Part shown: positions 1-35,058 of the stretch, in pieces
Layout of the letters: every line of letters begins with the position of its first letter
Numbering within the stretch: the first letter of the stretch is position 1
Origin: Lishizhenia sp.
GTDB lineage: Bacteria; Bacteroidota; Bacteroidia; Flavobacteriales_D; Crocinitomicaceae
Assembly: GCA_007117055.1 (NCBI GenBank)
Contig: SKHH01000282.1
Coordinates: 1-35,058 of the forward strand
DNA length: 35,058 nucleotides
Direction of reading: 5' to 3'
Notes under the pieces: generated by a model
Seen by the model: only the letters and a program-made list of their open reading frames with translations
Told to the model about the DNA's origin: nothing
The model's database searches: none
Made by a program: the position numbers and the translations under genes

Positions 1-525
1 AGCCAATAGTAAGGCTTTATTTATAATGCTTTTTGTGAGCACCCCCTTATTATAGTCTTCAAAAATTATTGCGTCAACTCCTTTGGCTATTTCTTTTTCA
101 AGATGCTTTAGTAATGCTTCTTCCTCTGGTTGGGAAATGTCATTCGTCTGTTCTTCATCCACACGTAATAATTGTTGGTTATTTCCGATTACACGTGTTT
201 TTATAGTTGTTTTACGTTGCTTAGATCGAACGATACTATCGGTTTGAACTCCTGTTTCTTCTAGTAACTCTATCACCTTGTCACCAGGCGAGTCTTTGCC
301 AATAACAGAACAAACAGATACAGAGGCTGATAGACTAATGAGGTTTAAAGCTACGTTGGCAGCTCCACCTAATCGCTCTTCTCGAGAACTAAAACTTACA
401 ATTGGAACGGGAGCCTCAGGACTTATGCGATTTACTTTACCTTCGAGGTACGCATCAATCATAAGGTCACCAATTACAATTATTTTTTGTTTCGAGAAGT
501 TTTCGAAAAGAGCGTTTACGTCCAT
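1..525 (-). CDS. hldE: HldE-type D-glycero-beta-D-manno-heptose-7-phosphate kinase, N-terminal part (cut by window edge)
   Basis: This gene is absent from the ORF track because it runs off the left edge. From the ATG at 525, 175 codons stay open to base 1. The protein opens MDVNALFENFSK and shows the PfkB/ribokinase fold: an N-terminal GDLMIDAYL strand, the heptose-kinase signature RISPEAPVPIV, then GGAANVALNL, which contacts the sugar. The RISPEAPVPIV/GGAANVA combination is characteristic of the RfaE1/HldE kinase domain, which phosphorylates heptose 7-phosphate at C1 in the cytoplasm during ADP-heptose synthesis for LPS. Whether a C-terminal adenylyltransferase domain is fused cannot be seen. 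The start lies 3 bases after the aspC stop on the same strand, so the two are probably co-transcribed. A gmhA gene, an earlier step of the pathway, lies at about 18 kb. Confidence 0.88.
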   Translation of the reverse strand, partial: MDVNALFENFSKQKIIVIGDLMIDAYLEGKVNRISPEAPVPIVSFSSREERLGGAANVALNLISLSASVSVCSVIGKDSPGDKVIELLEETGVQTDSIVRSKQRKTTIKTRVIGNNQQLLRVDEEQTNDISQPEEEALLKHLEKEIAKGVDAIIFEDYNKGVLTKSIINKALLLA

Positions 526-528
526 AAT

Positions 529-1722
529 TTAATTGAGTTTTTTTAGTGCTTTGGCAATGCGGTTCATTGCTTTTGTAAGTGTCTCCTCGTCTGTAGCGTA
601 AGAAATACGAATACAATTAGGATCTCCAAAAGCATCACCTGTTACTAGAGCTACCAAAGCTTCCTCTAATAGATACATGCTCAAATCATTCGCATCTTTA
701 ATTACATTACCATTGAATGATTTTCCGAAGAAAGAAGAAACATCTGGGAAGAAATAAAAAGCTCCTTCAGGTTCGTTTACTAATACGCCATCCATTTCTT
801 GCAATGCTTTTAACACTAATGCTCTTCTGCTTTTAAATGCAGCAAGCATGTCTTTTAGGAAATCAGGATCTTTTTTTAGTGCAGCAATAGATGCTCTCTG
901 AGTTATGGAACAGGTACCACTTGTAAACTGACCTTGAATTTTAGAACAGGCTGCGGCAATTTCTTTTGGAGCACCGATATATCCCAAACGCCAACCGGTC
1001 ATTGCCCAAGCCTTGGACATACCATTAATGGTAACGACTTGGTCAAACACCTCAGGGAATTGAGCTAAACTTTCATGCTTTCCAACAAAGTTAATGTGCT
1101 CATAAATTTCGTCTGAAATAACAGTGATGTTTTTATATTTAGAAATTACTTTTGCCAGAGATTGTAGTTCTTCCTTGCTGTATACAGAACCTGTTGGATT
1201 ACAGGGTGTAGAAAAAATGATCATTTTAATTGAATCATCTAAGCTGTTTTCCAACTGTTCTCCAGTTAATTTAAAGTCAGAGTGAATATCAGCGTTAACA
1301 ACCACAGGAATTCCACCCGCTACTTTTACGATTTCGATGTAAGAAACCCAATATGGAGCAGGAATTAATACTTTGTCCCCAGGATTAATAAGACTCATTA
1401 CGACATTAGCAATGGATTGCTTAGCACCTGTTGAAACCACGATTTGATCTTTGCTGTATTTTAAACCATTATCACGTTCGAACTTTGCACAAATTGCCTC
1501 ACGTAAATCATCGTAACCAGGAACCGGAGTGTAAGTAGTGTAATTTTGCTCCATTCCTTCAATTGCAGCTTTTTTAATGAATTCAGGAGTGTGAAAATCG
1601 GGTTCTCCCAAACTCAAAGAAATAACATCTTTCCCTTCTGCTTTTAATTCTCTACTTTTTCTAGACATAGCAATAGTAGCCGACTCCTCCATTGCTTGCA
1701 ATCTTTCAGATAATTCAATCAT
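529..1722 (-). CDS. aspC: Class I aspartate aminotransferase (PLP-dependent)
   Basis: A cytoplasmic PLP enzyme of 397 residues, the usual length for the subgroup I-beta aspartate aminotransferases, which interconvert aspartate/2-oxoglutarate and oxaloacetate/glutamate. Visible features are SLGEPDF near residue 38, YTPVPGY at 64-70, TGAKQSI near 98 (cofactor phosphate contact), PCNPTG at 173-178, ISDEIY at 202-207 with the pyridine-nitrogen Asp204, and SKAWAMTGWRLGY with the Schiff-base Lys237. The C-terminal CIRISYA carries the substrate-carboxylate Arg. I-beta enzymes may also act on prephenate or other amino acids, so the exact substrate is inferred. It is followed after 3 bases by the hldE kinase gene, and a TAnnTTTG element lies just upstream. 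Confidence 0.9.
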   Translation of the reverse strand: MIELSERLQAMEESATIAMSRKSRELKAEGKDVISLSLGEPDFHTPEFIKKAAIEGMEQNYTTYTPVPGYDDLREAICAKFERDNGLKYSKDQIVVSTGAKQSIANVVMSLINPGDKVLIPAPYWVSYIEIVKVAGGIPVVVNADIHSDFKLTGEQLENSLDDSIKMIIFSTPCNPTGSVYSKEELQSLAKVISKYKNITVISDEIYEHINFVGKHESLAQFPEVFDQVVTINGMSKAWAMTGWRLGYIGAPKEIAAACSKIQGQFTSGTCSITQRASIAALKKDPDFLKDMLAAFKSRRALVLKALQEMDGVLVNEPEGAFYFFPDVSSFFGKSFNGNVIKDANDLSMYLLEEALVALVTGDAFGDPNCIRISYATDEETLTKAMNRIAKALKKLN

Positions 1723-1744
1723 ATCAGTTCTTCATTATTTTTGA

Positions 1745-1752
1745 CAAAAATA
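1745..1752 (-). promoter_or_regulatory. Putative Bacteroidota -7 element upstream of aspC
   Basis: The minus strand reads TATTTTTG, matching TAnnTTTG, 22 bases before the aspC ATG. I found no clear TTTG -33 element at the expected spacing, so this rests on the -7 match and its position only. Confidence 0.4.
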
Positions 1753-1995
1753 CTTTTTTAAGTCTAAATAATAGATATGTATGAAATAAACTAAAACAGA
1801 TTTTGTGAGGTAAACGAACCATTATTGTACTGAATGATTAGATACCTCTCATATCATTTCAAGTAACAACTGCAAAAAAAATGTTTTTTTTAGAGTACTG
1901 GTTAAACTAAATTATAATTAGGTTCAACTTTAAAAATATAGCCTAAAAACAATTGCTTAATAGCCTCCAGCGAAGGCGATAAAAACATACGTAAA

Positions 1996-3165
1996 TTAAA
2001 GTTGATTTAATTCCGAAAATAAGCAGATTTTCATTCGAACAACTCGTTTTACAGAAGCTTCTATTTCGTTTTTGATTTCTTCGGATGTTGTGTAAGCTTC
2101 TAGCAGTTCAGCGTGTGCTTTTCTTGCATCAAGAGGCATGAGTAAAATGTCACAACCTGCCGAAATAGCTAACGTGTTTGCGTTTTGTACATTTCGAACA
2201 CCCCCCATGTTTAATGCGTCTGTAATGATTAGTCCTTCAAAATTTAGGCCGTCTCTTAATAAATCGGTTACTATTTTTCTACTGGTCGTAGCGGGAAGGT
2301 TATTTGTAGAGAAGTTAGGGTTGTTTTTTACGGCTATATGAGCAATCATAATACTTAAAACACCATTTTCTATTAGTTCGGGGTAATTCTTAATTTCTTT
2401 CATTTCTCCATCGATGTAAACAAGTTTTTCATGCGTATCACCAACTACATATCCATGACCTGGAAAGTGCTTTGCAGTGGCTATGATTTGGTGTTCTTGT
2501 GTTTTAGAAATAAATGCATTTGACCAAGGTACTACGTTTTCGGGTTGGTGTCCAAAGCTTCTCCACCCAACGGTTTTATTGGGAGACATATCTACTACTG
2601 GAGCAAAATTATAGTTTATTCCTATTTTATTTAATTCACTTGAGATAGTTGTTGCAACCTCTTCAACTTCTTGGATGTTTTGAAGTGTATTTGCTTTGGC
2701 TACTGTTTTTGTGTTATTTATTTTTCGATTGATTAAACTTGGTTCAGCATCGGCACTGTAGAGAAATGGTAAGCGTTGTTTTTCCGCGTTTAATATGTTA
2801 TATTCATAAATCCAATTTTTAAATTCTTCTTTGGTACCGTTTAACATTAAAATCCCTCCAATTAAGCCATCTTTAACTAACTCGTCAATTATCGCTTTTG
2901 ATTGTCCGTGTTTCCCCATTGCAGGCATAATGAGTTGAGCGATTTTCTCGGATGGACTCATGATGTTAAGATAGCTTTGTACCAAGTTGTCAAGTGTTGT
3001 GTCTGTTTTTAAGTAATCATCTAGAGTGAAAATTTTTGGTGTGACTCCTTCTGTGGTTTTATTTGTTTCTTCCGATTGTTTGGAAAGGAGTTGCTCGTTT
3101 TCTTGAGCTTGACAAGTGTAAAAGCTAAAAAATAGAATAAATGACGAGAGTTTAATTGGAGACAT
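1996..3165 (-). CDS. Secreted glycoside hydrolase family 3 protein, beta-N-acetylhexosaminidase (NagZ)-like, single domain
   Basis: 389 residues starting with an export signal (hydrophobic stretch ending near CQAQ, about residue 21), so probably periplasmic or envelope-anchored. The rest is the GH3 N-terminal TIM barrel only: SADAEPSL at 137-144, APVVDMSP near 188 with WRSFG, the hallmark KHFPGHG at 232-238, the D-x-H dyad at Asp243/His245 (general acid/base loop of the NagZ subgroup), and ITDALNM with the likely nucleophile Asp316. NagZ-type enzymes release N-acetylglucosamine from peptidoglycan fragments; that substrate is inferred from the KHFPGHG...D-x-H loop. In many Bacteroidota homologues this domain is fused to a beta-lactamase-like domain; here it ends at 389. 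It lies 3 bases downstream of the OsmC-family gene. Confidence 0.85.
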   Translation of the reverse strand: MSPIKLSSFILFFSFYTCQAQENEQLLSKQSEETNKTTEGVTPKIFTLDDYLKTDTTLDNLVQSYLNIMSPSEKIAQLIMPAMGKHGQSKAIIDELVKDGLIGGILMLNGTKEEFKNWIYEYNILNAEKQRLPFLYSADAEPSLINRKINNTKTVAKANTLQNIQEVEEVATTISSELNKIGINYNFAPVVDMSPNKTVGWRSFGHQPENVVPWSNAFISKTQEHQIIATAKHFPGHGYVVGDTHEKLVYIDGEMKEIKNYPELIENGVLSIMIAHIAVKNNPNFSTNNLPATTSRKIVTDLLRDGLNFEGLIITDALNMGGVRNVQNANTLAISAGCDILLMPLDARKAHAELLEAYTTSEEIKNEIEASVKRVVRMKICLFSELNQL

Positions 3166-3168
3166 AAT

Positions 3169-3573
3169 TTAAAAAATAAAGTTGATGTTGATTTTCATTT
3201 CAGTAGATACACTTTGAGCTACGGGACACTTTTTAGCAGCGTTCTTTATACGTTGTTGGTCTTTTTCTGTCCAATTATTGCCGCGAAGATCAAGTTCAAT
3301 GTCTAAAGATCCAACTCTTCTTGGGTTGCTCAACATTGTTTTTTGTACTTCACCGTTTCCTTGAATGAATTGTAAATCATGTTGCTCGCAGAAAATCCCA
3401 ATAATGGTCATCATGCATGAAATGTAAGAAGCGGCAAGCATGTCTGTGGGTGAAAAATAAGATCCTTTGCCATTATTGTCAATTGGAGCGTCTGTTGTAA
3501 TTTTTTCTCCTGAATCTAAGTGTCTACAAGAGGTTCGTTTTTCTCCTAGATATGCTATTTGAATTTTTGTCAT
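3169..3573 (-). CDS. OsmC/Ohr-family peroxiredoxin-like protein
   Basis: Cytoplasmic thiol-peroxidase fold reducing organic hydroperoxides in characterised members. The track ORF starts at 3615, but I prefer the Met at 3573: MTKIQIAYLG begins the first conserved beta strand, the 14 extra residues (MFSYKATKLLKRKK) look untranslated, and an AAAAGAAAG stretch sits just upstream. This gives 134 residues. The two catalytic cysteines are in place: Cys53 in ISCMMTIIG and Cys116 in KKCPVAQS. SPTDMLAAS at 41-49 is the conserved OsmC loop. The family includes OsmC, Ohr and YhfA branches; I cannot assign the branch. It is followed after 3 bases by the GH3 gene and is divergent from lipA. Confidence 0.85.
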   Translation of the reverse strand: MTKIQIAYLGEKRTSCRHLDSGEKITTDAPIDNNGKGSYFSPTDMLAASYISCMMTIIGIFCEQHDLQFIQGNGEVQKTMLSNPRRVGSLDIELDLRGNNWTEKDQQRIKNAAKKCPVAQSVSTEMKININFIF

Positions 3574-3678
3574 CTTCTTTCTTTTAAGTAATTTTGTAGC
3601 TTTATATGAGAACAAAGAACGTGATTTTTAATTTATCGTTCATTAGAATTCTTATTTTTATCTTTAAAAAAGAAAAAA

Positions 3679-4566
3679 ATGCAAATAGCTACAGAATATA
3701 AAGTTGAAAATAAAATAGAAAAAATTCGTAAGCCGAAATGGCTCCGTGTAAAGCTCCCAACTGGGGAGAACTATCGAAAAGTTCGAAAACTGGTAGACGA
3801 ACATAAACTGCATACAATATGTGAGAGCGGTAGTTGTCCAAATATGGGGGAATGTTGGGGAGCAGGTACTGCGACTTTCATGATTTTGGGTAATATTTGT
3901 ACAAGGTCTTGTGGTTTTTGTGCTGTTCAAACAGGAAGACCAGATGAGGTAGATGAGTTTGAACCAGGAAGGGTTGCTCACTCGGTGAAAACGATGGGGG
4001 TAAAACACGCTGTCATTACCTCTGTGGATAGAGATGATTTGTCTGATGGTGGAGCAAACATTTGGGCGCAAACAGTAAGAGCAATCCGCAAGCAATCTTC
4101 GGGGACAACATTAGAAACACTTTTGCCTGATTTTGCTGGTAAGTGGCAAAATCTTGAAATTGTGTTAGAGGAAGCTCCTGAAATAGTTTCGCATAATTTG
4201 GAAACTGTACGTAGATTAACCAAGCAGGTTAGAATTCAAGCAAAATATGATCGAAGTCTCGAAGCCTTGTTTCGCATAAAAAAAGCAGGTATGAGAACAA
4301 AATCGGGCATCATGTTAGGCTTGGGAGAATCTCATCAGGAAGTTGTTGAAACTATGGAAGATATGAGAAGTGTTGGTGTTGATATTGTTACTTTAGGTCA
4401 GTATTTGCAACCTACGCCAAAGCACCTTCCTGTGGCTGAGTTTGTAACTCCTGAACGTTTCGAAGAATACAAGCAATTAGGGTTAGAAATGGGTTTTAAA
4501 TATGTAGAAAGTGGACCGTTGGTACGTTCCTCTTATCATGCAGAAAAACACATTTTTGATATGTAG
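3679..4566 (+). CDS. lipA: Lipoyl synthase (radical SAM)
   Basis: Inserts two sulfur atoms into protein-bound octanoyl groups, making the lipoyl cofactor of pyruvate and 2-oxoglutarate dehydrogenases and the glycine cleavage system. Both [4Fe-4S] clusters can be read: the auxiliary cluster [12 protein letters not shown] (Cys48, Cys53, Cys59) and the radical-SAM CTRSCGFC (Cys74, Cys78, Cys81). The C-terminal RSSYHA (residues 283-288) carries the serine that ligates the auxiliary cluster. The 295-residue length is typical. The start at 3679 follows a long A/G-rich leader (AAAAAAGAAAAAA), usual for this phylum. No lipB is next to it; the neighbour is the divergent OsmC gene. The minus-strand ORF at 3664-4095 is a shadow of this gene. 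Confidence 0.97.
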
Positions 4567-4709
4567 AAAATGGATGGATTGATTTTAATTAGTGTAATTT
4601 TTAGACAATCAATCAGTTAAATTAACACTTTAGTATATAGAAATCTTCAAGGTTATTACATATTAAGATTTTTTTGTAAATTGGCGCCTTGAAAATGTTA
4701 TGAAACCGT

Positions 4710-7700
4710 ATGAAAATAAATAAAATGAATCGAAGTAGATTAGTAATTGGTGTTTTAGGAGTAGCAGCTATGGCGACGTCGTTGTTGTTATTGAATACTT
4801 TTGGAACAGAGGCGGAGTCAAAGTACTCGAAGAATAGGGGGACGCTGGGGCAAACTCAGTCGTCGAATCATTATCAGGACTGGTTAGAGGCGAAGATGTT
4901 AGATGTAGAAACAGGGTTGCCTATTACTCCTGATCGTTTGCAGGATATACTACACGCGCATGCACTTCAACCAAAGTCTCTAGTAGTGGAATGGATGGAG
5001 CATGGACCAGATAATATTGGTGGTCGTACAAGAGCTGTTCATATTGATCGTTTGAATAACAATAGAATTTGGTCAGGAGGTGTTACAGGAGGTCTTTACA
5101 AATCAGAAAACAGAGCTAATCGTTGGTACAGAGTAGATAACTTCCCTGGTAATCAAATGATATCTTCGATATCTCAAGATGCTGCTGGAAACGTTTATGT
5201 CGCAACAGGTTCTTTACAGGAGGGAAGTAGCTGGACGGGCAATGGTTTATATGTTACACCAGACGCTGGAGAAACATGGGAACTTGTGCCGGGTACAGAG
5301 AACATGACTAGAATTAATAGAGTGATTGGGCATGAAAATTGGAATCACATTTACTTTACAACAAATTCTGGCTTTCCATTAAGAAAATATTCATACGGTG
5401 GTGAGATTGAAAATGTAAGTTCGTACGGTGGTCAAGGAGCAAGAACATTGGCGGTTTCAGATGACGGTGAAATAATTGTTTGTGGCGCGGGTAATCACAG
5501 AACGTTTGTTTCGAAAGACGCAGGGGAAACCTGGGAAGATAAATCTGGTAATGGTGAAGGTCAAATTGCAACAGGCGGAGTTGCTCGTATAGAATATGCT
5601 GTTTCTACAAAGAAATCAAACGGACACTATTCTATTTATGCTACAACTGTAAATGGAGGAGCCTCTAACAATCAAGGTCAGTGGATTTCTATTAATACTG
5701 GAGACAATTGGCATCAGCATACACCAGCAACAGGTCCAGGGATTGAAAATGGTGTGATTGACTTTAGAAATCAAGGTACTTGGAATAATGTAGCGACTTT
5801 TGATCCAACAGATCCTAAGCGAGTTATTGTAGGTGGGATTGATTTACATGAGTGGAGACAAGTAATCGACAATCCTCCATCTGGTGGTTGGAATAAAATT
5901 TCGTTATGGTTTGTAAATCCAACAAATCCACTTTATGTACATGCGGATAATCATGATTTGAAATGGGATAAAAACAATGTATTGTACATTGGAAATGACG
6001 GAGGGGTAAATAAGTCAGAAGATTTGGCTCAAACATTTTATCCAGCAAACAGAGGGTATAACATCGCACAGTTCTTCAAGATTGCATACGATCGTGAAGG
6101 TGCTGTTGTAGGAGGTACACAAGATAATGGTAGTTTGTATAATAACTACACGAATTCTACATTTAGAGAGTTTAGACAGGTTACTGGTGGGGATGGCTTC
6201 TCTGCAGCTATATCATTTTTTAATCCGAATCTGATCATCACAAGTAGTCAGTTTAACAATTTAAATCGCTCGGGTGATGGAGGGCAAACCTTTAACCCGT
6301 TAGTTCCAAGATGGCCAGCACAATACGCAGATCCTGGGACAGATGGTGCGCAGCATCCGTTTCATACGGAGTTTTATTTAGCTGAATACTATGATCCAAG
6401 TTCTGAGGATTCGGTACTTTTTGTGCCACAACAACGTTATGACGCTGGAGATGTTGTTCGAGTGCCAAGTTTGGCTACTGGAGATACGATCGATTACATC
6501 ACCCCGACAATAGTACGTTATTCTGACACGTTGTTATATGATCCGTCATTAACAAGAACGGAATATGTTGTAATAGATGAGCACTCAGGAATTTCTTACG
6601 ATTTAGGAATCTTTGATTTTGAACCTATGCCTTCAGCTTCTGGGAATTATCCTCCTGCTATTGGTGATTCTTTAATTGTTAATGGACCATTAGGCTTGGA
6701 TACTATAAAAGTCGCTTCTTTTGAAGGATATGACTTTTTCGTAGGTGTGGAAGAAGTATCAGGCGACTTGTTTGATATGGCGAGAGATACCATGTTGCTT
6801 GGTATTCCATGGGATACGCTTAAAGTAATGGATCCATTCCAATCGTGGTTCGTCGTTGCGACTACTGCTAATGGTGGGGAGTTGTGGGGAACGCGTGACG
6901 CTTTGCGTTTATCTATTTTAGAGCCAAAATGGGCAAGAATTGCGACTCAGTTAGGGGGTGCTGCACTTGACGTTGAGTTCAGTGAGGACCTAAACCACAT
7001 GTTTGTTTCTGGAGGGCCATTTAAGAGTTCAACGGAATTTAATAATTCAGGACCATTACATAGAATTGATGGTTTGGGAAGTGTGTATTCATCGGATCCT
7101 GACTTTATGACTAAAGTGGACACGAGAGATCAGTTTGGAGCAACGGCAACTACCAAAACACAAATTTCTAACTTGAATTTTGCAGGAATTGGTATTGATC
7201 CTAGAAATCCAGATATCTTAGTAGCAACTCAAGGGTTTAATGGAAGTGTGTACCGCTCTAATAATGCTACATCAGCAACACCTACATTTACTAATGTCGG
7301 TTCGCAAGGTGGTTTGGCTTTTTATGACGTTGTTGTAGATAGAGATGATCATGATATCTTATTCGCGGCAACAATTAACGGTGTAAGTCTTTCTGAGGAC
7401 GGAGGAGCTACATGGACGGATGTTTCTGATCCAAGTTTCGCTGGAACTCCTTGTTACCATATTGAACAGTCATGGAGAACTTGGGATGAAGGAAACAAAA
7501 GACCTGGAGCCATTTTCTTAGGAACCCATGGTCGTGGTATATTCTCAACTGATGCAGTATTAAATGTAGCGGAAAATGACAATGTGATTAAAGAAAAAGA
7601 AAAGAAAGAATCTTTTGTAAGCGTTTATCCAAATCCATCTAGAGATAATAGTACGTTAGTGATAGATGTTAAAAAGGAATCTTCAAATGTTTCTATTCTA

Positions 7701-7865
7701 TTCTTCAACCTTTCTGGTAGTGTAGTGAAGTCAATCAATAGAACGAATATGTACATGGGAAAAAATGAAATTTTCTTTAGTGCATCTGATTTACCGCAAG
7801 GAACTTATTTAATTCGAGTTCAGGCAGGTGATCAAATTGAAACAACTAAATACATTAAAATGTAA
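4710..7865 (+). CDS. Sortilin/VPS10-like beta-propeller protein with T9SS type A sorting domain
   Basis: A 1051-residue secreted protein. The N-terminus has a basic stretch and a hydrophobic segment (residues 11-30) as export signal; Met6 is an alternative start. GPDNIGGRTRAV at about 99-110 is typical of Bacteroidota sortilin-like proteins. Asp-box (BNR) repeats recur: TPDAGETW at 183-190, SKDAGETW near 268, and later SGDGGQTF and SEDGGATW, each marking a propeller blade. Residues from about 970 (VYPNPSRD) to the end (TTKYIKM) form a type A C-terminal domain that directs export through the type IX system and surface attachment. An insert of roughly 200 residues after WPAQYADPGT interrupts the propeller. 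Ligand or enzymatic activity is unknown. The gene is monocistronic, closed by a strong terminator. Confidence 0.88.
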   Translation: MKINKMNRSRLVIGVLGVAAMATSLLLLNTFGTEAESKYSKNRGTLGQTQSSNHYQDWLEAKMLDVETGLPITPDRLQDILHAHALQPKSLVVEWMEHGPDNIGGRTRAVHIDRLNNNRIWSGGVTGGLYKSENRANRWYRVDNFPGNQMISSISQDAAGNVYVATGSLQEGSSWTGNGLYVTPDAGETWELVPGTENMTRINRVIGHENWNHIYFTTNSGFPLRKYSYGGEIENVSSYGGQGARTLAVSDDGEIIVCGAGNHRTFVSKDAGETWEDKSGNGEGQIATGGVARIEYAVSTKKSNGHYSIYATTVNGGASNNQGQWISINTGDNWHQHTPATGPGIENGVIDFRNQGTWNNVATFDPTDPKRVIVGGIDLHEWRQVIDNPPSGGWNKISLWFVNPTNPLYVHADNHDLKWDKNNVLYIGNDGGVNKSEDLAQTFYPANRGYNIAQFFKIAYDREGAVVGGTQDNGSLYNNYTNSTFREFRQVTGGDGFSAAISFFNPNLIITSSQFNNLNRSGDGGQTFNPLVPRWPAQYADPGTDGAQHPFHTEFYLAEYYDPSSEDSVLFVPQQRYDAGDVVRVPSLATGDTIDYITPTIVRYSDTLLYDPSLTRTEYVVIDEHSGISYDLGIFDFEPMPSASGNYPPAIGDSLIVNGPLGLDTIKVASFEGYDFFVGVEEVSGDLFDMARDTMLLGIPWDTLKVMDPFQSWFVVATTANGGELWGTRDALRLSILEPKWARIATQLGGAALDVEFSEDLNHMFVSGGPFKSSTEFNNSGPLHRIDGLGSVYSSDPDFMTKVDTRDQFGATATTKTQISNLNFAGIGIDPRNPDILVATQGFNGSVYRSNNATSATPTFTNVGSQGGLAFYDVVVDRDDHDILFAATINGVSLSEDGGATWTDVSDPSFAGTPCYHIEQSWRTWDEGNKRPGAIFLGTHGRGIFSTDAVLNVAENDNVIKEKEKKESFVSVYPNPSRDNSTLVIDVKKESSNVSILFFNLSGSVVKSINRTNMYMGKNEIFFSASDLPQGTYLIRVQAGDQIETTKYIKM

Positions 7866-7884
7866 TACTATATTTTAAATAGGG

Positions 7885-7921
7885 AACCCTCTACTGATTA
7901 ACAGTAGAGGGTTTTTCTTTT
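7885..7921 (+). terminator. Rho-independent terminator after the sortilin-like gene
   Basis: A perfect 12-bp stem AACCCTCTACTG / CAGTAGAGGGTT with a 5-base loop (ATTAA), followed by a T-rich tract TTTCTTTTC. It begins 19 bases after the stop codon and separates this gene from the MazG/Nudix pair. Confidence 0.92.
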
Positions 7922-7949
7922 CTTTTTATATAAACTAAAATCGAATATT

Positions 7950-8357
7950 ATGTCGACAAAAATTAGCTTGAAAGAAGCCTTAAATACTGTAGCTGAATTC
8001 CACGATGCTTTTGGTGTTCAAAATAATTATCAGCCAATCGCTCAAATTGGTGAGGATCAAATTCAATTGAGACATGACTTGATGAAAGAGGAAAATGAAG
8101 AGTACCTCATAGCAGCAAAAGAGAATGACTTAGTTGAAATCGCCGATGCATTGGGTGATCAACTTTATATTTTGTGTGGTACAATCGTAAAGCATGGACT
8201 ACAAGATAGGATTGGAGAAATTTTTAAGGAGATTCACGCATCAAACATGAGTAAATTAGGTGAAGATGGAAAGCCAATTTACCGAGAGGATGGGAAAGTG
8301 TTAAAAGGACCAAATTATTTTAGACCTAATATTGCCAAATATCTTGATGACAAATAA
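7950..8357 (+). CDS. MazG-like all-alpha nucleoside triphosphate pyrophosphohydrolase
   Basis: 135 residues, all helical in appearance, matching the PRA-PH/MazG-like NTP pyrophosphatase family (Cof-like subgroup also found in phages). The metal-binding pattern is visible as EENEEY near residues 47-52 followed by EIADALGD at 63-70 (Glu63, Asp66, Asp70). The C-terminal EIHASNMSKLGEDGKPIYREDGK with GPNYFRP is a recurrent tail of this subgroup. Such enzymes hydrolyse (d)NTPs or non-canonical nucleotides to the monophosphate and PPi in the cytoplasm. Its last 11 bases overlap the Nudix gene start, so the two are translationally linked and probably act together in nucleotide pool sanitation. The exact substrate is unknown. 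Confidence 0.82.
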   Translation: MSTKISLKEALNTVAEFHDAFGVQNNYQPIAQIGEDQIQLRHDLMKEENEEYLIAAKENDLVEIADALGDQLYILCGTIVKHGLQDRIGEIFKEIHASNMSKLGEDGKPIYREDGKVLKGPNYFRPNIAKYLDDK

Positions 8358-8787
8358 TTCGGCTGGACAAACTTTAATTCGTGTTTATGGTGTGTGCATA
8401 AAAGAACAAAAGCTTCTTTTGCTGCAGGAATCCATGAACGGAAAATCGTTTACTAAATTTCCTGGTGGAGGGCTTGAATACGGTGAAGGACTAAAGGATT
8501 GTTTGAAAAGAGAGTTTTTAGAAGAACTTGGATGGGCAGTGGAAGTCTATGAGTTGGTTTATGTCAATGATTTTTGTCAACCAAGTGCTTTTCATCAGGA
8601 TACCCAAATTATCAGTTTTTATTATCGTGTAGTTATATTAGAAGAGCTCGATGCTGCTACTGTGCGGGATAAAAACGAAACACCAACTTGGGTAAACCTG
8701 AATCAATTGACAAGTCAGTCGGTGGATTTTCCAATCGATAAAACAGTGGTCGAAAAATTAATGAAGGAAATGAAACTAAATGGCTAG
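8347..8787 (+). CDS. Nudix hydrolase
   Basis: The track ORF begins at a TTG (8332); I chose the ATG at 8347, giving MTNNSAGQTLIRVYG and 146 residues, because it is the first ATG and overlaps the upstream stop by only 11 bases. The Nudix box G-x5-E-x7-R-E-U-x-E-E-x-G-U is complete at residues 41-63 (GGLEYGEGLKDCLKREFLEELGW), preceded by the KFPGGG strand. Nudix enzymes cleave nucleoside diphosphates linked to another moiety in a Mg-dependent manner; the substrate here cannot be read. The arrangement behind a MazG-like gene suggests nucleotide house-cleaning. It converges with the minus-strand unknown gene 16 bases away. Confidence 0.9.
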   Translation: MTNNSAGQTLIRVYGVCIKEQKLLLLQESMNGKSFTKFPGGGLEYGEGLKDCLKREFLEELGWAVEVYELVYVNDFCQPSAFHQDTQIISFYYRVVILEELDAATVRDKNETPTWVNLNQLTSQSVDFPIDKTVVEKLMKEMKLNG

Positions 8788-8803
8788 TTATTCCAAATTT
8801 TGC

Positions 8804-9370
8804 TTAACCCAGGCGCTTTTGAACATAGGTGTTTACCCTATTAAAGAATTGTACAGGGGTGTATGTTCTCCAATTTATATCTTCTAGTTCGCCTCCCAAT
8901 ACAAAAAATTGATCGAGGTGGATTTCTTTAAATTCAGCGATGACATGCTCATGAAAATTAAGTAAAGCAATATAACCGTCTTCTAATTCGTCAAACCACT
9001 CCTCATAATAACAGTCATCTGAGTAATGAAAATTCAAAACGTTTTCACCGATTAAAATATACTTATCTATGCCCTCATGAAGTAAATGCTCAATGATGTC
9101 TCTTTTTAATGTCATGATATCGTTGTTTATGGCGTCATTCCATTCTCCGATCAATTCAATAACAACGACGCCTTCCTCATAATCCGCAAAAAGAATTTTC
9201 ATGAACAAGGTAGGAGAACCAAAGTTGTCCCACTGAGGATGTATTACATAGTTATATACATGATCTGAAAATTCAAATTCCGAATATTCACGATTGTAGA
9301 ACGGTGAACGCTCATCTTCTGAGGCGATGTAATAATCTCTCCAGTTATAATAGGGTTCTAAATCATGCAT
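8804..9370 (-). CDS. Acidic conserved-looking protein of unknown function
   Basis: I do not recognise a family. The 188-residue product has no signal peptide or membrane segment, so it is probably cytoplasmic. It is strongly acidic and rich in aromatic residues (YYNWRDYY near the N-terminus, then runs such as DDCYYEEWFDELEDGY). A central alternating hydrophobic/charged part (GVVVIELIGEW, KYILIGENVLNF, HEHVIAEF, QFFVLGGEL) suggests a beta-alpha-beta fold with several parallel strands. The start ATGCATGAT at 9370 is the only plausible one near the 5' end. It stands alone between the convergent Nudix gene and the divergent lipoprotein gene. Composition agrees with a real gene: long uninterrupted frame and no competing reading frame in the track. 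Confidence 0.65.
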   Translation of the reverse strand: MHDLEPYYNWRDYYIASEDERSPFYNREYSEFEFSDHVYNYVIHPQWDNFGSPTLFMKILFADYEEGVVVIELIGEWNDAINNDIMTLKRDIIEHLLHEGIDKYILIGENVLNFHYSDDCYYEEWFDELEDGYIALLNFHEHVIAEFKEIHLDQFFVLGGELEDINWRTYTPVQFFNRVNTYVQKRLG

Positions 9371-9398
9371 GATGCGAATGTAGATTTATTCTTTGAAT

Positions 9399-9432
9399 TT
9401 TGAGTGAAAATCTTAATCGTTTTGTAATTTTG
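9399..9432 (+). promoter_or_regulatory. Bacteroidota-type promoter for the lipoprotein/isoaspartyl peptidase operon
   Basis: TTTG at 9399-9402 is followed after 22 bases by TAATTTTG at 9425-9432, matching the TTTG (-33) and TAnnTTTG (-7) consensus with allowed spacing. The start codon lies 78 bases downstream, leaving a leader of about 70 bases. Confidence 0.6.
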
Positions 9433-9510
9433 GGTACAATTAATTATGCTTCTAATAATGTTGGATTACTTTTTGTTATTCTACGTTTCAAGAGCTTAAA
9501 AAAGTAGGTT

Positions 9511-11001
9511 ATGAAATATGTTATTTTATGCGTTATTGCATGTGTTTTTATTGTTTCCTGTGAAACGAAATCGGATAGTGTCAATCTAAAAGATGTGGTA
9601 AATAACTTTATTCAAGAGGAACAAACCCCAGTTTATGGATCGATAGATTTATTTGGAATTATTCAAAAAGCAGGAGTAACTGAACTACCAGTTTTTGGAG
9701 AGTTGATTGAAGAACAATTAGAGTCTATTGGTGCTTCAATTCATATCGATCAGAAGCTTTATTTCGCTATGGATGGAGCGTTGAATGATGAAGGAACCCC
9801 TCAAAACCTTTTTGCTTTTGCAGCAGTAAAGAATAGAGATTCATTGATTGATTTGTTTTCTCGAATGGGCTACTTTTTTGAAGAAGAAAATGGGGTGTAT
9901 TATTCATTTGATATGAATTCTGCAATAGGGTTTACTGAAAGTGTATTGTCTATGGTGACTACAGACTTCGATAAAGACTCCGAAGAGGAAATTCGAAAAG
10001 TAATGTCTAAAATGAAGAGTACAGGCAAAGAAAAGTCAACGGAGGACTTATTTCAGAATCAAGGCGACTTGTTTATTGTTTCAAATTTAGGTGCTGTAGA
10101 TTTTATACCTTCCATAGATCAGGGTATCGTTGACGCAGATGAAATAGAACAAATAAAATCAATGCTTGAAGAGTTGAGGTCGATTACCAATTTGAGTTTT
10201 CTAGACGGGAAATTAAGTTTCACCAATGAATTTGAATTTGGTGATGCCATGGAGGAGTTTATGATTTTGAGCGAAGTGGATCAACAAAAAGTATTGGATA
10301 AAATCGAATTATCTAATCCAATGTTTGCTTTTTCAATGGCATTAGATATTCCAAAATTGGAAAAGTTATTGAAGAAATATAATCCAGATGCGCTAAAAGA
10401 ATTATATGCTTCTTTAGGAACTGCTGGTTTGATTTTGAGAGGACTAGGAGGGGAAGGCATTGAGTCTATTTTTGACGGTTCAATTGTAGCATCATTGGAT
10501 AATATTCAAAGTAAACTAGACCTTACAGAACTCCCAGCTTTTTCTTTACACGCTGGAGTAGGAAAAGCAGGCGAAGTATTACTTGATGTTTTATTAGACC
10601 TTGCTGATGTTGGAGAGATTCAGAAGGATAATAAAGGTAATTACGTGTTTGAAGATATTCTGTTAAAAATGCGCTCAAATGAACTGCACTTAATGAGTGC
10701 TAGTAAGTCCGGAGTTGAAAATGGTAAAACACAATTATTAAATCGTTTCCCTGATTTTGGTAGCACACCAGTTTCTTTTTTCTTTGATATTGAAAAATTA
10801 ATGCGTACCAATCCACAGTTGGTAGATCAGGATTTACGACCAGTTGTAAGCATTATGGATTATTTTACTTTTCAGATGAGTAAGGATAAGGCTTCAATGG
10901 ATTTGTACTTATTGAATAAAAATGAAAATATTTTAAAACAATTGGTGGATGCTTTACAGGAACAACTTCAAGGTTTAGCAGAGGAAGGACTAATGATATA
11001 A
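9511..11001 (+). CDS. DUF4836-like lipoprotein
   Basis: 496 residues with a lipoprotein signal peptide: hydrophobic core and lipobox FIVSC, lipidated Cys17, so anchored in an envelope membrane facing the periplasm or surface. The remainder is a repetitive alpha/beta pattern with many self-similar segments (SIDLFGIIQKAGV early, FFFDIEKLMRTNP late), a long acidic helix-rich middle, and AFSMALDIPKLEKLLKKYN near residue 280. Size, lipoprotein nature and the alternating 'X-hhh-D/N-hxxLhxK' segments resemble the Bacteroidota DUF4836 family, but I identify it by overall look, not by a diagnostic motif. Function is unknown. Its TAA is directly followed by the ATG of the isoaspartyl peptidase gene, so the two are coupled. 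Confidence 0.6.
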   Translation: MKYVILCVIACVFIVSCETKSDSVNLKDVVNNFIQEEQTPVYGSIDLFGIIQKAGVTELPVFGELIEEQLESIGASIHIDQKLYFAMDGALNDEGTPQNLFAFAAVKNRDSLIDLFSRMGYFFEEENGVYYSFDMNSAIGFTESVLSMVTTDFDKDSEEEIRKVMSKMKSTGKEKSTEDLFQNQGDLFIVSNLGAVDFIPSIDQGIVDADEIEQIKSMLEELRSITNLSFLDGKLSFTNEFEFGDAMEEFMILSEVDQQKVLDKIELSNPMFAFSMALDIPKLEKLLKKYNPDALKELYASLGTAGLILRGLGGEGIESIFDGSIVASLDNIQSKLDLTELPAFSLHAGVGKAGEVLLDVLLDLADVGEIQKDNKGNYVFEDILLKMRSNELHLMSASKSGVENGKTQLLNRFPDFGSTPVSFFFDIEKLMRTNPQLVDQDLRPVVSIMDYFTFQMSKDKASMDLYLLNKNENILKQLVDALQEQLQGLAEEGLMI

Positions 11002-12048
11002 ATGATGATGCGATTTTTGGTTTTTTGGTTGGTGATGTTTATTATGGCTTGTAATCCGCAATCTAATGAAACATTGGATAGGGAAGAAGAGGAAGCTCAT
11101 ATCATTAAAAAAAGTGATCCCCCTGTTGCAATTGTAATTCATGGTGGTGCTGGAACTATTCTAAAAGAGCATTTATCGGATAGTTTAGAAAAACGATATC
11201 TATTTGTGTTGGACAGTATTATTTCTGCAGGTCATCAAGCGTTAGAAGAAGGAGAAGAAGCAGTAAATGTTGTGATAAAGGTAATCTCAGCTATGGAAGA
11301 TAGTCCTTTATTCAACGCGGGAAAAGGCGCAGTATTTACGAATGACGGTATTAATGAATTAGACGCTTCCATTATGAAAGGTAAAGATCGTTCTGCTGGA
11401 GCTGTAGCTAGAGTAAAATCAATAAAAAATCCCATTCAATTAGCTCATGTAGTGATGGAGCGTTCAAATCACGTTTTTCTGTCAGGAGATGGTGCAGAGC
11501 AATTTGCTAAAAGCCAAGGAATCGAGAAAATAGATCCTGCTTATTTTTTTGTTCAAAGTAGATATGACGCCTTACTTAGGTCTAAAGAAAAATCAAGTGT
11601 GAGCAGTGTAACGCTTTCAGAGGATGAAAAGTTTGGAACTGTTGGGTGTGTAGCGTTAGATAAAAACGGAGATATTGTGGCAGGAACATCTACAGGTGGA
11701 ATGACCAATAAACGCTTCGGTAGAATAGGAGATTCACCTATTATTGGAGCAGGGACTTACGCGGATAATCAAATCGGAGGCGTTTCAGCTACCGGTTGGG
11801 GAGAGTTTTTTATTCGGAATGTTGTTGCCTATGATATATTGGCTAGGATGCTTTATCGTAATGTTGATTTAGAACAAGCCGCTCGAGAAGTTATTTTTAA
11901 CGTACTTGAGCCACATGGTGGTGATGGCGGAGTGGTTTGTTTGGATAAAGATGGAAATGTTGCAATGGTATTTAATACTGCAGGAATGTATCGTGCGGCA
12001 ATTGACGGCAATGGGATAAAACAAGTAGGGATTTATGAAATGGATTGA
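11002..12048 (+). CDS. Isoaspartyl peptidase/L-asparaginase, Ntn hydrolase, predicted lipoprotein
   Basis: 348 residues. Plant-type (class 3) asparaginase family: VIHGGAGT at 45-52, FNAGKGAVFTNDG at 104-116, LDASIMKG at 120-127, then the autocleavage site GTVGCVALD with nucleophile Thr213 and GTSTGGMTNKRFGRIGDSPIIGAGTYAD with the substrate-binding Arg and Asp. These enzymes cleave themselves to alpha and beta chains and hydrolyse beta-aspartyl dipeptides or asparagine. An N-terminal hydrophobic stretch ends in the lipobox-like IMAC, so the enzyme is probably membrane-anchored outside the cytoplasm, with lipidated Cys17. The gene starts with three tandem ATG codons right after the upstream TAA (zero spacing); which ATG is used cannot be decided. 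The minus-strand ORF at 11235-11435 is a shadow. Confidence 0.92.
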   Translation: MMMRFLVFWLVMFIMACNPQSNETLDREEEEAHIIKKSDPPVAIVIHGGAGTILKEHLSDSLEKRYLFVLDSIISAGHQALEEGEEAVNVVIKVISAMEDSPLFNAGKGAVFTNDGINELDASIMKGKDRSAGAVARVKSIKNPIQLAHVVMERSNHVFLSGDGAEQFAKSQGIEKIDPAYFFVQSRYDALLRSKEKSSVSSVTLSEDEKFGTVGCVALDKNGDIVAGTSTGGMTNKRFGRIGDSPIIGAGTYADNQIGGVSATGWGEFFIRNVVAYDILARMLYRNVDLEQAAREVIFNVLEPHGGDGGVVCLDKDGNVAMVFNTAGMYRAAIDGNGIKQVGIYEMD

Positions 12049-12084
12049 TTTCCTTGACAAGTAACCATATAAACAGATTAATAC

Positions 12085-12092
12085 TAACTTTG
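12085..12092 (+). promoter_or_regulatory. Putative -7 element before the DegT aminotransferase gene
   Basis: TAACTTTG matches TAnnTTTG, 16 bases before the ATG. The nearest upstream TTG (12054-12056) is 28 bases away, further than usual, so the -33 element is doubtful. Its position in the gap after the asparaginase stop supports a separate promoter for the aminotransferase/sugar transferase pair. Confidence 0.45.
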
Positions 12093-12108
12093 TAAAAAGT
12101 AATTTTAC

Positions 12109-13317
12109 ATGATACCCTTTTCTCCTCCTAGAATTGATCAATTGATCATCGATGAAGTAACAGCAGTATTACAAAGCGGTTGGATTACCACTGGTCCCCG
12201 TACGAAGCAGTTTGAAAAAGATATTTCTGCTTTCTGTGGAAATAAATCTACGGTTTGCGTGAATTCATGGACAATGGGAATGCAGGTTTTTTTACATTGG
12301 TGGGGAATTGGTCCAGGGGATGAAGTTATTTTGCCTTCTTATACGTATTGTGCTTCTGGAAATGTTGTGTTGCATTCTGGAGCAAAGCTAATTTTGGTGG
12401 ACTGCGAAGAAGGAGGGTTTAATTTATCAATTGATAAGGTAAAAGAGGCAATAACTCCAAGAACAAAAGCTATTATCCCTGTTGATATTGGTGGCTTGCC
12501 TTGTGATTACAATGCTTTATTTGAATTGGTTAACCAGAAAAAAGATATCTTTCAACCATCAAATGAATTACAAGAAAAACTAGGTAGAATTTTAGTTTTA
12601 GCAGATGCAGCTCATTCTTTTGGAGGGATGTATCAGGGTAAAAGAGTAGGTTCTGTCGCAGATGTTTCAGTATTTTCTTTTCATGCTGTAAAGAACCTTA
12701 CAACTGCTGAGGGAGGTGCTATTTGTTTTAATTTACCAGAAACTTTTGATCACGATGAGATTTATCGTGCTTTTTGTATAAAAATACTACATGGTCAGTC
12801 AAAAGATGCCTTAGCTAAAACACAAAAAGGAGCATGGCGGTACGATGTGGAAGAGCCAGGTTTCAAATGTAATATGACAGATTTACAGGCGGCTATTGGA
12901 CTTATTGAACTCAGGCGTTACGAAGGGAATTTACAAAGAAGAGCACATATAATGGAGAGATATCAGGCTGCTTTTGAAAATGAAACATGGGCTATTTTAC
13001 CAAAAATAAAAGACGAAAACAAAACATCTAGTTTTCACTTGTATGGTTTACGTGTAAAAGGAGCCAATGAAAAAATGCGCGATGCGATTATTCAGGAAAT
13101 TGCTGAAAGAGATGTGGCGGTGAATGTCCATTTTCAGCCGCTTCCTTTGTTGACGGCTTACAAGAAAAGAGGTTATGATATAAAAGACTTTCCGAATGCT
13201 TGGAATCAATATCAAAATGAAATTTCTCTTCCAGTATATTATGATTTATCGGATGAAAATCTTAACACTGTAATTAAAGCAGTAAAAGACGCAGTAGAAA
13301 AAATCTTGAACACATAA
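12109..13317 (+). CDS. DegT/DnrJ/EryC1/StrS-family sugar aminotransferase
   Basis: 402 residues, PLP-dependent fold type I. The opening PFSPPRID...GWITTGPRTKQFE is the classic DegT N-terminus; PSYTYCASGNVVLHSG (76-91) and IIPVDIGGLPCDYNAL line the active site; LADAAHSFGG (164-173) holds the PLP-binding Asp; FSFHAVKNLTTAEGGA contains the Schiff-base Lys195. The family transaminates keto-sugar nucleotides (often at C4 of UDP- or dTDP-linked sugars) in the cytoplasm. The gene lies 2 bases before a PglC-type sugar transferase, as in loci making amino-sugar-headed glycans (PglE/PglC logic), though no dehydratase or acetyltransferase is nearby. A TAnnTTTG element sits right upstream. Confidence 0.92.
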   Translation: MIPFSPPRIDQLIIDEVTAVLQSGWITTGPRTKQFEKDISAFCGNKSTVCVNSWTMGMQVFLHWWGIGPGDEVILPSYTYCASGNVVLHSGAKLILVDCEEGGFNLSIDKVKEAITPRTKAIIPVDIGGLPCDYNALFELVNQKKDIFQPSNELQEKLGRILVLADAAHSFGGMYQGKRVGSVADVSVFSFHAVKNLTTAEGGAICFNLPETFDHDEIYRAFCIKILHGQSKDALAKTQKGAWRYDVEEPGFKCNMTDLQAAIGLIELRRYEGNLQRRAHIMERYQAAFENETWAILPKIKDENKTSSFHLYGLRVKGANEKMRDAIIQEIAERDVAVNVHFQPLPLLTAYKKRGYDIKDFPNAWNQYQNEISLPVYYDLSDENLNTVIKAVKDAVEKILNT

Positions 13318-13319
13318 TT

Positions 13320-13913
13320 ATGCTAAAACGACTTTTTGACCTTTTGTTTTCTGCGTTGGTGTTATTCTTTTTTCTTCCTTTTGGATTTGTTATCACTCTG
13401 ATAATTCTGGTTACAAGCAAAGGAGGGGCGTTTTACACGCAAGAAAGAATTGGTAAAAATGGAAAGCCTTTTGGGTTGTTAAAGTTCCGAACTATGCGTC
13501 AAGATTCAGATAAACTGGGAAAACTGACAGTCGGAATGCGTGACCCAAGAATTACGAAAGTAGGCTATTTTTTACGAAAGTATAAATTGGATGAATTTCC
13601 GCAATTTATCAATGTTCTGAAAGGGGAGATGAGCGTTGTTGGTCCAAGACCAGAGGTGAAAGAATATACGGATTTGTACACTGATGAACAAAGAGAAGTG
13701 TTGACAGTTAAGCCGGGTATAACGGATTACGCTTCTATTGAATATTTTGATGAAAATCGCTTGTTGGGAGAAAGTGACAACCCAAAAGAGACGTATATTA
13801 AGGAAATTATGCCTGCCAAAATTCAACTTAACAGAAAATATTTTGAATCTCCAAGCTTGAGTAAAGACCTTGATATAATCAGATTGACATTTTTAAAGAT
13901 GGTAAAAAGATAG
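13320..13913 (+). CDS. PglC/WbaP-type undecaprenyl-phosphate sugar-1-phosphate transferase
   Basis: 197 residues, the short monotopic form of the bacterial sugar transferase family (as PglC). An N-terminal hydrophobic segment (about residues 8-33) is the membrane-embedded re-entrant helix; then come FYTQERIGKNGKPF, LLKFRTM, the catalytic Asp-Glu in KLDEFPQFINVLKGEMSVVGPRPE and KPGITDYASIEY. It would move a sugar phosphate from a UDP-sugar to undecaprenyl phosphate at the inner face of the cytoplasmic membrane, starting glycan assembly. Translationally close to the DegT aminotransferase (2-base gap), which suggests that the transferred sugar is an amino sugar. Start chosen as the first ATG after the upstream stop. 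Confidence 0.93.
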   Translation: MLKRLFDLLFSALVLFFFLPFGFVITLIILVTSKGGAFYTQERIGKNGKPFGLLKFRTMRQDSDKLGKLTVGMRDPRITKVGYFLRKYKLDEFPQFINVLKGEMSVVGPRPEVKEYTDLYTDEQREVLTVKPGITDYASIEYFDENRLLGESDNPKETYIKEIMPAKIQLNRKYFESPSLSKDLDIIRLTFLKMVKR

Positions 13914-13934
13914 GGGGCTCTGAACTTTTATAAA

Positions 13935-14153
13935 TCAAGAAGTTTCTTGGTTACTTCTTTTTCGAGAATTCCAGCCGAATAGTTTGTAAATTGGACAAAA
14001 ACTTAAGAGGCTCGTCAATAAAAAAACTGTTCCTATTGTTATAATGGTGTAAGCCAACCACCCATTTAAGATATCAAAAATGAAAAGTCCTATAGCTATT
14101 AAGAAAAGTACAAAGCGAATCAATCGGTCGGTATTACTAATGTTCATGTTCAT
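13935..14153 (-). CDS. DUF2892 (YgaP-like) small inner-membrane protein
   Basis: 72 residues. After NTDRLIRF come two membrane segments (about 14-29 and 33-50), then the family ending FCPIYKLFGWN. This is the DUF2892 pattern, found alone or fused to rhodanese domains (YgaP). Function is not known; some members are linked to sulfur metabolism. The start could also be the Met two codons later (14147). It lies alone on the minus strand between the sugar transferase and the subtilase gene. Confidence 0.82.
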   Translation of the reverse strand: MNMNISNTDRLIRFVLFLIAIGLFIFDILNGWLAYTIITIGTVFLLTSLLSFCPIYKLFGWNSRKRSNQETS

Positions 14154-14157
14154 AATT

Positions 14158-14165
14158 CAAATTTA
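14158..14165 (-). promoter_or_regulatory. Possible -7 element for the DUF2892 gene
   Basis: The minus strand reads TAAATTTG (TAnnTTTG). It is only 4 bases before the annotated ATG (10 before the second Met), which would give an almost leaderless mRNA; no -33 element was seen. Confidence 0.25.
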
Positions 14166-14269
14166 ATTTTTTTATTGATACATTGTATTCGCGTTTACAT
14201 TTTATTTTGTTAAAAAGTGATGGATGGTGCAATTTAGAGGTGTGAACTAAATGAGTCTTTTATTTTTCG

Positions 14270-14277
14270 TAGATTTG
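14270..14277 (+). promoter_or_regulatory. Putative -7 element before the subtilase gene
   Basis: TAGATTTG matches TAnnTTTG, 16 bases before the ATG. No good TTTG was found at 17-23 bases upstream. The 12085 and 14270 sites share the same very short distance to the start codon. Confidence 0.42.
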
Positions 14278-14293
14278 AAAAAAATATGTTGTC

Positions 14294-16495
14294 ATGAAAT
14301 TATTATTTGTTTTTGTAATTACGCTTTTTTTCTCGTTTGAACTATTATCACAAGCAGAAACTAATGCCTCGGTTAAAATGTTTAACTTAGAATATAGTAA
14401 TGCGTTAAAAAATAACGACGCCACGGCATTCTCTAAATTAGTTAGGGATTATGAATTAATTAAAATAGACGGTGAATATTTTATTGGGGTATTAGCCCTT
14501 GTTGATGAGAACTTTATTGATCAAACTAGTTTAGCAGATTTAGAAGTAAAAAACGATACTAAAATTGCTGATTTATGGACATTTCGTGTTCCAATTAGTA
14601 AATTCAATTCTTTTTTGAATGTACAAGGAATTAAATATGTTGAAGTGGGAGAGCCTGTTTCAGAAGATTTAATTGATGATTTACCTTCTACACGTGCAGA
14701 TAGTGTTCATGCAGGCCTCGGAGGTTTACTTCAAAGTTATACAGGAAAAGACGTTGTAATATGTGTTATAGATTGGGGGTTTGATTATACACACCCTACA
14801 TTTTACGATACGACTTTTTCAAAACTTCGATTAACACGCGCTTGGGATCAAAATAAATTTGTTGGAACCCCTCCGGAAGGCTACAATTTTGGAGTAGAAT
14901 ATGCGGGAACAGAGGAGTTATTAGCTGCTGGCTCAGATACCACTTATGTTTTCGGTTCAGGTAGTCATGGTGCTCATGTAGCTGGTATTGCCGGTGGAGC
15001 TGGAGCTGGACAAGGATATGTTGGCTCAGCGCCAGAATCTGAATTGATTTTTATTTCGTTACGCAGAGACGCTCCTTCTTTAATCGATGCGTTTTCTTAC
15101 GCCATTAATTATGCAGCATCCGTAAATAAACCTATTGTTTTTAACATGAGCTTTGGATCACATTTAGGGCCTCATGATGGTACATCTTTAAAGAACTATG
15201 GTATTGACATTTTGCATGGTCCAGGGAAGATTTTTGTTGGTTCCGCAGGAAATAATGGTTCTTCTAATGCTAACTTCCACTTGGATTATGATTTTTCACA
15301 AAATCAAGGGGATACGATAACAACTACAGTAAATTTTGACAGTCAACCGGAACAATTCGGACAAACACTTTCCATGTGGGGCTCTGCTCATTCAGATTTT
15401 GCTGTTTCCATTTTATTGGCGTCTACTTCTCATGATTCCGTATATCAAACGCCTTACTACAGCTCGCTGAACGAACCTACTTTCATTGATACAATTTTAG
15501 TAGGAATTAATGATACTTTAATTATTCGTATGCAATCAACACGAAGTTTCTTTTTAAATGATAAACCAAATATTCGATTGGAGATAAAGAACACCTCTTC
15601 CAATAGAGCAGTGTTACATGCAACATCACAAAATACACACTTACATATCTGGAATAATGTTCGCATGAATAACCGTTATACCAATTGGGGTGTTCCACTT
15701 ACGAGTGTTTACCCAGGTTCTTTGGCGGGAAATAATGAATATGGACTAGGTGAGCCTGCTGGAGTAGGAAGAAATGTGATTACAGTAGCTTCTTATAGAG
15801 CGGAACAGTTTGCGCCAAATGGAAATTTATTGTTTGGAAACATTTCTGGTTTCAGTAGTTTTGGCCCTACCGTAGATGAGCGTATAAAGCCAGATATTGC
15901 TTCAACAGGACAAGCGGTGTATTCATCTTTAAATTCATTTGATTATACGAGTAATCCTTCATTTCCTTTTGAGTTTGAGGGTAAAACGTATGGTTGGGCT
16001 TCTTTTTCAGGAACTTCTATGTCTGGTCCTATGGTAGCAGGTATTGTAGCTTTAATGTTGGAAGCACATCCTACGTTGAGTGCTGTTCAAGCAAAAGCTG
16101 TATTGAAAGAGACGGCTCGTTTGGATGATCGTACAGGTGAAATTGGCTCAGAAGGACACTTGCAATGGGGTTGGGGTAAGGCGAATGCTCTAGCTGCAGT
16201 GAAAGCAGTAGAAGTGTTAGCAAGTACCGATGAAATGGAGATGGAACAGTCGTTATTTACGGTATTTCCTAATCCTGCTTCGGATTATTTAACTATTCGT
16301 TTAGACGATGTTCATCAATCGGAAATTTTGGAAATCGAATTATTTGGAATAGATGGAAAAATTTCTAGAAAGTTTGCTGGTGATCAACAGAATGAGATGA
16401 CAATTTCCATTACTGATATTCCTAATGGAGTGTATTATGTAAGGGCGAATACTCAAAATCGATTTGGTATTAAGAAAGTAGTTGTAGCCCACTAA
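14294..16495 (+). CDS. Subtilisin-like serine protease (S8) with T9SS type A sorting domain
   Basis: 733 residues. Signal peptide to about residue 20 (ELLSQ-A), an N-terminal region of about 120 residues resembling an inhibitory propeptide, then the S8 domain with its triad: Asp160 in VICVIDWGFDYTHP, His225 in GSHGAHVAGIAGG, Ser575 in SGTSMSGPMVAG. The oxyanion Asn is in GSAGNNGSS. About 150 residues of beta-rich sequence are inserted between the Asn and Ser motifs, as in large Bacteroidota subtilases (lactocepin/PA-domain-like architecture without a clear PA motif). Residues from about 654 (VFPNPASD) to the end form a T9SS type A C-terminal domain, so the protease is probably exported across the outer membrane. 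It is followed after 15 bases by the acetolactate-decarboxylase-like lipoprotein gene. Confidence 0.93.
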   Translation: MKLLFVFVITLFFSFELLSQAETNASVKMFNLEYSNALKNNDATAFSKLVRDYELIKIDGEYFIGVLALVDENFIDQTSLADLEVKNDTKIADLWTFRVPISKFNSFLNVQGIKYVEVGEPVSEDLIDDLPSTRADSVHAGLGGLLQSYTGKDVVICVIDWGFDYTHPTFYDTTFSKLRLTRAWDQNKFVGTPPEGYNFGVEYAGTEELLAAGSDTTYVFGSGSHGAHVAGIAGGAGAGQGYVGSAPESELIFISLRRDAPSLIDAFSYAINYAASVNKPIVFNMSFGSHLGPHDGTSLKNYGIDILHGPGKIFVGSAGNNGSSNANFHLDYDFSQNQGDTITTTVNFDSQPEQFGQTLSMWGSAHSDFAVSILLASTSHDSVYQTPYYSSLNEPTFIDTILVGINDTLIIRMQSTRSFFLNDKPNIRLEIKNTSSNRAVLHATSQNTHLHIWNNVRMNNRYTNWGVPLTSVYPGSLAGNNEYGLGEPAGVGRNVITVASYRAEQFAPNGNLLFGNISGFSSFGPTVDERIKPDIASTGQAVYSSLNSFDYTSNPSFPFEFEGKTYGWASFSGTSMSGPMVAGIVALMLEAHPTLSAVQAKAVLKETARLDDRTGEIGSEGHLQWGWGKANALAAVKAVEVLASTDEMEMEQSLFTVFPNPASDYLTIRLDDVHQSEILEIELFGIDGKISRKFAGDQQNEMTISITDIPNGVYYVRANTQNRFGIKKVVVAH

Positions 16496-16510
16496 TCTTT
16501 TAGATTAAAT

Positions 16511-17212
16511 ATGATGGTGTCCATTTTACGTTGGTCGAGTATTCTTCTAATGGTTGGTTTGATTTATTCCTGCCGCAACGAATCAGTCCCTGAAGTTGCT
16601 TATAAAGGAGCACTGAGGAATGCAATGAAACATAATGACCTTAGTGCTTACGCAGATTTAGAAGATTTTAAAAATCTGTCAAATCTTTATGCGTTGGGCG
16701 CGTTAGAGGGGCTTTCTGGTGAGGTGATGGTTATTAATAGTATTCCGTATGTGTCTCAATCCACAGAAGGTGGAGTGAAGGTTGAAAATAGTTGGGATCA
16801 TAAAGCAAACTTTCTGGTCTACGCACAAGTAGAAGATTGGAAAGAATATGCATTGCCCATCGAGTTAAAAACCTTAAGTCAACTGGCAAAATTTATTGAA
16901 GAATTGGATGTGAAAAAACCAACTCCATTTTTAGTAGAAGGTCTCATTACTTCAGCATCTTGGCATGTAGTGAATTGGGATAAAAATGATAGTATTCATA
17001 CGCATGAAAAGCATATCAAGTCTGGAGCGTATGATACGTTTATCAGTCAACCAGTAACTATACTTGGTTTTTATTCCACTGAACATAAAGGCATATTTAC
17101 ACATCATTCTTTACCAATACATGCGCATGTGAAAACTGATGGCTTGGGGATTACAGCTCATTTGGATGAGGTTGTTTTTGGGGAAAATATGATTTTAAAA
17201 CTACCAAAATAG
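16511..17212 (+). CDS. Acetolactate decarboxylase-like lipoprotein
   Basis: 233 residues starting with a lipoprotein signal peptide (lipobox LIYSC, Cys21). The body resembles alpha-acetolactate decarboxylase: YALGALEGLSGEVMVINSIPYV (60-81) equals the early 'G-x-L-x-GE-x-hhh-x-G-x-Y' strand with Glu71, VTILGFYS precedes the metal site, and IHAHVKTDGLGITAHLDE gives His204, His206 and His217. The H-x-H-x10-H spacing is the same as the zinc site of BudA/AldB enzymes, which convert 2-acetolactate to acetoin. The protein ends soon after (ILKLPK), so a C-terminal active-site Glu may be missing. An exported lipoprotein would not meet cytoplasmic acetolactate, so the substrate may differ. It is probably co-transcribed with the transglutaminase-like gene 4 bases downstream. 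Confidence 0.75.
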   Translation: MMVSILRWSSILLMVGLIYSCRNESVPEVAYKGALRNAMKHNDLSAYADLEDFKNLSNLYALGALEGLSGEVMVINSIPYVSQSTEGGVKVENSWDHKANFLVYAQVEDWKEYALPIELKTLSQLAKFIEELDVKKPTPFLVEGLITSASWHVVNWDKNDSIHTHEKHIKSGAYDTFISQPVTILGFYSTEHKGIFTHHSLPIHAHVKTDGLGITAHLDEVVFGENMILKLPK

Positions 17213-17216
17213 TTCG

Positions 17217-17864
17217 ATGGAAGAAGTTTATTTGCAAGAGACATCATTTTTAGATTATTCGAGTCCTCTTATACAAGATTTAATTAAAGAGATTAAGACG
17301 ATTAATGGTCGTAAAGAACAAGCCATTGCACTTTTTTATAAAGTAAGGGACGGTTTTCGCTATGACCCCTATCATCTTTATTTGACAAATGAAGGCTTGA
17401 AGGCGAGTACTATTATGTCAAAGAAAAGAGCTTGGTGCGTGGAAAAAGCGATTGTCTTAGCTGCTGGTTTAAGAGGATTAGAAATCCCTAGCCGTTTAGG
17501 CTATGGAGTGGTGGTCAATCATATTGGAGTGGAAAAACTCACGCATTACTTAAGGAGAGAAGAAATAGTTTTTCATGGGTATGTGGATGTTTATCTTGAT
17601 AATCAATGGGTAAAGACTACACCAGCTTTTGACCCAGGTGTTTGCCGAATTGCAGGTGTGCCTTGTTTGGAGTGGGATGGAGAAAATGATGCCATGTTTC
17701 AAGCGTATAACGGAAATCAACGCTTTATGGAATACATTCATTTTTACGGAACATTTTCTGATGTTCCCTTGGAGTTAATGATTTCAGAAATGAAGAAGTA
17801 CTACCCTCATTTATTTGAAAGGCAGTTGGTATCTAAAGACTTTACACTTGTTTTTGAGGAATAG
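17217..17864 (+). CDS. Transglutaminase-like cysteine peptidase-fold protein
   Basis: 215 residues without signal peptide. The transglutaminase-like core is clear: RAWCVEKAIVLAAGLRGLEIPSRLGYG with nucleophile Cys74, FHGYVDVYLDNQWVKTTPAFDP with His120 and Asp139. Between them runs VVNHIGVEKLTHYLRR. Bacterial members of this superfamily are mostly proteases or amidases, less often cross-linking enzymes; which holds here is unknown. The start at 17217 lies 4 bases after the stop of the acetolactate-decarboxylase-like gene, so both are likely on one mRNA. It converges with gmhA 45 bases away. Confidence 0.88.
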   Translation: MEEVYLQETSFLDYSSPLIQDLIKEIKTINGRKEQAIALFYKVRDGFRYDPYHLYLTNEGLKASTIMSKKRAWCVEKAIVLAAGLRGLEIPSRLGYGVVVNHIGVEKLTHYLRREEIVFHGYVDVYLDNQWVKTTPAFDPGVCRIAGVPCLEWDGENDAMFQAYNGNQRFMEYIHFYGTFSDVPLELMISEMKKYYPHLFERQLVSKDFTLVFEE

Positions 17865-17909
17865 CTTGTTTAATCAAACGAGATTTTAGCAAAAAAGTAT
17901 AAAGGTGAA

Positions 17910-18494
17910 TTATGATTTAGGTGACTCAAACAAGTGAGTTTCGATGTAATCAATTAACGCATGAATAATCTTGATGTGGATTTCTTGGGCACGATCAGCA
18001 TATTTACTGTGAGGGGCTCTGATTTCAACGTCACAAAGTTCAGCCATTTTTCCACCGGTTTTTCCAGTTAACCCTACCACTTTAATCCCCTTCTTTTTTG
18101 CTGTTTCTATGGCGTTAAGTACGTTTTTTGAATTACCACTCGTCGAAATAGCGAGTAGTACATCACCACTTCTTCCAACACCTTCAAGGTATCTCGAGAA
18201 AATTTGATCATACCCATAATCATTTGCTACACAAGAAATATGTGATGAATCGGCAATAGCGATAGCGCCAATCGCAGGGCGATCATCTCGGTAACGACCT
18301 GTTAATTCCTCAGCAAAGTGCATAGCATCACACATGGAACCACCATTTCCACAACTTAAAATTTTGTGATCCTCTTTTAGTGCATTCACCATTAGTTGTC
18401 CAGCCTTAGCAATTCGCTTGAAATTTTCTTCATTACTGTTAAATAAGTGTAAAACTTTTTCCGCTTCAAAAAATTGGTCTGCTATTTGTTTCAT
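17910..18494 (-). CDS. gmhA: Phosphoheptose isomerase (sedoheptulose-7-phosphate isomerase)
   Basis: Converts D-sedoheptulose 7-phosphate to D-glycero-D-manno-heptose 7-phosphate, the first step of ADP-heptose synthesis. The track ORF starts at 18533; I prefer Met at 18494 (MKQIADQFF), giving 194 residues, near the E. coli length, as the 13 upstream residues are not conserved-looking. The SIS fold is read as [35 protein letters not shown] and [16 protein letters not shown]. The Zn/catalytic residues by comparison with E. coli GmhA are His59, Glu63, Gln170 and His178, all present. The motif that reads GGSHCDAMHF in E. coli has Met for the first His here. The kinase of the next step (hldE) lies at 1-525, not adjacent. 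Confidence 0.93.
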
Positions 18495-18618
18495 GCTGTT
18501 CAAACAAAAATGATTTGTGAGGTAAAGATACAATAAATAATCATCTCATGAATTGCTTGTTTTTATTAGATTTTTAGGAATTGTAAAAAAGTCTAAAAAT
18601 AAATACAACTAAAATTGG

Positions 18619-18647
18619 TTTGTTTTTTGGTTAGTTTAGTATATTTG
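18619..18647 (+). promoter_or_regulatory. Bacteroidota-type promoter for the small secreted protein at 18681
   Basis: TTTG (18619-18622), 17-base spacer, TATATTTG (18640-18647) matches the TTTG/TAnnTTTG consensus. It lies downstream of the track's first Met (18615) for the next ORF, arguing that translation starts at 18681 instead. Confidence 0.62.
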
Positions 18648-18680
18648 AAACCTAGAGTGCGCTCTACAAATGAAATTAGT

Positions 18681-19106
18681 ATGAAGAAAATAGGATTAGT
18701 GATTATTTCAATTTTGACCCTTACTTTTGTTAAGGCTCAAGAAATGAATTGTTTTGAACGTTTAGAAAGTGGATTTAAGGAAAGGGGAGCTTATACGGTT
18801 TCAGATGATATTCACCGAAATGTGATTGTTGTATTTTTTGAAGATGACGATACATTTTGTGTTAAGGGTAAGGCAAGAGTAGAAAACGGTACAATTTCTT
18901 CCATTTTTATCTATTATGATGACAACACCTCTGAATTGTTTGACAAGAAATTTTATAATCAGAAGAAACAAGCTCCAACTATTTCAAACGGAATTTCTGA
19001 AATGATTATTACATCTGATAATGAAAAATTAAAAGTGGTATTCGTTGATAAAATTAAACCAAGGAAAAAACAGTTTAAGAAAGCAATTATCCCAGACGAT
19101 TTTTAG
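18681..19106 (+). CDS. Small secreted protein of unknown function
   Basis: Not recognised. The track ORF starts at 18615, but the promoter lies inside that extension and MKKIGLVIISILTLTFVKAQ at 18681 is a textbook signal peptide, so I start there: 141 residues, mature about 121. The mature part has two Cys residues (NCFERLE and DTFCVKG), beta-strand-like segments (NVIVVFFEDDDTF, ISSIFIYYDD, KLKVVFVDKI) and a basic C-terminal patch (KPRKKQFKK). It is probably a small periplasmic or secreted beta-rich protein. It stands alone and is closed by a terminator. Confidence 0.7.
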   Translation: MKKIGLVIISILTLTFVKAQEMNCFERLESGFKERGAYTVSDDIHRNVIVVFFEDDDTFCVKGKARVENGTISSIFIYYDDNTSELFDKKFYNQKKQAPTISNGISEMIITSDNEKLKVVFVDKIKPRKKQFKKAIIPDDF

Positions 19107-19130
19107 TCATTTGGTAAATAACACTATTTG

Positions 19131-19157
19131 AAAGCTCCAATTTTTGGGGCTTTTTTT
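19131..19157 (+). terminator. Rho-independent terminator after the small secreted protein gene
   Basis: Stem AAAGCTCC / GGGGCTTT (8 bp with one G-T pair), 7-base loop AATTTTT, followed by a run of Ts (7 Ts counted from 19151, the first three within the stem). Starts 24 bases after the stop codon. Confidence 0.8.
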
Positions 19158-19180
19158 ATTATAAAATTTGGGTTGCCAAG

Positions 19181-19356
19181 CTAAGTCGCAAAATTGTCTG
19201 AAATGACAACATTTGTAAACATTGGGTGAAATTTGATGCTTACTATAAGTATTCTTTTATTCATTCTTAACAAAGGACGTCGTCCTTCGTTTTCCTATTA
19301 TAACTCCGCCATAGCAGTCGGACAGGCTTACAGTGTGACACACTTTTGCGACCTAA
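19181..19356. mobile_element. MITE-like element (168 bp) with terminal inverted repeats and 4-bp target duplication
   Basis: GTCGCAAAA at 19185-19193 is exactly inverted as TTTTGCGAC at 19344-19352; extended inwards, 15 of the outer 19 positions agree. Both ends are flanked by CTAA (19181-19184 and 19353-19356), a likely target-site duplication. The interior has no ORF of note and holds a central palindrome AAGGACG-T-CGTCCTT (19273-19287) and GTGTG-A-CACAC near the right end. This is the pattern of a non-autonomous transposon. A CTAA duplication would suit an IS5-type (YTAR target) or another 4-bp-duplicating family; no transposase is in the window. It lies between a terminator and the msrB promoter, so it breaks no gene. 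Confidence 0.6.
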
Positions 19357-19504
19357 ATAGGTAACCCATTAGAAAATAAGAAGTAGATGTATTTATTATT
19401 TTTCACAACCTTCAATCTTTACTATTACGGTTAATTAAAAGGGATACTAAATTCCGCACATGAATACAAGCCCCTATTTCTCTTTCCTTTTTCAGAACAC
19501 TCAT

Positions 19505-19512
19505 TAACTTTG
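19505..19512 (+). promoter_or_regulatory. Putative -7 element before msrB
   Basis: TAACTTTG matches TAnnTTTG, 58 bases before the msrB ATG and outside the MITE-like element. No TTTG at the right spacing was seen. Confidence 0.4.
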
Positions 19513-19570
19513 GTTGTTATTAAATCCTATAGGTTTATGTTTCAAATTTAAATACTAAATTATTTCGTTT

Positions 19571-19951
19571 ATGAAAGAACATCTGTCTCAGTATAATGAA
19601 CTCAATAATGATGAAAAATACGTCATATTACAAAAGGGAACTGAACGACCATTTACAGGTAAGTACAATGACCATAAAGAGAAAGGAACGTATGTTTGTA
19701 AGCAGTGTGATACTCCTTTGTATCAATCTAAAGATAAATTTTCTTCGGGTTGTGGATGGCCTTCTTTTGATGATGAAATCCCGGGTGCGGTTGAACGAGT
19801 TAGGGATAGAGATGGCAGAAGGGTAGAGATAATTTGTGCTAACTGCAAAGGGCACTTAGGTCATGTTTTTAAGGGGGAACAATTTACAGCTAAGAATACT
19901 AGGCATTGCGTTAACTCAATTTCGTTGAGATTTATTCCTAGTAAGGGTTGA
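19571..19951 (+). CDS. msrB: Peptide methionine-(R)-S-oxide reductase
   Basis: Reduces the R epimer of methionine sulfoxide in proteins. 126 residues, a single MsrB domain without signal peptide, so cytoplasmic. Two CxxC zinc pairs are visible (CKQC at 43-46, CANC at 89-92), plus SSGCGWPSFDD with Cys61, GHLGHVF, and the catalytic RHCVNSISLRF with Cys113 (RYCINSASL in most homologues). The conserved KGTERPFTGKY opens the domain at residues 22-31. The gene stands alone, ends in a terminator shared with the convergent OmpA-type gene, and has a MITE-like element upstream. ORFs 19596-19826 (+) and 19628-19855 (-) are shadows. Confidence 0.96.
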   Translation: MKEHLSQYNELNNDEKYVILQKGTERPFTGKYNDHKEKGTYVCKQCDTPLYQSKDKFSSGCGWPSFDDEIPGAVERVRDRDGRRVEIICANCKGHLGHVFKGEQFTAKNTRHCVNSISLRFIPSKG

Positions 19952-19981
19952 TTATATATTTTGTAAAGTTACGACCAATAA

Positions 19982-20011
19982 AAAAAGCTGTCTTTCGTTG
20001 ACAGCTTTTTT
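19982..20011. terminator. Bidirectional terminator between msrB and the OmpA-type gene
   Basis: AAAAAGCTGTC / GACAGCTTTTT with a 7-base loop (TTTCGTT), flanked by A-tract on the left and T-tract on the right, so it can stop transcription from both convergent genes. Confidence 0.88.
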
Positions 20012-20029
20012 ACATTTATTTAATCTTTT

Positions 20030-21190
20030 TTACTCTACCAATTGGAAAGAAACTCTTCTATTTTTAGCGTTGACTAATTGCTCATCATCGTAATCTCCAA
20101 GGAAAGGTGCTGATTTAGCGTTTTCAGCATCTTCAATAATAAAACGACTAGCGTCAACATCTTTATTAACCATTTCACTTCGAATGTATTCAGCACGTTT
20201 TTTCGATACAGCTTTCATGTTTTCTGAGACTGCTTCTACATCATCCGTATGACCAATAATTTTTACTTTTATTTCTGGGTTTTCATTCATAATTTTCGCA
20301 ATTGCATTCAATGTTTCATCACCAGCAATTGTTAAATTATATCTTCCAGATGCATAAAACACATTGTGTTCATTGATGCGTTCTGCTAAACTCATTTTAT
20401 CAGAGAACACGGGTGAACGCTGATATATAGTTGCGCTTACTTGCTCTTGGGCATCTTTGTAAGGGCAGTCACATTGTTCATCTTGATCCAACAGTTCAAC
20501 AGAAATAGCGTCAATGTAATAATAAGCAGCTATAATTTGCTGTCCTTTTACTTCGCGAGGCTTTTTATTACGTTCATTTTTCACATCGTTATTTGGTGTA
20601 AAGTTCCCAATGGTAATAAATTTCTCGCCACCTTGAGCAACATATTCACCACAAACTAAGTCCCAACCATACATACCTGTAAAAACTTCTTCCTCTGGAT
20701 GTAATACATGAGAATCTTCAATAATAGCAGCTACTTTTTCTTTTGTCGAAAAAGGTTTCTTTGAGAAATGAGCGGCTAATTTATTGGAAGAATATTTAGA
20801 GAGTTCAGCCAAAGAAGCATAAAACATTACCTTGTAGCGCATCCCTTTTTTCATTGGAGTGGTAAGCTTTGTAGTGATATACTGTCTTTTTTCTTTATCG
20901 TTGTAAGAGTAAACAACAATACCAGCGTAGTTATCACCATCTTTAGCATCCTCTTTACCGTATACATTTTCTGGAGTCATTACGTCTGGCATTTTTGCAT
21001 AAGCAGAAAATAAATCTGCTGTTACACCAGTGGGTGAGCTCCAACCTTCAGCATATTCTATACCTCCTAATCTTCTGAGTTTATTTGAAGCTTCCTCAAA
21101 GCTTCCGTTTTCCACTAAGTTTTCTTTGTCTTGAGCTGTTAAAGCAAAAGATAGTAAACATACTGGAAGAAATGATAATATTCGTTTCAT
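20030..21190 (-). CDS. OmpA-family envelope protein with N-terminal carbohydrate-binding-like domain
   Basis: 386 residues from the Met at 21190. The track begins 7 codons earlier, overlapping hemE, but MKRILSFLPVCLLSFALTAQ is a complete signal peptide. The mature N-terminal half (NLVENGSFEEA, then YAEGWSSPTGVTADLF, DGDNYAGIVVYSY and RYKVMFYASLAE) looks like a galactose-binding/CBM-like jelly roll common in Bacteroidota OmpA proteins. The C-terminal half from about residue 285 (LNAIAKIMNENPEIKVKIIGHTDDVEAVSENMKAVSKKRAEYIRSEMV) is the OmpA/MotB peptidoglycan-binding domain, with GHTDD and KKRAEYI. It probably ties the envelope or a surface glycan to peptidoglycan. It is 10 bases downstream of hemE and may share its mRNA. 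Confidence 0.88.
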   Translation of the reverse strand: MKRILSFLPVCLLSFALTAQDKENLVENGSFEEASNKLRRLGGIEYAEGWSSPTGVTADLFSAYAKMPDVMTPENVYGKEDAKDGDNYAGIVVYSYNDKEKRQYITTKLTTPMKKGMRYKVMFYASLAELSKYSSNKLAAHFSKKPFSTKEKVAAIIEDSHVLHPEEEVFTGMYGWDLVCGEYVAQGGEKFITIGNFTPNNDVKNERNKKPREVKGQQIIAAYYYIDAISVELLDQDEQCDCPYKDAQEQVSATIYQRSPVFSDKMSLAERINEHNVFYASGRYNLTIAGDETLNAIAKIMNENPEIKVKIIGHTDDVEAVSENMKAVSKKRAEYIRSEMVNKDVDASRFIIEDAENAKSAPFLGDYDDEQLVNAKNRRVSFQLVE

Positions 21191-21200
21191 GTTTCGTGTT

Positions 21201-22235
21201 TTAAAGTTCATAGCTTTTTACAGTTTTAATAAATGTTTTAACCTTTTCCGGGTCAATATCAGGATATACTCCATGACCCAAATTTACAATATGTCGTTTA
21301 CTTTCAAAGGTTTCGAGCATATTTTTTGTCAGAGCTTCTACTTCTTTGTGCGACGCGTATAGTGCACAAGGGTCTAAATTTCCTTGTAGCGTACGTGTTT
21401 CCTTTACAATATCCCGAGCTTGACCAATGTTCATGTTCCAATCTAATCCAATTGTGTTACATGGAATTTGAGCAATGTCTTCAATTGCCGCATAAGCGCC
21501 TTTCGAGAATACAGTAACTGGAACTTCAGTAATAGCAGAAGTGATCTGTTTAATATATTCCAAACCAAATGTCAAATACTGTTCGTGCCCTAAAATTCCT
21601 GCCCAAGAATCAAACACTTGTACCATATCGGCTCCTGCTTTAATTTGAGCTTTCAAGTAACGAACGGTAACGTCTGTGATACGTTGAAGCAAATCATGTG
21701 CCAACTTTGGATTTGTGTATAATACTTTTCGTGCTTTAGAAAATGTTTTAGACCCTTGACCTTCTATCATGTAACAGAAAATTGTCCAAGGTGCGCCAGC
21801 AAAACCTATTAATGGTACACGACCTGAAAGTTCTTTTTTTGTGATTTGAATAGCTTCCATTACATACCCCAATCGATCATTAACATCAAAGTCAGTTTGA
21901 GCATGAGACGCAAAGTCATCCAAACTTTTTATGGTTTTAGGAAAATAGGGCCCTTTCTTTTCTACCATTTCGTAGGTTAATCCCATTGCTTCTGGAATTA
22001 CAAGAATATCTGAGAAAATAATGGCTGCGTCTACATCTAAGATATCTACTGGTTGAATAGTGACTTCAGCTGCGAGCTTAGGTGTTTCTACTAGTTCTTT
22101 AAAACCACTCAATGAATTTCTTACAGCTCTATATTCGGGTAAGATTCTTCCCGCTTGACGCATTAACCATACTGGGTACCTTTCGATATTTTCACCTCTA
22201 GCGGCTCTTAATATCAAATCATTTTTTATCTCCAT
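21201..22235 (-). CDS. hemE: Uroporphyrinogen decarboxylase
   Basis: Removes four carboxyl groups from uroporphyrinogen III to give coproporphyrinogen III in haem synthesis (cytoplasmic). 344 residues, the normal length. The N-terminal signature [16 protein letters not shown] (Arg26 and Arg30 bind substrate carboxylates), [14 protein letters not shown] with the catalytic Asp76, [16 protein letters not shown], and LQGNLDP near the C-terminus are all present. A TATCTTTG element sits almost directly upstream of the ATG. The OmpA-type gene follows after 10 bases with no functional link that I can see. No other haem genes are in the window. Confidence 0.97.
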
Positions 22236-22239
22236 ATTA

Positions 22240-22247
22240 CAAAGATA
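22240..22247 (-). promoter_or_regulatory. Putative -7 element upstream of hemE
   Basis: The minus strand reads TATCTTTG (TAnnTTTG), 4 bases from the ATG. A TTGACG lies further upstream, 26 bases away. The short distance implies a very short 5' leader or that the true start is elsewhere. Confidence 0.42.
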
Positions 22248-22361
22248 ATTTTCTGTTTTGAATAATTTTCACGTCAACGAATAAAAGAAAACTAAACTTT
22301 GTCAGTTATGCTCAAATCACTTTAAAGCTGATGTATCCTCTTTCATTTACAGTTGTATGAA

Positions 22362-22697
22362 TCAACCTCCTTTTTTCTTCGTTTTATATCCTAATTTTGA
22401 AAGGACATCAATTACTTTTTCTCGGTGATTTCCTTGAATTAAGATTTCTCCATCCTTGGCCGTACCGCCAACACCACAAGAACTTTTTAATTGCTTCCCT
22501 AAATCTTTTAAGTCTTCATCTGTTCCAATAAATCCTTCTACGAGTGTCACTTCTTTTCCTTTTCGCTTTTTTCGGTCTATCGAAATATACAGAAGTTGCT
22601 CGTTTGCAGGGAGTATCTCTTGCTGTTCTTCATCCTCATCTTCATAATGAAAATCTGGATTGGTAGAGTAAACGATATTTTTACGATTTTTTCCCAT
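22362..22697 (-). CDS. SUI1/eIF1-family translation factor homologue (YciH-like)
   Basis: 111 residues. The C-terminal 75 residues form the SUI1 fold: a basic strand RKKRKGKEVTLVEGFIG, then LKDLGKQLKSSCGVGGTAKDGEILIQGNHREKVIDVLSKLGY. The CGVGGTAKDGEILIQG loop is the family hallmark. Bacterial YciH is thought to influence initiation fidelity; its role in Bacteroidota is unknown. The N-terminal 35 residues are acidic and low-complexity (YEDEDEEQQEI). It is the last gene of a tight minus-strand run, 3 bases after the GDPD-like lipoprotein gene. Confidence 0.92.
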   Translation of the reverse strand: MGKNRKNIVYSTNPDFHYEDEDEEQQEILPANEQLLYISIDRKKRKGKEVTLVEGFIGTDEDLKDLGKQLKSSCGVGGTAKDGEILIQGNHREKVIDVLSKLGYKTKKKGG

Positions 22698-22700
22698 ACG

Positions 22701-23504
22701 TCATTTTTCTATCAATGCTGTTTTGAATTCTTCCACCATTAAATAAGTGGGTCTTTTTTGTTTTGCTCTTCTTATCGATAACGGTGTTCGCACATCAAAA
22801 ATAACAACTTTAACAGCGAAGTCAAGGAGTTCTTTGGTTTCTTTTTCTGTTATATTTCGGTTACGTATAAAAAAACCATCGTAAGGATATAATTCTAATC
22901 GTTCTTTTCCGTTGGCTAGGGAGTTGATATCGCAATAAATGGTATAACCTGCTAACCCTATGGCGTAGGCAAATCGTATGTCGTTTACAATTAACTTTAC
23001 ATCATAATGTGGGAGTTCAAATAACGCTAACTCTCCAAGGGAAAGAATAATATCATCAACAATTAAACTATCGTAGTTGCAAGAAGAATAGGTTTTTAAA
23101 TCAAGGAACAATGTTTTTTTTGCTGAAAACGATTCAAAGTCAACCTCGGTTAGACGCACTAATTTTTCCCTTCTAAGTGTTGAATAGTTGAGTCCTTCTA
23201 TCTCGCTGTCGTATTTTTCACAAATCTGACCAGTGCCATTGGTGTTGTTTTCTAAACGGTCATCGTGGTATAGCCAAAATGTTCCATCTTTACTTCGTTG
23301 AATATCTACTTCTATTCCATCTAATTCAGTAAATGATAGCGCATATTCTATCCCTTCTTTAGAATTGTCATGAAAATACTGTTGTGGATTGTACAGTCCT
23401 GTCGCAGCATGAGCGATTATTGGAACGTCATGATTGATACTGTCCTTATTACAAGAAGTAATGAATAAGATAACTAGAATACACCATATATATTTACCAA
23501 ACAT
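22701..23504 (-). CDS. Divergent glycerophosphodiester phosphodiesterase-like lipoprotein
   Basis: 267 residues. Lipoprotein signal peptide with lipobox FITSC (Cys18), so envelope-anchored. The GDPD/PI-PLC TIM-barrel start is visible: IIAHAATGLYNPQQYFHDN, then LDGIEVDIQRSKDGTFWLYHDD. The catalytic/metal set His32, Glu65, Asp67 and His80 is kept, but the normal HRG motif reads HAA: the Arg next to the first His is replaced by Ala33. Later barrel strands (TLFLDLKTY, VKLIVNDI, VVIFDVRTP) fit the fold. Canonical enzymes split glycerophosphodiesters to glycerol 3-phosphate and an alcohol. The altered motif leaves activity and substrate uncertain. It overlaps the beta-barrel-like gene by 11 bases; the patatin gene is two genes upstream. 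Confidence 0.75.
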   Translation of the reverse strand: MFGKYIWCILVILFITSCNKDSINHDVPIIAHAATGLYNPQQYFHDNSKEGIEYALSFTELDGIEVDIQRSKDGTFWLYHDDRLENNTNGTGQICEKYDSEIEGLNYSTLRREKLVRLTEVDFESFSAKKTLFLDLKTYSSCNYDSLIVDDIILSLGELALFELPHYDVKLIVNDIRFAYAIGLAGYTIYCDINSLANGKERLELYPYDGFFIRNRNITEKETKELLDFAVKVVIFDVRTPLSIRRAKQKRPTYLMVEEFKTALIEK

Positions 23505-23988
23505 AAGCCAGCCCCAAAGATATGTGATACGTAAAGTAATTTGTTCTTAAATCGAAAGAAGTTCTTTCTCTTCCTAATCCAATTCCAGAAGATTGAAAAA
23601 TCCTCCATTTTTGACCGTAGAAAAGATGATATCCTGCTTGAAATTCAATGTTCTCAATTTCTGTTTTTTCCGTTAGTGAATATTTACTCCAATTCCCGCT
23701 TATTTCGGGTGATATAATTAACGCAAGCGAATTGAATTCAAAAGAATAGCCAATGGCTTGGCTCAAGCGTGGGTGAAAACGTTGCTGGACGTATGAGCGC
23801 ATGACTCCAATTCCCATGCTCGATCGTAAATTTAGGGGGATATCAAACAAAATAACTCCTTCAAAATTATGATAAGTATCTATTTTTCCTCTTGAAAAAG
23901 ACTTAATAAACGCAGCTGTTTGACTATAGCTTACACTAAATAAACTACTAGAACAAATGAGTAGGAGTGCGCAAATCGTTTGTTTCAT
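23494..23988 (-). CDS. Small outer-membrane beta-barrel-like protein of unknown function
   Basis: No family recognised. 164 residues with a signal peptide (MKQTICALLLICSSSLFSVSYSQ). The mature part alternates hydrophobic and polar residues in strands of 8-12 (EGVILFDIPLNL, MGIGVMRSYV, AIGYSFEFNSLALIISPEI, IEFQAGYHLFYG, SSGIGLGR, YFTYHISLGLAYVW) and ends in an aromatic residue, as outer-membrane barrels do. A barrel of about 8 strands is my inference. It overlaps the patatin gene by 4 bases (ATGA) and the GDPD-like gene by 11 bases, so it is surely co-transcribed and perhaps co-functional with them. Confidence 0.65.
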   Translation of the reverse strand: MKQTICALLLICSSSLFSVSYSQTAAFIKSFSRGKIDTYHNFEGVILFDIPLNLRSSMGIGVMRSYVQQRFHPRLSQAIGYSFEFNSLALIISPEISGNWSKYSLTEKTEIENIEFQAGYHLFYGQKWRIFQSSGIGLGRERTSFDLRTNYFTYHISLGLAYVW

Positions 23989-26285
23989 TCTTCGTCAAAT
24001 TGCAATAATTCGATTAATTTTTTTAACTCTCTTTGATTAGCAGGGGATTGGAAAGCACTCGCAATTTTCTGTTTTTCTTGTTTCGTTAAGTGCCACGATA
24101 AAGCAATTTGTTCTTCAATGTTTTCACGCAGGTTAAATGTCACAACATCAAGCGGGATATCCCAGTAATTTTGCAAGGTCATAATCAGCTCATCTTGGTC
24201 GAAATCTTGAACCCGAGGAAAGTTTCCGTAAAGGTTTCCAAATGGAAGTAAAAATTTATTGAACAATCCTATTTCCTTGTATTTTTCAGACAATAGAATT
24301 TTTTTGGTATCACGAATTTTTACCAATACTACTCCTGAAGTGTTCTTTTTAATCCAATCTTCTAATGCGATTAAAAACTGCACTGAAATTTTTGTTCCGT
24401 AATTATCTCGTATACCTGCGTCCATGATGTGCATTCCCGGCTGAGTTGGAAGCGTAACCATCGGAAGAATGTAAGGGAAAGTTGCGTTCATGCGCAACAC
24501 GGTTGGGAAGTAAATGTTTTCGGGCTGTATATCTGAAAAGTATTTTAAAAACTCTACATTTTCTAACTCTGCGTACAGTCCAAAATTAGGGGATTGAATG
24601 ACCAATTCATTAAGGAAAGAGAGGTGTTGAGCACTTACTATCAATCTTCTACCGTCATTAATAATCGTAGGAGAAAATATCATTGTGGGAATTTGAGCTT
24701 TGCGTTCGGGAGCACAATAATCTCCTAATGATTTGTCCAATGTGCTATCGAGGTTGTTTATTAACTCTTGCTCAAATGCAAACCCTCTGTCTTTTGTGTA
24801 ATACATTCCGTTGTGTTCTGCCTTATGAAAACGAAAGAAGATGTCATTGGTGGATAAAGAAAAAGATATTCGATTCAATAAATCTTTTCCAATATTTTCT
24901 TTGTGTTTCTGATCGAGTTTGTTGAGTTTTTCGGTTGAATGCTGTAACATTAACTCTCGATAGTATGCCGCACCAATCATTCCACCAGAAGCTCCTGTGA
25001 TCATTTGGAGACTGTTTCCAAATTTACTTTTTGTTAGGGAATCTAAAGATTGTAAAACGGTGAAAGTCCATAAAGCACTTCTTAATCCACCGCCACTGGT
25101 GTTTAGTAGAACTAATTTTGGTTTATCAATAGGTTGTTTCTGTTTCCATTGATCGAGAATTTCGAAGTAGGAAAGCTTGTCTTTGTCTATTTCGCTTTGG
25201 TTAAATCCAATTTGCCTAACGCGCTCTGGAGTAAAAGGAACAAGTTGCCCTTCCTCGTATGAAAGTCCTGTGGCTTCACTTTTGAAGTTAAAAGAACTGG
25301 TATAAATACTTAAGTAATTTAACCCAAAAAGTAACACAATAATGATAGGATAAGCCCAACGATTTACCCACGAAAATAAAGCGCTGATTAACATAATTAT
25401 GATGGTGAATAACATCATTAAACTAACACTTGCTGGGACTTGAAAAGCTTCAAAATCTTTGAAAAATCCAATTAACCCAAAGGAAACAACCAATGCAATT
25501 TCAAAAAAGGAGGCATTGGTATGGTTTTGTGCGAAGACACTTCTTAATATGCGAATGTCATAATGCCTGCAACTTCTCGATTGCTTTAATTTGAAATTTT
25601 TTCCAATATAATAATACTGTCTATCTGCTGCGGCTAGAAAATCAGAATACCATGTTTGATTTTTGTGTAAGGTTGAACCTATATTACTTTTAGCGTTAAA
25701 CTCTTCTTTGCTTTTTCCAGAGATTTTAAATATATCTTTATTCGTAGGGAAAAAATATAAAAAAGCCAATGCGATAAATAGAATAGCGCCTAATAATAGT
25801 GCACTAACGAATAAAATAGCATCTGTTGAAGAGGTTAACTCTTGTTGAATTTGAAAATAGAAAACGTTAAAAGAGAAGTTTAAAAAAAACAACAGTGGTA
25901 GTAGGCTGTTGTTAATGCAAAATTTAAAAAAGGGTCGTTCTAGTGTAGCGATAAATGGATATTTTGCTCCCAAATGAATGTAACTATAGGCATGGAAAGC
26001 CATAATAAAACCACCTAAGCTTAATCCTAAGAGAAAAAAAGATATAAAGCTAGTACTGCCGTGGTATTCTGGAGATAAAAATAAATAGGGTAATCCAAAA
26101 GTAGTTCCAGTTTGCTGATTGATTATCAGGAACAAAAACAACCAATAGAACAACAATACAATATTGTATTTGAATTGTAAAAAGAGCAGATTAAATGGGA
26201 AAAAGTATTTGATTTTTTTCCATCCACTCTTCATATATGACCATGCTGTTTTCAAATTATCTATTGTGTTTTTGATGAACTTCAA
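23985..26285 (-). CDS. Polytopic membrane protein with C-terminal patatin-like phospholipase domain
   Basis: 766 residues. The first 335 hold about six or seven membrane segments (roughly 40-57, 80-100, 127-146, 156-179, 262-276, 287-305, 311-328). The C-terminal part is patatin-like: the oxyanion loop TSGGGLRSAL (397-405), the nucleophile elbow GASGG with Ser433, and the dyad Asp622 in MDAGIRDNYG. Patatins are lipid acyl hydrolases with a Ser-Asp dyad. The fusion to a polytopic domain suggests that it cleaves acyl groups from membrane lipids at the inner membrane; the side of the membrane is not known. The N-terminus overlaps the ureohydrolase gene by 29 bases, and the stop overlaps the next start by 4 bases. 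Confidence 0.88.
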   Translation of the reverse strand: MKFIKNTIDNLKTAWSYMKSGWKKIKYFFPFNLLFLQFKYNIVLLFYWLFLFLIINQQTGTTFGLPYLFLSPEYHGSTSFISFFLLGLSLGGFIMAFHAYSYIHLGAKYPFIATLERPFFKFCINNSLLPLLFFLNFSFNVFYFQIQQELTSSTDAILFVSALLLGAILFIALAFLYFFPTNKDIFKISGKSKEEFNAKSNIGSTLHKNQTWYSDFLAAADRQYYYIGKNFKLKQSRSCRHYDIRILRSVFAQNHTNASFFEIALVVSFGLIGFFKDFEAFQVPASVSLMMLFTIIIMLISALFSWVNRWAYPIIIVLLFGLNYLSIYTSSFNFKSEATGLSYEEGQLVPFTPERVRQIGFNQSEIDKDKLSYFEILDQWKQKQPIDKPKLVLLNTSGGGLRSALWTFTVLQSLDSLTKSKFGNSLQMITGASGGMIGAAYYRELMLQHSTEKLNKLDQKHKENIGKDLLNRISFSLSTNDIFFRFHKAEHNGMYYTKDRGFAFEQELINNLDSTLDKSLGDYCAPERKAQIPTMIFSPTIINDGRRLIVSAQHLSFLNELVIQSPNFGLYAELENVEFLKYFSDIQPENIYFPTVLRMNATFPYILPMVTLPTQPGMHIMDAGIRDNYGTKISVQFLIALEDWIKKNTSGVVLVKIRDTKKILLSEKYKEIGLFNKFLLPFGNLYGNFPRVQDFDQDELIMTLQNYWDIPLDVVTFNLRENIEEQIALSWHLTKQEKQKIASAFQSPANQRELKKLIELLQFDEE

Positions 26286-27231
26286 TGAAGTCGGTTACTA
26301 AATAAGCTAACGCTTTTCCGACCATATTATTTTCATGTGTATTTGTTGGAGCTCCTTCAGGCAAGTGCATGTAACGTACCGTTTTTGATTGAGCAAAAGC
26401 TCGGATGTATTTTCTAGCTTGGTGCATGGAAATCCCACTGCATGAAATAGCACTACTTGGCATGTTCTCTATGGTGTCTAAATCAAGCTCTATTCCCGTG
26501 TGCGGATAGTTGGAGAAATATTGATGCACTTGAATAAGGTCATTTTCAAAGTTTCTACTATTGTCAATATAGTCTTCATGAAACGTAAAAAAGTGACCGT
26601 CCCTTTTAAGTTGATCGAGCGTTTTTTGAGAATTATATCTTTTTTGAAGATGTAAAACCGAATAGTGCGACAAACTACCCGAATCAAATGCATAAGAAAA
26701 TGGATTGCCACTGTGTCTTCCTTCTAACGGTCGGTAATCCGCATGAGCGTCTAAGTTTACCACGGAAAGCGGAGATTGATGGTGAGATGAAAGGGCTTGT
26801 ATAATCGGAAAAGCATTGTTATGACCACCTCCAATGATAATTGGAATAGTATCAGGGGTCAACAGTTTATTCATTTGTGCGATGATAAAATCGTCTAATT
26901 TTTCTACTGTTTCTCTTTTTTGCACTAAAGTCATTGAAGTTGGCAGATTTTCAATGCTTATGCTCCCCATAATAGCGACTTGTGAAAAATCAGTTTCCTT
27001 AGTGGACTGCATGGAAAGAAACTTTTGACAAAATGAGTGAAAAGCGTTTTCCGATCCTCCTTTACCTAAATTGGCTTGAGGCCCCACAGATTCTTCAATT
27101 CCAATGATGAGGTATTTGGGGCTACTTGTGCCATTTATAACTTCGCCAATACGTTGTTCTAAGGCTCTACTTGAGAGATAGGTTAAACGATCTTTTTCAG
27201 ACCAAGCGTTCCAATTAAATTCCATCTTCAC
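26257..27231 (-). CDS. Arginase-superfamily ureohydrolase, formimidoylglutamase-like
   Basis: 324 residues, cytoplasmic, binuclear manganese fold. Metal ligands are readable: GGGHNNAFP (His137), NLDAHADYRP (Asp161, His163, Asp165) and GIELDLDTIE (Asp250, Asp252). EESVGPQANLGKGGSENAF near residue 46 resembles the substrate loop of formimidoylglutamase (HutG) of Bacteroidota rather than true arginase, so I prefer that subgroup. Length is slightly short for HutG there. No other histidine-degradation genes (hutH/U/I) are in the window. The start could be Met3. The gene is first in the run leading into patatin, beta-barrel, GDPD and SUI1 genes. Confidence 0.85.
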   Translation of the reverse strand: MKMEFNWNAWSEKDRLTYLSSRALEQRIGEVINGTSSPKYLIIGIEESVGPQANLGKGGSENAFHSFCQKFLSMQSTKETDFSQVAIMGSISIENLPTSMTLVQKRETVEKLDDFIIAQMNKLLTPDTIPIIIGGGHNNAFPIIQALSSHHQSPLSVVNLDAHADYRPLEGRHSGNPFSYAFDSGSLSHYSVLHLQKRYNSQKTLDQLKRDGHFFTFHEDYIDNSRNFENDLIQVHQYFSNYPHTGIELDLDTIENMPSSAISCSGISMHQARKYIRAFAQSKTVRYMHLPEGAPTNTHENNMVGKALAYLVTDFIEVHQKHNR

Positions 27232-27537
27232 TACTATTTCACTTTGAGGCTCTAAATTACGTTAAAATTATTAGCTAACAATAGGTCGTTTGAACTAAAA
27301 AATATGGTTATCGAGTGACCGATAAAAGGAAGTTGTATCGCTACATCCCTCACCGTGATATCCTGCGATTTCCTAAATTTTATCCGAGGGAAGCTTATAG
27401 AGGTAAGATATGAGATAGAGAGGAGTACATAGCTTGGGTGTTATGGCTTCCCGAAGTCGGTATGAGACAAGCTGGTACTTCTAAAGTTAGCTCGAAGCAT
27501 CGAGAGTCCCGAAATTAGGCATAGTATTGATTTTTCA
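27232..27537. other. Structured non-coding gap of 306 bp
   Basis: No ORF of 60 codons on either strand. It holds several hairpins: TTATCG-AGTGAC-CGATAA (27308-27325), GGGAAGC around 27388 inverted as GCTTCCC around 27446, and CTCGA-AGCA-TCGAG near 27492. On the minus strand it contains GTGAGGGATGTAGCGATAC, which reminds me of dispersed intergenic repeats in this phylum. It also shares GTATCGCTA with the minus strand of the palindromic repeat at 29248. It may be an intergenic repeat remnant or an untranslated region; I cannot decide. Confidence 0.4.
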
Positions 27538-28476
27538 CTAATATTCTTTAGCTGTTTTTTCCTCCCTCTTGGTTTTTTTTCGAGCCAATACGTTGGCAAT
27601 GTATATTCCTGACAGAATTAATAATACAGCCAGTAATTGTTGTATGTATAGTTCTTCTCCATCCCACAAACCAATGACAAAAGCTACAATCGGAATGATA
27701 TAGGTAACAGTGCTTGCAAATAATGCAGAGGAGTTATTTATAAGGACATTAAATATAATAACGCTTATTGCAGTTCCCAGAATCGCTAAAATTGCAATAT
27801 AACCTAAACCTGTAAATGCGTGTGGATTCTCTGAAAAAGTGGTGGGGACATTGGTCCAAAAGAAAAGGAGTAGAGCGGGTAAAAATGTTAAGGAAAAAGC
27901 AACCGATGTGACCTCAACGGGGTGAATTCCTTCAAGCTGATACCGTATCGTGTTTACACTTAATGCATAACAAATAGTTGCAATTATAACAGCCAAAACG
28001 TGCCACAATGAACCTGAAGTATCGACCAAGGAAGCACTATTAATGAGCCAAATCATTCCCAATGTCCCTAAAGAGACACCAATAACTTGAGTGCCTATAA
28101 GCTTTTGTCTAAAAAGTAGCGTTCCAATGAAAATAGTAAAAATTGGAGTTCCGCTATTTAACATACCTGCAAATCCCGATGAAATACCTGTTTCTGCATA
28201 ACTGAAAAGTAATGCAGGAATAAAATTACCTAGAAAACCAACAATGAGAATGGCTCCCCATATAGACGCTTTTCTTTTTTTGAACAAAAATCGAAGTCCA
28301 ATGGGCAACAACACAGAGGAAGCAATAAGTATACGCAATGTTCCCACTTGATTGCTTGTGAATATCGTTTCGCCGGTGCTAGGGTGGTAAAGCCCACGCT
28401 TTATCAAGAAAAAGGAACTTCCCCAAATTACTCCGAGTAATAGCAGTATTCCCCAATTTTTAAGTTCCTTATACAT
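27538..28476 (-). CDS. EamA/DMT-family membrane transporter
   Basis: 312 residues with ten predicted membrane helices in two EamA repeats. The N-terminal LLLGVIWGSSFFLIKRG is the characteristic DMT opening; SGFAGMLNSGTPIFTIFIGTLLFRQKL marks the end of the first repeat and NNSSALFASTVTYIIPIVAFVIGLWDGEEL that of the second. Family members export metabolites or amino acids; no substrate can be named. The C-terminus is a charged cytoplasmic tail (RKKTKREEKTAKEY). It stands alone, preceded by a TACATTTA stretch that nearly matches the -7 element. Confidence 0.9.
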   Translation of the reverse strand: MYKELKNWGILLLLGVIWGSSFFLIKRGLYHPSTGETIFTSNQVGTLRILIASSVLLPIGLRFLFKKRKASIWGAILIVGFLGNFIPALLFSYAETGISSGFAGMLNSGTPIFTIFIGTLLFRQKLIGTQVIGVSLGTLGMIWLINSASLVDTSGSLWHVLAVIIATICYALSVNTIRYQLEGIHPVEVTSVAFSLTFLPALLLFFWTNVPTTFSENPHAFTGLGYIAILAILGTAISVIIFNVLINNSSALFASTVTYIIPIVAFVIGLWDGEELYIQQLLAVLLILSGIYIANVLARKKTKREEKTAKEY

Positions 28477-28592
28477 GTCGTAAATGTAGTTGCTTTTTTT
28501 GAAAATATGAGGCGTTGCTTAAAAAGAGAGATGGAATCTTCAATTGACTTGAATCTAACATATAAAATAATTACTTTGAAGATACTTTTTAA

Positions 28593-29153
28593 CTAAAACG
28601 CAATATGCTGTCGTTCTAAATCTTTTACGATTAGTGCAATCTCGCTGATAATTTGTTGTTTTCTCGGCTCTTTATTAGTTTGCTCAGCATATAAACTTAA
28701 TTCCACTTGAGCGTCTAAGAATTGATACTCTTCAAAAGGACCTTCTAAATTTTCAAGAATAGTTAAACACTCTACTCCTTCCATAAAATCACCCTCCACT
28801 GCGATGCGTACAAAATCAACAAAGTATTCGGAGTAATCTACTTTACTATTCCAAATGGTAGACAACAACTTTTGTCGGATAGAAACATACGCTTTGTTGT
28901 TTATACATTCCATAATAGGATCGCTCGTATTCGACTGCTTTAGGTCTCCGATAAATTCAATAATCGTTTGCTCTAAAGATTCACTAATCCCGCTGTTCCA
29001 CGTTTCAATGAGAGGAGCAATAATCTTCGCAGAACCATGTACTTTTAATCCTTGTAAAGCTTTGACTATTTTCTTTTCATCCTTAGATTGAATTTCAGAA
29101 ATTAGTAACTGTACTTTTTTATCGTTTTCTTTTTGCTTTTGCGAAGTGCTCAT
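28593..29153 (-). CDS. HEAT-repeat-like helical protein
   Basis: 186 residues, no signal peptide or membrane segment. Helix pairs repeat with HEAT-like spacing: EKKIVKALQGLKVHGSAKIIAPLIETWNSG, ESLEQTIIEFIGDLKQSNTSDPIMECINN, SIRQKLLSTIWNSKVDYSEYFVDFVRIAVEG. It is probably a cytoplasmic scaffold or binding protein; the partner is not known. The N-terminus is lysine-rich and disordered-looking (MSTSQKQKENDKK). The gene stands alone with a TATCTTTG element 16 bases upstream. Confidence 0.72.
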   Translation of the reverse strand: MSTSQKQKENDKKVQLLISEIQSKDEKKIVKALQGLKVHGSAKIIAPLIETWNSGISESLEQTIIEFIGDLKQSNTSDPIMECINNKAYVSIRQKLLSTIWNSKVDYSEYFVDFVRIAVEGDFMEGVECLTILENLEGPFEEYQFLDAQVELSLYAEQTNKEPRKQQIISEIALIVKDLERQHIAF

Positions 29154-29169
29154 GTATGTTGTTTTAATG

Positions 29170-29177
29170 CAAAGATA
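29170..29177 (-). promoter_or_regulatory. Putative -7 element upstream of the HEAT-like gene
   Basis: Minus strand TATCTTTG (TAnnTTTG), 16 bases before the ATG; no convincing -33 partner. Confidence 0.42.
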
Positions 29178-29247
29178 ATAATCAAAAATAACCGTGGTAA
29201 TACCGTTAGCGAAAATGTGATTGGAAATCGCCTAGAACATAAAACTC

Positions 29248-29304
29248 AATCATTCCCAACCTGCAGGGGTGTATAGCGATACGCCCCTCGGGTTGGGAAT
29301 GATT
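29248..29304. repeat. Long intergenic palindrome, copy 1
   Basis: AATCATTCCCAACC at the left is exactly inverted as GGTTGGGAATGATT at the right. Inside, GGGGTGTAT-AGCG-ATACGCCCC forms a second stem with one G-T pair, separated from the outer stem by a small internal loop. The 57-base unit could fold into one hairpin of about 23 base pairs. A related sequence lies at 30057-30108 in the same orientation. It is not followed by a T-tract on either strand, so it does not look like a plain terminator. Confidence 0.7.
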
Positions 29305-29420
29305 AAAAAAATACTATTTTAGAAGCATGAAATATTTGGTTATAAAGTGTGAAAAGGCTGATTCTTAAACAGAAACAGGATGTTGAAGACTATAAAACAT
29401 ACATACTAAACTAAAACACT

Positions 29421-29918
29421 ATGCAAAAACAATTAATACTATTGTTCATGTTGCTTTCATTTTTTGGAAAGTCACAAGAAGAAACGAAAACTTTAGACTC
29501 TTTACTAATTGTAAAAGGTGGACTTGGCGAAAATATCTTCGTAGTAGGCGATAGCGTTGTCAATAAACGGTATTTTAATGATATTATCAAAGCACATGAT
29601 GAAGCAAATGAATTTTTTCGGAAAGGAAGCAATTTGAATATTTTATCCACGATAATTGGAGTAGCAGGAGGTGGAGCAATTGGTTTCTCTTTAGGCAGGT
29701 GGTTGTTTAGTGATAATGACCCCATTTGGGCAATTGGAGGAGCCGGTGCAATTGCATTAATGATAAATATTCCTATTGTGAGGTCTTCCAATTATAATTT
29801 AAAAAAATCTGTTGATGTTTATAATAGTGGCTTAAATAATAATTTGAGTTTATTAGAGCGAGGAGAGGTCCATTTTCTAATTAGCCCAAATCGGGTAGGG
29901 TTACAATTTAATTTTTAG
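29421..29918 (+). CDS. Small exported protein with glycine-rich membrane segments, unknown function
   Basis: Not recognised. 165 residues with a signal peptide (MQKQLILLFMLLSFFGKSQ-E). The mature part has a charged region (KAHDEANEFFRKGSN), then two glycine-rich hydrophobic stretches, ILSTIIGVAGGGAIGFSLGRWLF and PIWAIGGAGAIALMINIPIV, and ends FLISPNRVGLQFNF, a strand-like C-terminus usual in Bacteroidota envelope proteins. It lies alone, with the two related palindromes at 29248 and 30057 on either side and a hairpin terminator after its stop. The minus-strand ORF at 29411-29791 mirrors it with proline-rich nonsense and is a shadow. Confidence 0.68.
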   Translation: MQKQLILLFMLLSFFGKSQEETKTLDSLLIVKGGLGENIFVVGDSVVNKRYFNDIIKAHDEANEFFRKGSNLNILSTIIGVAGGGAIGFSLGRWLFSDNDPIWAIGGAGAIALMINIPIVRSSNYNLKKSVDVYNSGLNNNLSLLERGEVHFLISPNRVGLQFNF

Positions 29919-29934
29919 AATATGAAATAAGCAT

Positions 29935-29976
29935 AAAGAGATTTTCCATAAAAACACTGATGAATAAATCTCTTTT
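29935..29976 (+). terminator. Probable terminator after the small exported protein gene
   Basis: AAAGAGATTT is inverted exactly as AAATCTCTTT (10-bp stem), with a 21-base loop and a final TTTT. It begins 16 bases after the stop codon. The loop is long and the stem AT-rich, so strength is uncertain. Confidence 0.5.
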
Positions 29977-29992
29977 GCGATTCCATAACTTG

Positions 29993-30012
29993 TCCCGATA
30001 TTTATGTCGGGA
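29993..30012. repeat. Short palindrome TCCCGATA-TTTA-TGTCGGGA
   Basis: 8-bp stem with one G-T pair and a 4-base loop. Short CCCGAT...ATCGGG palindromes are frequent intergenic elements in flavobacterial genomes, from memory. It may be part of the same intergenic mosaic as the longer palindrome 45 bases away. Confidence 0.5.
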
Positions 30013-30056
30013 TGACCGTTGAAAAACAAATTATATACATATGAAAAACATATAAG

Positions 30057-30108
30057 CCAACCTTTAGGTGACGTATAGCTATACGCTACCTACAGGTTAG
30101 GAATGATT
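30057..30108. repeat. Long intergenic palindrome, copy 2
   Basis: CCAACCTTTAGGTGACGTATAGC pairs imperfectly with GCTATACGCTACCTACAGGTTAGG. It aligns with copy 1 (29248-29304) through CCAACCT, GTATAGC, ATACGC and GGAATGATT in the same order, so the two are members of one repeat family rather than independent hairpins. The left-hand AATCATT of copy 1 is missing here. Confidence 0.65.
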
Positions 30109-30134
30109 CCAGTTGATATCCCCTTTTTAGGGTA

Positions 30135-30165
30135 TTTGAATTGTCCAAGTGCACTGTTACTTTTG
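30135..30165 (+). promoter_or_regulatory. Bacteroidota-type promoter of the ferric iron ABC operon
   Basis: TTTG (30135-30138), 19-base spacer, TACTTTTG (30158-30165) matches the TTTG/TAnnTTTG consensus with ideal spacing, 37 bases before the fbpA ATG. I did not find a clear Fur-box palindrome overlapping it. Confidence 0.65.
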
Positions 30166-30202
30166 CATCCTATTTTAATTTAGTCTAAAAAACAATTGTT
30201 TT

Positions 30203-31249
30203 ATGAAGTGTGTTTGGTTTTCTTTTGTTGTGGTTTGGTTATTCCTTACGGGATGTTTTCAAGATCGAGGGAATAGCAATGCCAACGATGATGTATATGA
30301 CATTCTTAATATTTATTCCGATAGACATTATCCCGTTGATGATACGATTTATAAAATGTTTGAAAATGCAACAGGAGTAAAAATCAATTTGGTGAAAGGT
30401 AAATCGGAGGACTTGTTAGCTAGACTTCAAAAAGAAAGTCAAGCAACAAAAGCCGATTTATTAATTACAGCCGATGTTGGTCGCTTGCATCAAGCCAAAT
30501 CAGCAGGCTTTTTTCAGTCTGTAGATATTTCACCGGCCTTGCAATATATTCCATCCTACTTGTATGATGAGGAAGGATACTGGTTTGGACTCACAAAACG
30601 AGCACGTGTTATTGTTTATGCAAAGGAACGTGTAGAAGATTATGAAATTCGAGATTATGAAGATTTAACCCATGAAAACTGGAAAGGTAGAATAGCTGTT
30701 CGTTCAAAAGAAAATATTTATAATCAATCCTTGCTGGCGAGTATCATAGCGGCAAATGGAGAAGAAGAAGCTATAAATTGGGTGAAGGGTGTCGTGGAAA
30801 ACATGTATCAATCTCCAAAAGGAAACGATAGGGATCAGGTGAAAGCCATTTTTGCAGGAAAAGCAGACCTTGCGATTATCAATACTTATTATTTAGGACA
30901 AATGCATCATTCGGAAGATCCATTGGAGCGGAAAGCAGCGGAATCGGTAAAGGTTTTATATCCAAATCAATTGGGTCGTGGAGCACACATCAACGTGAGT
31001 GGTGCAGGTGTACTAAAAGCTTCAAAAAGAAAAGAGTTGGCACAACAACTAATTGCTTTTTTATTGTCTCCCGAGATCCAAGAACTTTACGCCAAAGAAA
31101 ATTTTGAGTTTCCAGTCCATGAAAATGTGCAAACAAGCCAAGAAGTATTATCTTGGGGCGCGTTTCATGAGGATCAAATTGAGTTGAGTAAAATTGGAAG
31201 CTTGAACGCAACTGCAATTAAAGTGTTTGATAAGGGAGGCTGGAAATAG
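30203..31249 (+). CDS. fbpA: Fe(3+) ABC transporter substrate-binding lipoprotein (FbpA/FutA type)
   Basis: 348 residues with lipobox LTGC (Cys18), anchoring the binding protein in the envelope. The mature protein opens LNIYSDRHYPVDDTIY; the IYS-x-RHY motif and the tyrosine pair in INTYYLG (Tyr229, Tyr230) correspond to the iron ligands of FutA/FbpA proteins. The family fold is further shown by ADLLITADVGRLHQAK, GLTKRARVIVYAKERV, WKGRIAVRS and a GRGAHINVSGAGVLKAS stretch near 270. It delivers ferric iron to the FbpB/FbpC importer encoded directly downstream; the next start codon follows the stop with no gap. Its own promoter is at 30135. Confidence 0.93.
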   Translation: MKCVWFSFVVVWLFLTGCFQDRGNSNANDDVYDILNIYSDRHYPVDDTIYKMFENATGVKINLVKGKSEDLLARLQKESQATKADLLITADVGRLHQAKSAGFFQSVDISPALQYIPSYLYDEEGYWFGLTKRARVIVYAKERVEDYEIRDYEDLTHENWKGRIAVRSKENIYNQSLLASIIAANGEEEAINWVKGVVENMYQSPKGNDRDQVKAIFAGKADLAIINTYYLGQMHHSEDPLERKAAESVKVLYPNQLGRGAHINVSGAGVLKASKRKELAQQLIAFLLSPEIQELYAKENFEFPVHENVQTSQEVLSWGAFHEDQIELSKIGSLNATAIKVFDKGGWK

Positions 31250-32857
31250 TTGAGTAAAACAACAAAAAATACATATTTTTCTTGGGGAATCATTACTTTC
31301 CTGATTGCGGGGTTGTTATTTTTACCTCTGCTTTTTGTGCTAGAAGGTTTTTTGCATGGAAACAATCCCAATGTAAAACATATTCAAGAGTTCCTTCTAA
31401 AGGACATGGTATTTACAACGCTACGAATGATTCTTGGAGTTGGATTAATTGCAGCAATTCTAGCCATTCCTAGTGCGTATTTTGTCTCCAATTATCAGTT
31501 CCCATTGCGTGGCTTTTTACGTAAAGCTAATATTTTACCCGTGGCTATTCCAACTTACATCATGGGATTTACATATGCAAGTATTTTTTCGGTAACGGGA
31601 AGTTTTTATGCCTTTGCAGAGCTTTTTATAGATAGAGAAACATTATACAGTTGGGATATTGATGTCGTAAACGAATTAGGATTGATGTTTTTTCTAGCTT
31701 TTGCCTTGTATCCTTACGTTTATTCTGCTGCCTTGGTTTCTTTTAGCATAAAAAATAAGTCGATTGAAGAAGCAGCTGCATCTCTTGGAGTGGGACCGTG
31801 GAAGCGATTTTGGAAGGTGAGTTTTCCAATTGTATTACCTGCTGTTTTAAGTGGACTAGCATTAGTTACAATGGAGGTACTTAACGATTACGGTGCTATG
31901 GCTTATTTTAACATTAACACCATTACCGCTGGGATTTTCCAAGCTAAACAAATGGATTTTACAAGCTCGGTGTTTTTGTCTGCCTTGTTTTTTGTGGTAA
32001 TAGCGAGTGTTTTTATTTCTTATTATTTGTTTAAGTCCTATAAAAAAGTAGCCTCTACATTGAGTTCTCCTTCTTATGATTTAATGCCAATGGAGAAAAA
32101 ACAGGGGATGCTCGTTTCTTTTGTGGTTTTCATTCCTTTTTTCCTTGGTTTTATATTGCCAGTAATTGAATTGGTTTCGCTTGCCTCAAGCCGATTGAAT
32201 ATCATTTTTTCCATGGATTTTTTAATTATTTCTTTAAACGCTGTTCAATTGGCATTTATTCCGGCATTAATTATTGTGTTACTTTCTCTTATTTTACTGT
32301 ATAATGAATACATCAATAAAGGATTCTTTTCACGCTTTATTTCGGCAATTTCAAATATTGGTTACGCCATTCCTGGGGCCATTATTGCTGTGGCTGTCAT
32401 GTCTTTTGTAATTGTGTTAGATGGTGAAGAAAAAGGGTTTTATCATTTTTTGATTGATAGTTTAATTCTTTTGATTTTTGCTTTCGTAATTCGATTTTTA
32501 GCCGTTGGATACAACACTTTAGAAGGTGGTTTTTATAAAATCACTAAACAACTTCCAGATGCTTCCAGGAGTTTAGGGGTAGGAAGTTTCAAAACGTTTA
32601 TTCGTGTATATTTTCCCTTATTGAAGTCCGCTTTGTTAACAACTTTAGCAATAGTCATGGTGGATATTCTCAAAGAACTGCCCATCACGCTTTTATTGCA
32701 GCCCTTTAATTTTCATACCTTAGCAACAGTGGCTTATGAAAAGGCCAAAATCACCGAGTCCGTAAGAGACGCTGCTCCTTTTGCTTTGTTGTTGATAATT
32801 GTTGGTACTTTTGCTGTACTTTTTTTGGTAAAGGACTTTTCAAAGAAAAACAAATAG
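31250..32857 (+). CDS. fbpB: Fe(3+) ABC transporter permease (FbpB type, fused double domain)
   Basis: 535 residues with two BPD transport domains of about six helices each, as in fused FbpB proteins. The ATPase-coupling EAA loops are EEAAASLGVGPWKRFWKVSFPIVLP and PDASRSLGVGSFKTFIRVYFPLLK. Translation must begin at the TTG at 31250, directly after the fbpA TAG, because the first in-frame ATG comes after the first membrane helix. AGGGAGG lies 11 bases before it, one of the few Shine-Dalgarno-like stretches in the window, perhaps helping this weak start. Cytoplasmic-membrane component of the iron importer; fbpC follows 4 bases after its stop. Confidence 0.94.
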   Translation: MSKTTKNTYFSWGIITFLIAGLLFLPLLFVLEGFLHGNNPNVKHIQEFLLKDMVFTTLRMILGVGLIAAILAIPSAYFVSNYQFPLRGFLRKANILPVAIPTYIMGFTYASIFSVTGSFYAFAELFIDRETLYSWDIDVVNELGLMFFLAFALYPYVYSAALVSFSIKNKSIEEAAASLGVGPWKRFWKVSFPIVLPAVLSGLALVTMEVLNDYGAMAYFNINTITAGIFQAKQMDFTSSVFLSALFFVVIASVFISYYLFKSYKKVASTLSSPSYDLMPMEKKQGMLVSFVVFIPFFLGFILPVIELVSLASSRLNIIFSMDFLIISLNAVQLAFIPALIIVLLSLILLYNEYINKGFFSRFISAISNIGYAIPGAIIAVAVMSFVIVLDGEEKGFYHFLIDSLILLIFAFVIRFLAVGYNTLEGGFYKITKQLPDASRSLGVGSFKTFIRVYFPLLKSALLTTLAIVMVDILKELPITLLLQPFNFHTLATVAYEKAKITESVRDAAPFALLLIIVGTFAVLFLVKDFSKKNK

Positions 32858-32861
32858 TGGG

Positions 32862-33779
32862 ATGAAAGGACTGTCAATTCAACATATTACAAAAAGTTTC
32901 GGTTCAAGTAAGGTATTGAATGACTGTTCGTTGGATATTAATGGAAATGATTTCGTAGCCTTACTTGGAGAAAGTGGTTCTGGAAAATCCACCTTACTTC
33001 GGTTGATTAGTGGATTTGAGAGTCCAGAAAAAGGAAAAGTAATCTTGAATAACCGTGTGCTGTTGGATGATCAGTTATTTGTTAAACCTGAGGACAGACA
33101 CATCGGGATGATTTTTCAAAACTACGCTTTGTTTCCTCATTTATCCGTGCGAAAGAACATTGCTTTTGGTATGTCGGCTTCTCCTGAGTCGGAAGCTTAT
33201 TTAGAAGAACTGATTGAGATTTTTGAGTTGGCAGAACAACAACATAAAAAACCGTCGAATTTATCCGGAGGACAACAGCAGCGAGTTGCTATTGCTAGGG
33301 CTTTAGCCGTTAACCCTTCGCTGCTTTTAATGGATGAGCCTTTTTCTAACTTAGATCAAACCTTGCGAAGAAAAGTAAGGATTGAAATAAAAGCCATGCA
33401 TGAGAAGTTTAGTATTCCAATGATTTTAGTTTCTCATGACCCTGAAGATGCACTTGAATTAGCTGATAAAATTGCTGTTCTACAACAAGGGAAGATTGTG
33501 CAGTTTGGTGTCCCTTCCGAATTGTATTATAATCCTGTAAATCAGTATGTAGCAGATTTACTAGGGCCGAACACAAAGTATAAAAACCAATTTATTCGTC
33601 CAGAGCAAATTACGTTCAATCGTTCTGACTTTCAAGGAAAAGTCATTCGATCAGCGTTTAGTATGCGTGGAAATATTTTAGTGATTGAAGCGGACGGACA
33701 TGAGTTCTTGGCGTATGATTACAGTAGAACGAACACCATAGGAGATGAGGTGAGTTTTGGCATTTTAGCTAATCATTAA
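32862..33779 (+). CDS. fbpC: Fe(3+) ABC transporter ATPase
   Basis: 305 residues. Walker A GESGSGKST at 36-44, Q-loop IFQNYALFPHL with Gln86, signature LSGGQQQ at 134-140, Walker B LLLMDEP with Glu159, D-loop SNLD and H-loop LVSHDPEDAL. The roughly 70-residue C-terminal extension (FIRPEQITFNR and following) is a short TOBE-like regulatory domain, as in iron and spermidine importers. It powers the FbpB permease. The 3' end overlaps the convergent glycosyltransferase gene by 11 bases, with no room for a terminator between them. Confidence 0.95.
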   Translation: MKGLSIQHITKSFGSSKVLNDCSLDINGNDFVALLGESGSGKSTLLRLISGFESPEKGKVILNNRVLLDDQLFVKPEDRHIGMIFQNYALFPHLSVRKNIAFGMSASPESEAYLEELIEIFELAEQQHKKPSNLSGGQQQRVAIARALAVNPSLLLMDEPFSNLDQTLRRKVRIEIKAMHEKFSIPMILVSHDPEDALELADKIAVLQQGKIVQFGVPSELYYNPVNQYVADLLGPNTKYKNQFIRPEQITFNRSDFQGKVIRSAFSMRGNILVIEADGHEFLAYDYSRTNTIGDEVSFGILANH

Positions 33780-34905
33780 TTTCGTTCTCCACTTTCATCA
33801 TTTTTCGAAAGGAATCCCACAATTTATCCGCAGTTTGTTCCCAAGAAAATTCATTCGCTCGAAGTAAACCTTTTTGTACATATTTTTCCCGGACAGATGG
33901 ATGCTTCAGTAAGTAAGTCATTTCATGATAGATGGAATTGATATCAAAAGGGTCACAATAATGCGCAGCGTTAGCACCTATTTCGGGTAGGGAGGTTTTG
34001 TTACCAGCTAATACGCATGTGCCACTTTGCATCGCTTCAACCATCGGAATTCCAAATCCTTCAAAATAACTAACGAATGCCAATAAGTCTGCACTCGCTG
34101 TTATTTTGGCTAAATTTTCCAGCGAAATATGGCCAGTAAAAAACAGGTGTTCGTCTAGTGTTTTTGGTATGATAATGTTTTTTTTGGAGAAAAGTGGTTC
34201 TCCGACAATCAATAGGCAATGAGGGAGGTCTGTTTCTTTTTTTAATCGTTCAAATGCATCGATTAAACGTTGGAGGTTTTTTCTTTTATGAATAGCACCA
34301 ACGAATAGAACATAAGGTCTTTCTTGCGTATATTTTTTTTGTGTAATGAATTTCTCCGTTTCAGGTATTGGTTGAAATAAAGGAGAGGCGCCATTATACG
34401 TAACATCAATTTTAGATGCTGAAACACCGTATGTATTGATAATATCTTGCTTCGAATAATTGGAAACGGTGCAAATACGTTTCGCCTTCTGAGCAAATTT
34501 TGGGAAATAATTACAGAGGTATTTCCGAGCACTTGATGGAATGTCCATGGGATTGTGCTCAAAGTTTAAATCATGAATGACCGCAAGTTGAGGTAGCTTC
34601 GTTTTCAAAGAAACAAAACCATCTGGAGAAATAAACGCCTCACATTTGTATTTTTTCAACTGTTTGGGTAGCGCATAATCGAACCAGATTTTAAACAAAA
34701 TAGGATGTCGAGCCGGAGGATAAACCACCACAGGTGTGACATTATCTGCAAAAACAAATTTTGTGTCAAATGCTCGGTCAAAGAAAAAAATAAACTGATG
34801 CTCCGGATAACGCTGTACAATGCGAGAGATGGTTTCGAACGTAAACCAGCCAAAGCCTTCCATTTTGTGCTTCAATAAAAATCGTGTATTTACTCCTATA
34901 ATCAT
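33769..34905 (-). CDS. GT4-family (GT-B) glycosyltransferase
   Basis: 378 residues, no signal peptide, cytoplasmic or peripheral. N-terminal domain: MIIGVNTRFLLKHKMEGFGWF, AVIHDLNFEHNP, CTVSNYSKQDI. C-terminal nucleotide-sugar domain: YVLFVGAIHKRKNLQRLIDAF, LFFTGHISLENLAKITASADLLAFVSYFEGFGIPMVEAMQSGT, LPEIGANAAHYCDP. The E-G-F-G-x5-E-A motif (EGFGIPMVEA) is the family hallmark. It probably adds a hexose to a lipid-linked or LPS glycan. The start directly follows the TAA of the permease-like gene (zero spacing), pointing to joint transcription with a lipopolysaccharide transport component. Confidence 0.92.
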   Translation of the reverse strand: MIIGVNTRFLLKHKMEGFGWFTFETISRIVQRYPEHQFIFFFDRAFDTKFVFADNVTPVVVYPPARHPILFKIWFDYALPKQLKKYKCEAFISPDGFVSLKTKLPQLAVIHDLNFEHNPMDIPSSARKYLCNYFPKFAQKAKRICTVSNYSKQDIINTYGVSASKIDVTYNGASPLFQPIPETEKFITQKKYTQERPYVLFVGAIHKRKNLQRLIDAFERLKKETDLPHCLLIVGEPLFSKKNIIIPKTLDEHLFFTGHISLENLAKITASADLLAFVSYFEGFGIPMVEAMQSGTCVLAGNKTSLPEIGANAAHYCDPFDINSIYHEMTYLLKHPSVREKYVQKGLLRANEFSWEQTADKLWDSFRKMMKVENEIND

Positions 34906-35058
34906 TTATTTCGGGGCCATTCGATAAATGATAATACCTAAACATCCAAAAATAATATTGGGGATCCAAACTGCTATGTAACTTGGAAAGCCAACATTTT
35001 CCGCAGCAACTGAAGTTACTTTCATCGCAAAGATGTACACAAAAGCCAACCCGAGTCC
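34906..35058 (-). CDS. LptF/LptG-family permease, C-terminal fragment (runs off the right edge)
   Basis: Absent from the ORF track as given. The minus strand from 35058 reads 50 codons ending in TAA at 34906: GLGLAFVYIFAMKVTSVAAENV, then YIAVWIPNIIFGCLGIIIYRMAPK. The closing 'hWhPN-hhFhhhGhhhYRxAPK' is typical of the last membrane helix of YjgP/YjgQ (LptF/LptG) proteins, which pull LPS from the inner membrane for transport. Only this end is in the window, so F versus G cannot be told. The stop touches the ATG of the glycosyltransferase gene. Confidence 0.7.
   Translation of the reverse strand, partial: GLGLAFVYIFAMKVTSVAAENVGFPSYIAVWIPNIIFGCLGIIIYRMAPK

Follow-up and report, generated by a model that had tools for sequence, protein, structure and literature searches.

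Insertion sequences of the IS1595 family duplicate 8 bp of target DNA. The paper describing this family (Siguier, Gagnevin and Chandler 2009) is cited in PMC3281130. Y1 elements, according to PMC2817692, generate no target duplications of such a kind. Y1 subclass 1.2, characterized by WQ and YIKNQKEHH, occurs in Cyanobacteria and Bacteroidetes and is listed without REPs (PMC6006769), and Bacteroidetes are among the hosts of CGTC-tagged repeats for which no dedicated transposase is described (PMC3733652). We analysed a 202-bp element in a 35,058-nt stretch of Lishizhenia sp. DNA, referred to here as the window. The element is very probably a non-autonomous IS1595-family mini-transposon (MITE), because it shares its ends with intact IS1595 elements and is associated with 8-bp duplications. 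It is a mosaic, in which IS1595-type ends enclose an interior made up of a hairpin cluster.

Results

Boundaries and terminal repeats

The element is located between an upstream gene, whose stop codon lies at 19106, and an msrB-type gene (SelR domain) that starts at 19571. The features of the region are as follows.

19130..19154, + strand: hairpin resembling a terminator, belonging to the upstream gene; the element follows immediately after its T-rich tail
19160..19167: left copy of the 8-bp target duplication, TATAAAAT (7/8 against the right copy)
19168..19369: whole mini-transposon, 202 bp, delimited from about 20 further own-genome copies and the copy alignment
19168..19193, + strand: left terminal inverted repeat, IS1595 type, TTGGGTTGCCAAGCTAAGTCGCAAAA; the same ends occur on intact IS1595 elements
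19194..19209: hairpin 1, degenerate in the window, GTCCTGAAAGGAC in other copies
19215..19243: hairpin 2, GTAAACATTGGGTGAAATTTGATGCTTAC, degenerate; GTAAACATTGGGTGAAACCCGATGTTTAC in other copies
19249..19250: junction at which hairpin 3 of most copies (AGTCCCGAAA..CCTAGG..TTTCGGGACT) is missing
19269..19291: hairpin 4, holding the central palindrome; conserved among copies
19344..19369, − strand: right terminal inverted repeat, ATGGGTTACCTATTTAGGTCGCAAAA as read on the − strand
19370..19377: right copy of the 8-bp target duplication, TAGAAAAT (8-bp peak, 22 elements)

The terminal repeats are about 25 bp long (TGGGTTGCCAAGCTAAGTCGCAAAA against TGGGTTACCTATTTAGGTCGCAAAA). The best 25-mer matches at 20 of 25 positions, a value reached in 0/300 shuffles of the region, which gave at most 16. 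The arms of the inverted repeat span 29 nt, are 79% complementary, and extend outward through CTAA to TGGGTT/AACCCA (19169-19368). An earlier note on this DNA, made from the letters alone, had described 9-bp ends flanked by a CTAA duplication, with a palindrome in the centre and no ORF. All of its strings are present: GTCGCAAAA at 19185-19193 and TTTTGCGAC at 19344-19352, CTAA at 19181-19184 and 19353-19356, and the palindrome AAGGACGTCGTCCTT at 19273-19287. There is indeed no ORF of at least 60 aa between 19107 and 19570. The boundaries drawn there were too tight, as the inverted repeat continues outward to 19168 and 19369. In other copies, CTAA is found again at these positions within both ends and is therefore terminal-repeat sequence; as a target duplication it is ruled out.

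Copies in the genome and internal hairpins

A BLASTN search with the region identified about 20 further core loci in its own genome, a 1.97-Mb draft of 79.7% completeness, with E-values down to 6e-44. The copy set was confirmed with a longer copy as the query, and one congeneric genome contains three core copies. The earlier note had named a single-copy sequence, conserved at this locus in relatives, as evidence against mobility; the element is multi-copy, and with terminal repeats, target duplication and no ORF its description as MITE-like holds. Within what was searched, the copy family is an undescribed, genuine and fairly ordinary mobile element.

The window copy is among the shorter ones, most copies having an extra long and perfect hairpin 3. 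RNAalifold retained hairpins 2, 3 and 4 over the copies; four pairs, all of them in hairpin 3, have both partners substituted in some copies, with a negligible covariation term. Hairpin 2 has its loop in either of two orientations, GGGTGAAACCC and GGGTTTCACCC (copies C175, C209 and C92 versus C25 and C143), a pattern that suggests repeated inversion of the palindrome by template switching. Template switching, rather than selection, may keep the hairpin arms matched. The hairpins may also act as weak terminators. No outward promoter of the Bacteroidetes type (TTTG-N17-20-TAnnTTTG) was found in or adjoining the window element. The element had no match in a plasmid collection, and the hairpin 1 pattern, the hairpin 2 pattern and the Y1 protein had none among viral contigs.

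Target-site duplication

Duplication length was determined by setting the terminus one base outside TGGG/CCCA and comparing the flanks of 22 different elements. At a length of 8, 153 of 176 flank positions agree, against a mean of 82 in shuffled pairings (0/20,000), and agreement is near background at lengths of 6, 7, 9 and 10. The seven own-genome copies by themselves give 41/56 matches at 8 bp (20/20,000 shuffles). Two own-genome copies have poor 8-bp duplications (C19, 4/8; C175, 3/8), and the duplication of the window element itself has one mismatch. The duplications of all three intact IS1595 elements described below are perfect. A 10-bp duplication for window-type ends, read by eye, was dropped, as the length scan peaks at 8 alone. 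Before insertion, the site would have held the 8-mer once, with ..TTTATTATAAAAT running straight into AAGAAG... BLASTN and TBLASTN searches over about 0.77 Mb of the congener's genome gave no usable orthologous junction, the congener being too diverged.

Ends shared with intact IS1595 elements

The end pattern TGGGTTACCAANNTARGTCGCAAAA was searched with up to three mismatches in 240 genomes of Crocinitomicaceae, with the reversed pattern as the control. Matches were found in 13 of the 240, the control giving isolated single matches at most; in the own genome there were 16 matches and none in the control. In one genome (G045), a pair of end matches 1.02 kb apart encloses a single ORF, the product of which is an IS1595-family transposase (NF033547, 141 bits, cut-off 75; PF12762 and PF12760 over their cut-offs). 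Two intact relatives, likewise about 1 kb long, were found, one 58% identical and with the same ends (G015), the other 53% identical and with the variant end AGGGTTACGCA (G072). These elements supply the family name that the earlier note had left open. Its expectation of a partner insertion sequence holds in part: such partners exist in other genera of the bacterial family, and none was found in the own genome. No IS1595 transposase was found in either Lishizhenia genome, that is, in the own draft (79.7% complete) or in the congener, which may be due to loss or to non-assembly in draft genomes. A search for a PF01609-type partner in the own genome was likewise negative.

Another genus (g7; loci L163, L167, L176, L177, L180 and L188) has a separate MITE, about 320-330 bp long and well conserved, whose ends are of the same IS1595 type; it is present in several copies per genome, with duplications of 7/8 or 8/8.

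Origin of the hairpin core

The closest match to the core outside Lishizhenia was found in another Crocinitomicaceae genus (G003), where it occurs twice. The hairpins there comprise GTCCTGAAAGGAC, then ..CATCGGGTGACACCCGATG.. and, farther along, an equivalent of hairpin 4 containing CTTACAGGGTG; neither IS1595 nor ISAs1 ends adjoin them at the one occurrence inspected. At one G003 site, the hairpins immediately adjoin an IS200/IS605-like Y1 gene fragment at its 3' end (PF01797, 24.1 bits, cut-off 23). A Persicobacter plasmid carries a full Y1 homologue with three hairpins, arranged in the same way, on each side, and the Y1 homologue of a Bernardetia plasmid has four palindromes upstream; these palindrome numbers were reached by 0/100 shuffles. 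The motif of the Y1 protein, WQ ... YITNQKEHH, agrees with that of subclass 1.2 (PMC6006769). The comparison covers three systems, of which one is represented by a gene fragment, with hairpin clusters, well above the level obtained by shuffling, at the following positions.

L304 1-480: Y1-associated hairpin cluster, G003
L303 8560-8994: Y1-associated hairpin cluster, G003
L329 790-1520: Y1-associated hairpin cluster, Persicobacter plasmid
L330 700-1410: Y1-associated hairpin cluster, Bernardetia plasmid

Because of these three sets of clusters and the subclass 1.2 motif, we favour reading the core as cargo, namely a palindrome cluster from a Y1 system, and not as a shrunken IS1595 element. More tentatively, the cluster could have arisen as flanking repeats of Y1 subclass 1.2 that were packaged by two unrelated DDE families, IS1595 and ISAs1.

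In G003, homologous hairpins lie close to the remnant of a Y1 gene and have neither IS1595 nor ISAs1 ends next to them. This arrangement, together with the analogous clusters in the two plasmids, would also be expected if the whole element were REP-like or REPIN-like, spread by a Y1 (RAYT-type) transposase and inverted at its ends only incidentally. However, 8-bp duplications abut the window ends, a kind that Y1 elements do not produce according to PMC2817692, and the examined flanks of the Lishizhenia hairpin copies contain no Y1 gene. We therefore consider this explanation of the window element very unlikely.

Sister copies with ISAs1-type ends

The same hairpin core is found in several sister copies that end in CAGGGCAAACGCATTTA, an ISAs1-type end that is frequent across the bacterial family. 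In G072, ends of this type bracket an intact 1.25-kb insertion sequence with an ISAs1 transposase (NF033564, E=3e-123), of which no relatives were detectable in the two Lishizhenia genomes. Elements ending in CAGGGCAAACGCATTTA have 10-bp duplications (149/190 matches versus 63 shuffled). Such copies and the intact G072 element speak for the window element being an ISAs1-family MITE as well, moved by the same type of transposase. This is likewise very unlikely: the CAGGG end is missing on both sides of the window copy, the window ends match IS1595 elements, and the duplication associated with this type of end peaks at 8 and not at 10, which refutes the explanation for the window copy.

One copy combines both types. 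C169 aligns over both of its ends with the ISAs1-type MITE C201 (residues 1-129 and 351-401); between them lies the hairpin core, 92% identical to that of the IS1595-ended copy C256, and a relic of the TTGGAGTTACCAAGCT end is also present. The simplest reading of this alignment is that one MITE was nested in another and that the inner ends were subsequently lost.

ISAs1-type MITEs without the hairpin core also occur. They range from 57 to 291 bp, have CAGGGCAAACGCATTTA ends and lie on own-genome (G000) contigs C89, C201, C220, C140 and C144; L042, L049/L069, L051, L055 and L057 are core-free loci of this kind and include a 57-bp minimal element. A 2.6-kb element with ISAs1-type ends (L135 564-3178, G066:C16) resembles an ISAs1 copy broken by a transposase gene on the opposite strand that appears IS256-like by eye. 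Several contigs of the congener (G001; L139, L140, L142 and L144) break 260-330 bp inside an ISAs1-type element, and longer repeated elements are therefore absent from the assembly.

A non-mobile element serving the msrB-type gene as a conserved cis-acting RNA or terminator is least likely of all: the hairpins are strong, the element lies upstream of that gene and one terminator-like site lies inside it, but about 20 copies adjoin unrelated genes and target duplications are present, a dispersal with duplications that refutes this reading, all Rfam matches are below the gathering score, and the folding energy is ordinary (z −1.65, DNA parameters).

Discussion

If the window element is an IS1595-family MITE, the Zn-ribbon/DDE transposase of an IS1595 element would have bound its TTGGGTTACCAA-type ends in trans. 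The source element would since have been lost from the genome, or would be missing in the draft. Insertion probably occurred into AT-rich intergenic DNA, between the terminator of one gene and the upstream region of the next, the msrB-type gene. The hairpin core appears to have become nested in ISAs1-ended MITEs as well, which would have given some copies a second set of ends. As neither genome of the genus has yielded an IS1595 transposase, mobilisation in Lishizhenia itself is something we infer.

The assignment explains about 20 unannotated intergenic repeats of one genome. Beyond Lishizhenia, MITEs in many Crocinitomicaceae genera are marked by the two types of end, TTGGGTTACCAA (IS1595) and CAGGGCAAACGCATTTA (ISAs1), and the combination of one core with exchangeable ends clearly exemplifies mosaic MITE formation in nature. 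Palindrome clusters beside Y1 transposases that were thought to lack them turn the spread of non-GTAG palindromes into a testable question. If the proposed origin of the core is correct, bacterial MITEs could be built modularly from foreign palindromes, besides arising by deletion of a parent insertion sequence, and Bacteroidota palindromes reported without a dedicated transposase may once have had one.

The core is connected with REP/RAYT and IS200/IS605-like Y1 systems (PMC6006769, PMC2817692) and with the CGTC-tagged palindromes of PMC3733652 by its homologous or analogous hairpin clusters, which adjoin Y1 genes in G003, Persicobacter and Bernardetia. In contrast to REP/RAYT systems, a GT(A/G)G tag is absent 0-2 nt 5' of hairpins 1 and 2, and in Lishizhenia every hairpin set observed belonged to or accompanied a DDE-type MITE copy; moreover, the Y1 subclass that the G003 fragment resembles is the one listed without REPs (PMC6006769). 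ISAs1-type MITEs are linked to the window element by the sister copies that hold the same hairpin core, whereas the window copy has neither their CAGGGCAAACGCATTTA ends nor their 10-bp duplication. MITEAba12 (PMC6382973) is similar in being small and free of ORFs, in having the ends of a co-resident or related insertion sequence, and in its AT-rich duplications; it differs in that these are 9 bp long, against 8 bp here, and in that ISAba12 is co-resident, whereas the genome of the window gave no partner. The closest resemblance is to IS1595 insertion sequences and the MITEs derived from them, with which the window element shares its terminal repeats, 8-bp duplications, lack of an ORF and multi-copy occurrence. 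It differs from those MITEs in its interior, a palindrome cluster that bears no sign of IS1595 origin.

Follow-up and report, generated by a model that had tools for sequence, protein, structure and literature searches.

A predicted outer-membrane barrel encoded directly ahead of a GDPD-family lipoprotein, next to a membrane patatin, in Lishizhenia sp.

The five-gene run

The window, i.e. the whole stretch of DNA that was analysed, comprises 35,058 nucleotides of contig SKHH01000282.1 from Lishizhenia sp. (Crocinitomicaceae, Bacteroidota). Between positions 22362 and 27231 the list of open reading frames (ORFs) holds exactly five entries, all on the minus strand and forming a compact run, which in gene order encodes a HutG-like enzyme, a membrane patatin-like lipase, a predicted small outer-membrane barrel, a lipoprotein of the GDPD family and a SUI1-type translation factor; an earlier note on this DNA had listed the same five ORFs correctly. 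It had also read overlaps of 29, 4 and 11 bases and a 3-base gap as the mark of a single mRNA. From the HutG-like gene to SUI1 the spacings as called are -29, -4, -11 and +3, and the last three have no comparable dependence on a doubtful start. The 29-base figure, however, hangs on a doubtful TTG start of the patatin ORF, because homology to relatives begins only at about residues 18-25 of the 766-aa protein; in-frame starts at L11 (TTG, 26255) or M18 (ATG, 26234), one of which is perhaps the true start, would leave a 1-base or a 22-base gap instead.

The compact order is seen again in relatives and is therefore not due to chance, and spacing and conservation together suggest that the run is co-transcribed. 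Scans for terminators and promoters gave no clear boundary of the five genes (promoters in the run were no more numerous than in shuffled sequence), a search there for the Bacteroidetes -7 motif returned nothing decisive, and an Rfam search of the window gave no match.

At the upstream end, the 324-aa protein (26257..27231, minus strand, GTG start) belongs to the formimidoylglutamase/arginase family, with a match to PF00491 (Arginase/HutG-like, 3e-21) and the metal motifs GGGH, DAHAD and DLD. Since its score for TIGR01227 (hutG; 9e-23, 80.9 bits) lies below the cut-off of 229, it is filed as HutG-like only. At the downstream end, the 111-aa protein (22362..22697, minus strand) is a SUI1/YciH (eIF1-like) translation factor that matches PF01253 at 2e-19 (70.4 bits against a cut-off of 25.5); its gene is single copy in the genome, and each of the 34 relatives with a match has exactly one.

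The small barrel and the GDPD-family lipoprotein

For the 164-aa protein (23494..23988, minus strand), described earlier as barrel-like and proposed for structure prediction, AlphaFold2 does predict an eight-stranded barrel (pLDDT 86, pTM 0.71). Foldseek matched the model to the eight-stranded outer-membrane proteins TtoA (3dzm), OprF (N-terminal domain), NspA and OmpW, and it is on these fold matches, rather than on the model coordinates, that the barrel is taken to be closed. Model and alignment agree with the criteria for an eight-stranded outer-membrane barrel, i.e. a signal peptide (approximately residues 1-22), eight strands and a C-terminal aromatic residue, the latter found with a motif R-T-F-F-Q-x-R-F-F-P in the alignment of 38 relatives. 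Fold and strand number are as in TtoA, the N-terminal domain of OprF, NspA, OmpW and OmpX (best TM-scores about 0.55-0.60), whereas identity to such proteins is only about 6-13% and the 164-aa protein has no Pfam family, giving no Pfam match when searched alone. A few of its relatives have weak PagL and OMP_b-brl matches in Pfam. A PagL-type lipid A deacylase was considered and rejected, as these weak matches occur in two relatives only and the active site is not conserved (the His-x-Ser motif of PagL is not kept among the 38 relatives).

The following gene (22701..23504, minus strand) encodes a 267-aa protein with a lipobox cysteine (C18) and a match to PF03009 (3e-7, 31.1 bits against a cut-off of 23.6), in keeping with its earlier description as a GDPD lipoprotein. 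All 14 members of its family match PF03009, and the protein matches solved GDPD structures with E-values down to 2e-18. The catalytic positions H32, E65, D67 and H80 are invariant in the 14 members, and D135 and K137 (Asp-x-Lys) are also conserved; the His, Glu-x-Asp, His and Asp-x-Lys positions are thus those of the GDPD family. Unlike a canonical GDPD, the protein is a lipoprotein, is encoded directly behind a barrel and has the arginine of the HRG motif replaced (the member alignment has HAA, HAG, HVA or HGG there). The putative reaction would be the hydrolysis of a glycerophosphodiester-like bond, and with the arginine missing the standard GDPD substrate is uncertain.

Protein D of Haemophilus is a surface-exposed GDPD lipoprotein, and the two proteins are alike, by description and not by sequence, as lipid-anchored GDPD proteins of the envelope; protein D is not known to have a cognate barrel gene. 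The surface-export motif of Capnocytophaga lipoproteins is C-X-K-(D/E)2 (PMC5080379). Across 53 GDPD loci the K at +3 is nearly invariant and the acidic pair that should follow is variable (the protein in this DNA has CNKDS), i.e. the motif is matched in part only, and it was rejected as proof of a surface location.

The membrane patatin

The 766-aa protein (23985..26285, minus strand, as called from TTG) has approximately seven transmembrane segments followed by a patatin domain at about residues 388-766. Searched alone it matches nothing in Pfam, including Patatin (PF01734), which 31 of the 36 members of its family do match (best 5e-13), and its profile gave no match among the sequences of solved structures, so that a fold search was needed. 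With the AlphaFold2 model (pLDDT 84, pTM 0.84), Foldseek returned CapE (E 3e-6), CapV, PlpD and patatin-17, with TM-scores by target of up to 0.68 (PlpD). Common to all of these are the fold of the catalytic domain, the SGGGxR oxyanion stretch, the GxSxG serine (here G-A-S433-G-G) and the aspartate (here D622-A-G). The 766-aa protein differs from them in its N-terminal polytopic membrane domain and in having D-A-G rather than D-G-G/A and, unlike known patatin-like phospholipases, it is itself below Pfam detection. In a conservation analysis that covered 48 relatives, S433, D622 and SGGG-x-R proved invariant in 36 members of the patatin family, so that the catalytic dyad, whose conservation had been named beforehand as a check, is indeed kept; in the model Ser433 sits at a strand-to-helix turn.

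The charge pattern of the seven hydrophobic segments (N-in) would place the patatin domain outside the cytoplasm. AlphaFold2 merges segments 6 and 7 into one 44-residue helix, and therefore six transmembrane segments with a cytoplasmic lipase domain are also possible. The protein is probably anchored in the inner membrane with its serine lipase domain in the periplasm.

The best fold matches, CapE and CapV, together with weak matches to NF041079 (3e-5) and in PADLOC (5e-4), could point to an immune (CBASS-like) phospholipase effector. This was disfavoured as highly improbable, since the scores are far under the curated cut-off (23 against 200 bits), none of the five genes is cyclase-like, the patatin has an added membrane domain and, unlike mobile defence genes, it is a class-wide core gene. 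Of 247 Bacteroidia genomes, 159 carry it, and the analysis thus brings to attention a full-length membrane patatin, present in approximately two thirds of the genomes sampled, on which no paper was found in the literature searched.

Gene order across Bacteroidia

The earlier note had joined patatin, barrel and GDPD lipoprotein into one envelope module for lipid remodelling or export, in which the patatin would deacylate phospholipids and the lipoprotein would free the headgroup; in a single machine of this kind the barrel would pass lipids or products. In this DNA and in 23 other genomes of the family the patatin does lie within 4 kb of the GDPD gene, often separated from it by a gene for a DUF389 membrane protein, and both enzymes may face the periplasm, so that a sequential breakdown of phospholipids by patatin and then GDPD is possible. 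As a fixed unit, however, the module was rejected: in a sample of 120 Crocinitomicaceae genomes, 70 have both genes, within 4 kb of each other in 24 and apart in 46, while 16 have the GDPD gene without patatin and 27 have patatin without the GDPD gene. Beyond the Crocinitomicaceae the patatin is widespread, unlike this GDPD group. The three-gene machine is therefore unlikely.

What stands of the proposed module is the envelope pair of barrel and GDPD lipoprotein, and rarity as neighbours in relatives, which the note had named as what would refute its module, is true of the triple and not of this pair. All 52 barrel matches in the 120 genomes lie directly upstream of a GDPD gene on the same strand, only 20 of these pairs being near a patatin. 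The small barrel never occurred without a GDPD gene right behind it, even though barrels across loci are on average only about 21% identical (GDPD 31%, SUI1 66%), which makes it a concrete candidate, open to testing, for a dedicated partnership of barrel and lipoprotein. The two ORFs overlap (-8 or more) in 38 of 38 loci, although the choice of upstream starts inflates some of these overlaps. In seven further GDPD loci of the family the gene directly upstream is another small barrel-like one (c20), and in other Bacteroidia families that position is taken by a barrel of either type at 10 of 19 distant GDPD loci, nearly always with an overlap. The barrel is not strictly required, given that three patatin-linked loci (L046, L049 and L055) and about half of the distant loci have a GDPD gene without it.

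SUI1, for its part, had been regarded as a possible passenger, which is not borne out with respect to the GDPD gene: it follows directly downstream in 41 of 53 loci, among them 24 of the 34 without a patatin nearby. With the slow-evolving SUI1 as control, and with tree structure ignored, the divergence of barrel and GDPD is correlated beyond that of SUI1 (partial r 0.71, permutation p 0.0005); the corresponding value for barrel and SUI1 given GDPD is 0.09.

These data also bear on the view that the neighbourhood persists by descent only, as an ancient gene order with shared transcription in which barrel and GDPD have no functional connection. SUI1, hutG and ftcD have long kept their places without an obvious link to envelope enzymes, and thus cases of conserved order with no functional connection are seen here; conservation of the pair can stem from expression reasons alone. 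Descent alone is nonetheless improbable as an explanation, as the pair holds together where patatin or, in other families, SUI1 is not its neighbour, two barrel types pair with GDPD, and the divergence of the partners is correlated.

Another view is nutrient scavenging, in which a surface GDPD would take phosphate, glycerol or headgroups from environmental glycerophosphodiesters with the barrel as uptake or docking partner, the patatin being unrelated. It is consistent with the conserved GDPD catalytic positions, with the near-constant lipobox K at +3, which is like part of the Bacteroidetes export signal, and with the return of the barrel partner in other families. It is rather doubtful all the same: a barrel of eight strands seldom encloses a wide pore, the surroundings of the pair showed no sign of a phosphate regulon, the missing HRG arginine makes a standard GDPD substrate uncertain, and a nutrient regulon is not what the stable SUI1 link suggests.

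A proposed reading as two units side by side

The reading preferred here, with a probability of roughly 0.5, is that two units stand side by side, a barrel-GDPD pair that would act together at the outer membrane and an independent membrane patatin; the grouping of the genes is thereby corrected from a three-gene module to a pair plus a separate patatin. It builds on observed gene order and conservation, on the predicted barrel and patatin fold and on conserved catalytic positions. In the first unit, the small eight-stranded barrel would be translated just ahead of the lipoprotein and would most likely be its cognate membrane partner, either holding it or helping it to reach, or stay at, the face of the outer membrane, where the lipoprotein would hydrolyse a glycerophosphodiester-like bond. 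In most Crocinitomicaceae this unit forms one tight run with SUI1, which may point to co-expression or shared history and not to a role in the envelope. From these observations we infer the outer-membrane site, the physical partnership, the catalytic activity and substrates, and the membrane side of the patatin domain.

A lipoprotein/beta-barrel partnership at the outer membrane is known from RcsF and its outer-membrane proteins (PMC4942254). The analogy lies in the pairing of lipoprotein and barrel; here, in contrast, a predicted enzyme forms the lipoprotein part, the barrel is a dedicated neighbour, and the pair is known from genes and predictions. The pair bears on the question of how enzymes are positioned and put to work on the outer membrane in Bacteroidota. 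More tentatively, and as a possibility rather than an expectation, the pair might represent an undescribed two-component outer-membrane enzyme of Bacteroidia, in which a dedicated eight-stranded barrel displays an HRG-less GDPD lipoprotein at the surface or embeds it in the membrane, the pairing being a general one that arose with two barrel types. Titles and abstracts searched for patatin with GDPD, DUF389 or SUI1, or for a barrel with GDPD, did not contain the arrangement, which does not prove its absence.

The second of the two units would be the broadly conserved Bacteroidia patatin, anchored in the inner membrane with a probably periplasmic lipase domain, and in the lineage of this DNA the barrel-GDPD unit lies directly after it. 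In many relatives hutG or ftcD lies directly upstream of the patatin, and a histidine ammonia-lyase is also present in the genome studied here.

Gene order and spacing

The five open reading frames (ORFs) that the earlier note had described as a tight run are all confirmed by an ORF listing of the window. On the minus strand, a hutG-like gene (26257-27231), a 766-aa membrane patatin (23985-26285), a 164-aa barrel-like protein (23494-23988), a 267-aa GDPD lipoprotein (22701-23504) and SUI1 (22362-22697) follow in this order, with successive spacings of -29, -4, -11 and +3. Whether the first two genes overlap is doubtful: relatives align to the patatin ORF only from about residue 18-25, and a start further along the same frame (TTG 26255 or ATG 26234) would separate it from the hutG-like gene by a small gap. 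Because promoter and terminator scans of the window defined no ends for the run, it is the spacing that suggests co-transcription of the five genes. Just downstream, hemE and a gene for an OmpA-domain protein (20030-22235) overlap by 11 bases, a pair not seen beside the run in relatives. Contig C206, which makes up the window, belongs to a partial genome of about 80% completeness; named relatives with a patatin locus are Crocinitomicaceae, e.g. Brumimicrobium, Lishizhenia and Crocinitomix.

Linkage of the barrel, GDPD and patatin genes

Among 120 genomes of this family, patatin was found in 97 and GDPD in 86 (weak matches excluded for both), and the barrel in 52; in all 52 barrel matches the gene lies directly upstream of GDPD on the same strand, with patatin within 4 kb of only 20 of these pairs. 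Patatin and GDPD are at most 4 kb apart in 24 of the 70 genomes having both, a count from which contig fragmentation may conceal a few links, and several unlinked cases are far apart on one contig (e.g. G118, G092, G011, G081). The arrangement we consider most likely pairs the barrel with the lipoprotein at the outer membrane and leaves the neighbouring patatin as an independent protein facing the periplasm; the lipoprotein would be a phosphodiesterase and the barrel its membrane partner. Catalysis, partnership, location and substrates are all what we infer. To the earlier note the three genes had looked like one lipid-remodelling or export module, and sequential phospholipid breakdown, by patatin and then GDPD, is retained as a rival reading, since the patatin and barrel-GDPD genes do join in some lineages.

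Gene-by-gene examination of 53 GDPD loci in the family placed the barrel directly 5' of GDPD in 38, where the two ORFs overlap (picking the most upstream start accounts for part of the longest overlaps), and a gene of a second barrel-like family (c20) ahead of GDPD in 7 more; three others carry a DUF389 protein at the barrel position, without a barrel. SUI1, present in one copy in each of 34 relatives with a match, is directly 3' of GDPD in 41 of the 53 (17/19 patatin-linked, 24/34 unlinked).

Across the 34 loci having barrel, GDPD and SUI1, mean identity is 21%, 31% and 66%, respectively. The correlation between barrel and GDPD distances is 0.85, falling to 0.71 once SUI1 is removed (permutation p 0.0005); the barrel-SUI1 correlation given GDPD is 0.09. 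This is no more than suggestive of co-divergence of barrel and GDPD beyond SUI1, a slow-evolving and hence imperfect species-tree control.

Within the order, strong GDPD matches are nearly all from Crocinitomicaceae (77 of 81 positive genomes), and other Bacteroidia hold more distant relatives. Of the 19 distant loci that could be read, 10 have a small barrel gene directly upstream, usually overlapping; six of these genes match or come near the window type and four belong to the c20 type, as called from profile matches and sequence reading without further structure models. At L259, L260 and L263, all from one family, the gene abutting GDPD encodes a conserved secreted protein of 610 aa in place of the barrel.

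The barrel protein and the GDPD lipoprotein

The 164-aa protein, for which a Pfam search gave no match, carries a signal peptide and is modelled with eight strands (pLDDT 86); the model resembles the 8-stranded outer-membrane proteins TtoA, OprF (N-terminal domain), NspA and OmpW in a structure search. Its relatives share a motif near R-T-F-F-Q-x-R-F-F-P, and most alignment rows end in a C-terminal aromatic residue. The second barrel-like family carries a GGxGGYGSLNYE motif and stands directly upstream of related GDPD lipoproteins (L106-L112, L251, L253, L256, L258).

In the 267-aa lipoprotein, a member of the GDPD family, H32, E65, D67, H80, D135 and K137 are invariant among 14 aligned members, and the canonical HRG arginine is missing from the member alignment. 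Nearly all of the 53 loci have C-x-K after the lipobox, which partly resembles the C-X-K-(D/E)2 export signal of Capnocytophaga (PMC5080379); the acidic pair varies, so the motif does not establish surface exposure. Every domain is already of a known kind; the conserved barrel-GDPD pairing, its recurrence with two barrel types and the HRG arginine loss appear to be undescribed, no description having been found in a literature search of titles and abstracts.

The membrane patatin and its neighbours

The 766-aa protein combines seven hydrophobic segments with a patatin domain, which Pfam does not detect in the window protein itself; its model (pLDDT 84) matches CapE, CapV, PlpD and patatin-17. 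None of SGGGxR, GASGG (S433) and DAG (D622) varies among 36 members, or among 48 in a second alignment. Mean charge over 48 relatives is positive before segment 1 and between segments 2-3, 4-5 and 6-7, and negative or neutral between 1-2, 3-4 and 5-6, from which the positive-inside rule would place the patatin domain in the periplasm. With six crossings, as the AlphaFold2 model would allow by drawing segments 6 and 7 as a single 44-residue helix, the domain would be cytoplasmic.

The recurrent upstream neighbour of patatin is a gene for an enzyme of formimidoylglutamate, either hutG or ftcD. The window genome has histidine ammonia-lyase, which makes a histidine route plausible in it. Outside the family, ftcD replaces hutG directly upstream of patatin (L064, L195, L200, L203, L267, L270, L276, L280 and others), two unrelated enzymes keeping the same pathway step beside it; L222 carries both, and at L270 a HutI-like gene precedes ftcD. 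Patatin is often directly followed by a DUF389 membrane protein (about 510 aa), which lies between it and barrel/GDPD (L035, L037, L039, L045, L046, L049 and others); the window has no such gene there.

Full-length patatin, nearly always in one copy, occurs in 159 of 247 sampled Bacteroidia genomes (E below 1e-60). Titles naming Chryseobacterium, Planktophila, Kuenenia or Chitinophaga may be wrong for L163, L176, L178, L183, L188 and L224, whose patatin loci are Crocinitomicaceae-like or like those of other Flavobacteriales. At L072 the patatin gene is broken into two ORFs of 519 and 221 aa, and the match has two in-frame stops.
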